Below are positions 1 to 64,000 of a DNA stretch of 64,000 bases, one piece after another. The position numbers were made by a program, and so were the translations under genes. The notes under the pieces were generated by a model. It did no database searches and was not told the origin of the DNA. It saw nothing but the letters and a program-made list of their open reading frames with translations. The stretch's first letter is position 1; each line of letters opens with the position of its first letter. Origin of the DNA: Candidatus Eremiobacterota bacterium (GTDB lineage Bacteria; Vulcanimicrobiota; Vulcanimicrobiia; Vulcanimicrobiales; Vulcanimicrobiaceae); assembly GCA_019240525.1 (NCBI GenBank), contig JAFAYE010000001.1:345300-409299 (forward strand). The letters are read 5' to 3'.

Positions 1-1
1 G

Positions 2-553
2 ATCAACACCGACGCGGAAGGCCGCCTCATTCTTGCCGATGCGCTCTGTTACGCAAATAAGCTCGGCGCGACGAGAATCGTCGACGCAGCGACGCTTACC
101 GGCGCTTGCGTGATCGCGCTCGGACACGCTGCATCCGCGGCGATAACCAATAACGATGCTTTCGGCGCAGAGTTCCTCGCCGCCGCAAAAGCGACCGGCG
201 AGCGCTATTGGAATATGCCGTACTTCGAAGAGTATAGCAATGCGATGAAGAGCGACATTGCCGATTTGAAGAACACCGGCGGTCGCCCCGCGGGCACGCT
301 CACGGCCGCGGCGTTCTTGCGCGAGTTCGTCGGCGAAACACCCTGGATTCACCTCGACATCGCCGGCACCGCCTATCTCGACACCGAGTTTCCCTGGCAA
401 GCGAAAGGGCCGACCGGTACACCGGTACGCGCATTCGTGGCCCTCGCCGAGGCCCTCGCCGGCTCATCCGTGGCGAACGGAGAGAGTCGCGATGAAAAGA
501 GCGGCAGCGATGGAGGATCTGCGAACGGGCGAGGGGCTGAGTTGACGGTGTGA
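2..553 (+). CDS. pepA: Leucyl aminopeptidase (M17), C-terminal part
   Basis: This is the C-terminal 183 residues of a cytosolic leucyl aminopeptidase; the start lies left of the window. The reading frame opens directly into the M17 signature NTDAEGRL, which supplies metal ligands of the two-zinc site, followed by DAATLTGA. Further on are KNTGGRPAGTLTAAAFL and HLDIAGTAY, which are standard conserved blocks of the catalytic domain. The last 25 or so residues are low-complexity (SGSDGGSANG) and unlike the family. The stop codon overlaps the GTG start of panB in a GTGA arrangement, so the two genes are probably translationally coupled. The family assignment is secure. Confidence 0.93.
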   Translation: MNTDAEGRLILADALCYANKLGATRIVDAATLTGACVIALGHAASAAITNNDAFGAEFLAAAKATGERYWNMPYFEEYSNAMKSDIADLKNTGGRPAGTLTAAAFLREFVGETPWIHLDIAGTAYLDTEFPWQAKGPTGTPVRAFVALAEALAGSSVANGESRDEKSGSDGGSANGRGAELTV

Positions 554-1374
554 AGTCACGCAACGGCAGCGAGAGCGCTCGGCCGTACGAACCCGAAAAA
601 AACCCGGCCATTCGCCGCCTGACGGCGGGTGCGATCAAACGGCGAAAGGGAAAGAGCCTCTTTCCGATTGCCACGGCGTACGACGCGCCCTTTGCGCAGT
701 TCGTCGAAGCCGCGGGGATCGACGTCATTCTCGTCGGCGATAGCGTCGGCAACGTCGTGCTTGGATTCGACGAAACGACCCCGGTGACGGTGGAGAGCAT
801 CATCTATCACACGCAAGCCGTCGTGCGAGGCAGCGAACGCGCGCACGTAATGGCCGACATGCCGTTTGGATCGTATCAGGTCGGCAACGAGGAGGCGCTG
901 CGCAATGCGATTCGTCTCGTCAAAGAGGGCGGCGCATGTTCGGTCAAGTTGGAGGGCGGCCGCGATCAAGCCGAGCGGATCCGCGCGATCACGGGCGCCG
1001 GGATTCCGGTTGTCGGCCACATCGGCGTTACGCCGCAAACCGCCGGGCTGGGCCCGGGCTTCAAAATGCGAACGCATCGCGATCGTTTGCTCGACGACGC
1101 CCGGTCGGTCGAAGCGGCCGGCGCCTATGCGATCGTGCTCGAGGTGGTCGACTACGAGATCTCGCGCGAAATAACGGAAATGCTGACCATACCGAGCATC
1201 GGGATCGGCTCGGGCCCGCACTGCGATGCCCAAGTTCTCGTGCTTCACGACATCTTGGGCATGTATCCACACTCGCCGAGCTTCGCGAAGCGCTACGCTG
1301 AAATCGGAAATCTCGCGACCCAAGCGCTGCAGACCTACGCGCAGGAGGTTCGCGACCGAGTCTTTCCGGGCTAG
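550..1374 (+). CDS. panB: 3-methyl-2-oxobutanoate hydroxymethyltransferase
   Basis: PanB transfers a hydroxymethyl group from 5,10-methylene-tetrahydrofolate to 2-oxoisovalerate, giving ketopantoate, the first committed step of pantothenate and CoA synthesis. The 274-residue length is normal for the family. Recognisable blocks are the YDAPFAQF region, the metal-binding ILVGDSVG, MADMPFGSYQ, SVKLEGG and GHIGVTPQ. The chosen start is the GTG that overlaps the pepA stop by one reading frame (GTGA); the first 25 residues are poorly conserved and the core begins near residue 25. No other pantothenate gene is adjacent, so the neighbourhood adds nothing to the assignment, which rests on the motifs. 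Confidence 0.95.
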   Translation: MKSRNGSESARPYEPEKNPAIRRLTAGAIKRRKGKSLFPIATAYDAPFAQFVEAAGIDVILVGDSVGNVVLGFDETTPVTVESIIYHTQAVVRGSERAHVMADMPFGSYQVGNEEALRNAIRLVKEGGACSVKLEGGRDQAERIRAITGAGIPVVGHIGVTPQTAGLGPGFKMRTHRDRLLDDARSVEAAGAYAIVLEVVDYEISREITEMLTIPSIGIGSGPHCDAQVLVLHDILGMYPHSPSFAKRYAEIGNLATQALQTYAQEVRDRVFPG

Positions 1375-1381
1375 CCGAATT

Positions 1382-1403
1382 GAGTGCCTACCAGGTGGCA
1401 CTC
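1382..1403. terminator. Hairpin between convergent genes, possible weak terminator
   Basis: A perfect 7-bp inverted repeat (GAGTGCC at 1382-1388, GGCACTC at 1397-1403) with an 8-base loop lies just after the panB stop, between panB and the convergent XRE gene. Neither strand shows a clear T-run after the stem, so factor-independent termination is uncertain. Confidence 0.3.
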
Positions 1404-1457
1404 CGCGCTTCTATGCTGGGCCAATGTTCGAGTCCGAGAACTCCTTCGATCCGCTGG

Positions 1458-1988
1458 TTATCGCGATGCGCGCTTTCGAGCGCGTGCTTCTTGCGTGCGA
1501 CGCCATGTCTCCAGCGACTCCAATCTCCGTCGCATCGCCTGCATCTCGTCGATTAGTGCCAGTCCCCCCGCTGCCAAATCTTCGGCCTGCGCAGGCAGAC
1601 GTGATTCCGCTGCGACCTCAGCATCGCCGCTAGCCGGCTCGCGAACGCGCGCTCCCGCGCGCTCTAACGCGCTGGTCACAAACGCGTGAGCGCGAGCACG
1701 CGCGGCATCGTTCGCCTTTCGTCCGAGGGGACGTATCTCGATCAGCATCGTCGTTTTGTTTGCATCGACGAAGAGCCGGGATTCATCGCGTTCCAGACCG
1801 TAGAGCGCTTCGGCAGTGGTACCGAGTGCGCGCGCGAGACGAACGATCACGCTGATGGACGGATTGAGCCGCTGATCGGCTTCGATCTTGTACAATGTTG
1901 GATGATTGACTTCCGCGCGACGCGCAAGTTCGTTTTGCGACCAACCCAACGACCGTCGCCTGGCGGCGATTCTCTTTCCCAAGGTCAC
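1458..1988 (-). CDS. XRE-family transcriptional regulator
   Basis: A 176-residue DNA-binding protein with an HTH_3/Cro-C1 domain at about residues 4-60: the block SQNELARRAEVNHPTLYKIE is the helix-turn-helix, followed by LARALGTTAEALYGL. The rest (about 70-176) is a charged helical region rich in Arg, Ala and Glu, perhaps for oligomerisation, with no recognised ligand domain. The start is a GTG at 1988. It is the last minus-strand gene after purF, 62 bases downstream, so it may be co-transcribed with the purine operon or be expressed alone. A role in purine control is possible only by position; the sequence does not show its target. Confidence 0.8.
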   Translation of the reverse strand: MTLGKRIAARRRSLGWSQNELARRAEVNHPTLYKIEADQRLNPSISVIVRLARALGTTAEALYGLERDESRLFVDANKTTMLIEIRPLGRKANDAARARAHAFVTSALERAGARVREPASGDAEVAAESRLPAQAEDLAAGGLALIDEMQAMRRRLESLETWRRTQEARARKRASR

Positions 1989-2050
1989 TCATCGGGACTG
2001 TAGCGGCCAAGGCGCAAGGCCCTTGAACCGCACGGTATTGCCGAACGGTC

Positions 2051-3442
2051 CTAGGCGAGCGTCGTCTGCGTTCGAGCTTGTCGCGAGTTGGAAGAGCGAG
2101 CGGCGGGGACGTTGGGATATTCGCCGATGAGGCATCCCAAACACATCTCTTCGCGCTTGCGGCCGACCGCTTCGATCAATCCTTCGAGGCTCAGGTAGCC
2201 GAGCGAATCCGCCCCGGTCTTTTGACGAATCTCTTCGACCGAATAGTTAGCAGCGATAAGCTCGTCGTACGTCGCCATGTCGACGCCCAGATAACACGGA
2301 TGCTTGATCGGTGGCGACGTGATGCGCAAATGCACTTCGCGCGCCCCGGCTTCGCGCACAAGTGCAACGATTCGCGGGGTCGTCGTTCCCCTGACGATCG
2401 AATCGTCGACAACGATTACCCGTTGATCGCGCAGATTCTCAACAACCGGGTTGAACTTGAGATGGACGCCGCGCGAGCGCATCCGCTGATCGGGGCTGAT
2501 GAACGTGCGGCCGATGTAGCGGTTCTTGATCAGCCCTTCGATATAAGGCAGGCCGCTCTCGGTCGCATATCCAATCCCGCCGGCGACCGCCGAGTCGGGA
2601 ACCGCCATCACGACGTCGCCCTCGCACGGATGTTCTTTGGCGAGCTGGCGCCCCATCGCGTACCGCGCCATGTAGACCGAACGCTCGTTAAACTTTGAGT
2701 CCGGGCGGGCGAAATAGATGTATTCGAACATGCAGAGCGCCGGTGTCGCTCGCTCGGACGTCGTTTGATACGACTCCAGGCCGTCCGCACTGATGCGCAC
2801 GATTTCCCCTCGCTCGATCTCGCGCAGGTATTGCGCTCCGATTGTCCCGAGCGCGCACGATTCCGAAGCCACGACGTAGCCGTTTTCGCCGAGGCGGCCG
2901 AGGCAAAGCGGCCGAACGCCCCACGGATCGCGAAAAGCGTAGAGTTCGCTGTGCGTGCAGAGCACGATTGAGTACGCGCCGCGCGCCGATGCCAAAACAG
3001 ACTCGATGCGTTCGAGCATCGTGCCCTTCGACTCGACGATGAGCTTTGCCATTACCTCGGAGTCGGAGCTCGCTTGGAGCACGGTCGTCGGTGCGAGCGA
3101 CTCGCGCAGCTCGTCGGTATTGGTTAGATTTCCGTTATGGGCGAAGGCGAAATCACCGAGATCGGAGCGCTCGAGCAATGGCTGCGCGTTGACGACGATC
3201 GAGGAGCCGGTGGTCGAATAGCGGGTGTGTCCGATGGCGACGTGACCGCTGAGGCCGGCCAAAATATCTTCATCGAAGATCGCGCCGAGCAGTCCCATCT
3301 CTTTATGCGAACGGATCGTGCCGCCGTCGGCCGCGGCGATGCCGGCCGACTCCTGTCCGCGGTGCTGCAGCGCGTAGAGCGCGAAGAAGGCTAGACGAGC
3401 GGCGTCACGCCCTGGTGCGAAGACCCCCGTTATCCCGCACAT
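2051..3442 (-). CDS. purF: Amidophosphoribosyltransferase (PRPP amidotransferase)
   Basis: PurF makes phosphoribosylamine from PRPP and glutamine, the first step of de novo purine synthesis. The N-terminal Ntn-hydrolase glutaminase has Cys2 directly after Met1 (MCGITGV), so only Met removal is needed to expose the nucleophile. The phosphoribosyltransferase domain carries the PRPP loop VIVVDDSIVRGTT. Cysteines in CMFEYIYFARPDS, HPCYLGVDM and MCLGCLIGEYP sit where the Bacillus-type enzyme binds a 4Fe-4S cluster, so this is probably the Fe-S, oxygen-sensitive subtype. At 463 residues it is of normal length. It is the distal gene of the minus-strand purine operon. Confidence 0.97.
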   Translation of the reverse strand: MCGITGVFAPGRDAARLAFFALYALQHRGQESAGIAAADGGTIRSHKEMGLLGAIFDEDILAGLSGHVAIGHTRYSTTGSSIVVNAQPLLERSDLGDFAFAHNGNLTNTDELRESLAPTTVLQASSDSEVMAKLIVESKGTMLERIESVLASARGAYSIVLCTHSELYAFRDPWGVRPLCLGRLGENGYVVASESCALGTIGAQYLREIERGEIVRISADGLESYQTTSERATPALCMFEYIYFARPDSKFNERSVYMARYAMGRQLAKEHPCEGDVVMAVPDSAVAGGIGYATESGLPYIEGLIKNRYIGRTFISPDQRMRSRGVHLKFNPVVENLRDQRVIVVDDSIVRGTTTPRIVALVREAGAREVHLRITSPPIKHPCYLGVDMATYDELIAANYSVEEIRQKTGADSLGYLSLEGLIEAVGRKREEMCLGCLIGEYPNVPAARSSNSRQARTQTTLA

Positions 3443-3487
3443 CTGAAGCTCATTATAGCAGACGGACGGCGGAGAGCGGCTAAATCC

Positions 3488-4171
3488 CTAACTGGACGAC
3501 CGCCTGCCCCCGAAGATTTGCAATAATGCCAGAAAGATGTTGATGGCGTCGAGGTAGATGCTGGTTGCCATCAGGACCGGAGTCAAGCCGTCGCCGCCCG
3601 CGCGCAACCGAGCAAAATCGATGAGCACCAGGCCAGAAAAGATGATGAGCGTTAGCCACGCATACGTCTCGGGATGCAGAAAACGAACGAAGACCGAGAC
3701 GATGCCGACCACGATCAAACCGAGCAACGCGATCGTGAAGATGCCCTGAAAACGGCGCAAGTCCAAGCCGGTTGCGTAAACAACGGCACCCAACGCAAAC
3801 ATGCCCAAACCGGTGGTTAGCGCCGCATTAACGACGACGTCTGGCCCGAATGCACGCAAATATTGCCCGATGACCGGCGCGATTCCAACGCCTTCGCAGA
3901 ACGCGAACGTGTAAAAGAGCAACAGCGAGAGCGCCTCGTTACGGCGCGCCGCGTAGATCGAAAAGAGCAGCACGAGGCCGACGAGCATGGCGATGAGGCC
4001 GATGCCCGAGGTCACGAATCCTTGCGAGAGCCACGCCGCGAGCGCGGTGACGCAGAGCCCGAGCGCCGTAATTGCCAGCACCTGCGCCAGGAGGGACTGC
4101 GTGGGAATGGCTGGGACGACCGGCTGACCGTGCGACCCGTAGCGCCCCTGAGGCGGAAATCGATAAGCCAT
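3488..4171 (-). CDS. Bax inhibitor-1/YccA family membrane protein
   Basis: A 227-residue integral membrane protein with about seven hydrophobic segments (for example around residues 30-50, 55-75, 85-105, 110-135, 145-165, 170-190 and 205-222). The proline- and glutamine-rich N-terminus, the run of closely spaced helices and the conserved region DFARLRAGGDG followed by ATSIYLDAINIFLALLQIFGG are typical of the BI-1/YbhL/YccA family, some members of which are pH-sensitive calcium leak channels. It lies between purF and an MFS gene in the purine operon; a direct link to purine metabolism is not evident. Confidence 0.85.
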   Translation of the reverse strand: MAYRFPPQGRYGSHGQPVVPAIPTQSLLAQVLAITALGLCVTALAAWLSQGFVTSGIGLIAMLVGLVLLFSIYAARRNEALSLLLFYTFAFCEGVGIAPVIGQYLRAFGPDVVVNAALTTGLGMFALGAVVYATGLDLRRFQGIFTIALLGLIVVGIVSVFVRFLHPETYAWLTLIIFSGLVLIDFARLRAGGDGLTPVLMATSIYLDAINIFLALLQIFGGRRSSS

Positions 4172-4206
4172 GACGTTCTCTTATTAACCTCCTGACGGCC
4201 GAGAGG

Positions 4207-5361
4207 TTACACTTTGCCCTGGCGACGCGGAACTCGTCCCATAGCGAAGGCTGCCAAGACGGCACCCGCCGGCAGTATGCCCAGCAGCCGCGCATTGTAG
4301 CCGACGATCGCCGAGCCCGCCGCGGGACCGAGAATCATCGCTAAACTGTTGATCGAATCGCTGACGCCCATGATCGCTCCCCGCTCGCTCGGCTTGGCTC
4401 GGAGCGAAAGCAGGGCGGTCAAGGTCGGTTGGACCATGGACGAGCCGACGGCCCACGTGGCGAGCACCACAAAAAAGACCGGCAGCTGCGTGACCAATCC
4501 GAGCATCCCGTACGCCGCGAAGCTCAACAGCAATCCGATCTGCGCGACGGCGCGATCGCCAATGCGCGCCGCCAGCGGCGAGACGACGACGATCAGCGCG
4601 ACGCCCCCAATGCCGCCCGCCACAGAGAGAAGCCAGCCAACTTGCGTCACGGCCGAATGAAGCACGTGATGAAGGTAGAGCGAGAAATTTGCCAAGAACA
4701 CGACGATGGCGAAAATCGCGAAAAACTGACGGATGAGGACTTGCCGGACGCCGGGCACGTTGGCCGCTTTGAGCGACGCCCCAATGCTGGTTGTGCTGCG
4801 CTGCGCGCGTTTCAGTTTTCCCGGAAGGAACGCAGCGGCAAAACCGATGGTTACAACCTCGAGCCCGGCGGCGACAAAAAACGGAAACGCCAAGCCGTGT
4901 TTCATGAGGAAGCCGGCCGATACGGGACCGACGATGAACGCCATGCCGAAGACGGCGCCGTAGAGCGAATAACCTAGATCGCGCTGATCTTCATTGGTGA
5001 CGTCGGCGATGTACGACTGCACCGCGCCTAAGCTGCCGCCGCCGCAGCCGGAGAGGATGCGGGCGACGAAGATCCAGACGAGCGAATGGGAAAGCGCCTG
5101 CGCGAGATAGCCGATCAACGTGAGCACTTGAGCGGTGATGATGATCGGCTTACGCCCGAGCCGATCGCTGAATTTTCCCCAGACGGGCGCGGCCACCATC
5201 GAACAGAGGGCTGGAACGCTCAACAGTGCGCCGACCATCACGTCAGAAGCGTGATACTCGCGAATTACACCGGGCAGCAGCGGAATCATCATGGTGTAGC
5301 CGAGCGTATCGACCAATGTCGTGCCGTAGATTGGAAGCAAAGCTTTGGGGAGCCGCCACAT
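4207..5361 (-). CDS. MFS transporter
   Basis: A 384-residue major facilitator protein with about 12 predicted membrane segments. The motif A loop between helices 2 and 3 is clear (GKFSDRLGRKP), and ARILSGCGGGS plus GSLGAVQSYIADVT resembles the TetA/multidrug-efflux branch (DHA1). The start is the ATG at 5361. It sits between purD and the BI-1 gene on the same strand, with 32-35 base gaps, so it is likely part of the purine transcript. Purine or nucleoside efflux is conceivable from the position, but drug-efflux relatives are equally likely and the substrate cannot be read from the sequence. Confidence 0.88.
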   Translation of the reverse strand: MWRLPKALLPIYGTTLVDTLGYTMMIPLLPGVIREYHASDVMVGALLSVPALCSMVAAPVWGKFSDRLGRKPIIITAQVLTLIGYLAQALSHSLVWIFVARILSGCGGGSLGAVQSYIADVTNEDQRDLGYSLYGAVFGMAFIVGPVSAGFLMKHGLAFPFFVAAGLEVVTIGFAAAFLPGKLKRAQRSTTSIGASLKAANVPGVRQVLIRQFFAIFAIVVFLANFSLYLHHVLHSAVTQVGWLLSVAGGIGGVALIVVVSPLAARIGDRAVAQIGLLLSFAAYGMLGLVTQLPVFFVVLATWAVGSSMVQPTLTALLSLRAKPSERGAIMGVSDSINSLAMILGPAAGSAIVGYNARLLGILPAGAVLAAFAMGRVPRRQGKV

Positions 5362-5393
5362 AAGGACGCGATACCTAGTTCGGGCGAGTGCCG

Positions 5394-6662
5394 TTAGACG
5401 ATCTTGGCGATGTCGGTTCGGTAGGAGAGCGCATCGGTGCCGAGCCTTCCCGCAAGCTGCTTGACCGCGCCGTACGCGCGCGTTCGCGCTTGCGGCAGAT
5501 CGTCTCCAAGCGCCGTCACCGTCAGCACACGACCTCCACCCGATCGCACGGTGCCGTTATCCCGTTGCGAGGCCCCCCAAAAGGCGTGGCAGTCGTCGTC
5601 GAGGCCAATGTTGCCGCTCAACTCTTGCAGCGGCGTATTGCTGCGCGGGTAGTCACTGGTCGCTAAGACGACCGCGACGCAATGCCGCGCCGACGTCGTC
5701 ATGAGCGAGAGATCCATCGCGCCGCGCGCAACCGATTCCAGCAGCAACGCGAAATCGCCGTTTACACGGGGCAGCAATGCTTGCGCTTCGGGGTCACCGA
5801 ATCGCGCGTTGAATTCGATGACGCATGGTCCGTCTGCCGTCCACATGAGGCCGCAGTACAGGACGCCGACGTACTCCTCGCCTTCAGCTTGTAATCCTCG
5901 CAAAAGGGGCGCGAGAACGCTTTCGCGCACTCGGTCGTCGAGATCGCCGGGAAATCCGACCGGCGGCGAATATGCGCCCATCCCGCCGGTGTTCGGGCCA
6001 GTGTCGCCGTCGCCGGCCCGTTTGTAATCGCATGCGGCGGCGATCGGCACGATCGCGCGACCGTCGCAGAGCGCAAAGACACTCACTTCCCGACCCTCAA
6101 GCCGCTCCTCAAGGACCACATCGGATCCGCCGCCGGGAATCCGGGCAGCGCCGTACCATTCGTGCAAGACGCCGCGCGCCGCATCGCCATCGGGCGCGAT
6201 AACGACGCCTTTTCCCGCTGCGAGGCCGTCGGCTTTGATGACGACCGCGCCTTCCCAATCGTTGAGCGCGTTATTTGCCGCCTCGAGTGAATGCGCGATC
6301 ACGGCGCGCGCCGTCGGAATTCCGTGGCGCTCCATAAATCGCTTCGCGAAAATCTTACTCGACTCAAGGCGGCCGGCGGAACGGTTGGGGCCGAAGACGG
6401 CGATGCCGCCATCGCGCAACCGATCGCCGACGCCGGCTGCGATCGCCGTTTCGGGACCGAGCACGGCGAGGTCGATGCGTTCCTCCAGACAGCGCTGCGT
6501 GAGTCCTTTACCGTCGGTCGCGGCGAGATCCCAGTTCTCGCCACGCGACGCCGTGCCCGCGTTTCCCGGAGCGGCGAAGACCGCTTCGCACGACGGTGAC
6601 AATGCGAGTCGCCACGAAAGCGCGTCTTCGCGCGCACCGCTACCGACGACGAGAACGCGCAT
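5394..6662 (-). CDS. purD: Phosphoribosylamine-glycine ligase (GAR synthetase)
   Basis: PurD ligates glycine to phosphoribosylamine using ATP, the second step of purine synthesis. The 422 residues cover the full family: N-terminal VLVVGSGAREDAL, the PGNAGT loop, GPETAI, the ATP-grasp region VVIKADGLAAGKGV, the block NTGGMGAYSPP and the metal-binding VIEFNARFGDPEAQ. The ATG start is 3 bases after the guaA stop, so the genes are tightly packed in the operon (guaA-purD). PurN/PurT and PurM, needed for the following steps, are not in this window. Confidence 0.97.
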   Translation of the reverse strand: MRVLVVGSGAREDALSWRLALSPSCEAVFAAPGNAGTASRGENWDLAATDGKGLTQRCLEERIDLAVLGPETAIAAGVGDRLRDGGIAVFGPNRSAGRLESSKIFAKRFMERHGIPTARAVIAHSLEAANNALNDWEGAVVIKADGLAAGKGVVIAPDGDAARGVLHEWYGAARIPGGGSDVVLEERLEGREVSVFALCDGRAIVPIAAACDYKRAGDGDTGPNTGGMGAYSPPVGFPGDLDDRVRESVLAPLLRGLQAEGEEYVGVLYCGLMWTADGPCVIEFNARFGDPEAQALLPRVNGDFALLLESVARGAMDLSLMTTSARHCVAVVLATSDYPRSNTPLQELSGNIGLDDDCHAFWGASQRDNGTVRSGGGRVLTVTALGDDLPQARTRAYGAVKQLAGRLGTDALSYRTDIAKIV

Positions 6663-6665
6663 CGC

Positions 6666-8207
6666 CTATTCCCATTCGACGGTGGCGGGCGGCTTAGTCG
6701 TGATGTCGTAGGCAATGCGATTCACGCCGCGCACTTCATTAACGATTCGCGCCGAGATTCGTTCGAGGAGCTCGTGCGGCAGACGGGCCCAGTCGGCGGT
6801 CATCCCGTCTTCGCTGGTAATCGCACGGATCGCCATCAGATTTGCGTAGGTTCTGCCGTCACCCATCACGCCGACGCTTTTGACCGGAGTCAATACGGCA
6901 AAATACTGCCACGGTCGCGGATCGAGATCGGCAGCATCGATTTCCTCGCGCACGATCGCGTCGGCGCCACGAAGAATTTCAAGCCGCTCGTCGGTCACGT
7001 CGCCGATGATGCGCACTGCCAAGCCGGGGCCCGGAAACGGCTGCCGACCCACGATATTCTCCGGCAGGCCCAACGCTCGCCCCAGCTCGCGCACTTCGTC
7101 TTTGAAGAGCGAGCGCAGCGGCTCGATCAGCAGCAGCCCCATCTTCTCGGGCAGGCCGCCGACATTGTGGTGCGACTTGATTTTCTCGCCGGCCTTGCTT
7201 TGGGGTGTCTTCGATTCGATCACGTCGGGATAGAGCGTGCCTTGTACGAGGTACTTCACGCCGGGGATCTTCGCAGCTTCCTGTTCGAAGACGTCGATGA
7301 ATTCGTGACCGATGATCACGCGCTTGCGCTCGGGGTCTTCGACGCCCCGCAGTTTTCGTAAGAACCGCTCGCGGCCATCGACCGCCACGACGTTGAGATG
7401 CAGCAGCTCTCGAAAAGCGGCGAGCACTTCGTCGGCCTCGTGGCGTCGAAGCAACCCATGATCGACGAAGATGCAGGTGAGCTGCTCGCCGACCGCGCGA
7501 GCGACCAAGGTTGCAGCCACCGCCGAATCGACGCCCCCCGAAAGTGCGCAGATAACTTTATCGCTTCCGACCTTGCTGCTAATCTCCGCAATCGAATGCT
7601 CGAGAAACGATTCCATCTTCCAATCGCGCCCAAGTCCCGCTATCTCACCGAGAAAATTGTCGAGGACCGTTCGTCCGTGCTCCGTCTGAATCACTTCCGG
7701 ATGGAATTGAACCCCGTAGATCTTCTTCTTCGCGTTGCCCATCGCGGCGATGTGGCAGCGCGTCGTCGACGCCAGCGCCCGATAGCCCCCAGGAAGCGCA
7801 ACGACCGAATCGCCATGCGACATCCAGACGCGCGACTCTTCCGGCACGCCGTCGAAGAGCGGCGTGTCGCGATCGCCGACTACCAAGGTGGCTGGACCGT
7901 ACTCGGCATGATCGAGTTTGACGAGTTTGGCGCCCACGTCGCGCGCGAGCAGCTGCATGCCGTAACAAATTCCCAGAATGGGTACGCCCGATTTTACAAC
8001 GGCGGCGTCCATGTCCGGAGCGCCCTCGACCAGCGTGCTCTCCGGGCCGCCTGAGAGAATCAGCGCCGCCGGCTCTCGCAGCGAGAGCGCGCTCCACGGC
8101 GCGTCGTGCGGCACGATCTCGCAATAGACGCCCAACTCGCGCACGCGCCTTGCGATCAACTGGCCATACTGCGCGCCGAAGTCGAGGACGAAGACCGTTT
8201 CGGGCAT
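6666..8207 (-). CDS. guaA: GMP synthase (glutamine-hydrolysing)
   Basis: GuaA converts XMP to GMP. The class I glutamine amidotransferase domain has the nucleophile in GICYGMQLL and the His-Glu pair in GVQFHPEV; the ATP-pyrophosphatase domain starts with the PP-loop ALSGGVDSAVAA; the C-terminal dimerisation domain ends in the usual ITTKPPATVEWE. Its 513 residues match the typical length. Placing guaA inside the IMP operon couples guanine nucleotide formation with IMP supply. It follows tpx by 6 bases. Confidence 0.98.
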   Translation of the reverse strand: MPETVFVLDFGAQYGQLIARRVRELGVYCEIVPHDAPWSALSLREPAALILSGGPESTLVEGAPDMDAAVVKSGVPILGICYGMQLLARDVGAKLVKLDHAEYGPATLVVGDRDTPLFDGVPEESRVWMSHGDSVVALPGGYRALASTTRCHIAAMGNAKKKIYGVQFHPEVIQTEHGRTVLDNFLGEIAGLGRDWKMESFLEHSIAEISSKVGSDKVICALSGGVDSAVAATLVARAVGEQLTCIFVDHGLLRRHEADEVLAAFRELLHLNVVAVDGRERFLRKLRGVEDPERKRVIIGHEFIDVFEQEAAKIPGVKYLVQGTLYPDVIESKTPQSKAGEKIKSHHNVGGLPEKMGLLLIEPLRSLFKDEVRELGRALGLPENIVGRQPFPGPGLAVRIIGDVTDERLEILRGADAIVREEIDAADLDPRPWQYFAVLTPVKSVGVMGDGRTYANLMAIRAITSEDGMTADWARLPHELLERISARIVNEVRGVNRIAYDITTKPPATVEWE

Positions 8208-8213
8208 CGCGCT

Positions 8214-8753
8214 CTACGCTGCGGCCGCGGCCGCCTTGAGTGCCTCGTCGTAGTTAGGCTCGCTCGCGACTTCCGGAACGATCTGGACGTACTTGATCGT
8301 TCGATCCTTGCCGATGACGACGACGGCGCGCGCGAGCAATCCAAGCTCTTCGATCAAGAGTCCGTAGTTGACTCCGAAACTGCGATCGCGATAATCGGAG
8401 AGCATCTGCAGCTTGACGTCTCCTTGCGCACCGCACCAGCGAGCCTGCGCAAACGGTAGGTCCATGCTAACGACGGCCGCCCGCACGCCCGCAGGCAACT
8501 CGCCGAGGCGAGCGTTGAATTTGTGCGATTCGGTCGAGCAGACGCTCGTGTCGAGAGAGGGAACGACGATCAGCATCGCGGCCCGCGTTCCTTCGTCTAA
8601 GAGAACGTCGAGATTGACCGACGAGAGATCGCCGGCGGTCAACGCGAACTGTGGGGCGGGATCGCCCGCGCGCAGTTGCGGTCCGAGCAAGGTCATTGAA
8701 TTCCCTTTGAAAGTAACGGCGTCGCGTCGGGATTGAACCGAATCCACGGTCAT
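8214..8753 (-). CDS. tpx: Thiol peroxidase (Tpx-type peroxiredoxin)
   Basis: An atypical 2-Cys peroxiredoxin that reduces hydroperoxides with thioredoxin. The peroxidatic cysteine lies in PSLDTSVCSTESHKFN and the resolving cysteine in LPFAQARWCGAQG, both in their Tpx positions; SFGVNYGLLIEELGLLARAVVVI is also diagnostic. The ATG at 8753 has a strong Shine-Dalgarno (AGGAGG, 5-6 bases upstream). The 179 residues include a few extra N-terminal residues compared with E. coli Tpx. Its position between purP and guaA is unusual and suggests that peroxide defence is co-expressed with purine synthesis. Confidence 0.95.
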   Translation of the reverse strand: MTVDSVQSRRDAVTFKGNSMTLLGPQLRAGDPAPQFALTAGDLSSVNLDVLLDEGTRAAMLIVVPSLDTSVCSTESHKFNARLGELPAGVRAAVVSMDLPFAQARWCGAQGDVKLQMLSDYRDRSFGVNYGLLIEELGLLARAVVVIGKDRTIKYVQIVPEVASEPNYDEALKAAAAAA

Positions 8754-8781
8754 GGAATACCTCCTGGTTAAGCGGTGATGG

Positions 8782-9939
8782 CTATGTCAACACATCGGAG
8801 AGGCGATCGGTGTCGCGCGCCATCACGACCTCCATCGCAATGCGCTCTCCGACCGAGACGTCACGTCCCCAGCGGTAGGCTGAATACGGCGTATAGCGCG
8901 TGCCGGGCGAGCCGGGTACGCGAAGTGAGACATCGTAGCAGACCAGCTCCTTGGGCGGCCCGGCGGTAATCACGCATTGGAGTGCAAACGGTCCGATAAC
9001 CCCTGGAGCCGTCAGTTCGCGCGCCGCTTTGACGAAACGGGCGCCCATCTCGAAAGCGGGCTCGAGCATCGACTCGAGGACGGTCGCGGCGACGTGGCCG
9101 GCCTCCTCCAATCGTAACGGCACGTTTCGCGCGGCCTCAAATGCCGCCGGCGGCAGGTTTCGGAAACCTTCGAGATTCGTTTGACGCCGGGTGTCGGTTC
9201 CAGAGAGCTCCAGCTCGTCCAACAACGGCGAATAAAAGAAGTTGAAGTTTACCGACGGTCCCAGCGCGTACTCCTCAATGCGCGCCGTTGCGAGCCCATC
9301 CGAGGTCAGCGTTCCTTCTTCGATCAACCGGCTCGCGGTCGCGCGATACTCCAGCGGGGAAGACGCCAAGAAAAACGCCCGCTCGAAGTTCACGCGGGCG
9401 TGCGGCGCCTTGATCATCACCAACGTGTCGATCTCCTCGGGAGACCGCACCTCGCGGGGATGACGGATCCCTGCCCGCTTCAGCAGCGCATACTGATCCA
9501 TCCCATCTGCAGGTTCGTCGGGCGACACGGCGCGTTCTTCGGCGCGCAACAAATGGCGATTGCCGAAGAACGGCACCTGCATGCGTCCTTCGATCTGCCC
9601 GTAATCGAATTTTTGCCGGAGATAGACTTCGAACGACCGATTTGGAACGAAGATCACGTTCTGAGCGAGTAATCGCTCTTGAACCTCGTCGTTCAAAATA
9701 TCGGCGAAGAACTCGAGCGCTAGCGTTTCGTCGACACACCCGCGGGCCGGGTTCTGCTTCGCGGCAAAGTAGTGCGCGTACGTCTTCTCACGGCCGGCGG
9801 CGGTAACGATCAGATTGCGCAAGCCCTGCGTGCGCGCGCCGTAGGTGATCTCCAAGGCCGAGTGGCTGCCAATCGAGCACAGAGTTAAAGCCGAGCGGTC
9901 GTATCGAGCGAGCGCGTGCGCGACCTGCTCTTTGCTCAA
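8782..9939 (-). CDS. purP: PurP-like ATP-grasp ligase (FAICAR synthetase family), second paralogue
   Basis: This 385-residue protein matches the archaeal PurP family, which makes FAICAR from AICAR, formate and ATP without folate. Visible are the N-terminal GSHSALEITYGA (His26 in the substrate-binding loop), GREKTYAHYF, IFVPNRSFEVYL, FFGNRHLLRAEER, IEEYALGPSVNFNFFYSPL, a TNLEG block and the C-terminal YDVSLRVPGSPG and SVGERIAMEV. Compared with the neighbouring paralogue it has a longer N-terminus and YDVS in place of MEIS near the metal site, so its substrate may differ. The start is TTG at 9939, one base after the upstream stop. The family is well supported; the exact reaction is inferred. 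Confidence 0.85.
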   Translation of the reverse strand: MSKEQVAHALARYDRSALTLCSIGSHSALEITYGARTQGLRNLIVTAAGREKTYAHYFAAKQNPARGCVDETLALEFFADILNDEVQERLLAQNVIFVPNRSFEVYLRQKFDYGQIEGRMQVPFFGNRHLLRAEERAVSPDEPADGMDQYALLKRAGIRHPREVRSPEEIDTLVMIKAPHARVNFERAFFLASSPLEYRATASRLIEEGTLTSDGLATARIEEYALGPSVNFNFFYSPLLDELELSGTDTRRQTNLEGFRNLPPAAFEAARNVPLRLEEAGHVAATVLESMLEPAFEMGARFVKAARELTAPGVIGPFALQCVITAGPPKELVCYDVSLRVPGSPGTRYTPYSAYRWGRDVSVGERIAMEVVMARDTDRLSDVLT

Positions 9940-9940
9940 C

Positions 9941-11056
9941 CTACGTGCCTAGGAGCTTTCGCGCTTGCGGGCTGTCTTGATATTCGATCGTTAGAATAGC
10001 GCGCAGCTCGCCGGCCGCCTGGCGTGACTCGCCGTCACTCATGCGCTGGAGCGTCACGTAACACCAATACAGCAGCATCGGCAAATCGCGATCGCGTGGA
10101 TAGACCTTCTGCATGTCGACGATTGCGTGCGCTACGTTCGTGCCTTCACCACTCTCGCGATTGCCGTAGTCGTAGTCGAGCATGAAGTTGATGTGCTTGA
10201 GCCGATTCTGGATCTCGAGAATCGACATGTTCATCGGCCCGAAGTACTCGTCCGCCGGGGCGAGCGTCGTAAGATACACGTCGTGCGGCACGGCATTGAC
10301 CGTCGCGATGACGCGGATCGGATCGACCGCGCGCAGTCGCGCGAGAAAACGCTGGGCGTTGGCAACGTCGGCGCCGGTGTAGCCGCGATCGGTCGAGGCG
10401 CCGTTCGCGGCATTGACCAACTCATTGCCCCAGTTCGTCGGCAAGTGCGCCACCGGAAAGTTCGGCGCGGCGGCGCGCGCGAGCGCCAGGGATCGCCATT
10501 GCGGCTCGCGGGTCAAGAGCCACGCACGCCAATCGGCCTCGGCTTGGATGAGTAGCGCGTCGACGTCGCCGGGATACGTCTTGACGTTCGCCCCGGCGTC
10601 CACGTCGGCGAGCCGGGCGAGCTCCTGCGCATCCTCCTCAGTATTGACGCGTTGCAGCAGGGCCTGCGCCTGCGCGATAAGTTGCAGGTCGTCGGAGTGC
10701 TTCATCACCCAGTTCGCCGCCTCGCGCACCCACCACACGGCCCCATCGTGATTCGTGAGCGGATTATAATGAAGGCCCATGCCGATCCGCACGGTCAATG
10801 TCGCTAGCTCGCCGTAGTTGGGATCGTCGGGATATTGCAGCGAGTAGGCACGACCGGCATTAAAGATCGTCGCCAGGTAGATCTCTTCCGAGCGAAAGTC
10901 CCAGCCGGCGGCCGCGCCCTTGGCATACGCATCCTTCATTTGTGCGTAAAGGACGGCGGGGTCAACCTCGAGCGTCGCTCGGGCAGGGCCCACCGTCAAC
11001 AACGGCATCAGCAGCGCGATGAGCGCCGCGGCGAGTTTAGAGTACGCTCGAATCAT
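9941..11056 (-). CDS. Secreted helical protein of unknown function between the two purP genes
   Basis: I do not recognise this 371-residue protein. It begins with a clear Sec signal peptide (hydrophobic run LAAALIALLMPLL, cleavage probably after ARA near residue 27) and has no lipobox cysteine. The mature part is Ala-rich and mostly helical, with repeated pairs of helices that could be TPR-like (segments around residues 40-75, 105-135, 165-200 and 300-371). There are no obvious catalytic motifs. Its ATG overlaps the end of the upstream purP by 20 bases and its stop is one base from the next purP, so it is embedded in the purine operon despite being exported. Orthologue conservation between purP genes would be informative. 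Confidence 0.7.
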   Translation of the reverse strand: MIRAYSKLAAALIALLMPLLTVGPARATLEVDPAVLYAQMKDAYAKGAAAGWDFRSEEIYLATIFNAGRAYSLQYPDDPNYGELATLTVRIGMGLHYNPLTNHDGAVWWVREAANWVMKHSDDLQLIAQAQALLQRVNTEEDAQELARLADVDAGANVKTYPGDVDALLIQAEADWRAWLLTREPQWRSLALARAAAPNFPVAHLPTNWGNELVNAANGASTDRGYTGADVANAQRFLARLRAVDPIRVIATVNAVPHDVYLTTLAPADEYFGPMNMSILEIQNRLKHINFMLDYDYGNRESGEGTNVAHAIVDMQKVYPRDRDLPMLLYWCYVTLQRMSDGESRQAAGELRAILTIEYQDSPQARKLLGT

Positions 11057-12059
11057 CCAGCACCAAATGCAAGTTATTCGTCAGAAGGGCGTTCTTAATT
11101 TCGCGGGCGATGCGCCTTCCGGTTGACATCGGTTCCGAATAGTTCAGATACGAGTACGGCGACCCATCGATGAAAAGATTCGTTCCGGCGACGATGCGCG
11201 CCGAGATCTCCATCACGTAGAATTGGATGTCGGGCGTAATGATCGTTTCGATGCAGAATGCGCCGAAGAGGCCCTTGGGTCCGCAAATTTCTTTGCTGAC
11301 CCGCACGACGTCGTCACCCATGCGCAAGGCTTCCGCGAGCATCGATTCGCGCAGCGAAACCGGCTGATTGCCGACGACGACATAGGAGGGGCTGACGTCC
11401 ATGCCTTCCTGGGCCGCGGCCGGGATGCGGCCGAGCGAATCGACGTTGGTCTCATAGCGGCGATCCATCGACATGATTTCTAGCTTACGCGCAAGCGGCG
11501 AGTAAAAGTAATGAATGTAGAGCGGTACTCCGATAATATATTCTTGTATCGTGTAGGCTTCTTTAAGATGCGCCGCCCGTGCCTCGAAATCGTGGGTGTC
11601 CCTAATGAACATGTAACCTTTGCCGCCGGCCGCGCCATAGAGCTTCACGATCACCGGACGATCGATTTCGCCTGCGCTGCGAAATTGACGCGGTAAGGTG
11701 AGCCCCGCGCGCGAAAGCCACTCGCGCTGCAGCTCGCGGCTGGCTTCCCAATCGAGCACCGCCTTGTTTCCAAAGTAGGGAATCGTCATTTTTTTGTGTT
11801 CGGCCAGGGAGAGATATGCGACGAAAGAGCCGTGGGGCACAATGATAACCTTACGCCGCTGCAGCTCGTCGATCTGCGACATGAACTCGGAGTAGTCGTT
11901 GAGGGTGATGACTTCATCGACGAATGCAAGAGACCGGTAAAGGCGCTCGGTCTCACGGTTGGGGATGGCGAGCGTACGGAATCCTTCGTCGTGCGCGCCT
12001 TTCAGAATTTGCAGCGCCGAATGCGAGCCTAATGTCGCAATGGTGTACGGCCGGTCCAT
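11037..12059 (-). CDS. purP: 5-formaminoimidazole-4-carboxamide ribonucleotide synthetase (PurP)
   Basis: A 340-residue ATP-grasp ligase closely matching canonical archaeal PurP, which formylates AICAR to FAICAR with formate and ATP. Motifs: IATLGSHSALQILKGA (His13), IIVPHGSFVAYL, YFGNKAVLDWEASRE, VKLYGAAGGKGYMF (nucleotide-binding), IQEYIIGVPLYIHYFYSPL, YETNVDSLGR, and the C-terminal metal and nucleotide block YVMEISARIVAGTNLF followed by GSPYSYLNY and STGRRIAREIKNAL. It follows the PurS-like gene by 10 bases and overlaps the secreted-protein gene. PurP is normally an archaeal replacement for the folate-dependent AICAR transformylase half of PurH; the operon context supports that function here. 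Confidence 0.92.
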   Translation of the reverse strand: MDRPYTIATLGSHSALQILKGAHDEGFRTLAIPNRETERLYRSLAFVDEVITLNDYSEFMSQIDELQRRKVIIVPHGSFVAYLSLAEHKKMTIPYFGNKAVLDWEASRELQREWLSRAGLTLPRQFRSAGEIDRPVIVKLYGAAGGKGYMFIRDTHDFEARAAHLKEAYTIQEYIIGVPLYIHYFYSPLARKLEIMSMDRRYETNVDSLGRIPAAAQEGMDVSPSYVVVGNQPVSLRESMLAEALRMGDDVVRVSKEICGPKGLFGAFCIETIITPDIQFYVMEISARIVAGTNLFIDGSPYSYLNYSEPMSTGRRIAREIKNALLTNNLHLVLDDSSVL

Positions 12060-12069
12060 GCGCCGCTAT

Positions 12070-12504
12070 CTACTCGCTCGCGCCGAGAATGTCCCGGTTG
12101 CTTGGGTCGCGCTTCGTTATCGCGCGATCGATCGCTGGATTGCATAATAGGCGTTCGATTGCCGCATCGAGCACGTCGTCGCCGACGGCGCGTCCACTCG
12201 CGTCGAAGAGCTGCCAGGCAACGGCTGCGGGACCGCACCCTGGCACGAGCGACGCAATCCACACCGCCCCATCACCCGGCGCAAGACCATCGAGAAGGCG
12301 CAGGCGATGTTTATTGGGGTTGAAGACCGTTTCATCGGAAATCACGCGCTTGCGCAGCGATTCAATGTCGCCGCCGTCATCCATGAGCCAAATATCGCTG
12401 CGCTCGATGCGATCGACCGCGACGTCGAGTCTTCGCAATGCAACCAGCGCGGTGTACGCGGTATTGTCCGGAATCTTCAGGCTGATGGAAACGGCGCGGC
12501 GCAT
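12070..12504 (-). CDS. purS: Divergent, extended PurS-like subunit of FGAM synthase
   Basis: PurS bridges PurQ and small PurL in the FGAM synthase complex. This 144-residue protein sits exactly in the purS slot, its ATG overlapping the purQ stop by one base (TAATG). The N-terminal part (about residues 5-41) has a beta-alpha-beta pattern, and the C-terminal helix reads AIERLLCNPAID (about 115-126), echoing the LLxNPVIEDY end of ordinary PurS. Typical PurS is about 80 residues, so there is a long central insertion (about residues 42-108). The assignment is mainly from position and the C-terminal motif; it might instead be a lineage-specific assembly factor. Confidence 0.6.
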   Translation of the reverse strand: MRRAVSISLKIPDNTAYTALVALRRLDVAVDRIERSDIWLMDDGGDIESLRKRVISDETVFNPNKHRLRLLDGLAPGDGAVWIASLVPGCGPAAVAWQLFDASGRAVGDDVLDAAIERLLCNPAIDRAITKRDPSNRDILGASE

Positions 12505-13280
12505 TATGGCGTCCGCAGCGCAACGGCGTGGACGAAGCTGCGAAATAGCACGGCTCCGCCGGACGGGGCCAGGACGTCGTCGCCGTCGGCGCGGTCGAGA
12601 TGATTGAAGTTCCAGCCGTCGCGTTCGGGATGCGGCATGATCGCCAGCACGTTACCCTCGCGATTGACCAGTCCCGCACAGTGAAGCGCGGAGCCGTTTG
12701 GGACCGCGGCATCGTCGACCGTTCCATCGGCGTGCGCGTAGAGAAAGGCCAGATGGTCCCCGACGACGATTTCATCGAGGTGCTGCGGGGTTGCAGCGAG
12801 CCGTCCTTCGGCGTGAGCGGCCCACGCCGGAACGAGCGCACCAGGCGGCAACCCGGCAGTGATCGCGCATCGCGACGGCGCGATCGCAAGTTTCAACTGC
12901 ACGTGCCGGCAGACGAAGTGCGGCTGCGGCCCGTTCTTTGCGAACGCGGCGGTCGGCCGGCGGCGCGGGCCGGTGCCGGGAACGAGCCCGGCCTCGAGCA
13001 GTATCTGCGCGCCGTTGCATATCCCAAAGACGAGCTTGCCCGAGGCGGCGCCGTCGATCACGAAATCCATGATGCGATCGTGAGCTGCGATGGCGCCGGC
13101 GCGAATGCGATCTTCATAGGCGAAGCCGCCGGAAAGCACGTACGCATCGTATTCGGCCAAACGGTCGCCATGCGACCAATGCACGAGGTCCGCGTTGCCG
13201 CCGCAATCGCGGAGCAAACGGACGGTCTCGTCTTCAGAGTTGGTGCCCGGAAAGACCGGTACGGCGATGCGCGCGCTCAC
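12504..13280 (-). CDS. purQ: FGAM synthase glutaminase subunit
   Basis: PurQ releases ammonia from glutamine for FGAR amidation by PurL. The glutaminase features are visible: IAVPVFPGTNSEDE at the start, YVLSGGFAYEDRIRAG, the nucleophile in FGICNGAQILLEAGL and the His-Glu pair in MPHPERDGWNF. The chosen start is the GTG at 13280 overlapping the purL stop (GTGA); the frame is open for 30 bases further upstream, but these precede the conserved start. At 258 residues it is slightly longer than average because of a longer C-terminal region. It is coupled on both sides (purL, purS-like). Confidence 0.95.
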   Translation of the reverse strand: MSARIAVPVFPGTNSEDETVRLLRDCGGNADLVHWSHGDRLAEYDAYVLSGGFAYEDRIRAGAIAAHDRIMDFVIDGAASGKLVFGICNGAQILLEAGLVPGTGPRRRPTAAFAKNGPQPHFVCRHVQLKLAIAPSRCAITAGLPPGALVPAWAAHAEGRLAATPQHLDEIVVGDHLAFLYAHADGTVDDAAVPNGSALHCAGLVNREGNVLAIMPHPERDGWNFNHLDRADGDDVLAPSGGAVLFRSFVHAVALRTP

Positions 13281-15484
13281 GGAAAAAGCTCGGCGAGCGG
13301 GCTCGACCATATCTCAAACAAGTGCGGAATCGCGAAACGAACGCCGTTGACGACGAGCTCCGAGCCCGCGATGGTTTGCCCGATGCGCAACGCGCCGGTA
13401 AGGTCGATGCCGCTGTCATCGCTGACCTCGCAAATGAAACCGCCGGCCTCGCAGAGTGGATTTCCAAAGTCAATTTCCGCGCCGATCGCACGCCGCCGCG
13501 CCATCGCATCGAACGCCAGACGCACGAGCGCGGTCAGCATGCCGCCCGCCCCGATCGCTCGACACGAGCGCAGCACACCGAGCGCGATCGCATCGCGTAG
13601 AATGCCCACAGCCGCGCGCTCGCCCGCGTACGAAATCGATGGCAGGGTCCCTTGAAGACCGAGCAGTTCCGCGAGCACCGACCCGCCGACGGCCAGCTCG
13701 CGGCTGCCGATCCAAAGCAAAACGGATCCAGCTTCCTTCAGACCCGGCGTAACGACGTTACTCACGTCGTCGATCGCGCCGATGCACGATACAATCGCCG
13801 ATGCCGGCACCGCGGTGCCCGACGCCGACTCGTTATAGAGGCTGACGTTGCCCGACACGAACGGCAGGTCAAGCTGCGTGGCCGCGCGAGCGAGCCCCTC
13901 AACTGCGGCGACAAACTCGCCGTACTGCTCGGGGTTGCGCGGGTTGCCGAAGTTCAGGCAATCGGTCAGACCGATCGGTCGCGCGCCGACCGCGACGATT
14001 TGCCGCATCGCCTCAACCACGGCGTGCTCGGCAGCGTACCGCGGATCGATTCGTCCATACCGCGGATTTCCCGCAACGGCGAGCGCAACGCCAATGGGCG
14101 AGCCCGGAATCGGCGCGAGCACGCCGGCGCCGGCCGCGCCTCGCGGTAGAACGGTGCGGCCGCGAACGACGGCATCGTAGCGCCGGTAGAGCGGCTCGCG
14201 CGACGCTACTCCACGATGCGCCAGCACGCGGGGCAGAAGCGTCTCGACGTCGACCGCCGGCAACTCCTCATGGGATCCAGCGTGGCGAATCACCTCGGTG
14301 TACGGAAGGTCGTCGCGAATAGCGCCGGTGAGAAATTCGCTTTCCACGTCCATCACCACGTTGCCGCAATAACGCAGGACGTAGCGGCGTTCTGAGGTGA
14401 CGCGTCCCACAATCGTTGCACGCGCGTTGTAAGCGATCTCCGGGAGCGTGAACTCTTCGTTATAGACTCGCACCACCTCCGGTGCGACGTCGGGTGGGAG
14501 CACCCAGAGCAAGCGCTCCTGCGTCTCGCCGACGGCAATGACTTCCGGGGGCATTCCCGCGATCGCCACGTTGACGCTATCGAGATTGATTGCGGCTCCG
14601 TAGCCGCCCTGTGCCGTAATTTCGGCCGAGCAGCCCATCAGGCCGCCCGCGCCCAAGTCTTTGAACGCCGCGGTGATCTTTCGCTCGCGCAGCAAAGCAA
14701 AAACTCGATAACTCGCCCGCATGAGCACGTTCTTGAGAAACGGATCCGGAACTTGAACCGCGCCCTTATTGCCGGCGGTTTCGTCGGGGTCGAGCGTTAG
14801 CGAAGAGAACGAGGCACCCCCGAATCCACTTGGATCCGTGGCCTTGCCCACGAGGACGATGGCCCAATCCTCGGCGCCCTTGGGTGCGAACGAATGAATC
14901 AGTTCGCTCTCTTTAACGACGCCCAAGGCGACGACGTTCACGAGGCAGTTCGCCTCGAAGCCTTCTTCGAAATAGACATTGCCGGTCAGGTTCGGTACGC
15001 CGATCGCGTTGCCGTAGGCGCCGACTCCGTCCACGACCCCGTTTGCAATGTTACGCGCCTGCGTCGTAGGGTCGTCGGCCCTTCCAAAACGCAACGCGTC
15101 TGCAACCGCGATGACTTCCGCACCCATGCAGAGGACGTCGCGAACGATGCCGCCGACACCGGTCGCCGCACCTTCGAACGGGACGATCTGGGAAGGGTGA
15201 TTGTGTGATTCGTGCGCGACGACGATCGCATAAGCATCGCCCGCGTGCGTTCCAAGACGCAGCGCTCCGGCATCTTCGCCCGGCCCCAAAACGACGCCGG
15301 CGCCGCTCGTCGGCAGTCGCTTTAAGTGATGGCGGCTCGATTTATAGCTGCAATGCTCGCTCCATTGTGCGTCAAAGGCATGCAGCTCGACGAGTGTCGG
15401 CTCCCGACCGAGCCGCTCTGTGATGCGCTGCAGCTCGTCGTCTCGCAGCGCGACGTTCGGTGGCCCGGAGAGCCCACTAAGCAA
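13277..15484 (-). CDS. purL: FGAM synthase large subunit (small PurL type)
   Basis: PurL converts FGAR to FGAM with ATP and ammonia from PurQ. The 735-residue length identifies the small-PurL type that needs PurQ and PurS. Seen are FDAQWSEHCSYKSSR, AIVVAHESHNHPSQIVPFEGAATGVGG, FKDLGAGGLMGCSAE and, in the second half, LTDCLNFGNP and VSGNVSLYNES. The start is a TTG at 15484 with a GGGAG ribosome-binding site 7 bases upstream, overlapping the end of the purC-purE gene by 8 bases. It is coupled to purQ downstream. Confidence 0.97.
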   Translation of the reverse strand: MLSGLSGPPNVALRDDELQRITERLGREPTLVELHAFDAQWSEHCSYKSSRHHLKRLPTSGAGVVLGPGEDAGALRLGTHAGDAYAIVVAHESHNHPSQIVPFEGAATGVGGIVRDVLCMGAEVIAVADALRFGRADDPTTQARNIANGVVDGVGAYGNAIGVPNLTGNVYFEEGFEANCLVNVVALGVVKESELIHSFAPKGAEDWAIVLVGKATDPSGFGGASFSSLTLDPDETAGNKGAVQVPDPFLKNVLMRASYRVFALLRERKITAAFKDLGAGGLMGCSAEITAQGGYGAAINLDSVNVAIAGMPPEVIAVGETQERLLWVLPPDVAPEVVRVYNEEFTLPEIAYNARATIVGRVTSERRYVLRYCGNVVMDVESEFLTGAIRDDLPYTEVIRHAGSHEELPAVDVETLLPRVLAHRGVASREPLYRRYDAVVRGRTVLPRGAAGAGVLAPIPGSPIGVALAVAGNPRYGRIDPRYAAEHAVVEAMRQIVAVGARPIGLTDCLNFGNPRNPEQYGEFVAAVEGLARAATQLDLPFVSGNVSLYNESASGTAVPASAIVSCIGAIDDVSNVVTPGLKEAGSVLLWIGSRELAVGGSVLAELLGLQGTLPSISYAGERAAVGILRDAIALGVLRSCRAIGAGGMLTALVRLAFDAMARRRAIGAEIDFGNPLCEAGGFICEVSDDSGIDLTGALRIGQTIAGSELVVNGVRFAIPHLFEIWSSPLAELFP

Positions 15485-16676
15485 TCGTCGCTCCCTGCGG
15501 GATCGGCACTTGCTGTTGCAGCGACGCGTCGGCGTGCAGAACGCTCGAACGCGCGTTGGCCTGCATCAATAGCGTACGCCCATAAAGAACCGTGTCTTCC
15601 AAACCCAACAGCTTGGCGCATTGCATGGCGAGCTGCTGCGGTTCCATGGTGCCGTCCAGGACCGGCGCCGACGAGGTCGCATCGAGCATGGCGCGTAGCA
15701 CGTCGTTCTCGCCGACGGCAATCAAAATCAATCGAGCGAAGCTCGCTTCGAGCTGCTGCGTGAGCTGCAAGACGAAACCGGGTGTCGTCGACGGGCTGGC
15801 GACATGCCGAATCGTCGGAAGGCCGAGTTGTCCGAGTGCTTTGATCGCATCGCTCGCGCGCTCCACCCGCGCCGGCGAATCGGCGATGACCGCGGCCATG
15901 CCGGGTCGCATCACCGGAAACGTACCGACGAAGTCTGCGACCCGCTCGTACGCTTTCTTCACGCGATCCAACGCGCCGTCGTCTACCGATTCGAGGTTCC
16001 TATAAATCTGTTTGTCGAGCATCAGCTCTTCACGCCCCTGCGGCCAAATGCGCCACGAGTCGTTGTCGATCACGTCGGCGATCACAAGCTGTCCCTGATT
16101 TTCGCCGCCCGCGAGGCGTCCGAACTCGATCTTGAGATCAACGAGCAAAACATCGCGCTTGCGCCACGCGTGCGAAAGAATGTCGAACGTCAACCGCGCA
16201 AGCTCGGTCATGATGCCGATTTCCGATGGTGAGGCGATGCTTTGGGCGACGATCTGATCGGGTGCGATCAGCGGATCGTGAGCGGCGTCGTCCTTGAAGA
16301 AAAACTCGATGACCCGCGGGACGAGCAACGTCCCCCGCTGCAGAGTAGGATTGCGCTTGACCAACGACCCCGCGGCCACGCCGCGCGTGACGACTTCGAG
16401 CGGAATCATGTTAGCGCGCCGCACGACCATTTCATTATCGTCGTCGTCTTCGCCGCCGTTGAGATAGTGCGTCGGCAAACCGCAGAGATTGAGCAGCCGA
16501 AAGACGCGTGCCGTGGTTTGCGCCGCAAGCCGCCCCTTGCCGGCGATCTGATGACGCCGGGCGCCATCGCCCGCCGAGATGTTGTCCATCTGAGTTACGA
16601 CCAACTGGTGCGGCTGCCCCGGATTTTCGAAAAGCGCCTTCGTCTTGCCGCGCGCGATCTCGATGCCTTTATTCAC
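15477..16676 (-). CDS. purC: SAICAR synthetase fused to a degenerate PurE-like domain
   Basis: Residues 1 to about 250 are SAICAR synthetase (PurC), which joins aspartate to CAIR with ATP: ARGKTKALFE, PLEVVTRGVAAGSLVKR, LVDLKIEFG, IADVIDNDSWRIWP and LDKQIYR are all present. Residues about 258-385 follow the PurE fold pattern in the PAICS order (PurC then PurE), but the PurE signature is lost: the SDW loop reads ADSPA, SAHRTP reads ASPSTTP, and no AGGAAHLPGM equivalent is present. The domain is therefore probably not catalytic as an AIR carboxylase or N5-CAIR mutase. The gene follows purB by 15 bases. PurC is secure; the PurE-like call is from motif alignment by eye. Confidence 0.9.
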   Translation of the reverse strand: MNKGIEIARGKTKALFENPGQPHQLVVTQMDNISAGDGARRHQIAGKGRLAAQTTARVFRLLNLCGLPTHYLNGGEDDDDNEMVVRRANMIPLEVVTRGVAAGSLVKRNPTLQRGTLLVPRVIEFFFKDDAAHDPLIAPDQIVAQSIASPSEIGIMTELARLTFDILSHAWRKRDVLLVDLKIEFGRLAGGENQGQLVIADVIDNDSWRIWPQGREELMLDKQIYRNLESVDDGALDRVKKAYERVADFVGTFPVMRPGMAAVIADSPARVERASDAIKALGQLGLPTIRHVASPSTTPGFVLQLTQQLEASFARLILIAVGENDVLRAMLDATSSAPVLDGTMEPQQLAMQCAKLLGLEDTVLYGRTLLMQANARSSVLHADASLQQQVPIPQGATIA

Positions 16677-16691
16677 CGCTCACTCCTGACA

Positions 16692-18107
16692 TCAGACGCG
16701 CACCTCGAGTTGCCGGGGAAACGCGGCAAGCGAGTCTATTCGATCGGCAAGCAGCCGCGCGCGCTGCGGAGCGGTACCAACGTGCGTGCTGGGATCGAGC
16801 ATGCGGCGAATCTCCGCGGGATCGATTCTGGCGGTCAGCTCGGCGTCCTCGGCGAGAAGACGCGAGAGCGGATTATCCTCGCCGCGTGCGACTGCGGCCC
16901 ACGCTTCCATCGATGCACCGCGCAGGCTTTCGTGCAGATGCTGGCGGTCTCCGCCGGCGCGCGCGGCTTCCAAGAGCACCGACTGCGTGCCGGCGAACGG
17001 CGCGTACGTGCGCAGATTGGCGGCAATGCGCCGCTCGTCCACGCGCAATCCCTCGATCACCGTGCGCGCGAGCGAAACGATTTCATCCACGCAAAGCAAA
17101 GCCTCAGGCAAGATGATGCGCCGGTTCGCACTGTCGTCGAGCGTTCGCTCGAGAAAGTTTGTCGCAGCGTTTTGCCAGGCGACGTCGGCATACGCGGGCA
17201 GCATGCGCGCGAGCGACCCAATGCGTTCCGAAATGACCGGATTTTGCTTGAAGGGCATCGCCGAACTGCCGACCTGGTCCTTTCCGAACGGCTCGGCGAT
17301 TTCGCCAAAACCTGGGCTGGCGAGCACGCGCACGTCGGCCGAAAACTTCGAGAGGGTCGCGCCGACTCCGGCAAGCGCGGTCAGCAGTAAGTAGTCGAGC
17401 TTGCGCGGGTAGGTCTGCGTGCTGATCTCGCGCGCGAGCAAACCAAACCGTTCCAGGACGTAGCCTTCGATATCCGCCGACCGCCCATTATGGTCCATGA
17501 GGCGCTCGTACGATGCGGCGGTGCCGACCGCGCCGCGCATGCCCTTCGTCGTCAGATTGTCGAAGACGAAACGCAGATGCTCGTCATCGACGAGCAGATC
17601 TTGCGCGTACGAGGCAAGGCGGTAACCCAACGTCGTCGGCTCGGCCGGCTGCAAATGCGTGTACGCCATGCAAACCAGGTCGGCGTAGCGCCGGATTCGA
17701 AGGCAAAAGGCGGCGAGCAGCGCGCCAAGATTCTCGCCAACATGCGATAGCGCTAAGCGGAGCCGATAGGTCTCGACGGTGTCTTCGACGTCCATTGACG
17801 TAGCGCCGAGATGAAGTTTTCCTCCGCCGCGCTTCGCCTGCTGCGCGAAGACGCGGATCTCGGCCATCAAATCGTGGTGAATCTCGCGTTCGATTTCTGC
17901 CGCAGCCTCAATGTCGATCTCGCCGGCGTGGGCGCGAAGATCGTCAACCTCGGCTTCTTCGATCAAGCCCTGTGCCGATTGCGCTTCGGCAAGCGCTACC
18001 CAGACAGCACGCCAGAGCCGTCGGCGCATCTTTTCCGAGAAGAGCGCGCGCAACGGCGCACGGCCGTACCTCCACGAGAACGGCGAGGCATAGGATTCGT
18101 AATCCAT
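16692..18107 (-). CDS. purB: Adenylosuccinate lyase
   Basis: PurB cleaves SAICAR to AICAR plus fumarate and adenylosuccinate to AMP plus fumarate. The signature SSAMPFKQNP of the fumarase/aspartase superfamily is visible, with LHLGATSMDVEDT (substrate loop), YTHLQPAEPTTLGYR and the C-terminal domain. I chose the ATG at 18107 (MDYESYASPFSWRYG), where homology begins; the open frame continues upstream to a TTG with unrelated sequence. The resulting 471 residues match the family. It is the first gene of the minus-strand purine operon, divergent from the peptide-binding lipoprotein gene with only about 60 bases between starts. Confidence 0.96.
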   Translation of the reverse strand: MDYESYASPFSWRYGRAPLRALFSEKMRRRLWRAVWVALAEAQSAQGLIEEAEVDDLRAHAGEIDIEAAAEIEREIHHDLMAEIRVFAQQAKRGGGKLHLGATSMDVEDTVETYRLRLALSHVGENLGALLAAFCLRIRRYADLVCMAYTHLQPAEPTTLGYRLASYAQDLLVDDEHLRFVFDNLTTKGMRGAVGTAASYERLMDHNGRSADIEGYVLERFGLLAREISTQTYPRKLDYLLLTALAGVGATLSKFSADVRVLASPGFGEIAEPFGKDQVGSSAMPFKQNPVISERIGSLARMLPAYADVAWQNAATNFLERTLDDSANRRIILPEALLCVDEIVSLARTVIEGLRVDERRIAANLRTYAPFAGTQSVLLEAARAGGDRQHLHESLRGASMEAWAAVARGEDNPLSRLLAEDAELTARIDPAEIRRMLDPSTHVGTAPQRARLLADRIDSLAAFPRQLEVRV

Positions 18108-18166
18108 GAACGGCGCTGCCTTCGCTTCGCGGGAAGGGGCGGCCTCGTTACCGTACGGCCCCAATC

Positions 18167-19795
18167 ATGAAAGCGCATGTGAGCGTACTGCTCGCGCTGG
18201 CCGCCAGTTTTGCCGGCTGCACGAAGAGCAACGGCGAAAGCGGGCAGCGCCATTCTTGGACTCAGGCCGGCGTCTTGCGCATTGCCGTCAACGAAGAGCC
18301 CAAGAATCTCAATCCGCTTCTCGCCGGCACGACCATCGAGATCTTCATCGATCGTTTGATGTTCGAGCCGCTGCTTTCCGCCGATCCACTCGGCAATACC
18401 ATTCCGATCCTTGCCGCGGTGGTGCCGACCCTTGCCAACGGCGGCATTAGCGCCGATGGTCTGACGATCCGCTACCGCCTTCGCCACGACGTACGCTGGA
18501 GCGATGGGGTACCGGTGACCGCGCGCGATGTGATTTGGTCGTGGCAGGCCATCGAGAACCCAAACAACGATGCCGTCTCACGCCACGGGTACGACGACGT
18601 GCGTTCGATCGATGCTCCAAACCCCTATTCGCTCGTCGTCCACCTCAAGCGGCCATTCTCGCCTTTCATTAACACGTTCTTCGCCGAGAGCGATCAGATT
18701 TATGAGATCGTCCCCGCCCACGTTCTCGCGAAATATCCGGACATCAACCACGTCTCGTTCGATGCCGAGCCTGCCGTATCGGACGGCCCCTTCCGGTTCG
18801 TGCGCTGGGAGCGTGGCGACCGCATTCTTCTCGATGCAAACTCCGCGTTCTTCGAAGGGACGCCCGGTTTGCGCCGCGTCGAAATTCGGTTCGTCCCAAA
18901 CGACGACTCCGCGATCAATCTCTTGCGTACGCATGCGATTGATTACATCTTTCAACCGTCGATTCAAACCTATCCGTCGTTGCGATCCCTGCCCGATGCG
19001 CGGATCGTTTGGGTTGCGGTCAACGGCTTTGAAGGCGTGGAGCTAAACTGCTCGCATCCGGCGTTAGCCGATGTTCGCGTTCGAGCCGCAATTGCGGCCG
19101 CACTCGATAAGGCCGCTCTTGCACGCCAGCTCACCTATGGCCGGGAAACGAGCGCGACGGAAGATCTACCGAACTGGATGTGGGCGTTCGATCCGTCGGT
19201 AGCGCCGATTGCCTTTGCTCCCGGCAACGCGAAGAGACTGCTCGCCAGCGCCGGCTGGATTCCCGGCGCCGACGGAATAGTGCGTAAGGATGGGCGTCCG
19301 CTGGAGCTGCAGTTGGCCACCGATACGCAGACCGCGACGCATCGTTCGGAAAGCCTGCTGGTTCAGGCGGCGCTGCGACAGATCGGCATTGCCGTCAACG
19401 TCAAGTATTACCCGCTGGACATTCTCTACGCTCCGCAAGGCATGGGCGGAATCCAGCACGGCGGGAAGTTCGATTTGCTCGTCTACACCTGGTACGCCGG
19501 AATCGATCCCGACGATTCTTCGGAGCTCACCTGCGAGAATTTTCCTCCTCACGGCTACAATGACCCGCGCTATTGCGATCGCGCGATGGACTCCGCGCAA
19601 TCTGCAGCGTTAACGCATTATGACCGCGCGAGCCGCAAACGAGCGTACGCAAAAATCGAACGGCTGCTCGCCAACGACAATCCGATTATCTTCTTCTGGT
19701 GGCAGCGCCAGCAGGAAGCGATCAGCGTCGATTTTCATGGCTTCGCGCCCAACCCGGTCATCGAATCGTGGAACGCATGGCAGTGGAAGATTTAG
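18167..19795 (+). CDS. ABC transporter substrate-binding lipoprotein (peptide/nickel SBP family 5)
   Basis: A 542-residue extracytoplasmic solute receptor of the DppA/OppA type. The signal peptide ends in a lipobox-like FAGC (Cys about 19). The mature protein starts with VLRIAVNEEPKNLNPLL and contains YRLRHDVRWSDGVPVTARDVIWSWQAI, SDGPFRFVRWERGDRI and FDLLVYTWYAGIDPDDSSEL, all standard for the family. No permease or ATPase gene is nearby, so it is an orphan receptor or works with a transporter elsewhere. Its start is divergent from purB, suggesting possible shared promoter control, and its 3' end overlaps holA by 4 bases in a convergent arrangement. The ligand is unknown. Confidence 0.92.
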   Translation: MKAHVSVLLALAASFAGCTKSNGESGQRHSWTQAGVLRIAVNEEPKNLNPLLAGTTIEIFIDRLMFEPLLSADPLGNTIPILAAVVPTLANGGISADGLTIRYRLRHDVRWSDGVPVTARDVIWSWQAIENPNNDAVSRHGYDDVRSIDAPNPYSLVVHLKRPFSPFINTFFAESDQIYEIVPAHVLAKYPDINHVSFDAEPAVSDGPFRFVRWERGDRILLDANSAFFEGTPGLRRVEIRFVPNDDSAINLLRTHAIDYIFQPSIQTYPSLRSLPDARIVWVAVNGFEGVELNCSHPALADVRVRAAIAAALDKAALARQLTYGRETSATEDLPNWMWAFDPSVAPIAFAPGNAKRLLASAGWIPGADGIVRKDGRPLELQLATDTQTATHRSESLLVQAALRQIGIAVNVKYYPLDILYAPQGMGGIQHGGKFDLLVYTWYAGIDPDDSSELTCENFPPHGYNDPRYCDRAMDSAQSAALTHYDRASRKRAYAKIERLLANDNPIIFFWWQRQQEAISVDFHGFAPNPVIESWNAWQWKI

Positions 19796-20775
19796 CGAGA
19801 CATGCGTGACAGCTCGACGGTGATGCGGTCGACGAGCGCGCGCTGCTCGTCGGGATCGCCGCCCGCGCGCCCGGTGACGATCGCTTCGATGCCGCGTACC
19901 GCGCGCTCGTAGGCCACGCGCGCACGCCGTTCTCCAACGCGCCGGGCGACCGGACGAAGAACAGGTTCGCGCCAGCGGGAGCGCGCCGGCAGTTCTCCAC
20001 CGCTCCGGGCCAACTCCCACAAGCAAATGCACTCGGTGGCAAGCGCCGACAGCAGCGGGATGGCCGCATTTCGCGGCTCGTCGGCAAAGAGGTCGTGCGC
20101 GATCGCCAGCGCATCTTCCACGCGCCCTTGCGCAAGCGCGCTGGCATACTTGTATGCCTTGGGGTCTTCGATCGATAGCAGTTCGTCGGTCAGATCCTTG
20201 CGCGTTATCTTCTTCTTTGAGAGTGCGAGTTTCTCGAGATCGTTGCGCACCGCGGCGAGGTCGGCATTGCTGCGCGCCAAGTCGTCGACGACCCGGCCAT
20301 CGGCGGTGGCGCCCAAGCGCCGCAAGGTTTCCTCGACGAATCGCGCGCGCGTCTCCTCGCCGGCGGTCGTATCGATGCGCAGCGCGCTTCGCGCGGCCAG
20401 CACGCCGAACGATTGCGGCCCTTTGCCGCGTGGTGAAAGCAAGTCGATCAAAACGAGCGTGCTGCCTTCAGGCACGTTCTGTGCAACTTCCCACAGGCCG
20501 CTTCGCGCCGCAACGCGCATCGTCTGCGTGTCGCTAACGACGACGACGCGGCGATCGGCGAGAAAAGGCATCGCCTGAAGAGCCTCCGCGACGCACGCGG
20601 GTTCGGTCGCTTCTTCAGCGGAGAAACGCGCGAGATTCAACTCTCTGACCTCTGCCGGCAGGCAACGATCGAGAACGATCTCGAGGGCGCGATCGGCCAA
20701 TACTCGTTCGGTGCCCTCGATGACCACGAGTCTGCCGATTGGCGGTTCGCGGTCGCAAAAATCGTAGAACTTCAC
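19792..20775 (-). CDS. holA: DNA polymerase III subunit delta
   Basis: HolA is the wrench subunit of the clamp loader that opens the beta clamp. The 327-residue protein starts LVVIEGTERVLADRALEIV, has PFLADRRVVVV, LVLIDL and the RSNADLAAVRNDLEKLAL segment (domain II/III), then SIEDPKAYKYASALAQGRVEDALAI, which is a typical HolA collar-domain pattern. Walker-type nucleotide motifs are absent, as usual for delta. The GTG start overlaps the mtnA stop (GTGA). It is the last gene of the ribBA-ribH-mtnA-holA series. Confidence 0.92.
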   Translation of the reverse strand: MKFYDFCDREPPIGRLVVIEGTERVLADRALEIVLDRCLPAEVRELNLARFSAEEATEPACVAEALQAMPFLADRRVVVVSDTQTMRVAARSGLWEVAQNVPEGSTLVLIDLLSPRGKGPQSFGVLAARSALRIDTTAGEETRARFVEETLRRLGATADGRVVDDLARSNADLAAVRNDLEKLALSKKKITRKDLTDELLSIEDPKAYKYASALAQGRVEDALAIAHDLFADEPRNAAIPLLSALATECICLWELARSGGELPARSRWREPVLRPVARRVGERRARVAYERAVRGIEAIVTGRAGGDPDEQRALVDRITVELSRMSR

Positions 20776-21779
20776 GTTCGGGCGACGAGGGTTGCGGCCG
20801 AGGGACGCAGCTCCAATGACGGGACGGAATCGAGATATGGCGGGCGTAGAATGCCGTACTCGGTGACGAATGCCGTGACCAGATGACCGGGCGTCACGTC
20901 GAACGCCGGGTTGTAGACGACAGCGCCATCGGGAGCCACGGGGGTGCCCGCGAATGCAGAAATCTCTTCTGCGGGCCGCTGCTCGATCGGAATCTCCGAA
21001 CCGTTTTCGAGTGAGAGGTCGAACGTCGAACGCGGGGCGGCAACGTAGAAAGGAATGCCCTGATGGGCGCAGATGATGGCGAGCGCATACGTACCGATCT
21101 TATTTGCGACGTCGCCGTTGCGCGCGATTCGATCGGCGCCGACGATCGCGAGATCGATTCCGTGCTCTTTGATGGCGATTGCGGCAGCCGAGTCGGCCAT
21201 CAACACAGCATCGACGCCGGCTTCGCGCAGCTCGAGATAGTTGAGCCGCGCTCCTTGCAGCAACGGCCGCGTCTCGTCGACGAAGACGCGCGGCTTTTTC
21301 GCGGCACGCTGTGCAGCGATGATCACGCCGAGCGCGGTTCCTCCAGCTGCGGTGGCGAGTGGACCGGTATTGCAGTGCGTGACGACGCGCGCGCCTTTGG
21401 AGATCAGCTCCAGTCCGTTACGCCCAATCGCCTCGTCAATGGCGATCTGCTCGCGGTGAATCGCGTGCGCTTCCTGCAGTGGGTCCGCGGCGGCCATGAC
21501 GCGATCGACGGCCCACGCGAGGTTTACGGCCGTCGGGCGGGCTTCCCGTACCCGCCGCGCGGCGGCGAGGAATGCCGCATCGTCGGCGTTCGCGAGTCGA
21601 AGCAATGCCACGCCGTACGCGCCGAAGACGCCGATGCAGGGCGCGCCGCGCACTCCGAGCGTCTGTATTGCGGAAACGATTTCGTCGGCGCTCTGTGCAC
21701 GAACGTAGCGCTGCTCCTTCGGCAACAGGCGTTGATCGAGATAACGGACGGCATCGCCGTCCCAAGCGACTGCAATCAA
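20772..21779 (-). CDS. mtnA: Methylthioribose-1-phosphate isomerase
   Basis: MtnA isomerises methylthioribose-1-phosphate to methylthioribulose-1-phosphate in methionine salvage. Of the eIF2B-related sugar isomerases, this fits MtnA: GVRGAPCIGVFGAYG, VVTHCNTGPLATAAGGTALG (catalytic Cys in the THCNTG loop), VDETRPLLQGARLN, AIVGADRIARNGDVANKIGTY (catalytic Asp) and the C-terminal YNPAFDVTPGHLVTAFVTEYG. At 335 residues it is close to the usual length. The start is a TTG at 21779, 15 bases after ribH. Ribose-1,5-bisphosphate isomerase is an alternative in this superfamily but fits less well. Confidence 0.93.
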   Translation of the reverse strand: MIAVAWDGDAVRYLDQRLLPKEQRYVRAQSADEIVSAIQTLGVRGAPCIGVFGAYGVALLRLANADDAAFLAAARRVREARPTAVNLAWAVDRVMAAADPLQEAHAIHREQIAIDEAIGRNGLELISKGARVVTHCNTGPLATAAGGTALGVIIAAQRAAKKPRVFVDETRPLLQGARLNYLELREAGVDAVLMADSAAAIAIKEHGIDLAIVGADRIARNGDVANKIGTYALAIICAHQGIPFYVAAPRSTFDLSLENGSEIPIEQRPAEEISAFAGTPVAPDGAVVYNPAFDVTPGHLVTAFVTEYGILRPPYLDSVPSLELRPSAATLVART

Positions 21780-21794
21780 TGCCAGCGTGGCGCT

Positions 21795-22277
21795 CTACAT
21801 CCGACCAAGCTTGCTCGCTTGTTGCGCTAACGTTGCCGCGGCGACGGTCGCGGCATAACCTTTGTTGCCTCGGTTGGGGTCGGCGCGCTCGAGCGCTTGT
21901 GCGACGTTCTCAGTGGTGAGGACTCCGAAACCGATTGGCGTTCCGGTGCGCAGTTGGACGTCCATGATGCCGCGCGCACACTCGCCCGCCACATAATCGA
22001 AGTGCGAAGTCTCCCCGCGAACGACGGCCCCCAGCGCGACGATGGCATCGAAACGATTGCTGGCTATCAGATTGACGCACGCCAGGGGAAGCTCAAAGCA
22101 GCCCGGCACTTCGAAGAATGACGCGTTCTCTAATCGCACCTTGCAATCGCGCAACGCGTGGCGAGCCCCTTCGAGCAGCATCTCCGCGACATCGGCATAG
22201 AACGCAGCCGAAACGATCGCAAACCGCATGCGGCTGCAATCGAGCTCCGCCACATCGGAGTGCTCGCCTCGTTTCAC
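21795..22277 (-). CDS. ribH: 6,7-dimethyl-8-ribityllumazine synthase
   Basis: RibH condenses the RibA/RibD product with 3,4-dihydroxy-2-butanone-4-phosphate from RibB. Visible features are FAIVSAAFYADVAEMLLEGA, the phosphate and substrate motif VPGCFELPLA, IVALGAVVRGETSHFDYV with the catalytic His, and IGFGVLTTENVAQALERA. The 160 residues include about 16 extra N-terminal residues before the conserved core. The GTG start overlaps the ribBA stop (GTGA), so the two are translationally coupled. Confidence 0.95.
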   Translation of the reverse strand: MKRGEHSDVAELDCSRMRFAIVSAAFYADVAEMLLEGARHALRDCKVRLENASFFEVPGCFELPLACVNLIASNRFDAIVALGAVVRGETSHFDYVAGECARGIMDVQLRTGTPIGFGVLTTENVAQALERADPNRGNKGYAATVAAATLAQQASKLGRM

Positions 22278-23683
22278 GAGGCCGCTACTTCATCGAGAAT
22301 GTGTCCGAGCTTCGACCGTTTCGTGTTGATGTAGTCCTTGTTATGTGCAGTCGGGGTTGTCTGCAGCGAAACGCGCCCCACGATCTTGAGTCCATAACCC
22401 TCTAATCCGAAGATTTTCTTTGGGTTATTCGTAATGAGCCGCATCTCGCGCGCGCCTAGATCGAAGAGTATCTGCGAACCGATCCCGTAATCGCGTTTGT
22501 CGATGGGGAGGCCGAGTGCAACGTTTGCCTCGACGGTGTCGGCGCCGCGATCCTGCAGTTCGTAGGCGCGCAGCTTGTCGGCGAGACCGATTCCGCGGCC
22601 CTCCTGACGCAGATAGAGAAAGATGCCCCGCCCCTCTTGCGCGATCAACTCCATCGCGGCGTCACGCTGCGCGGCGCAATCGCAACGGATCGAGTGCAGC
22701 GCGTCACCGGTCATGCACTCGGAATGTACGCGCACCAACAATTCTTTACCGTTTCCAATCTCGCCCATGACCAATGCAACGTGGGTATTGTCGTCGATCC
22801 CAGTGGTGTAGGCAATGCCTTTCCATCTTCCTATCGTGGTCGGAAGCTCGAATTCGGCGATCTTCTGGACGAGCTTTTCGGTGCGCATCCGATAAGCGAT
22901 CAAATCCTTGACGGTGATGAGCTTGAGACTATGCCGGTCGGCATAGCTGCGCAAACCTTCGAGCCGCTCCATTGTGCCGTCGTCGGCCATGATCTCGCAG
23001 ATAACGCCGCCAGGATAGAGCCCGGCAAGACGCGCTAAATCGACGGCGGCTTCGGTCTGCCCGGCGCGCACCAACACGCCGCCCTCTCGCGCACGCAGCG
23101 GAAACGTGTGTCCGGGGCGCAGGAAATCGGCAGAACGGGCTTCCGGATCGAGCAGCTTCTTGATCGTCGCCGCCCGATCGTACGCCGATATCCCCGTTGT
23201 CGTCACGCCACGCGCTTCGACGGAAACCGTAAATGCGGTTTCATGAAGGGCGGTATTCTCACGGACCATCTGCGGAATGTGAAGCTCGTCGAGCCGGGCG
23301 CCGACTAACGGCACGCAGATCAAGCCGCCGGCATGCTTGCGCATGAAGTTGATGGCTTCGGGCGTGACCATCTGTGCAGCCATGACCAAATCGCCTTCAT
23401 TTTCGCGATCCTCGTCATCGAGCACGACGACCATCTTCCCGGCGCGAATGTCGGCGATCGCCTCTTCGATGGAATCGAACGGCGCGTCACGGTCCGAAAG
23501 CTGCGCGGCCAGGGACGGAAATAGCGAAGCAAGGCGCTGGAGGGTGCGGTACGACGGCTCGCGCCGGCCCGACCGCAACAACGATATCGCCGATTCGGTG
23601 AGGCCCGCATTTTCGGCCACCTCGGCCGCCGTCAGCTGGGCCTCGTCCATCGCCGAGTTCAGCAGGCTCGCAAATTGGCTCAC
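22274..23683 (-). CDS. ribBA: HTH-RibB-RibA: DHBP synthase / GTP cyclohydrolase II with N-terminal XRE-type HTH
   Basis: A three-part protein of 469 residues. Residues about 13-58 form a Cro/C1-like helix-turn-helix (TAAEVAENAGLTESAISLLR). RibB follows at about 68-265 with DDEDRENEGDL, RPGHTFPLRA and YPGGVICEIMADDGTM, making dihydroxybutanone phosphate from ribulose-5-phosphate. RibA occupies about 275-469, with zinc cysteines in CMTGDALHSIRCDCAAQRD and the LRQEGRGIGLADKLRAY block, opening GTP for riboflavin synthesis. Ordinary RibBA is about 400 residues and has no HTH. The GTG start at 23683 lies 22 bases from a dyad, so DNA binding and autoregulation are plausible. The HTH is in frame with no break. 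Confidence 0.93.
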   Translation of the reverse strand: MSQFASLLNSAMDEAQLTAAEVAENAGLTESAISLLRSGRREPSYRTLQRLASLFPSLAAQLSDRDAPFDSIEEAIADIRAGKMVVVLDDEDRENEGDLVMAAQMVTPEAINFMRKHAGGLICVPLVGARLDELHIPQMVRENTALHETAFTVSVEARGVTTTGISAYDRAATIKKLLDPEARSADFLRPGHTFPLRAREGGVLVRAGQTEAAVDLARLAGLYPGGVICEIMADDGTMERLEGLRSYADRHSLKLITVKDLIAYRMRTEKLVQKIAEFELPTTIGRWKGIAYTTGIDDNTHVALVMGEIGNGKELLVRVHSECMTGDALHSIRCDCAAQRDAAMELIAQEGRGIFLYLRQEGRGIGLADKLRAYELQDRGADTVEANVALGLPIDKRDYGIGSQILFDLGAREMRLITNNPKKIFGLEGYGLKIVGRVSLQTTPTAHNKDYINTKRSKLGHILDEVAAS

Positions 23684-23704
23684 ACCGCTAAGGGTAGGCC
23701 ATAC

Positions 23705-23718
23705 TTTACAAATGTCAA
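23705..23718. promoter_or_regulatory. Imperfect dyad upstream of ribBA, possible operator and -35 element
   Basis: TTTACAAATGTCAA is a near-perfect inverted repeat (one mismatch) centred about 28 bases before the ribBA GTG. Read on the minus strand it begins TTGACA, a consensus -35 hexamer; I see no good -10 at normal spacing. It could be the target of the RibBA HTH, but that is an inference from position. Confidence 0.4.
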
Positions 23719-23786
23719 GGATTTTTGGCGCCCGGAAAAGAACCTAGAGCATCAAAGTTGGCAGGCCCCAAGAAAGCGTGGCTTAC

Positions 23787-24770
23787 ATGCGCCATCTCCG
23801 AACTTACAGAATGCTCCTCGCGTTCGTCGCCTTCGGCCTTGCAGGTTGTTCGGGACTCGCCTCGTCCTCTGGATCCGGCCTTCCCGGCGCGCAGAGCTCC
23901 GCGGCCCGTCAACCATCAGGTCCGTTGCCCTTGCATGCGTTGATTGTCTTCGACACACAGAACGGCTCGCTCGGATACTTTACGATCGAGCACGGCGGCA
24001 ACGACACCTTGAAATCGCTCGCGGGGCCGCTCGGAATCGATTCGGGTTATGCCATGGCGGCGAACCACGACACCATTGTCATCGCGAACTATAAACCCGC
24101 GTACGTCGTCACCTACAATCTTCGAACGAAAAAAGAAGTATCAATCGGCGATCCCTACGGTCAGCCGTACGACGTCGCCGTTGACAAACAAGGTACGATC
24201 TACGCGCTCAACTCGACCAGCGTCGCAGTGTACAAATCGGGGTCAACGCAGCCGACCGAGTTATCTTGCTCGAATATCTCCCTCGGCGAAGCCGTTGCCG
24301 TCAACAACGAAGGCGACGTCTTCGTTGACGGCTATGGTCCCGGATCGTTCGCCGGCGTCGTCGAGTACGGGCACGGATCGAACACCTGCACCACGCCGCC
24401 GCTGCAACCGGTCGAAGGCTACATTGCCGGCGTCGGCGTCGATCCGAAGACGGACGATTTGATTACGATCGACGATCCGGATCTCTGCGCCGGCGGCTAC
24501 GAAGGCCGCATGCTCGTCTATCGCAAGCCGTACGGCCAGCGCGCTCCGCGACAGCAGAATCTTCAAGCGACGTACTGTTCCGGAATTTTTCGACTTGACG
24601 CGAGCTCAACGCACATCTTCTACTCAGATGCCACCGTAAGCGACGGCGCTCCGCTGATCGATCAAGCGCGATATCCGTCAGGGAAGTATGAAGGGCGGTA
24701 CGGGGGCTATTACTCTTCGGGCACTCCCTTCGCCGGCTTTACGACCCTGCCGAACCGTTTGCCTAACTAG
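23787..24770 (+). CDS. Beta-propeller (NHL/SMP-30-like) lipoprotein
   Basis: A secreted lipoprotein with signal peptide and lipobox FGLAGC. The body consists of short repeats typical of six- or seven-bladed propellers, such as PYDVAVDKQGTIYALN, GEAVAVNNEGDVFVDGYG and AGVGVDPKTDDLITI. There are no catalytic residues that I can identify. The ATG at 23787 (followed by RHLRTYRMLL, a normal n-region) is preferred over a GTG three codons upstream. It is divergent from ribBA and convergent with another propeller lipoprotein 12 bases away. Substrate and role are unknown; such proteins are common in this genome segment. Confidence 0.75.
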   Translation: MRHLRTYRMLLAFVAFGLAGCSGLASSSGSGLPGAQSSAARQPSGPLPLHALIVFDTQNGSLGYFTIEHGGNDTLKSLAGPLGIDSGYAMAANHDTIVIANYKPAYVVTYNLRTKKEVSIGDPYGQPYDVAVDKQGTIYALNSTSVAVYKSGSTQPTELSCSNISLGEAVAVNNEGDVFVDGYGPGSFAGVVEYGHGSNTCTTPPLQPVEGYIAGVGVDPKTDDLITIDDPDLCAGGYEGRMLVYRKPYGQRAPRQQNLQATYCSGIFRLDASSTHIFYSDATVSDGAPLIDQARYPSGKYEGRYGGYYSSGTPFAGFTTLPNRLPN

Positions 24771-24782
24771 TTCGGTCCTGCA

Positions 24783-27557
24783 CTACCGGTCGGGAGGCCA
24801 TGCATCGGTCGAGGGTTTCGCACGGACGATCGCTACAGCGCGGAGAACGCCGGCAGCATCGTACGACCCGCTAATGATAAATGGCTCGCCTAAAACCAAG
24901 TCCGAACTTCGTTCCAGCTTGACCGCTGCGGAATCGTCGACTCGAACGATCCTTCCGGTACGGCTCCGCAGCGTCAGTGCCGAGCCGCTAACGCGAACGA
25001 GCACGCCCGTAATTTGATGGGACACACTTCCCTGGGGCGGAGAAGGCTCCGCCGCCATCGTCGTCGCCGCCGGTACGCCCTTACCGCCCATCCCAAAAAT
25101 GGCAAGCTGCTTATAACTGGCGACGTAGGCTCTTCCATTTGCGACTACGGGAACGAGGTTAGCATTCGCGTTCATCGACCTCCATGTGCCGGCGCGCGCG
25201 TGGTATAGCGTCTCCAACGCGTCGCCCTTGGGTTCGGCGCTCAACGCGAAGAGTTGAATGCTCGCGGGAGGGAAAAGCGGACGCGTCAGTGCCCAGATTA
25301 TCCCCCCGGCATCATTTCCGGCAGACGAGATGGTCGTAAAGAATCCGGGATCCTGGCCAGTCGGTAAATCGGCCGAGGCGCCCGATCGGATCAGTTTGAT
25401 CGAGGGCGATGTGTCGACTCGCCATAAGGTCACTTTCGTCCCGCCGCTTGCGACGATACGCGGCATCGAATCTGCAGAACTGTCAAAGTACGATAAGCCG
25501 CACCAACATGCGCCGATTCGCTTCTCGTCGAGATCGTTATTCGGTCCACCGCGGCGGTATCCGCCGAGGTCGTTCTGATTGAGAAGAAACATGATGCCCT
25601 TCTTGCCGGCCGCAGCCGCAAGCGGAGGAGCATTGTTCGAAAACGGCGGCAGCAGCAGGGCGCCGCCCGCCCCAAAATCGATGTCGCCCGCGTCAAGGGC
25701 TCCCACGTCGGATGGCGTGAAGATGCTGAGCATCGTCGTGAGGTCGGGATTCACTTTGACGACACTCTCTTGAATGTTGGTGACGCCGTTATACGTCGTC
25801 CCGGACGGATCCGAGTTGCCGGTAACGAAGAAAACGTTCCCCGAAAAATCGGCGGCGGGGCCATAGCCCGACATCCAGATCGCGGACAAGAAGAAGAAAT
25901 CTGGCGACATCGCGCGGCTATCGGTAAGCCGGTTCGCGGCGAGCGGAGTGAGCGATTCAGCCTGCCAACCGAGTAGCCAACCGCGTGAGAACGCCGTAGC
26001 ATAGTCGCAAAAGCTGCCGAATCCGGCGTAGACGTTGCCGTTCGATTCAAGGAGGGCGGGGCGCTGTCGCTGGTAGGTGGCATCAAACGTGTATGTCTTG
26101 CCGTTCGTCAATTGGTGCGAAGCCGCCACGACGACCGAAGGTATTTTGTCGGTAAGGTCGCTCAGGCTCAGCTGGTGGATGCGATACGTCGGAACGTGCC
26201 GTTCCATCGTATAAGCGATGACGTACATGACGTTGGCGGCGAGATCGATGACCGGCGTTGCCGTGATGCCAACGTTCGGGCCGTTGTTGTTGCAGCCCAT
26301 TGGGTAAGGCACCGGTCTTCCCAAATTCCGCTGGAAGAGTATTGCGCCGCTCGAGGCGTCGACAGCGTAGATCGTATCGTTCTCCGTTGCGACGTACACC
26401 ACGTCGTGGTTACCGGGCGATCGACCACCGGTCGTTCTTTCGTCGGGAACAACGAGCGGCTGCGCATCGACTTGATCGTCAAGAGCGACCATATGCAGTA
26501 AGCCGAACGATCCACTTCGCAGAGACGCCGGCGAGAGTACGAATTCGCTATCATTCCAGCCGGTTCGTAAGTTATTGTAATGGTAGGTCGTTACGGCGAA
26601 TTTTGAGTGCTCGGCTACGCTGACGGTCAAAGCTACTGGTTTCTGCTCGGCTTGGAGAATCGTCGCGGCGGAGCCGCGAGCCGGGTACTCGTACAACCGG
26701 ACGGCGCGCGAGGCCGGAGTCCGCGAGCCGAGGTCCGACACGACGATCTCCGACTTTTGGATTGAAAATTGCATCGGGTCTTGCGCCCCTGCGAACTCCA
26801 TCGTATCGACCAGAGTTGCAGCTCCGGCACCGACATGATACCGAGAGAGCATCATTGCAGAGGAAGCGTTCGTTCCATTTTCGACGGCGAGATACTGGCC
26901 ATCCCACTGGATGCGCCCCAAGCGCGTCGGCGAGCCTCCGCTCCAGCGAATTGCCTCGAGCCGGCCACCGTTTTTTGGGAACTCGAGAAGCTCGACGCCG
27001 CGCAGCTTGGCGCGCGGAGCCCGTTCGGCGAAGAGATTTCCCCCGCTGTCAAAGGTAGACGACCAGTAGCCGCCATTGCCATCGTCCAAACCGAGCAATC
27101 GAGGTGCGGATCGAGCATTGCGGTAGATTGCTATGCCGCGCCCGTTGCCTCCCGATACGGCGACTTCTCCGGTCGTGGGATCCACCGCACAGAACTGAAA
27201 CCCACCGCTCTGCGCGCGAAAGATCGCGACTGGCCGCACGCCGCCGTGCGCGTACTCGCGTATCTCGTTTCCTGCAACAATGAAAACGTTTCCGTGGCTG
27301 TCCGAACAGAGCCCGTTGGGCCGAACCCCAGTAATGGCACTTTCAAACCGCCCCTGCGGGAAAGAATACACCGCGACTTCGTTATCATAAGCGACGTACA
27401 AAAGATCGCCGGCGCCGGCATCGGAGCTCACGGGCGAGCGTTCGTTGCTGGCCGGAATGAACGTTTGAGGCGTCTGAGACCCGCCGCAGCCTGCGGTTAG
27501 TGCCAAAACCGCGGAGAGACCCACTGCCAAACCGGTAGGCACCAGGCGACACTTCAT
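24783..27557 (-). CDS. Large propeller-repeat lipoprotein with C-terminal DUF5666-like domain
   Basis: A 924-residue lipoprotein: signal peptide with lipobox LTAGC (Cys about 24), then propeller repeats (GNVFIVAGNEIREYAHGG and similar) to about residue 300, then a PQQ-dehydrogenase-like segment with ATENDTIYAVDASSGAILFQRNLG, NGNVYAGFGSF and ANGRAYVASYKQLAIFG. The end, about residues 835-924, is a small beta domain (ITGVLVRVSGSALTLRSRTG) that looks like DUF5666. The fold resembles quinoprotein dehydrogenases, but I see no clear PQQ ligand set, so it may be a binding or scaffold protein. The upstream 160 bases are shared with the divergent tetR promoter. Confidence 0.75.
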   Translation of the reverse strand: MKCRLVPTGLAVGLSAVLALTAGCGGSQTPQTFIPASNERSPVSSDAGAGDLLYVAYDNEVAVYSFPQGRFESAITGVRPNGLCSDSHGNVFIVAGNEIREYAHGGVRPVAIFRAQSGGFQFCAVDPTTGEVAVSGGNGRGIAIYRNARSAPRLLGLDDGNGGYWSSTFDSGGNLFAERAPRAKLRGVELLEFPKNGGRLEAIRWSGGSPTRLGRIQWDGQYLAVENGTNASSAMMLSRYHVGAGAATLVDTMEFAGAQDPMQFSIQKSEIVVSDLGSRTPASRAVRLYEYPARGSAATILQAEQKPVALTVSVAEHSKFAVTTYHYNNLRTGWNDSEFVLSPASLRSGSFGLLHMVALDDQVDAQPLVVPDERTTGGRSPGNHDVVYVATENDTIYAVDASSGAILFQRNLGRPVPYPMGCNNNGPNVGITATPVIDLAANVMYVIAYTMERHVPTYRIHQLSLSDLTDKIPSVVVAASHQLTNGKTYTFDATYQRQRPALLESNGNVYAGFGSFCDYATAFSRGWLLGWQAESLTPLAANRLTDSRAMSPDFFFLSAIWMSGYGPAADFSGNVFFVTGNSDPSGTTYNGVTNIQESVVKVNPDLTTMLSIFTPSDVGALDAGDIDFGAGGALLLPPFSNNAPPLAAAAGKKGIMFLLNQNDLGGYRRGGPNNDLDEKRIGACWCGLSYFDSSADSMPRIVASGGTKVTLWRVDTSPSIKLIRSGASADLPTGQDPGFFTTISSAGNDAGGIIWALTRPLFPPASIQLFALSAEPKGDALETLYHARAGTWRSMNANANLVPVVANGRAYVASYKQLAIFGMGGKGVPAATTMAAEPSPPQGSVSHQITGVLVRVSGSALTLRSRTGRIVRVDDSAAVKLERSSDLVLGEPFIISGSYDAAGVLRAVAIVRAKPSTDAWPPDR

Positions 27558-27683
27558 CTCTCAAGGCTCCTTTCACGAACTTGCGGCAGCTGGTCGACCT
27601 CTTGTCCGTGCGCATCAACGGATCACAATTCATAATGATCAAAGATGAAGAAACCCTGAACAGTGCCAGTTCAAAGCTGCCGT

Positions 27684-27711
27684 CATACTTGAAACGACCG
27701 TTTCAAGTATG
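27684..27711. promoter_or_regulatory. Perfect palindromic operator of the TetR regulator
   Basis: Two perfect 12-base arms (CATACTTGAAAC and GTTTCAAGTATG) separated by GACC. The site overlaps the -35 hexamer and spacer of the promoter driving the TetR gene, which starts 13 bases downstream. This is the expected architecture for TetR autorepression. It also lies upstream of the divergent lipoprotein gene. Confidence 0.8.
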
Positions 27712-27718
27712 CTAGTAT
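27689..27718 (+). promoter_or_regulatory. Sigma-70-type promoter for tetR-MFS, probably leaderless
   Basis: A -35 TTGAAA (27689-27694) and -10 TAGTAT (27713-27718) are separated by 18 bases. The GTG start of the regulator is at 27724, only 5 bases after the -10, so transcription should begin at or next to the start codon and give a leaderless mRNA; no ribosome-binding site is possible. Confidence 0.65.
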
Positions 27719-27723
27719 AGGCT

Positions 27724-28260
27724 GTGTCAAGAACCGCGGACGACGCCCGGCGCGCCGAGTTGCTTGACCGCGCGCTCGATTACGTATGCCGTCACGGATT
27801 GGCGGATCTTTCGTTGCGGCCGCTCGCAAAAGCGATCGGCTCAAGTCCGCGCGTGCTCCTCTACTACTTTGGATCGAAGGAGGAATTGGTGATCGAGATC
27901 GTACGCCGCGGCCGTGCGCGACAGCGCGCGATGCTCGCCGAGCTAAAGCCGGCCAACCTTTCGCCGCGCGCGAACGCCCGCGCGCTATGGCGCGAATGGA
28001 GCAAGCCCGAATGGGAACCGCTAACGCGACTCTCTTTTGAGGTTTACGCGCTCGCATTGAGCGACCGCTCCCGTTTTCCCGGCTTCTTGGAGAGTTCGGT
28101 CAACGAATGGATCACCGCACTTCGCGGGTGCTCAGTAACGCAGGCAACTCTTTTGATCGCGGGGTTCCGAGGTTTTCTTCTCGATCTTTTGGCAACCCAC
28201 GATCGGTCGCGCGTTAATCGCGCCGTCGAACGCTGGCTCGGCATGGTCTGCGATGACTAA
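27724..28260 (+). CDS. TetR-family transcriptional regulator
   Basis: A 178-residue repressor. The N-terminal HTH is typical: ELLDRALDYVCRHGLADLSLRPLAKAIGSSPRVLLYYFGSKEEL covers about residues 10-53 in the family pattern. The C-terminal ligand domain is short and contains RGFLLDLLA near the end. It starts with GTG at 27724, immediately downstream of a promoter that contains a perfect palindrome, and its last 8 bases overlap the start of an MFS exporter gene. The arrangement indicates control of the exporter and of itself, released by the exporter substrate. Confidence 0.9.
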   Translation: MSRTADDARRAELLDRALDYVCRHGLADLSLRPLAKAIGSSPRVLLYYFGSKEELVIEIVRRGRARQRAMLAELKPANLSPRANARALWREWSKPEWEPLTRLSFEVYALALSDRSRFPGFLESSVNEWITALRGCSVTQATLLIAGFRGFLLDLLATHDRSRVNRAVERWLGMVCDD

Positions 28261-29515
28261 CCAAAAGCGCGCCGCAGCAACCTCGTTTATCTTCATCACG
28301 GTCCTGCTCGATATGCTCGCCGTGGGCATGATCGGGCCGGTGCTGCCAAAGCTCATCGCCGGCTTCGCGAGCAATAACTATGCTTCGGCAGCCGAGATCA
28401 TTGGGGTCTTCGCAACCGTTTGGGCGTTAATGCAATTTATTTGTTCGCCGCTGCTCGGGATGCTTTCGGATCGCGTCGGGCGGCGACCGGTCATTCTCAT
28501 ATCGAACGCCGTCACCGCGATCGATTACGCGATCATGGCCTTGGCTCCGAATCTTTGGTGGCTCTTCGCCGGTCGGGTGCTCTCGGGCATCGCCACCTCG
28601 AATATCACGGCAGCAAGTGCTTATATCGCCGACGTAACGCCGCCTGAAAAACGCGCGCCCGCATTCGGCCTCATCGGCAGTGCCTTTGGACTCGGCTTCG
28701 TTCTCGGCCCGGCAATCGGCGGTGTCGTTGGAACGGTCAACCCTCGACTAACGTTTTGGGCAGCGGCGCTCTTCGCGTTGCTCAACACGCTGTACGGCCT
28801 TTTCGTCTTGCCGGAGTCGTTGACGCGCGAACATCGTACGCCGCGGCTGGAGTGGAAGCGCGCCAATCCCCTCGGCTCCCTTCGGCTTCTGCGCTCGCAT
28901 CGCGAGCTCTTTGGTTTGAGTTGCGTAAATTTCATCACATATGTGGGTCACGAAGTATTTCCAAACATCTGGACGATCTATTGTATTGCCGCGTTCGGCT
29001 GGAGCACCGGCAGTATCGGCCTAACGCTCGCGCTCATCGGCACGGTTGCGGCGATCAATCAGGCAACGATGATCGGACCGGTCGTTAAACGTCTAGGCGA
29101 ACGGCGTACGCTGCTCGTGAGCCTGGTAGTTGCCGTCGTCGGTCTCACGCTGATCGGTACGGATAACGGTATTCTCTTCCTCATCGCTGCCGTTATCGTA
29201 TCGCTGCCGATGTATCAAGCCTCATCGCAAGCCCTGATGTCGCGTCGGGTCGGTCCGACCGAGCAGGGCGAACTTCAGGGCGCGCTCGGAGCGCTCCGAG
29301 GAATCGCGATGCTGATCGGTCCGGCGCTCTTTACGTTGACCTTCGCGCAGTTTGCCGGTCCGTGGCGCGGGCTCGGCCTGATCGGCGCTCCATGGTTCTT
29401 GGCCGCGTTGCTCTACTTTGCATCGCTGCTTGTGGCGTGGCGCGTCACTTCGCATGCCGACGACGTGGTGCTGCCGTTGCCGGAGCCCGCACCCCCTCTC
29501 TACGCCGAGAGTTAA
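28253..29515 (+). CDS. MFS efflux transporter (TetA-like, DHA1)
   Basis: A 420-residue transporter with about 12 membrane segments. Motif A is clear (GMLSDRVGRRP), followed by GRVLSGIATSNITAASAYIADVTPPEKRA and FGLGFVLGPAIGG, which place it with TetA and related drug-H+ antiporters. The ATG at 28253 overlaps the TetR gene. The pair forms a classical regulator-efflux operon; the substrate cannot be deduced. Its 3' end overlaps the convergent MDR dehydrogenase by 4 bases. Confidence 0.92.
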   Translation: MTNQKRAAATSFIFITVLLDMLAVGMIGPVLPKLIAGFASNNYASAAEIIGVFATVWALMQFICSPLLGMLSDRVGRRPVILISNAVTAIDYAIMALAPNLWWLFAGRVLSGIATSNITAASAYIADVTPPEKRAPAFGLIGSAFGLGFVLGPAIGGVVGTVNPRLTFWAAALFALLNTLYGLFVLPESLTREHRTPRLEWKRANPLGSLRLLRSHRELFGLSCVNFITYVGHEVFPNIWTIYCIAAFGWSTGSIGLTLALIGTVAAINQATMIGPVVKRLGERRTLLVSLVVAVVGLTLIGTDNGILFLIAAVIVSLPMYQASSQALMSRRVGPTEQGELQGALGALRGIAMLIGPALFTLTFAQFAGPWRGLGLIGAPWFLAALLYFASLLVAWRVTSHADDVVLPLPEPAPPLYAES

Positions 29516-30516
29516 GGCGCGAAGGTTACAATCGGCTTGACGATGCGGGATTCGGCGAGCGCGCGGTAGGCGTCAGGCACGTCCTCGAGCGCCACGAAGT
29601 CGGAACCGATTTTCGCGGCGCGAACGACACCTCGAGCGATCAGATCGAGGGCCGCTCGCGTGTCATCGGGGCCGCACGAATAACTTGCAACGATGCGCAG
29701 GTCGCCGAAATAAAGGAGCTCGGGGTCAATCGTCACCGGCGTTTCCGGCGGAAATGGCGTGAACATTACGACCGTGCCGGCCGGAGCGGTTGCCGCCACG
29801 GCGGCATGAATTGCGCGCGGCGTACCCGGACCACAGATAACGACATCGGCCCCGGCGCCGAGCTCTCGCGCTGCTTCGTCGGGATGGAAAGCGGTTGCCC
29901 CATTTTGCCTTGCAATAGCTCGCCGCCCTTCGATGAAGTCGCTGGCGAAGACTTCGGCGCCGAGCGCGGTGGCCGCCAATACGTGAAGCAATCCCATCAC
30001 CCCAAGGCCGATCACGTACAGACGATCGGACGCGCGGACGCCGCTACGGCGCAACGACTTCACCACGCACGCCAGCGGTTCGACGAGCGAAGCATCGGCG
30101 AACCCGACATCCGCCGGAAGTACGAGCGTGTCGCGCAAGTTCGTATGAGGTACGCGAAAATATTCCGCGATGCCGCCGGGATCGATTTTCGTTGCACGCC
30201 AGGTGGCGCACTGCACGTACTCCTTGCGGGTGCAGGCTCTGCACTCGAAACAGGGTGCGTGGTGATGCACGAAAACCCGGTCGCCGATCTGCAGTCCTGT
30301 TTCGCCTCGCGTTTGCGCCACAATTCCGGCCGGCTCGTGTCCGAGCACCAGCGGCGCTTTGCGTCGAATGTACCAGCCCATGACGTCGCCGCTGCAGATG
30401 CCGCTGGCCATGGTCTGCACCAACACTTCACCGTCGCCGATCTGCGGAATCTCCCGTTGTTCGATCCGGACGTCGTCGACGTCGTAGAGCACGGCGGCCC
30501 GCATCTGCTGAGGCAT
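29512..30516 (-). CDS. Zinc-dependent alcohol dehydrogenase family (MDR) protein
   Basis: A 334-residue medium-chain dehydrogenase. Catalytic zinc ligands are present (Cys in ASGICSGDVMG and His-Glu in LGHEPAG), and the structural zinc cluster is CFECRACTRKEYVQC. The NAD(P) fold shows VIGLGVMGLLHVLAA. Similarity is greatest to sorbitol/threonine-dehydrogenase-like MDRs. The ATG at 30516 overlaps the stop of the upstream MDR gene (ATGA), so a much longer upstream open frame is not used. The substrate is unknown. Confidence 0.88.
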   Translation of the reverse strand: MPQQMRAAVLYDVDDVRIEQREIPQIGDGEVLVQTMASGICSGDVMGWYIRRKAPLVLGHEPAGIVAQTRGETGLQIGDRVFVHHHAPCFECRACTRKEYVQCATWRATKIDPGGIAEYFRVPHTNLRDTLVLPADVGFADASLVEPLACVVKSLRRSGVRASDRLYVIGLGVMGLLHVLAATALGAEVFASDFIEGRRAIARQNGATAFHPDEAARELGAGADVVICGPGTPRAIHAAVAATAPAGTVVMFTPFPPETPVTIDPELLYFGDLRIVASYSCGPDDTRAALDLIARGVVRAAKIGSDFVALEDVPDAYRALAESRIVKPIVTFAP

Positions 30517-31535
30517 CAGGGTTCGATCAAGACCTTGAGGCCTTCGCCGGCGTCGAGCTTTTCGAAAGCGACGGCGATATCCCCGAGCGAGTAAACGTGC
30601 GACAGAAGCCGCTCGAGGGGCAGCGAGCGTTCCGCGATCAGCTCGAAGGCTGCGCGCACGTCCCGCGGCGTGAAATGAAACGGCGAGAGCAGCTGCACTT
30701 GGTCGTAATGCAGCCGGGCCGCAAGAAACGAAACGCGCTCCTGCGCCGGCAGGCCCGCAAAAAAGACGACGCGGCCGCCGCGGCGCACGATGAAGGGAGC
30801 ACTCTCCCACATGGCCGCCGTGCCGGTACATTCGATCGCGGCGTCGGCCCCGCGCCCGTCGGTGAGCGCAAGTACGCTCTCGCGAACAGGTTCGGCGCGC
30901 GCGTCAATACTTCGCAATCCGAGCTCCCGCGCGAGATCGATGCGCTCGAGCCGCCGTCCAAAGAGCATCGCGTCAACGCCGCGTCGTTGCAGCAGCAGCG
31001 CGTGGAGAATGCCGAATCCACCGTTGCCGATAATCGCTACGTTCGAGCCCGGCGCCGGCTCGAGCATCGCGATCGAATGCATGACGCAGGCGAGCGGTTC
31101 GAGAAATGCGGCTTCAGCGTACCCTACATTCGCCGGCTTGTGAAAGCAGTTGAGCCGCACCACGCGCTCCGGCACCGCGATGCAGTCGGAGTACGCTCCC
31201 AAGAGCATCGTACGCATCACGTCTTCGCAGAGTTCTTCTTGGCGGCGTTCGCACCAGAAGCACTCTCCGCAGGGCGCTGTGTGCACGCACATGACCGCAT
31301 CGCCGGGGGCAAAACGGGTAACGCCGTTGCCGACCGCAATGACGTCACCCGAAAATTCGTGGCCGAAGCGCGTCGGCATCGGCATCTTCGGATGACCTCG
31401 GCGATAGGTCTTCAGATCGGTGCCGTCGGTAAGAGCGGCGCGGACGCGCACCACAATGCCGCCCTCGGACGGCGACGGTTCGGCTTCTTCCCGCAGCTCG
31501 ATCCGTCGCGGCGCGACAAGCATCGCTACACGCAC
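30516..31535 (-). CDS. MDR dehydrogenase with altered catalytic-zinc position
   Basis: A 339-residue MDR protein paired with the next gene. The structural zinc cluster is intact (CGECFWCERRQEELC) and GHEFSGDV is present, but where other MDRs have the catalytic Cys (GxCGTD) this reads LTDGTDLKTY, with Asp at that place. The nucleotide fold is VAIIGNGGFGILHALLL. The GTG start at 31535 overlaps the thioesterase end by 10 bases. The two coupled, related MDR genes suggest a heteromeric or two-step oxidation, but the substrate is not evident. Confidence 0.85.
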   Translation of the reverse strand: MRVAMLVAPRRIELREEAEPSPSEGGIVVRVRAALTDGTDLKTYRRGHPKMPMPTRFGHEFSGDVIAVGNGVTRFAPGDAVMCVHTAPCGECFWCERRQEELCEDVMRTMLLGAYSDCIAVPERVVRLNCFHKPANVGYAEAAFLEPLACVMHSIAMLEPAPGSNVAIIGNGGFGILHALLLQRRGVDAMLFGRRLERIDLARELGLRSIDARAEPVRESVLALTDGRGADAAIECTGTAAMWESAPFIVRRGGRVVFFAGLPAQERVSFLAARLHYDQVQLLSPFHFTPRDVRAAFELIAERSLPLERLLSHVYSLGDIAVAFEKLDAGEGLKVLIEP

Positions 31536-31969
31536 GATAGCAGCGCGGCGCGAATCGGCTCGGGCAGCGGACGGCTTTTCTTCTCAATGGCATCGATCGT
31601 TGCGACGATAAAGCTCATCGCCGCCCCGGCTTCCCCTGTGCGTTCGTTAAAGAATACCGTGCGCCAATGCAGGCTCGAAGCGCCCACGCGTTCGACGTGC
31701 GTGCGCATGCGCAACCAATCGCTCATGAATGCCGGGGCATGATACTCGGCGACGACGCGCACGCGCGGCAGCCAGAAGCCGAACTCGTCGAAGACGCGCT
31801 CGTAGGGAAAGCCGAGTTCGGCAAAGAGCTGCATCTCCGCGTACTCGGCAAATCGTGAATACGCCGCAAAATACATGATGCCCGCGACGTCGACGTCGGC
31901 CCACTGAACTTGCAGCTTCGATTCAAAGATTCGCGCGCTCGGCGGCAACTCGTCGCGAAAATGGGTCAT
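31526..31969 (-). CDS. Acyl-CoA thioesterase (YbgC/FadM, hotdog fold)
   Basis: A 147-residue hotdog protein. The block VQWADVDVAGIMYFAAYSRFAEYAEM is the 4HBT/YbgC signature, with the catalytic Asp in ADVDVAGIMYF, and it is followed by MRTHVERVGASSLHWRTVFF. The chosen ATG at 31969 overlaps the ribE stop (ATGA); the frame is open further upstream, inside ribE, without similarity. Thioester hydrolysis is probable; the acyl group is not known. Confidence 0.88.
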   Translation of the reverse strand: MTHFRDELPPSARIFESKLQVQWADVDVAGIMYFAAYSRFAEYAEMQLFAELGFPYERVFDEFGFWLPRVRVVAEYHAPAFMSDWLRMRTHVERVGASSLHWRTVFFNERTGEAGAAMSFIVATIDAIEKKSRPLPEPIRAALLSCV

Positions 31970-32556
31970 CGGCCGATACCGCGAGCATAGCGCGCCAGTG
32001 GATCGACTTCGAGATTCACGCGGCTGCCGGGGGGGCGCGAGCCGAGCGTCGTGCGCGCGAGGGTTTCCGGAATCAGTGCGACCTCGAACCACTCTTCTCC
32101 GGCGTCCGCTACGGTCAGGCTGACGCCGTCAACCGCGACGAATCCCTTGGGCACGATCATCGCCGCGAGAAAGTTGGGCATTTCGACTCGTATGCGCGCG
32201 CCCTGGCCCTCGGCAATGACCTTCAAGACTGTGGCCGCGGCGTCGACGTGACCGTAGACAAAATGGCCGCCCATTCGCTCGCCCAGTCGTAACGCGTATT
32301 CCAGGTTGACTGAATCGCCGATTCGGCGCTCGCCAACGGTGCTGCACGCGATTGTTTCAGGAATCACATCGAACGTAATCGAGTCGGAATCAACGGAGGT
32401 TGCGGTCAGGCAGACGCCGTCGACCGCAATCGAATCTTTCGGCTGAGGGTCTTCGCGGGCCACGCCTTCGCAGCGCGCCGCGAGCCTCAAGCCGCCTTGG
32501 GGCGCGACGTCGTGACCGATCACCGTGCCCCGGTACTGGATCAAGCCGGTAAACAA
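31966..32556 (-). CDS. ribE: Riboflavin synthase alpha chain
   Basis: RibE dismutates two lumazine molecules to riboflavin. It has the two internal lumazine-binding repeats: MFTGLIQYRGTV with SIAVDGVCLTAT in the first and GERMGGHFVYGHVDA with GFVAVDGVSLTVADAG in the second. The 196 residues are normal. The start is a TTG (encoding the usual M-F-T-G-L). Between ribD and ribE lie three copies of a palindromic repeat rather than a regulatory leader. It is coupled to the thioesterase gene. Confidence 0.96.
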   Translation of the reverse strand: MFTGLIQYRGTVIGHDVAPQGGLRLAARCEGVAREDPQPKDSIAVDGVCLTATSVDSDSITFDVIPETIACSTVGERRIGDSVNLEYALRLGERMGGHFVYGHVDAAATVLKVIAEGQGARIRVEMPNFLAAMIVPKGFVAVDGVSLTVADAGEEWFEVALIPETLARTTLGSRPPGSRVNLEVDPLARYARGIGR

Positions 32557-32560
32557 TGCG

Positions 32561-32647
32561 TCACCCTTCGACAGGCTTGCCCTTCGACAGGCTCAGGGTG
32601 ACAGAGGTTGACACAATTTTTCACCCTTCGACAGGCTCAGGGTGACA
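32561..32647. repeat. Three copies of a dispersed CCCTTCGACAGGCTCAGGG palindromic repeat
   Basis: A truncated copy (32561-32579), a nearly full copy (32580-32602) and a full copy (32621-32647) stand in the same orientation. The full unit has 7-bp arms TCACCCT and AGGGTGA around a core TCGACAGGCTC. The last copy overlaps the ribD stop codon and encodes the tail HPEPVEG. The same element is present in reverse orientation at 46200-46226. This is the widespread REP-like sequence known in many bacterial genomes. Confidence 0.9.
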
Positions 32648-33739
32648 CGGGACGGCGGAAATTAGAATGTCGGAACCCAGCCGCGTGATCCGGTCCAAAC
32701 GTGCATGAACGCCGCTGAGGTCGGTGCCGCAGACGACCGGCACGGAGTTTTCGTTGCGCAAAAAACGCGGCGCGATCGCCCAATAGAGGCGGTCGACCAT
32801 CTTTGAGGCCAGCAAACTCGCAGCAAGCCTCGGGCCGCCTTCGCAGAGCACGCTCAAGATACCCCGCGAGCGCAACGCCGCGAACGCTTGCGTGAGGTCG
32901 AGCTTCGCGCTCGTCGGCGTGCCGATCTCCATTACGTCGGCAACTCCCCGTAGAGTATCAAAGCGGTCGCGCAATGCAGCCGGCGCGAGTATGATCGTCG
33001 TTGCATAACCGGGCTCGGCAGTCAGCGCGCGGCTATTCATAGAAATCGGATGGTCCTCACAAGCGATAATCCGCACGTACGGTCGCGCGCGACTGTGTGG
33101 CGGGCGCACCGTTAAAAGCGGATCGTCGATCCGCGCCGTGCCCGCGCCCACGAGAACGGCGTCGTAGACGGTTCGCAACTCGCGTACGTATCGCTCTTCG
33201 GCCTCCGAGCTTAGCCGCTCGCGTACGCCTGCGCAACTAGCAACCATCCCGTCGAGCGACATCGCCATCTTCAATGCCACGAACGGACGACCGGCATCGA
33301 GGCCGCGCGCGAATATTTCGATCAAGTCACGCGCGACAGGGTCGTCGGCAATGGTCACGTCGATGCCCTGGCGACGCAGCTCGGCGGCGCCTCCGCGTTC
33401 ACTTGGATCCGCCAGGCCGGCGACGACTCGCGCAACGCCCGCTTCGATCAGCGCATCGGTGCATGGCGGGGTGCGCCCCGTATGCCCGCAAGGCTCGAGC
33501 GAGACGTAGACTGTTGCGCCGGGAACGTTCGAACCGGCGCGCGCGAGCGCGATCCGTTCGGCATGCGCATCGCCCGCGCGCCGATGGTAGCCTTCGCCGA
33601 CAACGTGCCCGCCGCGAACGACGACGGCACCGACGGGCGGGTTCGGCGAGGTTCCACCGATACCGCGAGCCGCAAGTTCGTATGCCCGCTGCAAAAAGAG
33701 CCGGTCGAGCGGCGTTAGCTCATGCCGGGAAGACTCCAC
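32621..33739 (-). CDS. ribD: Bifunctional riboflavin deaminase/reductase
   Basis: RibD deaminates and reduces the RibA product. The N-terminal deaminase (about 1-150) has the zinc motif GDAHAERIAL and LEPCGHTGRTPPCTDAL; the C-terminal reductase domain (about 155-365) has PFVALKMAMSLDGMVA and LSVLCEGGPRLAASLL. The GTG start overlaps comF by 20 bases. The last eight residues, CHPEPVEG, and the stop codon derive from a dispersed repeat, so the native C-terminus seems to have been replaced by repeat insertion. The conserved core is complete. Confidence 0.95.
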   Translation of the reverse strand: MESSRHELTPLDRLFLQRAYELAARGIGGTSPNPPVGAVVVRGGHVVGEGYHRRAGDAHAERIALARAGSNVPGATVYVSLEPCGHTGRTPPCTDALIEAGVARVVAGLADPSERGGAAELRRQGIDVTIADDPVARDLIEIFARGLDAGRPFVALKMAMSLDGMVASCAGVRERLSSEAEERYVRELRTVYDAVLVGAGTARIDDPLLTVRPPHSRARPYVRIIACEDHPISMNSRALTAEPGYATTIILAPAALRDRFDTLRGVADVMEIGTPTSAKLDLTQAFAALRSRGILSVLCEGGPRLAASLLASKMVDRLYWAIAPRFLRNENSVPVVCGTDLSGVHARLDRITRLGSDILISAVPCHPEPVEG

Positions 33740-34337
33740 ACCGGTCGCTCTTCGTCACCGCGACCACAACGGCATCCTCGACAATTCCGCCCGCCTCCCG
33801 CACCGAGCCGGCGCAGTCGAGCAATGTCGCACCGGTGGTGCAAACGTCGTCGAAAAGCGTTACGCGACGCGCCGCCACGCACGCCGGATTGCAGGCGAAA
33901 CGGCCGCGCGCGGCGAGACGCTGGCTTCGTGAACGCCCGCGCTGCGCGTCACCGGAGCGATGCTCGAGTGCAGGAACGACCCGAGCGCCGGCAATTTGAG
34001 CGGCCGCGCGCGCGACGATTGCGACTCCATCGAGCCCGCGTACGCGCCGGCGTTTCGCCGTCGTTGGAATCGGCACGAGCAGCGCATCGGCGCCGACCAG
34101 TGGAGCTACGATGCGTCCCAGCGCTTCGGCGACATCGCGCCGGCCATCTTTGAGCGCCAGCACTGCGCAGCGCAATGCACCGTCGTACGTTCCAAACGCC
34201 GTGACCGACAGCGCCGGAAAGCGCACGCGAACGATACCATCGCGCGGAACGCATGCGTCACAGAGCCCAGCTCCCAAAGCGTTGCAGTTGGCGCATTGAG
34301 CGGGAAATAGCACGTCGAGGAGCGGACGCCACGTCAT
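33720..34337 (-). CDS. comF: ComF-family phosphoribosyltransferase-like protein
   Basis: A 205-residue ComF/GntX protein: an N-terminal zinc-ribbon pair (CANC and CDAC), the FGTYDGALRCAVLALKDGRR region, LVPIPTTAKRRRVRGLDGV and a PRPP-type loop VTLFDDVCTTGATL. In competent bacteria ComF assists inner-membrane DNA uptake; in others its role is unclear. No other competence gene is in the window. It is followed directly by ribD with overlap. Confidence 0.9.
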   Translation of the reverse strand: MTWRPLLDVLFPAQCANCNALGAGLCDACVPRDGIVRVRFPALSVTAFGTYDGALRCAVLALKDGRRDVAEALGRIVAPLVGADALLVPIPTTAKRRRVRGLDGVAIVARAAAQIAGARVVPALEHRSGDAQRGRSRSQRLAARGRFACNPACVAARRVTLFDDVCTTGATLLDCAGSVREAGGIVEDAVVVAVTKSDRCGVFPA

Positions 34338-34363
34338 GCCGCCCCATCACGACGATCGAAGGA

Positions 34364-34861
34364 TTAGCTAGAGGCTAGCTTTGAAAGCTGGTCGTCGAGA
34401 ACGATCGGCGGAATATTTCCGCGATAGATGTACTGCACGATGCCGCGTCGATCGATGAAAATACTCCACGGCAGCCCGCCCACTCCGAACGTCGCCGCAA
34501 ACTGTCCGGGATCGATCGCAACCGGCATAACCACGCCTAACGAAGAAGCAAATTGTTTCGCAACGTTCGGCGGTTCTTGCTCGTCAACGAAAAGAAAGAC
34601 GATGCGGTCGCGATACTGCTTGGCGTGCGCGATCACGGAGGGCAGCTCTCTTCGGCAGGGCGGGCACCATGTCGCAAAGACGTTGATGTAAACCGGCCTG
34701 CCGCCAAAATTGCCTGTGAGCGATAAGCCGTCGGTAGTGTTGACGTGAAAAGCCGGCGCCGACTGGCCGATCTGCAAGTTATCGCTAAAGACCGCAGCCG
34801 GCCGCGCGGCGGCTAGCGCGACAGCGCCGGCGGCGGCAACGACCAAAAGCGCGCGGGACAC
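34364..34861 (-). CDS. TlpA/ResA-like thioredoxin, exported
   Basis: A 165-residue thioredoxin-fold protein with an N-terminal hydrophobic anchor or signal (LLVVAAAGAVALAAARPAA). The active site is WCPPC within VFATWCPPCRRELPSV, and GGLPWSIFIDRRG is the cis-proline loop; this is the TlpA/ResA/DsbE pattern used in periplasmic disulfide reduction or cytochrome maturation. The GTG at 34861 lies 7 bases after the upstream stop; the long upstream open frame lies within the sugar-nucleotidyltransferase gene and is not coding. No cytochrome gene is nearby. Confidence 0.85.
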   Translation of the reverse strand: MSRALLVVAAAGAVALAAARPAAVFSDNLQIGQSAPAFHVNTTDGLSLTGNFGGRPVYINVFATWCPPCRRELPSVIAHAKQYRDRIVFLFVDEQEPPNVAKQFASSLGVVMPVAIDPGQFAATFGVGGLPWSIFIDRRGIVQYIYRGNIPPIVLDDQLSKLASS

Positions 34862-34868
34862 CTCTCCA

Positions 34869-35891
34869 CTATACCCATTCAATGGCGACGAGCTCGTTGT
34901 CCAGGGCACGTTCCGCCGGGACAACGTAGTCGTTGCCGACAATGGTGTCACGCAGCTCGGCGCGCTCCCCGATCGCCGCGCCGCGCCAACAAATTGAGCG
35001 CTCCAGCCGCGCGCCCGTTTCGACACGCACGCCGTCGTCGAGCAGGGTGGGACCGACGATTGCGACGCCTTCGCCGACATGCACGCCGGCTCCGATACGA
35101 ACCGGGCCTTCGATGCGAGCGCTCCGGGCAATCGTCGCCGACGCGTCGATGCCATTTGGCTTGGTCATCGGGATTCGCACAACGCCGCGAACGACATCGT
35201 AACTCGCGCGGCGATACTCGCCGGGCGTACCGATGTCGGCCCAGTACGCGCCGCGCGCGTCGAATCCGTAAAACCGCTCGCCCGCGAGTTGGAGCGCCGG
35301 AAAGACTTGCTTGCCGAAATCGTAAAACTCGTCGTCCGGAATATGCTCGAAAATTTTCGATGAGAAGACATAGACTCCGGTATTGACGAGCTTGCTGCGC
35401 TCGGTCCCCGGCGCCGGTTTCTCTTGGAATTCGACAATTTTACCGCTCGAATCGAGAACCACGACACCATACTGGTCGACCTGCTCGCGCTCGACCAAAC
35501 CAATCGTAGCGAGCGCTTCGCGTTCGCGGTGAAAATCAACGAGCCGATCGAGTCGCAGATCGGTCACTTCATCGCAGCCGATCACGACAAAAGGCTCGGG
35601 CCCAAAAAAGCCTTCGATCTTCTTAACGCCGCCCGCGCTGCCCAGCAGCTCCGGCTCGTACGAATAGTGGAGTCGAACGTCCCACTGCGAGCCGTCGCCG
35701 AGCGCCGCTACGATGGCATCAGCAAGATAGTGAAGGTTGATCGCAATCTCATCGAAGCCATATGCGCGGAGATAGCGCAGCAGATGGGCGGCGTTCGGAA
35801 CACCGGCCAGCGGAACCAGCGGTTTGGGAACAAGCTTCGTCAGAGGATACAAGCGGGTGGAGAGACCGCCCGCCAAGATCATCGCTTTCAC
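34869..35891 (-). CDS. NDP-sugar pyrophosphorylase (mannose-1-phosphate guanylyltransferase-like)
   Basis: A 340-residue nucleotidyltransferase. The catalytic domain begins MILAGGLSTRLYPLTKLVPKPLVPL, with the signature GG-x-STRL and KP, and contains GSAGGVKK and ADIGTPGEY. From about residue 240 it has left-handed beta-helix hexapeptide repeats (IRIGAGVHVGEGVAIVGP type). The start chosen is the GTG at 35891, overlapping the wecG stop (GTGA); the ATG three codons later is also possible. It probably supplies GDP- or dTDP-sugars for surface glycans with the neighbouring glycosyltransferase. A related enzyme is encoded at 45053. Confidence 0.88.
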   Translation of the reverse strand: MKAMILAGGLSTRLYPLTKLVPKPLVPLAGVPNAAHLLRYLRAYGFDEIAINLHYLADAIVAALGDGSQWDVRLHYSYEPELLGSAGGVKKIEGFFGPEPFVVIGCDEVTDLRLDRLVDFHREREALATIGLVEREQVDQYGVVVLDSSGKIVEFQEKPAPGTERSKLVNTGVYVFSSKIFEHIPDDEFYDFGKQVFPALQLAGERFYGFDARGAYWADIGTPGEYRRASYDVVRGVVRIPMTKPNGIDASATIARSARIEGPVRIGAGVHVGEGVAIVGPTLLDDGVRVETGARLERSICWRGAAIGERAELRDTIVGNDYVVPAERALDNELVAIEWV

Positions 35892-36646
35892 GAACGCATC
35901 GAGCTTTCGCGCGTGCGGCCGATACCAAGCTGCTCGAGTGCTACCAGCCACACGAATCGTGGCAGCGCGAGTTGGCGCCGCCACCGCCAGGGCTCTTTGC
36001 CCAGACGATAGAGCCATTCTAAGCCAAGTCGCCGCAACGAGTGTGGGGCTCGTTCGACTCTACCGGCGATCACGTCGAACGATCCGCCGACGCCGACCGC
36101 CGCGCCGCATCGCGTTTCTCGCAGGTGTTCGGCGAGCCAAAACTCTTGGCGCGGCGAACCGAGGCCGACAAAGAGCAGACGCGCACCGCTGTTTGCGATT
36201 GCCTGGACGATCGCGGGAGTTTGATCGTCGGCGAAGTAACCGCTGCACGTCCCGGCGACTCGCAAGCCGCTATACCGCGCTTGCAAAACGGCGCCGGCTT
36301 GAGCAGCCACTCCCTCGGCGCCGCCGAGGAAATAGACCGATGCGCCTTCCAACGCGGCCGCGCTGCAGAGCCGCTCGACGAGCTCAACGCCGGTGACTCG
36401 CTCGCGTAGCGTCGCGCCCCGCATACGCGCCACCATCAATAAACCGACCGTATCGCAGAGCGAGAGCGCGCACGCGTTGACGACCGAACGAAAGTGGGCG
36501 TCCCGCTGTGCGTAAACGACCATCTCCGTTCCAAGCGTAACGATTTGTGCGCCGCCGCCTTCCCGGACGAACGCGAGAATACGACGGGTCGCTTCGGCGG
36601 AATCGATTGGATCGAGACGGCATCCCAAGATTCTCAGCGACGTCAC
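35888..36646 (-). CDS. WecG/TagA/CpsF family glycosyltransferase
   Basis: A 252-residue GT26-type transferase that adds N-acetylmannosamine or related sugars to lipid-linked acceptors. Family blocks: IVTLGTEMVVYAQRD, VTGVELVERL, GLGSPRQEFWL, VGVGGSFDVIAGRVERAPHSLRRLGLEWLYRL. The GTG start overlaps the dapA stop (GTGA). Its acceptor is presumably undecaprenyl- or lipid-linked. Why it follows the lysine genes is unclear; co-regulation of cell-envelope synthesis is plausible. Confidence 0.93.
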   Translation of the reverse strand: MTSLRILGCRLDPIDSAEATRRILAFVREGGGAQIVTLGTEMVVYAQRDAHFRSVVNACALSLCDTVGLLMVARMRGATLRERVTGVELVERLCSAAALEGASVYFLGGAEGVAAQAGAVLQARYSGLRVAGTCSGYFADDQTPAIVQAIANSGARLLFVGLGSPRQEFWLAEHLRETRCGAAVGVGGSFDVIAGRVERAPHSLRRLGLEWLYRLGKEPWRWRRQLALPRFVWLVALEQLGIGRTRESSMRS

Positions 36647-37533
36647 CGCACCTGAAGAAACGCCGCGATGAGCGGACCTAGCCGCTCAGCGAGGGCCGCC
36701 GGCATCGCGTCGAGCGGCAAGCGGCAATCGCCCACGCCGAACCCCAACTCGCGCATCGCCCATTTTATCGGGATTGGACTCGTCGTCGCGAAAAGCGCGT
36801 CGATGAGCGGCAGCAGTGAGGCATGAATCTGCGCAGCTTCAGCCACTCTTCCGTCACGAAACGCCTCGGCCATCGCGCGGTACTCCAAGGAGCAAAGATG
36901 CGAAGCCACGCCCACGACGCCATCGGCGCCGAGCGCGAGACACGGCAGAAAGAGATGATCGTCGCCCGCCCAGACGATGAAGTCACTGCGGCGATCGCGC
37001 AAGATCATGCCGATTTGTTTGAGATCGCCGCTCGACTCTTTTACGCCGGCCAGATTGGAATGGCGCTGGGACAACTCCAAAAGCGTTTCCGGCAGCATAT
37101 TCGCGGCGGTTCGGCCGGGAATATTGTAGACCACGACGGGCAGCGGCGTTGCTTGGGCTAGCGCGCCGAAATGCGCGAGCATTCCACTCTGTGTCGGCTT
37201 GTTATAATAGGGAACGACACCGAGGATCGCATCCGCGCCCGCCGCGGCGGCGTCTTCGACAGCGGCCACCGATTCGCGAGTTGAGTTCGTGCCCGCGTTG
37301 GCAACGACGACCGCGGTTGAACCCACGGCTTCTTTGACGGCGCGCCATAATGCGGCGCGCTCCTGCGCATCGAGCGTCTGCCCTTCACCCGTGGAACCCG
37401 CGACGACGAGGCCATCGTTTCCGCGTTCGACGAGCCACCGCGCCAGTCGCTGCGCCTCGCGGAGATTCAGTTCGCCACGCTCGTCGAACGGAGTCACCAT
37501 TGCCGTCAAAATCGAGCCAAGCCGCGTATTCAT
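36643..37533 (-). CDS. dapA: 4-hydroxy-tetrahydrodipicolinate synthase
   Basis: DapA condenses pyruvate with aspartate semialdehyde. The Schiff-base lysine lies in LAGVKESSGDLKQI, the substrate motif is GSTGEGQTL, and PYYNKPTQSGMLAHF and VVYNIPGRTAANM (with the catalytic Tyr) are present. The 296 residues are normal. The ATG at 37533 overlaps the lysC stop (ATGA); the large upstream open frame is inside lysC and is discarded. Confidence 0.96.
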   Translation of the reverse strand: MNTRLGSILTAMVTPFDERGELNLREAQRLARWLVERGNDGLVVAGSTGEGQTLDAQERAALWRAVKEAVGSTAVVVANAGTNSTRESVAAVEDAAAAGADAILGVVPYYNKPTQSGMLAHFGALAQATPLPVVVYNIPGRTAANMLPETLLELSQRHSNLAGVKESSGDLKQIGMILRDRRSDFIVWAGDDHLFLPCLALGADGVVGVASHLCSLEYRAMAEAFRDGRVAEAAQIHASLLPLIDALFATTSPIPIKWAMRELGFGVGDCRLPLDAMPAALAERLGPLIAAFLQVR

Positions 37534-38774
37534 CGAAACGTCGCTCCTTTGTCGAGTCCGAACTGCTCGTGAACGGCGATTTCGGCTCTCGTAACGTGAT
37601 CGCTCGGGACGAGAACTGAGATTGTCACATTGCTGTCGGTACAGTGAATGATTTCGACGTCGGCTCGTGAGAGCGCCTCGACCACTCGGTGAACGACGCC
37701 AGGCGCGTATCGCATGCCGGAGCCAACCACCGAAAGCTTCGAACAATCGTCGCGCACGCGAACGGCAAGATTCAAGTCGCCGAGCAGCCTGCGTATCTCG
37801 GCGCCGCGGTCGCCGTCGACGACGAATGCGACGCCGGCTTGATTGATCGTCACCTGATCGATGGAGATTTTCGCTTCGGCGACGCGACGAAACATCTCGA
37901 GCTCGGTTTCCATCCGGCGCTTTGGAGACTCTACGTCGCCCCGGATAATGCGAATCCAAGTGACCCGCCCGGAGGCGGTTACGCCCGTCACCGGATGATC
38001 TTCGTCGGAGTGCTCCTCGACGAGCGTCCCGCGATCGGTTCGTAAGCCTTTGATCGAATAGCGCGTGGACGTACGGCCGGCATACTCTGCGGCTTTATCG
38101 TGCATCACTTTGGCACCGTGATTCGCAAGCTCGGTCATTTCGGCGAGCGAGGCCCGTTCGATAGTTCGTGCTGCCGCAACGCGTCGCGGATCGGCAGTCA
38201 TCGCGCCGCTCACGTCCGTATAGATATCGACGCGCTGCGCGTCGAGCGCATGACCGATGGCGATGGCCGAGAGATCCGTACCGCCGCGCCCGAGCGTCGT
38301 TACGGTCCCGTTCGAGGTAGCACCTTGAAAACCAGCAACCACCGGAACAGCACCGCAATTGAGTATATCGAGGATCCTTTGGGGTTCGACGTGCAGCACT
38401 GTGGCGTCACCGTGTCGCGCGTCGGTAACGATACCGGCCTGCGCACCGGAAAGGGCGACCGCTTCGATTCCTTCGCTTGCCAAACCCTCGGCGAAAACGG
38501 CGGCAGATATCAGTTCGCCGGCAGAGAGGAGCACGTCGGAGTTGCACGTGTCGGCTCGCCGATCGATCAATCCCAAAAGCGTGTCGGTGGCGTAGGGTTC
38601 CGGGGCGCGGCCCATGGCCGAGATGACGGCGACCGTTGCAAAGCCTGCCTCGCGCGACTCGCGCACTCGCTCGTAGGCAATCGCTCGATTCTCGCGCGTT
38701 GCCACCGACGTTCCTCCGAACTTGAGCACGGCGATGCGATCGAGTTTATCGCGCGTTCGCTCACCGGCGGTCAT
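37530..38774 (-). CDS. lysC: Aspartate kinase
   Basis: A 414-residue monofunctional aspartokinase that phosphorylates aspartate for the lysine, methionine and threonine branches. Motifs: IAVLKFGGTSVATRENR, SAGELISAAVF, FQGATSNGTVTTLGRGGTDLSA and the Asp-rich VDIYTDVSGAMTADPR. Two C-terminal ACT domains (about residues 260-410) suggest allosteric control, probably by lysine. The ATG overlaps the asd stop (ATGA). It is part of the tightly coupled series dapB-asd-lysC-dapA. Confidence 0.96.
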   Translation of the reverse strand: MTAGERTRDKLDRIAVLKFGGTSVATRENRAIAYERVRESREAGFATVAVISAMGRAPEPYATDTLLGLIDRRADTCNSDVLLSAGELISAAVFAEGLASEGIEAVALSGAQAGIVTDARHGDATVLHVEPQRILDILNCGAVPVVAGFQGATSNGTVTTLGRGGTDLSAIAIGHALDAQRVDIYTDVSGAMTADPRRVAAARTIERASLAEMTELANHGAKVMHDKAAEYAGRTSTRYSIKGLRTDRGTLVEEHSDEDHPVTGVTASGRVTWIRIIRGDVESPKRRMETELEMFRRVAEAKISIDQVTINQAGVAFVVDGDRGAEIRRLLGDLNLAVRVRDDCSKLSVVGSGMRYAPGVVHRVVEALSRADVEIIHCTDSNVTISVLVPSDHVTRAEIAVHEQFGLDKGATFR

Positions 38775-39787
38775 GCTGTAAGGTATCCCTTCTTCAGCAA
38801 CAACTCGAGAATCTCGACCGCATTGGTCGCCGCTCCGGTGCGAAGCTGATCGCCAACGCACCAGAATGCCACGTCGGTCCCGCGCTCGCTCTGCGCCTCA
38901 TCGCTTGGCTCGACGCGCAATCGCGCGACGTGCACCTCGTCGGTACCCTCGACCTCGCGGGGCGTCACGATGCCGTCGCGGTGGAATACAATTCCGGGTG
39001 CTCTCTCAAAGGCGCGCGCGAGCTCAACGGCCGTCGTCGGACGCTGAGTTTCGACAAAGACGGCCGCGCTGTGAGCCGTGCGCACCGGCACGCGCACCGC
39101 CGTAGCACTAAGATGGAGCTCGGGCAAATCGAGCATCTTACGCGTCTCGTCGCGAATCTTGCGCTCTTCGCCCGTCCACCCGGCGCTGTCGAGCCGGCCG
39201 ACCTGAGGTACCACGTTTCGCGCCAGCGGTCGCGAAAAGGCGACGGGTTGCGGCTCCCGCTCATCCAACACTAGCGCGCGCTCGCCGGCAAGAAACTCGT
39301 CAATGCCGGCACGTCCGGCACCGCTCGCGGCTTGATAGGTCGCGACCGATACGCGTCGCAGGCCGGCGACATCGCGGACCGGACGCAGCGCGCTGCAAAG
39401 AACGATCGCGGTGCAGTTGGCGACCGGAAGCAATCGATGCTCGGCCTTGAGCGTCTCACCGTTGACCTTCGGAACGATCAGCGGAACGCCCTCATGCAGT
39501 CGAAAGCTGGCGCTGTTATCAATAACCACGGCCCCGCGCGCAATCAAGGCCGGCGCGTAGGCTTCGCTGGCTTCTTCGCCTCCGGCGAAAAAAACGACGT
39601 CGAATCCGCCCAGCGCTTCGGCGGAGGTAGCGCGAACGCGCATCGAGTTGCCACGAAAACGCGCACCGAGGTCGCGCTCGCGCGACGCAAACGTTCCCAA
39701 CTGATCGATTGGCAGGCGGCGCTCCTCGAGCACGCGCAAGATCGTTTCTCCTACGGCGCCCGTCGCGCCCACAACGGCGACGTTCAC
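38771..39787 (-). CDS. asd: Aspartate-semialdehyde dehydrogenase
   Basis: Asd reduces aspartyl phosphate with NADPH. The nucleotide fold is VAVVGATGAVGETI, the catalytic cysteine is in VANCTAIVLC, and GAGRAGIDEF and VPVRTAHSAAVFVE carry other active-site positions. The 338 residues match the usual bacterial form. The GTG start overlaps the dapB stop (GTGA), one of four consecutive 4-base overlaps in this operon. Confidence 0.96.
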   Translation of the reverse strand: MNVAVVGATGAVGETILRVLEERRLPIDQLGTFASRERDLGARFRGNSMRVRATSAEALGGFDVVFFAGGEEASEAYAPALIARGAVVIDNSASFRLHEGVPLIVPKVNGETLKAEHRLLPVANCTAIVLCSALRPVRDVAGLRRVSVATYQAASGAGRAGIDEFLAGERALVLDEREPQPVAFSRPLARNVVPQVGRLDSAGWTGEERKIRDETRKMLDLPELHLSATAVRVPVRTAHSAAVFVETQRPTTAVELARAFERAPGIVFHRDGIVTPREVEGTDEVHVARLRVEPSDEAQSERGTDVAFWCVGDQLRTGAATNAVEILELLLKKGYLTA

Positions 39788-40491
39788 GCTTGCGCTCCAT
39801 CCAGAATCGAATCGAGGCCGATGCGGAGTCCTCGTATCGTCGGCACCGCGCGAACCGCAGCAAGCATACCGGCAACGAACGATTCGCGCGAGAATGAATC
39901 GTGGCGAATGGTCAGCAGCTCGCCGGGGCGCCCGAATAGCACCTCTTGATGCGCCAGCAATCCCGGGAGGCGCACGCTATGGATCTCGGGTCTCCGACCG
40001 CCCGCGCCGGCAATCCGATCGGCGGTTTCGCGCGCCGTTCCCGAAGGCTTATCTTTCTTGGCGGCATGATGCAGCTCGATGATTTCTGCTTCAGGGAAAA
40101 AATGAGCTGCCGCCTGCGCGAAGCGCATCATCAGCATTGCGCCCAGCGAAAAATTGGGAACGATCAGCGCGCCAACGTTGCGGTTCTCGGCTTGCATTTT
40201 CAGCGTCGACCGCTGCTCTTGGGTCCAACCGCTCGCACCGACGACCGTATGAAGGCCTTCTTCCACGGCTGCCAAGGAGATCGCGTAGCTGTCGGGTTGC
40301 GTCGTCAGGTCGAGCAGAACGTCGGGCTTGCACGCAAACATCTCGCCGAGGGAATCGACGACTTTACGTTGCGGATCGGCGGTGCGAGCCAGTCCGCAGC
40401 AATAGTCGCCGCTCTCTACCAGCGCTTCACGCGCGATCGTTCCCATGCGTCCGAAGACGCCGGCAATCGCCACTCGTACTCGTTGCGCCAT
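39784..40491 (-). CDS. dapB: 4-hydroxy-tetrahydrodipicolinate reductase
   Basis: DapB reduces the DapA product to tetrahydrodipicolinate for lysine and peptidoglycan. The 235-residue protein starts VRVAIAGVFGRMG (nucleotide loop), and the catalytic region is EIIELHHAAKKDKPSGTA, where family members have ExHHxxKxDxPSGTA. VLLDLTTQPD and VVGASGWTQEQ are also conserved. It is the first gene of the lysine series, 24 bases downstream of pcrA, so the helicase and lysine genes might be co-transcribed. Confidence 0.95.
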   Translation of the reverse strand: MAQRVRVAIAGVFGRMGTIAREALVESGDYCCGLARTADPQRKVVDSLGEMFACKPDVLLDLTTQPDSYAISLAAVEEGLHTVVGASGWTQEQRSTLKMQAENRNVGALIVPNFSLGAMLMMRFAQAAAHFFPEAEIIELHHAAKKDKPSGTARETADRIAGAGGRRPEIHSVRLPGLLAHQEVLFGRPGELLTIRHDSFSRESFVAGMLAAVRAVPTIRGLRIGLDSILDGAQA

Positions 40492-40515
40492 CTCACCTCG
40501 GCACCGGAATAGAAG

Positions 40516-42678
40516 TTAGATTTTTTCGAGCGGCGCGTACTTGAGCATGAGCATCTTCTGCCCGACATTGGGGAAATCGATCGTAACCAAGCCGTCGCCG
40601 CCGGCGCCGACGATATTTTCGATTCGTCCTTCGCCCCACTTCGGATGACGAACTCGATCGCCGTCTTTGAGGCCGAGGTGCACGCCGGCGCCGGCCGATT
40701 CGTGTATCGCGACCTCGCGCCACCGGCCGCCGGCCGGACGTGCCAGCGGCACGCTACCGCTCTCCAAAACGTCGAGCGCCGGAATTTCTTCGAGAAAGCG
40801 TGATTTCGGATAGGCGTAGGTATTGCCAAAGAGCGCGCGTCGCGCCGCATAGGTTAGGAAGAGCCGATCGATGGCCCGCGTGATTCCAACATAGGCGAGA
40901 CGCCGTTCTTCTTCGAGCTCGGCCGGCTCGGTGAGCGTGCGGCTATGGGGAAAGACGCCTTCTTCCAGGCCGGTCAAAAAGACGCTCGAGAATTCCAACC
41001 CCTTGGCGCTGTGGAGCGTCATGAGCGTGACGTACGACGCATCTTCCTCGAGCGAATCGAGATCGCTGACGAGCGCGATGTTGGCTAAGAAACCCGCCAG
41101 CGACGGATCGTCGTCGTTCGATTCATATTCGCGGGCCACGCCGACGAGCTCCGAGAGATTTTCCAAACGGCCACGCGCCTCATGCGTATCCTCGCTTTGC
41201 AGCTCGCGGACGTAACCCGACCGCTCCATTACCGCAACGAGTAGATCCGCCACTCCCGCGGTTTGCGTAAACGCGCGCAGCTCCGCAATCAATTCGGCGA
41301 AGCGCTCGAGCTCCTTGAGCTTCTTTGGCACGGCGGCGCGGAGCAGATCGCTGTTGAAGATCGCCTCGCCCACCGATACGCGTCCGGCATTGGCTGCGTG
41401 CACCAACGCCGCAAGCGTCTGCTGGCCGATGCCGCGACGGGGCACGTTGACGATGCGCTTAAAAGCGAGCGCATCGGAAGAGTTGACGATGTACCGCAGG
41501 TAAGCGACGACGTCTTTGATCTCGGTGCGCGCGTAAAAGCCGACGCCGCCAACGACGCGATACGGAATACCTTCGGCGAGGAGTGCTTCCTCGAAGACGC
41601 GCGATTGTGCGTTGGTGCGGTAGAGCACGACGAAGTCGCGGTACGCGGCGCCGTCGCGAACCATGCTTCTGATTTTTTCGACGATGTAGCGGGCTTCGTC
41701 GCGTTCGGTGGCGGCCGGATACAGGGTGATCGGTTCGCCCTCGCCGCGAGACGTAAAAAGCCGTTTGGGGGCGCGCGTTCGATTGTTAGAGACAAGGTTG
41801 TTGGCGGCATCGAGAATCCGCTGCGTGCTTCGATAGTTCTCTTCGAGCTTGAAGATTTTTGCGCCCGGAAAGTCCTCTTCAAAGCGCAATATCATACGGT
41901 AGTCGCTGCCACGCCAAGAGTAGATGGATTGATCGTCGTCGCCCACCACCGTAACGTTTCCGTGGTAGCCTGCGAGTAGAGCGATCAGCCGGTACTGCGC
42001 AGTATTGACGTCTTGATATTCGTCAACCAAAACGTATTCGAACCGATGCTGGTATTTTTCCCGAGTTTCCTGATCGCGCTCCAGTAAGTCGATTGTGCGC
42101 ACGATGAGGTCGTCGAAATCGAGCGAGTTCGACTCGCCCAACCGGCGCTGATACTCGGCGTACACATTGGCGATACGCTCGCCGACAAAAGAGGTTTGAC
42201 CTTGCGCGTACTGCTCTGGCCAAATGAGCGCGTTCTTGGCCTTGTCGATCTCGGCAAGGCACGCGCTGGCCGAGAGATGGCGCTCGTCGATGTCGAGATC
42301 GTCGAGAATCTCTTTTACAAGCTGGCGCTGATCGGCATCATCGATGACGGCGAAGCTGCGGCCAATACCGATGCGCGAACCGTCGCGACGCAAGATTCGC
42401 ACGCACATTGAATGAAACGTGCCGACCCAAAGGTCGCGCGCGACGGGCCCGACCATCGCGTGCAAACGCGATTTCATTTCGCCGGCGGCTTTGTTCGTGA
42501 AAGTCACCGCAAGAATGCGCTCCGGTGCAACGCGAAGCTCGCCTAACAAATAAGCGATGCGATGCGTCAGAACGCGCGTCTTGCCGCTCCCGGCACCGGC
42601 AAAGATCAGAACAGGGCCATCGCTCTGCCGAACGGCGGCTGATTGCGCGTCGTTGAGAATTTCCGTTTCCAGGAGCAT
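40516..42678 (-). CDS. pcrA: ATP-dependent DNA helicase PcrA/UvrD
   Basis: A superfamily 1A 3'-5' helicase of 720 residues used in excision repair and in clearing RNA polymerase or recombinase. Walker A is FAGAGSGKTRVL, motif Ia VTFTNKAA, motif II VDEYQDVN, motif III GDDDQSIYSWRGS, motif IV YRSTQRIL, motif V TLHSAKGLEF and motif VI YVGITRA. The last 60 residues form the short Tudor-like RNA-polymerase-interacting domain (VRHPKWGEGRI), as in PcrA. The length is near the Gram-positive PcrA norm. Confidence 0.97.
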   Translation of the reverse strand: MLLETEILNDAQSAAVRQSDGPVLIFAGAGSGKTRVLTHRIAYLLGELRVAPERILAVTFTNKAAGEMKSRLHAMVGPVARDLWVGTFHSMCVRILRRDGSRIGIGRSFAVIDDADQRQLVKEILDDLDIDERHLSASACLAEIDKAKNALIWPEQYAQGQTSFVGERIANVYAEYQRRLGESNSLDFDDLIVRTIDLLERDQETREKYQHRFEYVLVDEYQDVNTAQYRLIALLAGYHGNVTVVGDDDQSIYSWRGSDYRMILRFEEDFPGAKIFKLEENYRSTQRILDAANNLVSNNRTRAPKRLFTSRGEGEPITLYPAATERDEARYIVEKIRSMVRDGAAYRDFVVLYRTNAQSRVFEEALLAEGIPYRVVGGVGFYARTEIKDVVAYLRYIVNSSDALAFKRIVNVPRRGIGQQTLAALVHAANAGRVSVGEAIFNSDLLRAAVPKKLKELERFAELIAELRAFTQTAGVADLLVAVMERSGYVRELQSEDTHEARGRLENLSELVGVAREYESNDDDPSLAGFLANIALVSDLDSLEEDASYVTLMTLHSAKGLEFSSVFLTGLEEGVFPHSRTLTEPAELEEERRLAYVGITRAIDRLFLTYAARRALFGNTYAYPKSRFLEEIPALDVLESGSVPLARPAGGRWREVAIHESAGAGVHLGLKDGDRVRHPKWGEGRIENIVGAGGDGLVTIDFPNVGQKMLMLKYAPLEKI

Positions 42679-42748
42679 TTATAGCGGTTCGGCGACCGGT
42701 GGTTCGGCGCCTGTTCTTGCGCAGGCTTGCGACGTTTCCCGCAGTTTG

Positions 42749-43765
42749 TTAGCGAACGGCGCGGAGCACCCGAGCCCGCCGAGCCGCCATCGCGTAGGCG
42801 GCGGAGAGCAGCGCGAGCGTCGATTCTGCACCCATGTTCGGGTTGACGAGTTCTTCGCCCAAGCCATCGAAACAGCCACCGCCGTTAGCCATCGTCACGC
42901 CGCGTGAATTCTTGCCGTAGTACCATTCCAACGCGATTTCTGCGGTCTCGACGTGGCTGGCGTCGCCGCTGAGGTCGAAAGCGGCGAGTTCGGCGTCGAC
43001 CATCGAACACGCCTCGAGCGGCTGTTGCGCGTAACGCGCGCGGGGCCCGCCGTGTGGATACCAGCCGTCATTGCCAACCGGAACGTAAATGCCGTTTTCC
43101 AGGGTAACGCCTTCATAGAAGTGCAGGGCGGCCAAGCCGGCTTCCCCGTAACGCGCATCTTGCAGTGCGGCGCCGGCGCGGAGGAGCGCCTCGGGCAGGC
43201 GCGCGTTGTCGTACGTCATGATTGGTTCGAACCAGCGCCACTCATCGGTCGCGTTCTCAACATACGCGGCGAAGATTTCGTCGGCGAGGTATCGCAGGCC
43301 GCCGGCGTACTTATGGTCTTGGAACGCGCCGTGCGCGTGCGCCAAGCCGAGGGCCGCGTAGGCGCGCGAGCGGATGTATTCAAGCGATTCGAGTGACGGC
43401 AACGCGCGGTCGAGCAAGGTCGCGCAGACTCGCCGCCAGCTTTGCGAAGGCGCGTTTCCGACACCGTACCCTAACGCCCAGATCGCGCGGCCGCAACTGT
43501 CGTGCGTGCCGATCTCGTCGATCCAGCGCCGGTCGTAATCCATGAAGTTGTGAAAGCGCCCATCATCGAGCTGCGCGTGCGCAAGGAACGCAAGATAGTT
43601 CGACGCGAGACGCTGCGCTTGTTTGTCCGATGGATTGAGGCGCAAGTACGCAAGCACGACCATAAACGCGCGCGAAACGTCGTCGGTACAGTAGCCCCAC
43701 GTGCGGTTTGGGACGTTTTCTATGGCATGCTGAATGACGCCGACGTCGTCGGAGAGCACTAGCAA
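42749..43765 (-). CDS. Alpha/alpha-toroid protein (glycosidase/epimerase-like) in a glycosyltransferase cluster
   Basis: A 338-residue helical protein with the regular Trp/Tyr-rich spacing of (alpha/alpha)6 barrels. Visible blocks are WGYCTDDVSRAFMVVLAY, GRFHNFMDYDRRWIDEIGTHDSCGRAIWALGYG and EWRWFEPIMTYDNARLPEALL. These are shared with uncharacterised proteins next to GT4 glycosyltransferases and mannoside phosphorylases. The start is a TTG at 43765; no ATG or GTG precedes it in frame. It lies 38 bases downstream of a glycosyltransferase gene. Hydrolase or phosphorylase activity is not proven; a sugar-epimerase-like role is also possible. Confidence 0.65.
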   Translation of the reverse strand: MLVLSDDVGVIQHAIENVPNRTWGYCTDDVSRAFMVVLAYLRLNPSDKQAQRLASNYLAFLAHAQLDDGRFHNFMDYDRRWIDEIGTHDSCGRAIWALGYGVGNAPSQSWRRVCATLLDRALPSLESLEYIRSRAYAALGLAHAHGAFQDHKYAGGLRYLADEIFAAYVENATDEWRWFEPIMTYDNARLPEALLRAGAALQDARYGEAGLAALHFYEGVTLENGIYVPVGNDGWYPHGGPRARYAQQPLEACSMVDAELAAFDLSGDASHVETAEIALEWYYGKNSRGVTMANGGGCFDGLGEELVNPNMGAESTLALLSAAYAMAARRARVLRAVR

Positions 43766-43802
43766 ATGATCGAGCGGAGGCGATGACGCTTGCGCGCGGG
43801 TC

Positions 43803-44975
43803 TTAGGCAGAGGTCACCAGCTCCAGCGGAGCGCGCGGACAAAGCTCGCTAAAGAGCGCACCATACTGGGCCGCGACGTGCGGCCAGGTCATTTGCCGGC
43901 CGAAGCGATAAGCGCGGCGCTCGGTCGCGCGGCGTAAGGACGGGTCGTCGAGCAGCATATTCAGGCCTGAGGCAATGGACGGCGCGTCGCGAAACTCGCA
44001 CAAGAAGCCGCGGTTGAGTGCCAGCAACTCTTGCGCGTACAGATACGGCGTCGAAACGATCGCTTTGCCGCAGCCAACCGCGTATGCGAGAGTTCCACTG
44101 ACAATCTGCGCCGGATTGAGATAGGGCGTGAGGTAGATATCGGTGGCCGTCAGATAACCCACGACCTCGTCGAAATCAAGATACTTGTCGACGAGCTGCA
44201 CGTTGTAATGCAGTCCGTACTCCCGGATCATTGCGGTAAGCGACTCGCGGTACGATTCACCTTCGCGGCGGCGTACCACCGGATGCGTTTCACCCAAAAT
44301 CAGGTAGAGCGCTTCCGGATGGCGCTTGACGACGCCGCGCATCGCCTCGATGGCGTATTCGAGGCCTTTACCGCGGCTGATCAACCCGAACGTAGAAATT
44401 ACCGTGCGCTGACCGATGCCCCATGAAGCTTTCGCCGCGTATGTGTCTTGGAAGGGCACGTCGGGGACGCCGTGGTGAATCGTCTCCAAGATCTTGGGGT
44501 CGATGCCGTAAATGGTTTCGAGCAAACTGCGCCCTGTTTCCGAAAGTGTAACCACTTTGCTGGCGTGTTCGCAGAGCTCCCGCGTAACGCGCAGATAGGT
44601 TTCGTCCGGCTCCGGAAGCACGGTGTGCAAGGTTAAAACGACCGGTTTTTCGACCAATCGCAAAAAATCGACGAGCCACTCGCCCTTCTCCCCGCCAAAC
44701 AGACCGTATTCGTGCTGGATGTTTACCAAGTCGATCGGATAGCTGTTGACGAATTCTGCGGCTTCCGCGTAGCTGACGCGCGACTCTTCGGCTATTCGGC
44801 CGACGACCTCGGGGGGATAGCGACGCATGTCGGCACCCGGCTCGTCGACGGCGATCACCGGACTCGAAAAACCGAAAGTGCGATCGTACGCGTCGACCAT
44901 ATCCTTCGTAAAGGTCGCGATCCCGCACTCGCGAGGCGGATACGAACCGAAGAACAAGGCGCGCGGCGGCAACAT
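43803..44975 (-). CDS. GT4-family glycosyltransferase
   Basis: A 390-residue GT-B glycosyltransferase. The N-terminus (FFGSYPPRECGIATFTKD) is typical of GT4 proteins near mannoside enzymes; IQHEYGLFGGEKGEW is the acceptor-side motif, FGLISRGKGLEYAIEAM the start of the nucleotide-binding half, and SGTLAYAVGCGKAIVSTPY the usual donor-binding segment with altered spacing. Together with the toroid protein and the NDP-sugar gene on the same strand it forms a small glycan-synthesis cluster. The sugar and acceptor are unknown. Confidence 0.9.
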   Translation of the reverse strand: MLPPRALFFGSYPPRECGIATFTKDMVDAYDRTFGFSSPVIAVDEPGADMRRYPPEVVGRIAEESRVSYAEAAEFVNSYPIDLVNIQHEYGLFGGEKGEWLVDFLRLVEKPVVLTLHTVLPEPDETYLRVTRELCEHASKVVTLSETGRSLLETIYGIDPKILETIHHGVPDVPFQDTYAAKASWGIGQRTVISTFGLISRGKGLEYAIEAMRGVVKRHPEALYLILGETHPVVRRREGESYRESLTAMIREYGLHYNVQLVDKYLDFDEVVGYLTATDIYLTPYLNPAQIVSGTLAYAVGCGKAIVSTPYLYAQELLALNRGFLCEFRDAPSIASGLNMLLDDPSLRRATERRAYRFGRQMTWPHVAAQYGALFSELCPRAPLELVTSA

Positions 44976-45052
44976 GTAGGCGATGGGCTCCTCCCTCCGT
45001 AGGACATCAGTCTACCCCGCCCCAGATGCGCGGTAAACCGAACGTTCCCTCG

Positions 45053-46138
45053 CTAGCCTACTATTCCTTGACCTGGAGATCCCAGGCGAGCGCCTGGTTC
45101 TAAAATCGTGCCTGGTTCGACACTGACGTCGTGGCCGATCACCGAGCCTCGCGCGACGTGCGCTTTCGGGCCGATCGTAACGCCGCTGGCGAGGATCGCT
45201 TCCTCGATGACGGCATCCGCCCCGACGCTGACGCGCTCCCATAGCACCGATTCGCGGACGGTCACGCGCGAACCGATACTACAGCCCGGTCCGAGCACGA
45301 CGTTTGGACCAATTGTTGCGCTTGCATCCACTACCACGTCGGCACCAACGTGCACCGGCGGAATCACGCCCGGATGGCCGCGCAGAACGCCGCTTCCCTC
45401 GCCGCTGATTCCGGGCTCTACGGCAAGCGGCATCGCGCCGCTCAATACGTCGCGATGTGCGGCGAGATATTGTTCGGGTCTGCCGAGATCAAGCCAATAG
45501 TCGTTCGTCGTATAGGCGTAGAGCGTTTTCCCTTGCGCGATAATTTGCGGAAAGGTCGCGCGTTCGATCGAAACGTTTTGGCCGCTGGGAATGAAATCGA
45601 GAATTTCGCGCTCGAGCAGATACGTGCCCGCATTGATCTCATTCGTTGGCTCGTGTCCCTTGGGCGGCTTCTCGACGAACGAACTTACGCGGCCCTCGGC
45701 ATCGTGCACGACACATCCAAACGGCGACGGGTCCTCAACGCGAATTAGATGCAGCGACCCAATGCCGCCTTTTTGATGGTGGTATTCGCGCATCGCTCGA
45801 AGATCGAGGCTCGTCAGAATGTCGCCGTTGAGAACGAAAAACGGCCCGGTGATATGCTCTTCGACGTTCTTAATCGCGCCGGCGGTACCGAGCGGCGTTT
45901 CCTCGATCACGTAGGTGACCTTCATATCGAGCTGCGTGCCGTCGCCGAAATAATCAACGATCGCTTGCGGCATATAACCCGCGGCCAGAATAACATCGCG
46001 TATCTCCGCAGCGTAAAGCCGCTCGAGCGTGCGCGCAAGGAAGGGGACGTTCATAATCGGCACCATCGGCTTGGGCGTGCCATATGTCAGTGGCCGCAGC
46101 CGGGTTCCCTCGCCTCCTACCAATACGATGGCCTGCAT
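45053..46138 (-). CDS. NDP-sugar synthase (mannose-1-phosphate guanylyltransferase-like)
   Basis: A 361-residue nucleotidyltransferase. The catalytic domain starts MQAIVLVGGEGTRLRPLTYGTPKPMVPI, followed by ETPLGTAGAIKNV (substrate loop) and VLNGDILTSLD. From about residue 240 there are hexapeptide repeats (VVDASATIGPNVVLGPGCSIG), as in the LbH-tailed GMP/UDP-sugar pyrophosphorylases. It probably supplies the donor for the GT4 protein encoded next. Upstream is the intergenic repeat at 46200. Confidence 0.92.
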   Translation of the reverse strand: MQAIVLVGGEGTRLRPLTYGTPKPMVPIMNVPFLARTLERLYAAEIRDVILAAGYMPQAIVDYFGDGTQLDMKVTYVIEETPLGTAGAIKNVEEHITGPFFVLNGDILTSLDLRAMREYHHQKGGIGSLHLIRVEDPSPFGCVVHDAEGRVSSFVEKPPKGHEPTNEINAGTYLLEREILDFIPSGQNVSIERATFPQIIAQGKTLYAYTTNDYWLDLGRPEQYLAAHRDVLSGAMPLAVEPGISGEGSGVLRGHPGVIPPVHVGADVVVDASATIGPNVVLGPGCSIGSRVTVRESVLWERVSVGADAVIEEAILASGVTIGPKAHVARGSVIGHDVSVEPGTILEPGARLGSPGQGIVG

Positions 46139-46199
46139 ATGCGTTATGTTTACTGCGGCGTTACCCGACTCTTGCTTTGTCCCGTCTTTCTAAATTTTG

Positions 46200-46226
46200 T
46201 CACCCTGAGCATGTCGAAGGGTGACA
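46200..46226. repeat. Dispersed palindromic repeat, reverse copy
   Basis: TCACCCTGAGC followed by a core ATGTCGA and AGGGTGACA is the reverse complement of the unit at 32621-32647 with one substitution. It lies between the NDP-sugar gene and the HNH gene, in the intergenic space upstream of both divergent genes. Confidence 0.85.
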
Positions 46227-46285
46227 GAGTAACGCGCTTACAACGATGCCATACAGTTGGCACATTCATTCAGTAGTCTCAAAGC

Positions 46286-46882
46286 ATGCCGAAAATCATT
46301 TACGATTGGAACGCGGTGCAGGCATACTATGATGAAGGACACGGCTTCGTCGAATGCGCCCGCCGCTTTGGATTTTGCCACACGGCTTGGATCAAGGCGA
46401 TAAGGCGCGGAGAGCTGCGCGTTGCACCGTCACTTTTTCCCGATAGACGCAAGAAATACGACTGGGCGGCGGTGCGAGCCCACTACGATATCGGCAACAG
46501 TTTCAGAGACTGCAAAGCAAGGTTTGGCTTTTGTGCGGCGTCCTGGACCAAAGCGGTTCAGCGCAGCGATATTGAGCCTCGTTCTTTTGGTATGTCCATT
46601 GCCGAATTGCTCTCAAACCGGAATAGAAATCGAACGCATGTTAAGCACAGGCTCATAAGAGCTGGGCTGCTCGCAAACAACTGTCAATCGTGCGGTTTAT
46701 CGGCTTGGCAAGGCAAAGCGCTCAACATGCATCTCGATCACATCAACGGCGTCAAAAATGATAATCGGCTCGAAAATCTGCGCATGCTTTGCCCAAACTG
46801 CCATAGCCAAACGGCCACCTACGGAGGCCGAAACCTAAAGCGGCCCGGCGTTGCAAGGGCCGAGGCTTTTCCTGTAGTATAA
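46286..46882 (+). CDS. HNH endonuclease with two tandem HTH-like N-terminal repeats
   Basis: A 198-residue protein. The C-terminal HNH domain (about 130-182) has the zinc pairs CQSC and CPNC and the core LNMHLDHINGVKNDNRLENLRMLCPNCHSQ. N-terminally two similar units occur, Y6-R41 and Y58-R93 (52 residues apart), each with the pattern W-x2-V-x3-Y-x2-G, then C-x2-RFGFC-x3-W-x-KA-x2-R, looking like homeodomain-type helical DNA-binding units. By eye the base composition is less G+C-rich than the neighbours. It ends 14 bases before a tRNA-Gln gene, so a mobile origin is possible. Its target is unknown. Confidence 0.85.
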   Translation: MPKIIYDWNAVQAYYDEGHGFVECARRFGFCHTAWIKAIRRGELRVAPSLFPDRRKKYDWAAVRAHYDIGNSFRDCKARFGFCAASWTKAVQRSDIEPRSFGMSIAELLSNRNRNRTHVKHRLIRAGLLANNCQSCGLSAWQGKALNMHLDHINGVKNDNRLENLRMLCPNCHSQTATYGGRNLKRPGVARAEAFPVV

Positions 46883-46896
46883 CGTTTCGCTACCAA

Positions 46897-46969
46897 TCCC
46901 GGGTAGTTCAGCTGGAAGAACGGCAGACTCTGAATCTGCATGTCGGTGGTTCGAGCCCATCCCCGGGAG
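46897..46969 (+). tRNA. tRNA-Gln (anticodon CTG)
   Basis: The cloverleaf folds completely: acceptor TCCCGGG/CCCGGGA, D stem GTTC/GAAC, anticodon stem GCAGA/TCTGC with loop CTCTGAA (anticodon CTG at 46930-46932), and T stem GGTGG/CCATC with one wobble and loop TTCGAGC. The discriminator base is G, as expected for glutamine tRNA. CCA is not encoded. Confidence 0.95.
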
Positions 46970-46975
46970 TAGCGC

Positions 46976-47048
46976 GGCCCCATCATCTAGAGGCCTAGGA
47001 TGCCGCCCTCTCACGGCGGTAACGCGGGTTCGAATCCCGCTGGGGCTA
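46976..47048 (+). tRNA. tRNA-Glu (anticodon CTC)
   Basis: The acceptor GGCCCCA pairs with TGGGGCT (G-T at the end), the anticodon stem CCGCC/GGCGG encloses CTCTCAC (anticodon CTC at 47010-47012), and the T arm CGGG-TTCGAAT-CCCG is canonical. The discriminator is A and CCA is not encoded. It lies 6 bases after tRNA-Gln, so both are probably one transcript. Confidence 0.95.
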
Positions 47049-47106
47049 TTCTAAAACGCCTTATTCTACGGAGCTTTCGAACACTGGATGGGTACGCCGG
47101 TCCGGG

Positions 47107-47307
47107 CTAGCCGGGGTGCCCTCTACCGCTGACTTCCGTGCCGCCAGCCTCTCGATCTTCCAGGTCGTATTCGCCGTCGTCGTCGCCAAGTTCGTCGTTC
47201 TTGCCGTCCTTGTCAGAACGATCGTCGGATCGTTTGTTCGGGTCGGTTGGATCGCGCTGCTTTTGGTTCGGATCAATCGGGTTCGGCATATCTCCAGGTG
47301 TAGACAC
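47107..47307 (-). CDS. Small acidic, probably disordered protein
   Basis: A 66-residue protein rich in Asp, Asn, Pro and Lys (MSTPGDMPNPIDPNQKQRDP and DDDGEYDLEDREAGG) without hydrophobic core or cysteine, hence likely intrinsically disordered. The GTG start at 47307 has an excellent ribosome-binding site (GGAGG, 7 bases upstream), which makes it a convincing real gene despite its size. It lies downstream of the tRNA pair on the opposite strand. Function unknown; a similar acidic mini-protein is encoded at 55081-55215. Confidence 0.7.
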   Translation of the reverse strand: MSTPGDMPNPIDPNQKQRDPTDPNKRSDDRSDKDGKNDELGDDDGEYDLEDREAGGTEVSGRGHPG

Positions 47308-47365
47308 TTGTAAGCCTCCGTAGTCTTAGGATTGTAGGTCGGAGCTTACCCATTGAGCCGCGTCG

Positions 47366-47548
47366 TCAAGCCGCACCCGTCAGTTCTTCCTCGATCGCGA
47401 ACGGGCTGGACTTGCGCCTCGGCCGAAGCGCCTGTTTGTAGCGACGACACTTGCATTTTGGATTCATGGTGGACGAGCATCCGCCGTCGAAGTGATTTGC
47501 CCTGGTATCGCCGCAGTGAGCGCAGTCGAGTGGACCGTACCGGAGCAT
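47366..47548 (-). CDS. Small cysteine-rich, zinc-ribbon-like protein
   Basis: A 60-residue protein with CAHCG near the N-terminus, then NHFDGGC and KCKC, that is, enough paired Cys and His for one zinc site, followed by a basic tail. The ATG at 47548 has an AGGA ribosome-binding site 8 bases upstream. An overlapping 68-codon frame on the same strand lacks such features and is rejected. Role unknown. Confidence 0.5.
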   Translation of the reverse strand: MLRYGPLDCAHCGDTRANHFDGGCSSTMNPKCKCRRYKQALRPRRKSSPFAIEEELTGAA

Positions 47549-48022
47549 TCAAGTGATCCTGTTAGTTAGAAGCAGTTACGCGGCTGCGATGGCCGCGAGG
47601 GATGGAAGCGTTTGGAAAGTTTATTGGACGCAGGGTAGCGTGGTAGCATGGATTCGTGATCCAAGCAATAGCCCTGATTGGCACGATAAGCCATGAGCCT
47701 TTCAACGTACGACGACCACTCAGATTCTGAGCAGCCCATTAGCCTATGGTGGATAGTTCGAGTTTATTGGCCAACCTCGACACGCTTGCTAAAGATACGA
47801 TAACGTTCCGAGCAGACGCGGCACTTGACGTCAGCCACGATATCGATTCATTTACAGATGTCACTGGCTTTGATGCCTCGTTTTTCGCTCCCTCGTCACT
47901 GAGCTAGTACCCCTGTATCGATCGTCAAACGGTTCCGATCGGTTCAGCCGGAAGCGCTTTCGAAGGCGCACGCGAAACGGCCGAAGCCGGGGAGCCGCCA
48001 TTCACCCGTCGAAGGCGCCGCC
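47549..48022. other. Gene-poor stretch
   Basis: I see no gene I would call with confidence. A 53-codon plus-strand frame with ATG at 47746 and stop at 47905-47907 (protein starting MVDSSSLLANLDTLAKDT, acidic) lacks a ribosome-binding site and is only a weak candidate. Promoter elements for the LuxR gene at 48023 would lie here, but none is clear. Confidence 0.5.
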
Positions 48023-50740
48023 GTGATCACGCGGCCGGTCGTTTGTGGTCCATTCATCGGGCGCATTGAAGAGCTCGCATACCTGCGCGAGCGAAAGCGG
48101 GAGGCCGCGGTCTCTCACGGAGGCTTGGTCTTCGTTGCTGGTGAGGCCGGAGTCGGCAAGTCGCGACTCATCGCCGAGTTCTGCTCGTCGATACGAAACT
48201 CGCGGTGGAGACTCGGAGTCGGTGCCTGTCTCGAAGTCGCCTCTCGGCCGTATGGGCCTATCCTCGACGCACTCGATCGTTTGGGAAGTCCCATCACCTT
48301 GGGTATCGCGCAAACAAAGCGAGAGCAATTCGACGCCATCGTAGAGCACTTCGCCACGCTGGCTGCACGTCGAGCAATAGTCATCGTTCTGGAAGATCTG
48401 CAATGGGCTGATGCAGCGACGCTCGATTTACTCGCGTATCTAGGCGCGAAACTGTCGCGGTTGCGCATCCTTGCGATTGCGTCGTTTCGTACCGACGATC
48501 TTCATCCCAGCCATCCCGCGCTCTCGGCTTTGGCCAAGATTGCACGCAACACTCGGGCGGGACGCATCGATATCGCGCCGCTGCAAGGCGTCGAACTGCA
48601 GCGGTTTATCGACGAAGCGCTCGGAGATATCGCGCTGCCCGATGAGATACGTCGTGCCGTCGCGCAGAACGGCGACGGAAATCCGTTTTTTACCGAGGAG
48701 CTGCTCAAGAGCGCGGTTGAAGCGCTGACGACACCGCGCGCCAATACGAGTCGAACCGTTCCGCAAACGGTTCGAGATACGCTGCTTGCGCGCTTACTGC
48801 CCCTCGATGACGCCGAGCGGCAAGTCATCGCCCAAGCGGCCGTGATCGGCCGCTCCTTCGGGCTCGATCTCCTCGCTGCCACGCTCGGCATTGAGCCGGA
48901 GCCTTTGCTTCGTGCCTTGGGCCGAGCGCGCGATTTTCAACTCATCGACGAGGTGGGGCGTGGGGAGTTCCGCTTTCGTCACGCTCTGACGCGCGACGTC
49001 ATCTATGGAGGTTTTCTCGGAGCGCAGACACGGCTTCGCCATCACGCGATAGCCGTAGAGCTCGAAAAGGCACCTGAATCGCTGCGTTCGCTCGAAGCGC
49101 TGGCCTTCCACTGGTGGGCGGCCGGCGAGTCGGCGCCAGCCGCGTCATACAACGAGCAGGCGGGAGATTCGGCTGCATCGGTTCACGCACACGAGGATGC
49201 AATCGCGTTCTACGAGCGCGCACTGGAGAGTGAAAATATTGCGCATCGGACGCGTGGCTTGATCGTGGAAAAGATCGCAAGCGCGCAGCTCGTCCTAACG
49301 TCGACTGCGCAAGCGCACGCGACGTACGAAAAGGCGGCAAATATTTTTCGCGACGGCAACGAAGCCGATCTGGAAGCACGCTGCAGAGTCCGCGGCGCGA
49401 TGACTGCGTATACGCTTGGTATTTCCAACCCAACAGCGCCCCTGCAGGACATGCTCTCCAGGCTCGAAGCAGACGAATATGTGGCTCGCAGTAGGATTCA
49501 TTTGGGTCTCGCGTGGTTGACTGCTACGCTCTGGTTTCCCACCGAAGCCGAGCATCACTTACAGCAGGTTGACGCGCGTGCCTTATCGGAAGTTGCTGAG
49601 TTCCGGCTGTACTTTCATAACATTTCCGCCTGGGTTGCGATGACGTTTGGTCAGACTGACCGATTTCGTCGAGAGTACGCCGCTTGGGTGGCTGCGGCAC
49701 AAAGCACGGGATCTGCGCTGACGCTCGCCGGGGCACATTACAACGGCGCGCTGTGTTTTTCGTTCTTTGGTCTTCACGACGAGGCAGTGGGGCAAATCGA
49801 TCGGGCGCTTCGGATTGCTCGCGAATCGCGGAGCCGCCATGCCGAAGAATGTGCCCTGAGCAATGCGGCGCTGTGCTATCTTTCTACGGGCGACCTCAGC
49901 AGGGCGCGAGCTTGCGTGGAAGCGATCTCGACAACCACCGAAAACAACGTGAGTTTGAAGTTCGCAAGCGCTCTTGGTTGTATGATCGGATTGTATCTGG
50001 ATGACGAGGACTTGATCCAGAAGTGGTTTGATGCCTTCGAGGCGGCTTTCTCGCGCGCGCCGGATATCGACACCGGCGCCGCCTTCGCCCAAGTCATGGC
50101 TCGTCGCGGGCGTCTTCGCGATGCCGAAACGATCCTTCACCGAGCAATCCCGGCGGGCGAACTCATTCGAGGCAACGTGGTGCCACTGCTGACGGTCGGT
50201 CGATACGGCGCGCCGGCCGATCGGAAGCGAGCCAGAGAATATCTTGCTCGAGCGGCGGCCGGAACCGCGGAACTGCCCGAGCGTCCGGCATTGGCGCTCT
50301 TCGATGCCATGACGTCGCTGCAGGATGGTCGCGTTGCCCAGGCGGCAGCACTCGGCAATCAGGCGGCCGAGGGTTTTCGACGGTTGCGTTTTCCGTTACT
50401 CGAAGCGGCGGCGCTGGAAACGGCCGGTAACTTTGAGGGTGCGCTTGCGATATTTCGCCGTTGCGGCGCGGTCCGCGACGTGAGAAGGCTCGAACGGACA
50501 ACTCCGGCCGAAAATGGTGCGTCGCCGGGCACCATGCCGGCGACGACCATTCTTTCAGCGCGCGAGCTCGAAATCGCGACGCTCGCTGGGGACGGGAGGG
50601 CGAATCGCGAGATCGCGCGGTCGCTTTCGATAACCGAGAAGACTGTTGAGAAGCATTTGGCCTCCATCTACCAAAAGCTCGGCATCGGCTCACGCAGAGA
50701 TCTCGGATCCCGCCTGTCGCGGCTCACGTCTTCGGGCTAG
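48023..50740 (+). CDS. Large ATP-binding LuxR-family regulator (LAL/MalT-like)
   Basis: A 905-residue signal-transduction protein. An AAA/STAND ATPase module comes first, with Walker A GEAGVGKSR (about 40-48) and a Walker B-like VLEDLQWADAATLDLL (about 130-145). The middle (about 330-820) is a long run of TPR-like helices (for example YERALESENIAHRTRGLIVEKI). The C-terminus (about 845-900) is a LuxR HTH: LSARELEIATLAGDGRANREIARSLSITEKTVEKHL. The start is a GTG at 48023 with AAGG upstream. Such proteins activate operons on sensing an intracellular ligand; its targets may be the neighbouring lipoprotein genes, but this is unproven. The 3' end overlaps the convergent lipoprotein gene by 17 bases. 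Confidence 0.92.
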   Translation: MITRPVVCGPFIGRIEELAYLRERKREAAVSHGGLVFVAGEAGVGKSRLIAEFCSSIRNSRWRLGVGACLEVASRPYGPILDALDRLGSPITLGIAQTKREQFDAIVEHFATLAARRAIVIVLEDLQWADAATLDLLAYLGAKLSRLRILAIASFRTDDLHPSHPALSALAKIARNTRAGRIDIAPLQGVELQRFIDEALGDIALPDEIRRAVAQNGDGNPFFTEELLKSAVEALTTPRANTSRTVPQTVRDTLLARLLPLDDAERQVIAQAAVIGRSFGLDLLAATLGIEPEPLLRALGRARDFQLIDEVGRGEFRFRHALTRDVIYGGFLGAQTRLRHHAIAVELEKAPESLRSLEALAFHWWAAGESAPAASYNEQAGDSAASVHAHEDAIAFYERALESENIAHRTRGLIVEKIASAQLVLTSTAQAHATYEKAANIFRDGNEADLEARCRVRGAMTAYTLGISNPTAPLQDMLSRLEADEYVARSRIHLGLAWLTATLWFPTEAEHHLQQVDARALSEVAEFRLYFHNISAWVAMTFGQTDRFRREYAAWVAAAQSTGSALTLAGAHYNGALCFSFFGLHDEAVGQIDRALRIARESRSRHAEECALSNAALCYLSTGDLSRARACVEAISTTTENNVSLKFASALGCMIGLYLDDEDLIQKWFDAFEAAFSRAPDIDTGAAFAQVMARRGRLRDAETILHRAIPAGELIRGNVVPLLTVGRYGAPADRKRAREYLARAAAGTAELPERPALALFDAMTSLQDGRVAQAAALGNQAAEGFRRLRFPLLEAAALETAGNFEGALAIFRRCGAVRDVRRLERTTPAENGASPGTMPATTILSARELEIATLAGDGRANREIARSLSITEKTVEKHLASIYQKLGIGSRRDLGSRLSRLTSSG

Positions 50741-51713
50741 GATCCGTCGCCACACCGTATACGTGATAACCTGCCAGACCGTTCGTGATCGCGTCGACGA
50801 ACTTGCCCTGGGGGTACGTGTACTCGTTGACGACACCGTCGTATTCACTCACATAGATGCGCTTCGCGTTCTTTGTCAACGCCACAAACAGCGGATATCC
50901 CGTCTTTGCAAACGTCGACGACGGGGTGGTCGCACCCGGTTTGAAAATTTCGACTTGGGGGACTGCGGAATCGGGATTGACCAGGTTTTGCTTTGGGTCG
51001 ATCCGCAAGCCGAAGCACGACTGGATATTCAAACCGAGGTTCTTCGGCGTCGTCGAGCCGGCTGGAAATTCGTCGACCAAAAATGGCCCGTTTTGGAAGC
51101 TCTGTTGAAAGCACCCAAAGACGTTATTTTTGTTGTCGGTCGCGACGCCGACTGCACTTGTATAGTTCGGGTCAGTCAGGAGCGCGGTCGGATCTGTGTT
51201 GCCGAACGCGAAAACGGCGATGTTCCCGGGCAACGTGGCACTCGTGAGCGCGTTTGCGACGTAGGCAGTGCCCTTTTGGTCGACGGCGACATCGAACGGA
51301 GTGCCGCCCCTATCATTATAAAAATCATTCAGAACTTCGAACGGTGTCGTGGCGCCGCGATGGAAGACCGGCACGTCTGCCGAATCCGTGTTGGCGACGT
51401 AGAGGTCGCCAGACTTCGTGACGTAGAGGCCACTCGGATGGTTCAAGCCGGTCAACTGACCGATTGGAGCTTGGTTCTTTCCCTTTTGCGCGTAGATGTA
51501 GACCGTGCTGGTGTCGAAATTCGCAACGTAGAGAATCGGTTGGGTCTTGGCTGCGGGCGAAATCCAACTCTTGCGAGCGGAGTGCGACGGAAAATTTGCG
51601 CCCGGAGCATTCGCGATCGGTGGAGCCGCACTGCCGCCCGAGGTGGCGCTGCAAGCAGATAGAGCTAGACCCGCAGGCAAAAGCAAGAGCAAGGTTCGCA
51701 ACAATTTTGGCAT
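50724..51713 (-). CDS. Beta-propeller (NHL-like) lipoprotein
   Basis: A 329-residue lipoprotein: signal peptide with lipobox LSAC (Cys about 21), then propeller repeats, for example GLYVTKSGDLYVANTDSADVPVF and FDVAVDQKGTAYVANAL. The ATG at 51713 has a good AGGAG ribosome-binding site and fits the signal peptide; the open frame 14 codons longer is not used. Convergent with the LuxR regulator and in line with two GloVer lipoprotein genes. Function unknown. Confidence 0.8.
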   Translation of the reverse strand: MPKLLRTLLLLLPAGLALSACSATSGGSAAPPIANAPGANFPSHSARKSWISPAAKTQPILYVANFDTSTVYIYAQKGKNQAPIGQLTGLNHPSGLYVTKSGDLYVANTDSADVPVFHRGATTPFEVLNDFYNDRGGTPFDVAVDQKGTAYVANALTSATLPGNIAVFAFGNTDPTALLTDPNYTSAVGVATDNKNNVFGCFQQSFQNGPFLVDEFPAGSTTPKNLGLNIQSCFGLRIDPKQNLVNPDSAVPQVEIFKPGATTPSSTFAKTGYPLFVALTKNAKRIYVSEYDGVVNEYTYPQGKFVDAITNGLAGYHVYGVATDPSPKT

Positions 51714-51973
51714 GTACTCTCCTCGTTTCACGTCGAAGCAGTCGCGGCTGCGCACGCGCGAACGCGTGAACGCGGTCGCTAATGGCGTAATGCTACGTCG
51801 TTCCGCGCCGTGCCGGTATGGGGGTGAACCCTACCTCGGACGGAGATTGTCTACCGATGGATCGGTGGGGCTATGAGGGTAGCCTGACTTGCCGATCAAG
51901 CTGCGGCCTGCAAAGGCGACTCGACGAATCGTCGCCGCCGGCGTAAATCGTTACGAGATGCTTTTCACCCGCT

Positions 51974-53167
51974 TCAGGGCGTCAGCTCGAACACGACCCC
52001 GTCATCATCGTTTCCGCCGCCGAATGTTGTGCCGTACAGCTTGCCCCCAACTTCGAGAAGCGAACCTATCGGATCCGAACCGTCGGGGCCAGTGAAGCTG
52101 TGGAGCACCTTCAATGAGCCCGTCGTGCTGATTTCAAAGACGATGCCATTGCGGCCGACTCCGCCTTGGCTCGACGTACCGTAAAGCTGCCCGTTGTACG
52201 CGATCAGCGCGGTTTGCGGGTTACTGCCATCGAGGCCTGAAGATGCGCCGAAACTATGAAGGACCTGTTCCTTGCCTGCGAGACTAACGCTGAACACCGT
52301 TCCTTCATTCTCAGTACCGCCGAAAACCGTTGTGCCGTACAGCTTCCCGCCCAACGCGACAAGTCCGTTCGGCTCTTGGCCGTCTGAGGGCGTGTTGCGG
52401 AAGTTGTAAATCACCGTTTTCTTTCCAGCCGCGGTTAGACTGAACACGATGCCGCCTTTGTAGCGGCCTCCGTATGCGGTTCCGTACAGCTTACCATTTA
52501 GATTTATAAGCCCATCTAGGGGATTTTCGCCGTCGCCACCGCCCTGAAAGCTGTAAATGACGCGTTCATGGCCCGATGTCGAAATTTGGAAGACCGTTCC
52601 GCAAGTGTAATTGCCGCAGGCCCCACCGCTGCCACCGTATTCGGTCGTGCCGAACAGCGTGCCGCCCAGCTCGACGAGACCGGCATATGGTGCTTCGCCA
52701 TCCGGGGCGCCTTTGAAATCGTAGACCCAATTCTCTCTGCCATTTGCGTCTAAGCTGAACACCGAGCCGCTACTATGAGATCCGCCTCCAGCCGTCGTGC
52801 CATAAAACGTCTTTCCACGCCGCAGCAATGGCGCGGCCGAATAGTAGCCGTCATAGTGAAAGCTGTGCAGCACCTTTTCCTTGCCGTCCGCAGTGAGCCT
52901 GAAAACAATTCCGTATCCAAATAGGCCGCCGGCAGTTGTTGTGCCGTAAAAATTAGGTGGCAGAGCAATAAGACCGGCTCCGGGTCCAGCACCTGCATAC
53001 GATCCATCGAAGTCGAGGAGCGTCTTGAAATTGGAGTGGCTATCCGCGCTGAGCGAAGCGACGGCGCTCGAGCTCGCCGGTACGACACCTTGTAGCGCTC
53101 GCTGGGAGCAGGCCACCGCGGCGATAGCGAAGATCAAAACCGCCACGCATGGTTTCATTGCGTTCAC
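51974..53167 (-). CDS. GloVer-repeat secreted lipoprotein
   Basis: A 397-residue secreted protein with lipobox-like VAC in the signal region (AAVACS) and at least six tandem repeats of the GloVer (Gloeo-Verruco) type, each with the signature LYGTTxxGG and GTVFxxxxxGxExVLHSF (for example FYGTTAGGGSHSSGSVFSL). The N-terminus is NAMKPCVAVLIFAIAA. The GTG at 53167 overlaps the stop of the next GloVer gene (GTGA), so the two are coupled. Such repeats form beta-propeller-like surface proteins of unknown ligand. Confidence 0.85.
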   Translation of the reverse strand: MNAMKPCVAVLIFAIAAVACSQRALQGVVPASSSAVASLSADSHSNFKTLLDFDGSYAGAGPGAGLIALPPNFYGTTTAGGLFGYGIVFRLTADGKEKVLHSFHYDGYYSAAPLLRRGKTFYGTTAGGGSHSSGSVFSLDANGRENWVYDFKGAPDGEAPYAGLVELGGTLFGTTEYGGSGGACGNYTCGTVFQISTSGHERVIYSFQGGGDGENPLDGLINLNGKLYGTAYGGRYKGGIVFSLTAAGKKTVIYNFRNTPSDGQEPNGLVALGGKLYGTTVFGGTENEGTVFSVSLAGKEQVLHSFGASSGLDGSNPQTALIAYNGQLYGTSSQGGVGRNGIVFEISTTGSLKVLHSFTGPDGSDPIGSLLEVGGKLYGTTFGGGNDDDGVVFELTP

Positions 53168-54492
53168 CCGCCTATCGTGACGCTGCCCGGATCGCAGGAC
53201 GTTGGGGCGGCGTTGCCCTTCGCTCGAGCCACGACCCCATCGAAATGCGGGCCACCTGCTGACGTGGCGATATAAAGGCTGCCTTTGCCGTCGGCGCCCG
53301 GTCCGGCCTCTGGAGCCGCACCATTGCTGCCGCTAAAACTTTGGAGCTCCTCCTTGAACGTGCTGCCCTTCGGCATTAAGGTGAAAAGCGTGCCTGAGCC
53401 TGTTTTTCCACCGTTCAGCGTTGTACCGTAGATCACGCCGTGACCGTTGCCGATCACCGGGCCCTCCGGATTGAAACCATCTCGATAGAAGCCGCCGAAG
53501 TTCCAAATCACGCTCTCCACGTATTTGCTGCCGCTGGGCGTGAGCTTGAAGACCGTTCCGCCGCCATCGTATCCGCCTTCTATGGTCGTGCCGTAGAGTG
53601 CACCGCCCGGTTGGGCGCACAACCCGGCCTCGGGCTGTTTTCCGTCCGGCGCACTACGGAATGAATAGACGATTCTCTCGGTATAACCGCTGCCCGATGG
53701 AACCAGCTCAAAAACGGTTCCAGAGCCTTTAGCGCCGCCCAACTCGGTGGTCCCGTAGAGTGCATCGTTCACAATGATCAGACCACCGACAGGGTACCCG
53801 CCATCCTTTTTACCTCGGAAGCTGTACAGGAGGCTTTCGGTATATCCCGACCCGGTCGGCTGCATCCGATAGACGGCGCCATGACCGTGGACACCGCCAC
53901 CGCTGGTCGTCCCGTAAAGATTGCCACTCGCATCCTCGATTACCGGACCCTGCGGCGCCGAACCATCTGGCGTGTCCTTGAAGCTATAGGTGTTCACTAG
54001 TGTCCAGGTGCCGCTCGGACTCGGTTTCAGTTCGGCTACACTACCGTCGAAGTTTGCGCCCCCGCTGAAGGACGTGACGAAAACGGGGCTGCCTTGATCG
54101 AGTTTCGTAGGCACGGCTATGCCTATCGGCCTCGAACCGTCGGTCCGGCCCTGGAACTCGTAGAGCACCGCTTCGGTCCAACCACTCGCGCCTTTTGTCA
54201 GACCGTACACCGTGCCCGAATTGTAATAGCCGCCAAATTCTGTCGTCCCGATGATCCGTGGGTAGGGTGCGACTCGGCTCGGTGCAACCGCGCCCGAGAC
54301 CGGCGTCTGCCCGTCGTTGCCCGTGCCGAAACTGTAAAGGGCGCGCAAGGCCGAAGCCGGTGCAATGTTTGCATTGTGTGACGTAAAGTCTGACGGCACA
54401 ACCGGCGGCACCCCATCCGGCGATTGCCGAATGCCACATCCAGCGAGGATTACGACGGCTGCGCATCCGGATGCGCAGCAGACACGACTCAA
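53164..54492 (-). CDS. GloVer-repeat secreted lipoprotein
   Basis: A 442-residue homologue of the downstream protein with a lipobox LAGC (Cys about 19) and seven or eight repeats, typical segment LYGTTELGGAKGSGTVFELVPSGSGYTE. The repeats here contain SGxGYTE and VYSFR in place of the simpler HSF of the partner, so the two are paralogues rather than a duplication of identical copies. The start is a TTG at 54492; ATG and GTG are absent before the signal peptide. It is the first gene of the pair. Confidence 0.85.
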   Translation of the reverse strand: MSRVCCASGCAAVVILAGCGIRQSPDGVPPVVPSDFTSHNANIAPASALRALYSFGTGNDGQTPVSGAVAPSRVAPYPRIIGTTEFGGYYNSGTVYGLTKGASGWTEAVLYEFQGRTDGSRPIGIAVPTKLDQGSPVFVTSFSGGANFDGSVAELKPSPSGTWTLVNTYSFKDTPDGSAPQGPVIEDASGNLYGTTSGGGVHGHGAVYRMQPTGSGYTESLLYSFRGKKDGGYPVGGLIIVNDALYGTTELGGAKGSGTVFELVPSGSGYTERIVYSFRSAPDGKQPEAGLCAQPGGALYGTTIEGGYDGGGTVFKLTPSGSKYVESVIWNFGGFYRDGFNPEGPVIGNGHGVIYGTTLNGGKTGSGTLFTLMPKGSTFKEELQSFSGSNGAAPEAGPGADGKGSLYIATSAGGPHFDGVVARAKGNAAPTSCDPGSVTIGG

Positions 54493-55080
54493 TCTCTTAA
54501 TGCTGTTTTACTCCCTGCCTTAGAAAAACTAATGCATCTACGGTGTGTTACGACTCGGCTACGCCCAGCTCCCGCAAAGCACAACTCCGCCGTGTGCGCC
54601 CGTGGAAGAAGCTATGGAGAGGATCTGGTCATCCATCATCATCTACAGGTACTTCGAATCCCACCTGGGCGATTTTATACCAGTAATACGTAAGCTGCGA
54701 AGATTCTAACCGTGCAAAGCGATTTGAAAAGCGCGGCCTCCTTCTCTCGTACCGTAGATATCGCTCGCGATGCTGACGTCTCGGCATCGTACATGCCCAT
54801 GATGGCGGACGCGTCCTTTCGCAGCGAGTGAGCCTCGCCGTGTGCAATTCGGCGCAAAATCTTTCTGCGCTACCGAATAACTCGCGGCGCGCCAAACGCA
54901 CGTTCCAGGGACCGCCGACTTACGGATACGTGCCCACAAGCGGCCTGACTTCCGATGATTCGGAGCGCTTCTAAGAAACGACGATGGAGCGTTCGTTCAG
55001 CGTGGTTAGGGCCGTGTCGGTTGGGATGCGGGACGATGTACGAGTTCAAACCGTAGCGTCAGTTCCTTGACGCATCGAGT
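54493..55080. other. Gene-poor stretch upstream of the GloVer pair
   Basis: Several short frames exist on the minus strand (54629-54939), but they are not similar to anything I recognise, lack ribosome-binding sites and overlap one another, so I treat them as chance frames. No repeat, RNA gene or clear promoter is seen. Confidence 0.5.
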
Positions 55081-55215
55081 TTACTCGCCCGTAACCTCGT
55101 TCGGGTCGTCCTCGGCTATACCGCGCTTGTCGTCGTTGTTCTCGTCGTCAGGCTCGGGGCTTTCCTCGGTATCGTCAGGATCGATTTCAGGTTCGACCGG
55201 ATAGTCAATGCTCAT
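55081..55215 (-). CDS. Small acidic protein
   Basis: A 44-residue frame (MSIDYPVEPEIDPDDTEE... ending DDPNEVTGE) that is more than one third Asp and Glu. The composition resembles the small acidic protein at 47107, which suggests a family of disordered acidic mini-proteins. No clear Shine-Dalgarno is visible, so it is less certain. It is upstream of, and divergent from nothing within, the same region as the DUF899 gene on the same strand. Confidence 0.45.
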   Translation of the reverse strand: MSIDYPVEPEIDPDDTEESPEPDDENNDDKRGIAEDDPNEVTGE

Positions 55216-55249
55216 GGCCCGTCTTTACCCAGCTCAGCGGCTCGTCGAA

Positions 55250-55933
55250 CTAGGGATACGCGAGCTCGGCGTACCAATCGCCGCGGCCCTTCGGCGTGAG
55301 GTCGAGCACGTTATAGACCGGCGTGAGAAGATCGATTCCGCGTTGATTGATATCGTCGGCCATGTGCGGATGTGCGGTGTAAAAATGCCGAATCACTCCG
55401 TCGGCATCGCGCGTAAACACCGAAACGGTCGAATCTTGGTTGCCTTCGGAGTCTTCGCTCGCCAGGTCGTACTTGAACGAGCTATCCCCGCAGCTGAGCA
55501 GACGAAGGTTGCTCCAACCGCGCGAACGCGCGTACGCTCGCAAGGTGGCCGGATCCGCGGCCGCAGCAATTGCAAAGTCCACGTTTTGTGCAACATGCTC
55601 TGCAACGCCGTTAAATCCATCAATCCACATGGTGCACATCGGACACGCGGTCGCCTGTTTCTTGCCGTACATGAAATGATAAATGACGACCGGGCGGCCG
55701 GACTCGCTGAATAACTCGCTTAGCGGCACGCGGCGAATGGGTTCGTCGCCGGCCTGAAAATCGGCCGGCCCTTCGTAAAAAACGTAGTCTTCGAGCGCCG
55801 CGCCTTGTGGTAAGTTGCGGCGCAGCTCCGCAACCCGTTCGCGCTGACGCATCTCCTCGACTTCGGCAAGCCTGAGCTCTTCACGCCGCGCAAGATAGTC
55901 CTGGGATTCGTTCGAGAGATTTGTATGTCGCAT
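55250..55933 (-). CDS. DUF899-family thioredoxin-like protein
   Basis: A 227-residue member of the DUF899 family. Family features are the helical, charged N-terminus (YLARREELRLAEVEEMRQRERVAELRR), LPQGAALEDYVF, YHFMYGKKQATACPMCTMWIDGFNG with a CxxC pair at the thioredoxin position, and the end LLTPVYNVLDLTPKGRGDWYAEL. The ATG at 55933 (MRHTNLSNES) is preferred over one 7 codons upstream. It is divergent from the SDR gene, with under 100 bases between starts. Enzymatic role unknown. Confidence 0.85.
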   Translation of the reverse strand: MRHTNLSNESQDYLARREELRLAEVEEMRQRERVAELRRNLPQGAALEDYVFYEGPADFQAGDEPIRRVPLSELFSESGRPVVIYHFMYGKKQATACPMCTMWIDGFNGVAEHVAQNVDFAIAAAADPATLRAYARSRGWSNLRLLSCGDSSFKYDLASEDSEGNQDSTVSVFTRDADGVIRHFYTAHPHMADDINQRGIDLLTPVYNVLDLTPKGRGDWYAELAYP

Positions 55934-56026
55934 GCAGCCCGATACCCCGGACAAGCGCTTAGCGCCTTGCGCGCAGAGTCAAATCGCCTTGCGCAAAGCT
56001 CAACATGTTGGGTACAACGCGATATT

Positions 56027-57010
56027 ATGGATAGCAACGATCAATCGCGCCGAACGTTTGTCGGCATTCTCGGCGGCGTAACGCTTGCGGCGGCCGCCGC
56101 ATCACCGGCCGCGGCAGCGGAGAGCGCCAGCGCAATGGAAGCCGCCTCGGAGGATTATCCCAAACCGCCATATCCCGAACAGACGCAGGCGTGGCCCGGC
56201 CTCGCCTCCAAGATGACGCCGCGGCCGAATCACGGCGAACAATCGTACCGAGGCACGGGAAGATTGAAAGGGCGCAAAGCCTTGATTACCGGAGCCGACT
56301 CTGGAATCGGGCGCGCGACCGCGATCGCCTTCGCCCGCGAAGGCGCGGACGTCGCCCTCAGCTATTTGCCGGCCGAGGAGCCCGACGCGCGCGAAGTCGT
56401 CGACCTGATCCGGAATGCGGGCAGAAAAGCGGTGCCGCTACCGGGCGATATTCGTTCCGAGGCGTTCTGCCGCAAACTTGTCGACGATGCCGCGAGCGGC
56501 CTCGGAGGTTTGGACACGCTCGTGAATGTCGCGGGGCGACAACACGCCGTCAAGCTTATCTCCGAGTTGACGACGGAGCTCGTGGACTGGACGTTCAAAA
56601 CCAACTTCTACGCGATGTTTTGGATTACCAAAGCTGCACTCGAACATATGCAGCGCGGCTCGGTGATAATTAACACCGCCTCAGAGCAAGCCTACGATCC
56701 TTCACCCTATTTGCTCGATTATGCGCCCACAAAAGCTGCCATCAATAATTTCAGCAAAGCACTCGCCAAGCAGCTCGTCGATCGAGGCATTCGCGTCAAC
56801 GCCGTCGCGCCCGGCCCGTTCTGGACCCCGCTTCAAGTGAGCGGAGGACGGCTACCCGGCGCGGTTTCGGAGTTTGGCGAAAGCGTACCGTATCACCGCG
56901 CGGGCCAGCCGGTCGAGATCGCGCCGGTGTACGTGGCGCTTGCGTCTGCAGAAATGACGTTCTCGACCGGCCAAACCTACGGCGCTACCGGAGGAAACGG
57001 TATCGCATAA
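56027..57010 (+). CDS. SDR oxidoreductase with Tat-type signal sequence
   Basis: A 327-residue short-chain dehydrogenase. The N-terminus contains a twin-arginine motif (SRRTFVGILGG) and a hydrophobic Ala-rich stretch, indicating export with cofactor bound. The body is the YhxD/general-stress type: ITGADSGIGRATAIAFAREGADVA, NVAGRQH, the Ser in INTASEQAYDPSP and the active-site YAPTK. The ATG at 56027 is preferred because it starts the Tat sequence; the frame is open a further 102 bases upstream. Divergent from the DUF899 gene and convergent with the fdhA-like gene. Confidence 0.9.
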   Translation: MDSNDQSRRTFVGILGGVTLAAAAASPAAAAESASAMEAASEDYPKPPYPEQTQAWPGLASKMTPRPNHGEQSYRGTGRLKGRKALITGADSGIGRATAIAFAREGADVALSYLPAEEPDAREVVDLIRNAGRKAVPLPGDIRSEAFCRKLVDDAASGLGGLDTLVNVAGRQHAVKLISELTTELVDWTFKTNFYAMFWITKAALEHMQRGSVIINTASEQAYDPSPYLLDYAPTKAAINNFSKALAKQLVDRGIRVNAVAPGPFWTPLQVSGGRLPGAVSEFGESVPYHRAGQPVEIAPVYVALASAEMTFSTGQTYGATGGNGIA

Positions 57011-57025
57011 TCTCGCGGCAGCCCG

Positions 57026-58234
57026 CTACGCCGCGAGGCCGTTGGGCTTGAGCAGCACTTTTCGGTAACCCTGGGTGCGTTTATCGAACTTCTCGTAGGC
57101 ATCGGGAGCGGCTTCAAGTGGAAGCCGATGGCTCACGAAGAAGCTCGGCTTCGCAATACCCGCCAGGATGAGATCCCGAAGGTAAACGTTGTAACGCTTG
57201 ACCGGAGCTTGCCCCATTTCGACGGACAGACCTTTCTCCCAAGCAGCTCCAAGCGATAGCGTGAACCGTCCTTTTTTCGCCTCGTCATCGACGCCGCCGG
57301 GGTCTTCCGGAAAGTAGACCCCGATCAGTCCGATGTGACCCGTGGCATTGGTAATGCGAATCAGATCCTCGATCGCCTGCGTCGGTTCTTGCTCTTCGCC
57401 GGGCGCGTCGTGCGTCCACGCTTCGTAGCCCACCGCGTCAATGCCGCACATGACGCCGGGCATTTTCTTGCCTGAGCCTTCGCGCAGTTCTTGGACGTTG
57501 CGGCGATGCGGTTCGCGAAGATCGAGGATCTGCTGCACTGGGTCGCCCTTGCGAAAGTCGATCGGAGTTGCTCCCATTTCGCTGACCGCTTTCAAACGAT
57601 CGTCGACGCAATCGACGATATAAATCTCAGAAGCGCCGCGGATTCGCGCACTGAGACCCGCTAACAAACCGACGGGACCGGCGCCCCAAATCGCTACTGT
57701 GTCGCCGGCGCGCACGTGAGCCTGCTCGGTCGAGTGGTAGCCCGTCGGGAAGACGTCGGATAGAAGAAGAAAATCGTCTTCGAATTCGTCACCCGGTTTG
57801 CCCGGCAACTTCAAGGCGTTGAAGTCGGCAAACGGTACGCGGAGCAACTCCGCTTGGCCTCCTCGATACGGCCCCATCCCCGAATAGCCATAGCCGCCGC
57901 CGTGGCCTTGCGGATTCGTCGTTAAACAAGCATTGGTATAACCTCGCGCGCAGTTAAAACAAAATCCGCATGCGATATTAAAAGGCAGCACAACGCGATC
58001 GCCCGGCCGGATGCTAACGACGCCGGGGCCAACCTCTTCGACGACGCCCATATTCTCGTGCCCCACGACCTGGCCGGGTTGCATCGGTGCACGTCCCTCG
58101 TACATATGCAGATCGCTGCCGCAAATTCCCGACGTCGTGAGACGAACCAAGGCATCTCCCGGTGCCTCGATACGAGGATCGTCAACTTCATCGACGCTTA
58201 CTTGAAATGGGGCCTTCCATACCACTGCGCGCAT
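57026..58234 (-). CDS. Formaldehyde-dehydrogenase-like zinc MDR (glutathione-independent type)
   Basis: A 402-residue MDR dehydrogenase. Zinc ligands: Cys in SGICGSDLHMYEG, His-Glu in VVGHENMG, and the structural cluster CGFCFNCARGYTNAC. The nucleotide fold is AIWGAGPVGLLAGLSARIRGASEIYIVD. The long insertions (GGYGYSGMGPYRGGQAE, and ITNATGHIGLIGVYFPEDPGG) and the length are typical of the PFDH/FdhA group, which oxidises formaldehyde with tightly bound NAD. Context with SDR and DUF899 suggests a stress or detoxification set. Substrate uncertain. Confidence 0.9.
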   Translation of the reverse strand: MRAVVWKAPFQVSVDEVDDPRIEAPGDALVRLTTSGICGSDLHMYEGRAPMQPGQVVGHENMGVVEEVGPGVVSIRPGDRVVLPFNIACGFCFNCARGYTNACLTTNPQGHGGGYGYSGMGPYRGGQAELLRVPFADFNALKLPGKPGDEFEDDFLLLSDVFPTGYHSTEQAHVRAGDTVAIWGAGPVGLLAGLSARIRGASEIYIVDCVDDRLKAVSEMGATPIDFRKGDPVQQILDLREPHRRNVQELREGSGKKMPGVMCGIDAVGYEAWTHDAPGEEQEPTQAIEDLIRITNATGHIGLIGVYFPEDPGGVDDEAKKGRFTLSLGAAWEKGLSVEMGQAPVKRYNVYLRDLILAGIAKPSFFVSHRLPLEAAPDAYEKFDKRTQGYRKVLLKPNGLAA

Positions 58235-58430
58235 AATTTTTTCTCCTATCCGGTTGCGAGGCTGAGTTGGTAGACCCGCTATGTACCCAGAATCTCGGTA
58301 GACCGCGATAGAGAACTATTGCAGCGCCGAGCGTCCTCTTAGTTTGGCAGCGCGCTCGTAATTACGGGGAAGCCGCTAAGGTAGGCGCTGTAAGTTGCCA
58401 GCGGCTTGGCCCACCTGTTACTCTCCATTT

Positions 58431-59561
58431 ATGTTTTCGCTAATCTGTGCACTTGCGGTGACTGGCACGCCACCGGCTTCTTCAGCCGCTCAGCTCTTCG
58501 CGCAGGGTGATTTCATCCGAGCGAAAGTCGCGTATGCAGACGCCGCTTCGCGGAATCCCGCGGATCCCGAGGCCATCCTCGGCTTAGCGCGCATCGAGCT
58601 CTACGAAAATGACCTCGACGCGGCCGCCAAGGATGCGAAGATGGTACTGAGTCTCAAGGCCGACGACGAAACGGCCAAGGCGGTCCTTCGAACGGTGGAG
58701 CAACGCAGGAACATTCTCACATCTGCTGATGGGCTCGGCGTTCCCGATTCCGGCATCGTCGTGCCGTTTGTCGAATCGGAACCGTTGCCCGCAATACAAC
58801 TCGAGATAGCCGGGAAACCGGCGACGTTGGTTCTCGATACCGGCGCGCCGGACGTCACGCTCGATCCAGACTTCGCCAAGGCGCTTGGACTCGCGATCAC
58901 AGGCGGCAGCCAAGGAGCCTTTCTCGGCGGCCGCACCGCGGTGGTGCGCCAAGCTGTCGTATCGAGTATTGTCGTAGGCCCGATCGCGCTTACGAACGTG
59001 AAGGTTACGATTCTGCCGTCCCGCGGATTCGGTCTCTTCAAAGATCGCACCGTCGATGGCATCGTTGGAACGCCATTTCTTTCGCGATTTCTTTCGACCA
59101 TCGACTATCCGCATCACCGCCTTCTGCTCCGTCCGCGCCGAGCCGTGATGGCGAATGCCGGCGGAACGGCAGTTCCGATGTGGTTGGTCGGGGATCACTT
59201 TATCTTCGCCGCCGGTAAGGTCAATGGGTTAACGAACCAACTCTTCAGCATTGACACCGGGGGCGCCGGGGCCGGATTCGTTCCGGTCCAAGCGACGATT
59301 GCTGCCGCGCACATCAAGACGTTTCCGGATAAGGCGATGCAAGGAATGGGTGGCGGCGGCCCGGTCACGATCGTTCCGACTCTGGCAGACGAGTTGTGTC
59401 TAGGTCCCGTCTGCCAGAAAAACGTCGGAGGTGGCTACACGCCCAGCGGCTCTCCCTTGAGCATGTTTCCATTCGCGGTGTCCGGCACCGTTAGTCACTC
59501 GTTCCTCGAACGCTACGCCGTAACGTTCGACTTTACGCATATGCGTTTGCTTATGACTTAG
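58431..59561 (+). CDS. Retropepsin-like aspartyl protease with N-terminal TPR region, exported
   Basis: A 376-residue exported protein (signal ICALAVTGTPPASSA). Residues about 20-95 are TPR-like (LFAQGDFIRAKVAYADAASRNPADPEAILGLARIELYENDLDAA). Two Asp-Thr-Gly triads follow, LVLDTGAPDVTL and FSIDTGGAGAGF, and IVGTPFLSRF is the usual strand motif of the clan AA fold. Two DTG motifs in one chain imply a pseudo-two-domain enzyme like eukaryotic pepsins, or a duplicated retropepsin. The chosen ATG at 58431 fits the signal peptide; it has no strong ribosome-binding site. The 3' end overlaps the convergent gene by 11 bases. Confidence 0.85.
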   Translation: MFSLICALAVTGTPPASSAAQLFAQGDFIRAKVAYADAASRNPADPEAILGLARIELYENDLDAAAKDAKMVLSLKADDETAKAVLRTVEQRRNILTSADGLGVPDSGIVVPFVESEPLPAIQLEIAGKPATLVLDTGAPDVTLDPDFAKALGLAITGGSQGAFLGGRTAVVRQAVVSSIVVGPIALTNVKVTILPSRGFGLFKDRTVDGIVGTPFLSRFLSTIDYPHHRLLLRPRRAVMANAGGTAVPMWLVGDHFIFAAGKVNGLTNQLFSIDTGGAGAGFVPVQATIAAAHIKTFPDKAMQGMGGGGPVTIVPTLADELCLGPVCQKNVGGGYTPSGSPLSMFPFAVSGTVSHSFLERYAVTFDFTHMRLLMT

Positions 59562-60066
59562 TGCAGGTAGTTTTCGCTACGGTCGTCCAGGCGCCATGAA
59601 CGCTGGCTTCGCTAAGATCGTACTGCTTGGCCATCCCAAGCATTGTGAACGTGTCTCGAATCGGCGTTGCCGAGCCATTTGTGAGGTAAAACGTGCCCGT
59701 CCAGCGGATCGTTCTTCCTGACTGTTGCGTCGATTCATATCCGTAGTTGCCGCCTGAGTCGACAAAGGGACTAAACCAAGTCTTTGTGCTTGGAACGTAC
59801 GCGTAGTAAACGGTTACGTCTCCATTGGGACTCGTTGTATGCACGACGAGGCCGCTGCCGTCCTTCACCCTTGTCACGGTGAGGCTCGTCGACGGCAGTG
59901 CACCTAGCTTCGACGCTGCCAGGGTATTTCTGCAAGACCACGTGCCGATTAACCAATCGTAGCCGTTCGGCCCTGCTCCAACGGACATTGCTCCTGAAGC
60001 ACCATCCGCCAGCGCGGGAATGAACGACGCGCAAAGCGCGGTAATAACGACAAGCAATTGTTTCAT
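59551..60066 (-). CDS. Small secreted protein of unknown function
   Basis: A 171-residue protein with a Sec signal peptide (QLLVVITALCASFIPALA) and a beta-rich mature part: YDWLIGTWSCRN, LVVHTTSPNGDVTVYYAYVP and TIRWTGTFYL. The pattern of strands with GTW resembles lipocalin-like DUF1579 proteins, but I cannot name the family. The ATG at 60066 follows the S53 peptidase stop by 2 bases, so they are in one operon. Cys in CRNTL and CTKS may form a disulfide. Confidence 0.7.
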   Translation of the reverse strand: MKQLLVVITALCASFIPALADGASGAMSVGAGPNGYDWLIGTWSCRNTLAASKLGALPSTSLTVTRVKDGSGLVVHTTSPNGDVTVYYAYVPSTKTWFSPFVDSGGNYGYESTQQSGRTIRWTGTFYLTNGSATPIRDTFTMLGMAKQYDLSEASVHGAWTTVAKTTCTKS

Positions 60067-60068
60067 GT

Positions 60069-61268
60069 TTAGTACGCGCCGATGCCGTTCGGCGTTCCCC
60101 ATCCAGTCGGCCCGTCGTAGCCTTTGCCCGCAATACAAAGGTAGTTGCCGCAGTTTCCGTTGCTCCCGCTCGTGATATCGTGCAGATCCTTCTTGTACTT
60201 GTGCTTCTTGAGCGTCCAGAACTTTTCGGCAGCGTTCTGACTGCTGGCGTTTCCGGCAAGCCCAAAGACTCCCGCGTTGATCGGCGCGGCCGCACTCGTC
60301 CCGCCAACGGTAAACCAGCCGCCTTCGTTACTGTCGTACTCAGCGAGCTGCCAGGCAACGGCCGATATATCGGCTTCGGTTCGCCCGGTGCAATCGGGAT
60401 CGTGCTGCCACGACGGCTTCGCAATATTGGTCGCGCAATCCGAGCCGGAGCCATCCCAGGCCGTTTCGGAATACGTCGAGCCGCTCTTCGATAGCACCGT
60501 TCCGCCAACCGAAACGACGCTGCCGAAAACCGCCGGCTCTTCGTAGACGCCGTAACCATCGTCACCCGACGCGAAAAGATATTCGACGCCGGGGCTCTCG
60601 AAATACGACGGGCTGGCGCAGCCGACGCCGTTGCAATACCAGCTATTGCTGATAATATGTGCGCCAAGCGTCACGGCTTCGGCCTCGGCTGTCTCGAGAT
60701 CGCTCGGGTTCTGACTGTTGGCTTCGATTAGATAGATCGTGCACTTCGGGCAGGCCGCCGAAACCATTTCGATGTCGAGATCTTCTTCGACGCACCAGCC
60801 GCCACCATAACGTGACGCGCAGCTGACCGGGTAGTTTTGCATCTGCCCGGTTTGATTATACTTTGTGAAATTTGCGGTGCCGAGACCGAACTCATTGCGA
60901 TATGTCGCCAAGTCCGAGCTCGCGTTCGGTTCGTCTAAGGCGTCGACCACCGCGACGATCTGCCCCGATCCATTCGTCGAGGACGGGAGATTGTAGCGCG
61001 CCTCTATATCGGCGGGTGCCCAACCCGCGATCGCGGGGTCGAGCCCGCCTTTCGACTGGATCAGGGCTAAACATTGCGCTTCGCCGCGGCGCGACGTTTC
61101 GCAGGCGCGCCTCGCGAGGCCCTTGGCCTCCCAATCCGGCATGGCGATAGAATGTCGTTGCGCGGCCGGCGCGCTCGTGGCTCCAGGGATGTTGGAGCTG
61201 CCACCGCTGCATGCCGAGAGAACGACGGCTGAAACGAGCGGCGCGACGAGTCTGAAAGATGCGTTCAT
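60069..61268 (-). CDS. S53-family (sedolisin-like) serine-carboxyl peptidase, lipoprotein
   Basis: A 399-residue exported protein with lipobox LSAC and AAGAGGAG-like ribosome-binding site (AAGGAG, 4-5 bases before ATG 61268). Catalytic features of sedolisins are complete by eye: Glu and Asp in VEEDLDIEMVSAACPKC, oxyanion Asp in FASGDDGYG and Ser in VGGTSAAAPINAGVFGLAGN. The large propeptide of most sedolisins (about 180 residues) is missing; only about 60 residues precede the catalytic domain. Many Cys in CxnC pairs (for example CNGVGC, CGNYLC) suggest disulfide stabilisation. It probably works outside the cell at acidic pH. Confidence 0.87.
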   Translation of the reverse strand: MNASFRLVAPLVSAVVLSACSGGSSNIPGATSAPAAQRHSIAMPDWEAKGLARRACETSRRGEAQCLALIQSKGGLDPAIAGWAPADIEARYNLPSSTNGSGQIVAVVDALDEPNASSDLATYRNEFGLGTANFTKYNQTGQMQNYPVSCASRYGGGWCVEEDLDIEMVSAACPKCTIYLIEANSQNPSDLETAEAEAVTLGAHIISNSWYCNGVGCASPSYFESPGVEYLFASGDDGYGVYEEPAVFGSVVSVGGTVLSKSGSTYSETAWDGSGSDCATNIAKPSWQHDPDCTGRTEADISAVAWQLAEYDSNEGGWFTVGGTSAAAPINAGVFGLAGNASSQNAAEKFWTLKKHKYKKDLHDITSGSNGNCGNYLCIAGKGYDGPTGWGTPNGIGAY

Positions 61269-61415
61269 ACTGCTCCTTTGTTGTCAGGGCTGGGGGCCCA
61301 GCAAGCGTTCGCCGGGCCAAGCCCGACACCTCGCCTTCGCAAAGGGAGTGGGGATCATTCGGTCATCTGGTTAATCGGCTGATTCGTCGCTAGCGCTCCC
61401 GAGGAGATTTCGAAC

Positions 61416-61922
61416 ATGACGCATGATGCACCGCAACGGTCAGAGATCGATCGTTACGTCGAACGGGCTCGACGTTCGCGCGCGCGGATTTCGACGTCGC
61501 ATGGTGACATCGTCTTCGATTTTTTTGCTGACGATGCACCGATGCACTCGGCGGCTTTTATGAAGCTTGCCGAGGCGGGCTTTTACGATGGGCTACGCTT
61601 TCATCGCGTCGAACCGGGCTTCGTCGTGCAAGGCGGCGATCCGAAAGGCGATGGAACGGGAGGTCCGGGGTACCATCTCAAAGCTGAGTTTAGCAATCGC
61701 CCGCATGTGCGTGGAACCGTAGCAATGGCGCGGTCCTCCAAACCTGACTCGGCTGGATCTCAATTCTACATCTGCCTAGACGACGCGCGCTTCCTCGACG
61801 GCCAGTATACGGTCTTCGGTCAGATGACCGACGGCTTCGACGCGCTCGATGCGATCAAACGCGGTGACGCAATGACGAGCGTATCCATCGAACCTCGCGT
61901 CACCTCCCCGCCGGAGGGCTAG
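61416..61922 (+). CDS. Peptidyl-prolyl cis-trans isomerase (cyclophilin type)
   Basis: A 168-residue cyclophilin without signal peptide, thus cytosolic. The fold motifs are ISTSHGDIVFDFFADDAP, the active-site segment FHRVEPGFVVQGGDPKGDGTGGPGY, MARSSKPDSAGSQFYICLDDARFLDGQYTVFGQM and GFDALDAI. The ATG at 61416 has GAGGAG 8 bases upstream. No obvious functional link with neighbours. Confidence 0.95.
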   Translation: MTHDAPQRSEIDRYVERARRSRARISTSHGDIVFDFFADDAPMHSAAFMKLAEAGFYDGLRFHRVEPGFVVQGGDPKGDGTGGPGYHLKAEFSNRPHVRGTVAMARSSKPDSAGSQFYICLDDARFLDGQYTVFGQMTDGFDALDAIKRGDAMTSVSIEPRVTSPPEG

Positions 61923-61926
61923 CCGT

Positions 61927-62934
61927 CTACGGCGTGAACCCGTTTCCGTTGTAAGCGGCAACCGGCTCGCTTAGATAACCCGCACCGATTGTAGTTTGGA
62001 TGAAGCCGCGGTCCATGTCGACTTCGACAGCTTCTGCCGGGTTCGATGTGCTCGACCGCATCGCGCCCCAGACCAGGTGTCCGTCGTTATGCAGATTGCA
62101 GAACCCAGCCCACCCTAACGTGTAACCCTGCGGAAGATCGACAACGCCGCGTTCGCGCGAATCGGCGATCTGATATCGCGCTAAGAAAGCCTCGTCGCCA
62201 TAGAGGGCAAGCCGGTCGGTCGTTGTGAAGCCACAGGTGGCGCTTTCGACTGTATATTTATACGCGCAGTTGCCCGGCTGATCGACGGGACACTCGTACA
62301 TATAGGTAGAGCCAAGGTCCAGGCTCACGGGGGCGTACAACGTGCTGCCACGTACGGAAATCCCCGTCATGCGAGACGCTCCGGTCTCGCTACCCACGAG
62401 ATAGGTTTTCCCAATGGTGGTCGATCCGTACGGGTACATCACGACGTCTTCGGCGATGACGTTCTTCTCGAACTCGCGATCCTCGACATAGAGATTGTCG
62501 TCGGCGTCGACGGTCATAGTTCCGGCATAGCCGGGCGTCGAGTACTCTGCGACCTCGCCATTCAGTTCGTGGGTCAATTCGTGAATTTTGAAGGTGCCGT
62601 CCGTCGAGTAGAGGGTGTCGACGTAGACGTGTCCTTTGCTATCGGTGACGACATCGAACGGAATTTGACTGAATTTTTTTTCTGCGACCTTGTTGCCATA
62701 ACGATCAAACGCCATCACGGCTTTCAGCGCGCGGTCGGCCACGTAAAGATAGCCGGCAGAATTTGCTTCGCGACCGCCGAGCGGAAGTGCTTGCGAGGTC
62801 GAATCGCTCGCGGCCGAGGGACTGGCGCAGCCGGCAAGTGCGAATAGCGCCGCTGTCATCAGAACGCGTTTAACGGAAGTCTCCTTTCGGGCTAAAGGGT
62901 CTTCGTCTTTTCCGGCCGCTACCGGCTGGTCCAA
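61927..62934 (-). CDS. Beta-propeller lipoprotein with uncertain start
   Basis: A propeller-repeat lipoprotein. The repeats include GYLYVADRALKAVMAFDRYGN, PFDVVTDSKGHVYVDTL and GTMTVDADDNLYVEDRE. Lipobox LAGC with the preceding VKRVLMTAALFA is a perfect signal peptide, but no standard start codon lies before it at the right place: the best ribosome-binding site (AAGGAG) is 6 bases before a GTT codon at 62874, the next ATG is at 62859 and the frame opens at an ATG at 62934. The coordinates give the longest frame. Function unknown. Confidence 0.7.
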   Translation of the reverse strand: MDQPVAAGKDEDPLARKETSVKRVLMTAALFALAGCASPSAASDSTSQALPLGGREANSAGYLYVADRALKAVMAFDRYGNKVAEKKFSQIPFDVVTDSKGHVYVDTLYSTDGTFKIHELTHELNGEVAEYSTPGYAGTMTVDADDNLYVEDREFEKNVIAEDVVMYPYGSTTIGKTYLVGSETGASRMTGISVRGSTLYAPVSLDLGSTYMYECPVDQPGNCAYKYTVESATCGFTTTDRLALYGDEAFLARYQIADSRERGVVDLPQGYTLGWAGFCNLHNDGHLVWGAMRSSTSNPAEAVEVDMDRGFIQTTIGAGYLSEPVAAYNGNGFTP

Positions 62935-63010
62935 ATGTTAGCACTCCTGCCCTCGCCGGGCAAGGCTGCCGGCGCCGAAACAAGGCGCTCTACGCCGCGG
63001 TAGCTCGGCC

Positions 63011-63430
63011 GTGAGCGTACCGATTTACCGGCTCTACTTGCTTCGGGCGGCATACGTCTTGCTCGTGGTGGGACTCGGATCCCAGATATGGCCAGCCATT
63101 CTGACGCCCGCGAAGTCGTGGGAGCTTATGCACGGGGTTGTCGAGTCTATGCTGGGAGCACTCTCCCTTTTGGCAATCCTCGGGCTTCGATATCCCCTGC
63201 AAATGCTGCCTCTGCTCTTCTTCGAAATGACGTGGAAAGCGATCTGGCTTCTCCGGGTCGCTCTACCTCTGTGGCTGACGCACCGGATGGACGCGGACAC
63301 GGCCGCAACGACGGCTCAATGCCTCGTCGTCGTGATTTTCCTCGTCCTCATACCGTGGCGCTACGTCTTCCAGAACTATGTAAAGCGAGCCGGCGATCCG
63401 TGGATGCGTCACGCGGCAGCTTCAGAATGA
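63011..63430 (+). CDS. Small multi-pass membrane protein
   Basis: A 139-residue protein with four hydrophobic segments (about residues 8-28, 42-62, 63-85 and 103-122), starting at a GTG. Blocks LMHGVVESMLGALSLLAILGLRYPLQMLPLL, FFEMTWKAIWLLRVALPLW and IPWRYVFQNYV recall a common but unnamed inner-membrane family in proteobacteria. The substrate and function are not evident. It is divergent from the propeller lipoprotein gene and precedes a small lipoprotein by 24 bases. Confidence 0.75.
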   Translation: MSVPIYRLYLLRAAYVLLVVGLGSQIWPAILTPAKSWELMHGVVESMLGALSLLAILGLRYPLQMLPLLFFEMTWKAIWLLRVALPLWLTHRMDADTAATTAQCLVVVIFLVLIPWRYVFQNYVKRAGDPWMRHAAASE

Positions 63431-63454
63431 CGCGGCACTGACCTCACCGAATAA

Positions 63455-63817
63455 TTGATGATGCTTCGTCGTCTGCTCGTAGCGACCGTTGCCGGCGCTG
63501 GCTTGACAGCTTGCACGCATTCCGATTATATGCCCAACGTCATCCAACTGAGTCCCAATGGTACGGCGTCAAACCCCGTCAAGCAATCGGTCACGTCGTC
63601 GTTTACGCTCACTGCCGTCGAAGACGGGTACACGGGACAGTTCACCGCGCAAACGATCGTAGGGGAATGCTGGGTCGTCCAATCACCGGTTACGAGCGGT
63701 GGCGCATGGACCGTCGTGCCGCAGGGAAGCACGTGCAACAGCAACCACGACGTTGAGAAGATTCAAGTCAAGGATACCAACGGCCATTCGGCCGACACCT
63801 ACATTCAATCCGTCTAG
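63455..63817 (+). CDS. Small lipoprotein
   Basis: A 120-residue protein with a lipoprotein signal (RRLLVATVAGAGLTAC, Cys 20), followed by a short Ser/Thr-rich beta domain (TSSFTLTAVEDGYTGQFTAQTI) and a Cys pair in ECW and STCNS that may form a disulfide. The family is not recognised. It starts 24 bases after the membrane protein gene. Confidence 0.7.
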   Translation: MMMLRRLLVATVAGAGLTACTHSDYMPNVIQLSPNGTASNPVKQSVTSSFTLTAVEDGYTGQFTAQTIVGECWVVQSPVTSGGAWTVVPQGSTCNSNHDVEKIQVKDTNGHSADTYIQSV

Positions 63818-63837
63818 CGTCGGTGCGGCTTTCGCCT

Positions 63838-63872
63838 GAAAAGTAAGAACCGCACCGTGAAGATGCGGTTCC
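63838..63872 (-). terminator. Intrinsic terminator of the gene entering from the right
   Basis: A 9-bp stem (GGAACCGCA with GCGGTTC and a wobble) with a 9-base loop, followed on the minus strand by TTACTTTT, lies 47 bases after the stop of the minus-strand gene at the right edge. The stem arms on the plus strand are at 63847-63854 and 63864-63871. Confidence 0.65.
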
Positions 63873-63917
63873 GGCATACTAAGCCATTGGACTTACCTCT
63901 AGCTTTACGTTGCGTAG

Positions 63918-64000
63918 TTATTCTACCGCATCGTCCAGGGTTTTAAACGCGACCAGTTTGGCCGCCGCAATGTCTTCGCAGCCGAGCCCGAGCGACTTGA
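63918..64000 (-). CDS. Ornithine cyclodeaminase/mu-crystallin-like protein, C-terminal end
   Basis: Only the last 26 residues are in the window (ending KTLDDAVE before TAA). The segment KSLGLGCEDIAAAKLV closely resembles the C-terminal block FKSLGLAxEDxAAA of the ornithine cyclodeaminase/mu-crystallin NAD-binding family, so this is the probable identity. The rest lies right of the window. An intrinsic terminator follows. Confidence 0.6.
   Translation of the reverse strand, partial: KSLGLGCEDIAAAKLVAFKTLDDAVE

Follow-up and report, generated by a model that had tools for sequence, protein, structure and literature searches.

A linked pair of archaeal-type PurP homologues in the purine operon of the bacterial class Vulcanimicrobiia, retained alongside PurH

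What two relatives of the archaeal enzyme PurP do in a bacterial purine operon is the question raised by a 64,000-nucleotide stretch of DNA (the window) from a Candidatus Eremiobacterota (now Vulcanimicrobiota) bacterium of the class Vulcanimicrobiia, a lineage of soil bacteria. PurP was called exclusively archaeal in a comparative study published in 2014 (PMC4177761), and no paper on PurP in either Vulcanimicrobiota or Patescibacteria was found in the open-access literature. An earlier note, made from the letters of the window, had identified the two genes as PurP paralogues, perhaps of two functional classes, and had read the absence of PurH from the window as a sign that they replace this enzyme.

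The purine operon lies on the minus strand in the order purB, purC, purL, purQ, a 144-aa gene in the position of purS, P1, a 371-aa gene, P2, a redoxin gene, guaA and purD, with purF further down. The products of purB (adenylosuccinate lyase, 16692–18164; TIGR00928), purL (small form, 13277–15484; TIGR01736), purQ (12504–13310; TIGR01737), guaA (GMP synthase, 6666–8207; NCBIfam PRK00074) and purD (5394–6662; TIGR00877) all scored over the cut-offs of their families. PurC (15477–16676) matched Pfam SAICAR_synt (5e-57) and carried a C-terminal PurE-like extension, for which the AIRC match (2e-4) fell below the cut-off, while PurF (2051–3442) showed an amidotransferase match and a weak phosphoribosyltransferase match and was syntenic across the class. 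The 144-aa product (12070–12504) had no Pfam match even at E = 1; its position suggests PurS, but its sequence does not. A gene of the redoxin/AhpC-TSA family (peroxiredoxin, 8214–8753; Pfam 6e-19) sits between P2 and guaA. The location in a purine operon, between guaA and the purS-Q-L-C-B genes, was thus correctly recognized in the earlier note, except that the redoxin gene intervenes before guaA and that PurS is assigned by position only.

Both PurP-like genes reported for the interval 8782–12059 are real, but this interval holds three genes rather than two. P1 (11037–12059, 340 aa) and P2 (8782–9939, 385 aa, TTG start) are not adjacent and flank the 371-aa gene (9941–11056). This middle gene shares 20 nucleotides with the end of P1, and a single base separates its stop codon from the TTG start of P2; the three genes probably share one message. 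The product of the middle gene, for which an N-terminal signal-like helix and a helical-repeat fold were predicted, matched no Pfam or NCBIfam family, and among the genomes compared the gene was seen in a single family (f1).

Membership of P1 and P2 in the PurP family was supported by several lines of evidence. Matches to the Pfam domains DUF1297 and DUF1246 were far over the curated cut-offs for both P1 (2.7e-66 and 7e-40) and P2 (3e-53 and 3e-31). The closest solved structure was Pyrococcus furiosus PF1517 for P1 (phmmer 4e-98, 49% identity) and Methanocaldococcus jannaschii MJ0136 for P2 (phmmer 3e-62, 36% identity). An AlphaFold2 model of P2 (mean pLDDT 88.7) showed a complete PurP fold, with a TM score of 0.93 to 2r7m. 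The PurP motifs from which the genes had originally been recognized (SHSAL, PNRSF or PHGSF, EEY and the metal block) were all present. Since both proteins scored under the NCBIfam equivalog cut-offs for formate-phosphoribosylaminoimidazolecarboxamide ligase (383 against 590 bits for P1, 243 against 556 bits for P2), homology is claimed here and an enzyme name is not.

Residues at the active site separated the two proteins. P1 has H27, S94, E230, N258, S266, E297, E310 and R314 together with a GGKG loop; all contacts to AICAR, formate and metal that are listed for MJ0136 are thereby retained in the window copy, and across 96 P1 sequences they showed little or no variation. The P-loop motif of the window P1 opens with Ala rather than Lys or Arg. 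P2 does not share the full set of contact residues, as it carries H at N258 and D at E310; the window copy further differs by E230Q and by an ATP loop that is 2 residues longer. These differences were systematic. The glycine loop comprised 11 residues in 96/96 P1 sequences (GG-G in 96/96) versus 13 in 83/83 P2 sequences, position 258 was N in 96/96 P1 versus H in 83/83 P2, and position 310 was E in 96/96 P1 versus D in all 82 aligned P2 sequences, so that the difference at the metal block pointed out in the earlier note is a general one. P2 has a strict signature of its own (H258/R164/Q297/R314, present in 83/83), which, together with its 13-residue loop, shows that it is not a decaying copy.

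Archaeal PurP proteins have been divided into clusters Ia, Ib and II, of which cluster II is characterized by His in place of Asn258 and by a P-loop region that is 2 residues longer, and archaeal genomes with a cluster Ib protein have one cluster II protein (Brown et al., 2011, PMC3261824). In a phylogenetic tree, all P1 sequences were separated from all P2 sequences (supports of 96 and 99). P1 grouped with PF1517 (support 96), while the P2 clade (support 99) held the second copies of Thermococcus and Methanothrix; PF0421 itself was outside the tree set. By its N258, 11-residue loop and clade with PF1517, P1 is assigned to cluster Ib; by its H258, 13-residue loop, separate clade and occurrence as one copy per Ib genome, P2 is assigned to cluster II. 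The suspected two classes thus correspond to published archaeal ones. Because the same lineages occurred within both clades, the duplication that gave rise to P1 and P2 predates their spread into these groups.

Absence of PurH from the window did not extend to the genome. Searches of the host genome (2.8 Mb, 97% complete) located PurH on the same contig, about 1.0 Mb from the window (PF01808, 7e-93, at 1419309–1420268). The protein, full-length at 525 aa, could be aligned from one terminus to the other with PurH of Mycobacterium tuberculosis (3zzm), and the transformylase motif KH..PCG (K266-H267) was kept in all 31 PurH proteins checked. For PurO (PF07826), no match was found in the host genome, which therefore does not have the PurP-PurO pathway of methanogens. 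Searches of the same genome yielded no Fhs above threshold and only sub-threshold ATP-grasp matches for PurT; PurN was present, fused to a GNAT domain. As Fhs was not detected, there is no evident entry of free formate into the folate pool. Formate itself could arise as a by-product of riboflavin and folate synthesis, and also when the start methionine is deformylated.

The presence of PurP next to PurH is a trait of the whole class. In a sample of 117 genomes from three families, the PurP domain was present in 111, nearly always in two copies, and PurH in 109; 103 genomes had both and none was without both. Other families of the phylum were without PurP, one probable contaminant aside: the one PurP detected in a genome that does not belong to the class was disregarded because its N-containing contig with methanogen-like neighbours probably represents Methanothrix contamination. 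A further 19 loci of the class, spread over the three families, showed the order purB-C-L-Q-P1-(middle gene)-P2-guaA-D-F wherever the contig reached, with identities to the window of 72–91% for P1 and 58–73% for P2. Since the PurP domain occurs in 111/117 genomes and the operon is conserved wherever it could be read, chance is excluded as an explanation. The cultured Vulcanimicrobium alpinum WC8-2, whose chromosome measures 3,508,363 bp (PMC9758169), very probably carries P1, P2 and PurH.

In a wider scan of genome contigs with a cluster Ib query, P1 relatives were found, among the matches listed, in Thermococci, Methanothrix, Methanofastidiosia, Woesearchaeota, Nano-, Heimdall-, Bathy-, Brock- and Thaumarchaeota, and in Patescibacteria. 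An archaeal-type PurP in a bacterial operon, considered unusual in the earlier note, is thus a class-wide trait here, and the pair is not unique to this class among bacteria, as it also occurs in Patescibacteria among the matches listed. Neither viral contigs nor plasmids yielded a PurP relative. At least two PurP copies were present in all 44 genomes followed up through their P1 loci (4 of them from the class of the window; among the matches listed); PurH was found in 30 of these, PurO in 3 and neither in 12. Several of the pair-bearing genomes without PurH are small or incomplete metagenome-assembled genomes. P1 and P2 mostly lay next to each other in the same orientation, and in many cases they abutted or overlapped (among the matches listed). 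The order was P1-P2-guaA in Woesearchaeota and P1-purA-P2-purB in Curtissbacteria, the latter genes being preceded by purL and purQ and followed by guaA. In the class to which a Peribacteria genome belongs, PurP was found in 39 of 117 genomes, with exactly two copies in 38 of the 39, and PurH in 76; 37 genomes had both, 2 had PurP only, 39 PurH only and 39 neither, a positive association (Fisher p 4e-7, kinship ignored). In 13 of the 37 double-positive genomes, PurH lay within 10 kb of P1. These copy numbers and co-occurrence counts indicated that P1 and P2 are a linked pair that is usually accompanied by PurH. The correlation between the P1 and P2 distance matrices was no stronger than that of guaA/purL control pairs.

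P1 of the class was sister to P1 of Curtissbacteria (100/99). A single bacterial clade was borderline for P1 (p 0.06) and was rejected for P2 (AU p 0.009), while a P2 clade of the class with Curtissbacteria was not rejected (p 0.39). On the basis of these tests, at least two entries into bacteria are likely. The transfer from archaea that had been suggested is a possible origin and is compatible with the trees.

Because the ordinary enzyme PurH is also kept, the pair looks like an additional two-part module and not like a replacement. According to the reading that we tentatively prefer, while giving it slightly less than an even chance, P1 and P2 would constitute a two-protein, formate- and ATP-dependent module for AICAR formylation beside PurH, with P1 as catalytic protein and P2 as its obligate partner. 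P1 would most likely provide the formate-activating site, at which ATP would be used to make formyl phosphate, and the formyl group would then pass to the 5-amino group of AICAR to yield FAICAR. In P2, the residues in contact with the phosphate and the formyl group are conserved, whereas the ATP loop and the metal ligands are remodelled and Asn258 is replaced by His; P2 would act as a partner subunit required for, or controlling, turnover by P1. PurH would subsequently close FAICAR to IMP, so that two routes, one folate-dependent via PurH and one formate-dependent via P1/P2, would lead to the same formylation. AICAR and formate as substrates, a P1-P2 complex and this division of labour are all inferred.

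Crystals of Pyrococcus furiosus PF1517, the best solved match of P1, have been obtained with ATP as well as with AMP and AICAR together, according to the titles of the structure entries. Both PF1517 and PF0421 have nevertheless been reported to lack AICAR formyltransferase activity on their own (PMC3261824), which would be explicable if a partner is required. The two-or-none pattern and this inactivity of the single proteins are the reason why each is proposed to need the other and why a formylation module is proposed. Also in favour of the proposal are the conserved contacts of P1, the strict signature of P2, the purine genes around the pair in the class, in Woesearchaeota and in Curtissbacteria, the matching lineages of the P1 and P2 clades, and the lack of an Fhs above threshold in the host genome. 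The reported inactivity of PF1517 could also mean that it acts on another substrate. A more far-reaching version, in which we place somewhat less confidence, is that P1 and P2 form a heteromer that is active only jointly and catalyses a non-redundant purine step beside PurH in two bacterial lineages (among the matches listed) and many archaea; such a heteromer might carry out the whole formate-driven conversion of AICAR to IMP or catalyse an undescribed reaction.

With PurH complete and K266-H267 kept in all PurH proteins checked, the formylation activity proposed for P1 and P2 would be redundant. The Ala in the P-loop motif of the window P1, the scores of both proteins under the NCBIfam equivalog cut-offs, and the P1-P2 distance correlation that does not exceed that of control pairs likewise count against the proposed module. 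A different ATP-grasp reaction, or regulation of purine flux, as an addition to a complete PurH pathway is a possible but less probable explanation. It is in line with the positive association of PurP with PurH (37/2/39/39), with the 13 Peribacteria-class genomes in which PurH lies close to the pair, with retention of both pair and PurH in genomes of about 1 Mb, with the recurring linkage of the pair to guaA, and with the reported inactivity of the P. furiosus cluster Ib and II proteins on AICAR (PMC3261824). Retention of all MJ0136 contacts to AICAR and formate in P1 and the crystallization of PF1517 with AICAR argue against it.

An unlikely alternative, raised as a two-step idea from the distribution of the clusters by Brown et al. 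(2011, PMC3261824), is that P1 formylates AICAR and P2 is the IMP cyclohydrolase that closes FAICAR, the two together being a complete formate-driven alternative to PurH. The kept phosphate and formyl contacts of P2, loss of its P-loop (cyclization needs no ATP), the invariant His at the Asn that contacts the carboxamide, and the 12 of 44 pair-bearing genomes (among the matches listed) with neither PurH nor PurO would all fit a cyclohydrolase. However, PurH, which already contains a cyclohydrolase domain, accompanies PurP in 30/44 pair-bearing genomes (among the matches listed), in 103/117 genomes of the class of the window and in 37/39 PurP-positive genomes of the Peribacteria class, and several of the genomes that are without it are small or incomplete assemblies. 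Still less plausible is that P1 alone serves as a conventional formate-dependent AICAR formyltransferase whenever the supply of one-carbon units from folate runs low, with P2 linked to it in an unrelated role: the full active site of P1 and the lack of a detected Fhs in the host genome are consistent with this view, but the fact that P1 and P2 almost always occur either together or not at all and the reported inactivity of the P1-type PF1517 alone are not. Finally, replacement of PurH by PurP in this bacterium, for which the absence of PurH from the window had spoken, is highly improbable in view of the full-length PurH on the same contig and its co-occurrence with PurP throughout the class.

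P1 and P2 are best regarded as a bacterial, class-wide instance of the archaeal pair, and neither as a novel family nor as a replacement of PurH. Together with the Patescibacteria, this class-wide case shows that the two genes move and are maintained together. That it does so mostly alongside PurH argues against its existing to fill the place of a missing PurH; the distribution instead suggests that the two proteins act jointly and usually in addition to PurH. The question of what clusters Ib and II do, which dates from 2011, now reaches a cultured bacterium, V. alpinum, a mesophilic aerobe in which it becomes testable.

Among known systems, the closest to P1 and P2 are the archaeal cluster Ib and II proteins (e.g., PF1517 and PF0421), whose pairing was described in 2011 (PMC3261824). 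Shared features are the presence of one of each per genome, N258 versus H258, the cluster II loop that is 2 residues longer, purB, guaA and other purine genes as neighbours, and the joint presence with PurH that is also seen in Methanosarcinales; different are the bacterial host, the complete bacterial purine operon throughout the class and, in one family, the third gene in between. MJ0136, the cluster Ia FAICAR synthetase (2r7k-2r7n), shares its fold and active-site residues with P1 and its fold with P2, whereas P2 departs from it at N258, E310, E230 and the ATP loop. Cluster Ia proteins are usually found as single copies in genomes that lack PurH1 (PMC3261824). Bifunctional PurH (AICAR transformylase/IMP cyclohydrolase) catalyses the step that is proposed for the pair, AICAR to FAICAR, but is an unrelated protein that uses 10-formyl-tetrahydrofolate and occurs in the same genome. 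Finally, the pairs of Patescibacteria (Curtissbacteria, Peribacteria and Peregrinibacteria) have the same linkage of P1 and P2, and the Curtissbacteria P1 is the sister of P1 from the class studied here, while they differ by purA between P1 and P2 in Curtissbacteria and by a patchy distribution in the Peribacteria class.

The middle gene of the purine operon, encoding 371 amino acids on the minus strand (window 9941-11056), lies between the two PurP-like genes; it overlaps the end of P1, the cluster Ib-type copy, and is separated by one base from P2, the cluster II-type copy. Its product matched no known family in Pfam or NCBIfam, and a search of the PDB returned nothing below E 1e-3. The predicted structure was an all-helical repeat (pLDDT 83.8), and the N-terminus was signal-like. 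Although encoded inside a purine operon, the product is seemingly exported. Among the genomes compared, the middle gene was confined, within the class, to family f1.

The order P1-middle gene-P2, as found in Eremiobacterota, was also observed in two loci (L092, L093) from records titled Rhodospirillales, which look misnamed. In a metagenome-assembled genome of the phylum (G146), one contig (L084) carried N runs and methanogen-like genes, a PurP gene among them, and probably represents Methanothrix contamination. One further genome (G102/G191) contained two full P1/P2 sets with 4 matches to the PurP domain PF06973; its two P1 loci (L101, L103) were located on separate contigs, at a reported contamination of 7%.

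In three small genomes (G158, G179, G186), the N-terminal stretch of PurH was detected as a separate match, in a frame that reads through one in-frame TGA. PurH and PurP domains were both absent from the nearly complete genomes G001, G003, G005, and G011 and their relatives (families f4, f5, and f9 of Vulcanimicrobiota, outside the class). These organisms may either be purine auxotrophs or use an unknown route.

Just outside the window, at about 341.7-342.3 kb of the same contig (G000:C1; L063 1222-2400), a GNAT acetyltransferase domain was fused N-terminally to PurN, and a PurM-like frame adjoined this fusion. PurC (window 15477-16676) was extended at its C-terminus, and this added stretch matched PurE (AIRC) weakly, below the threshold, an arrangement that resembles the PurC-PurE fusion of animals.
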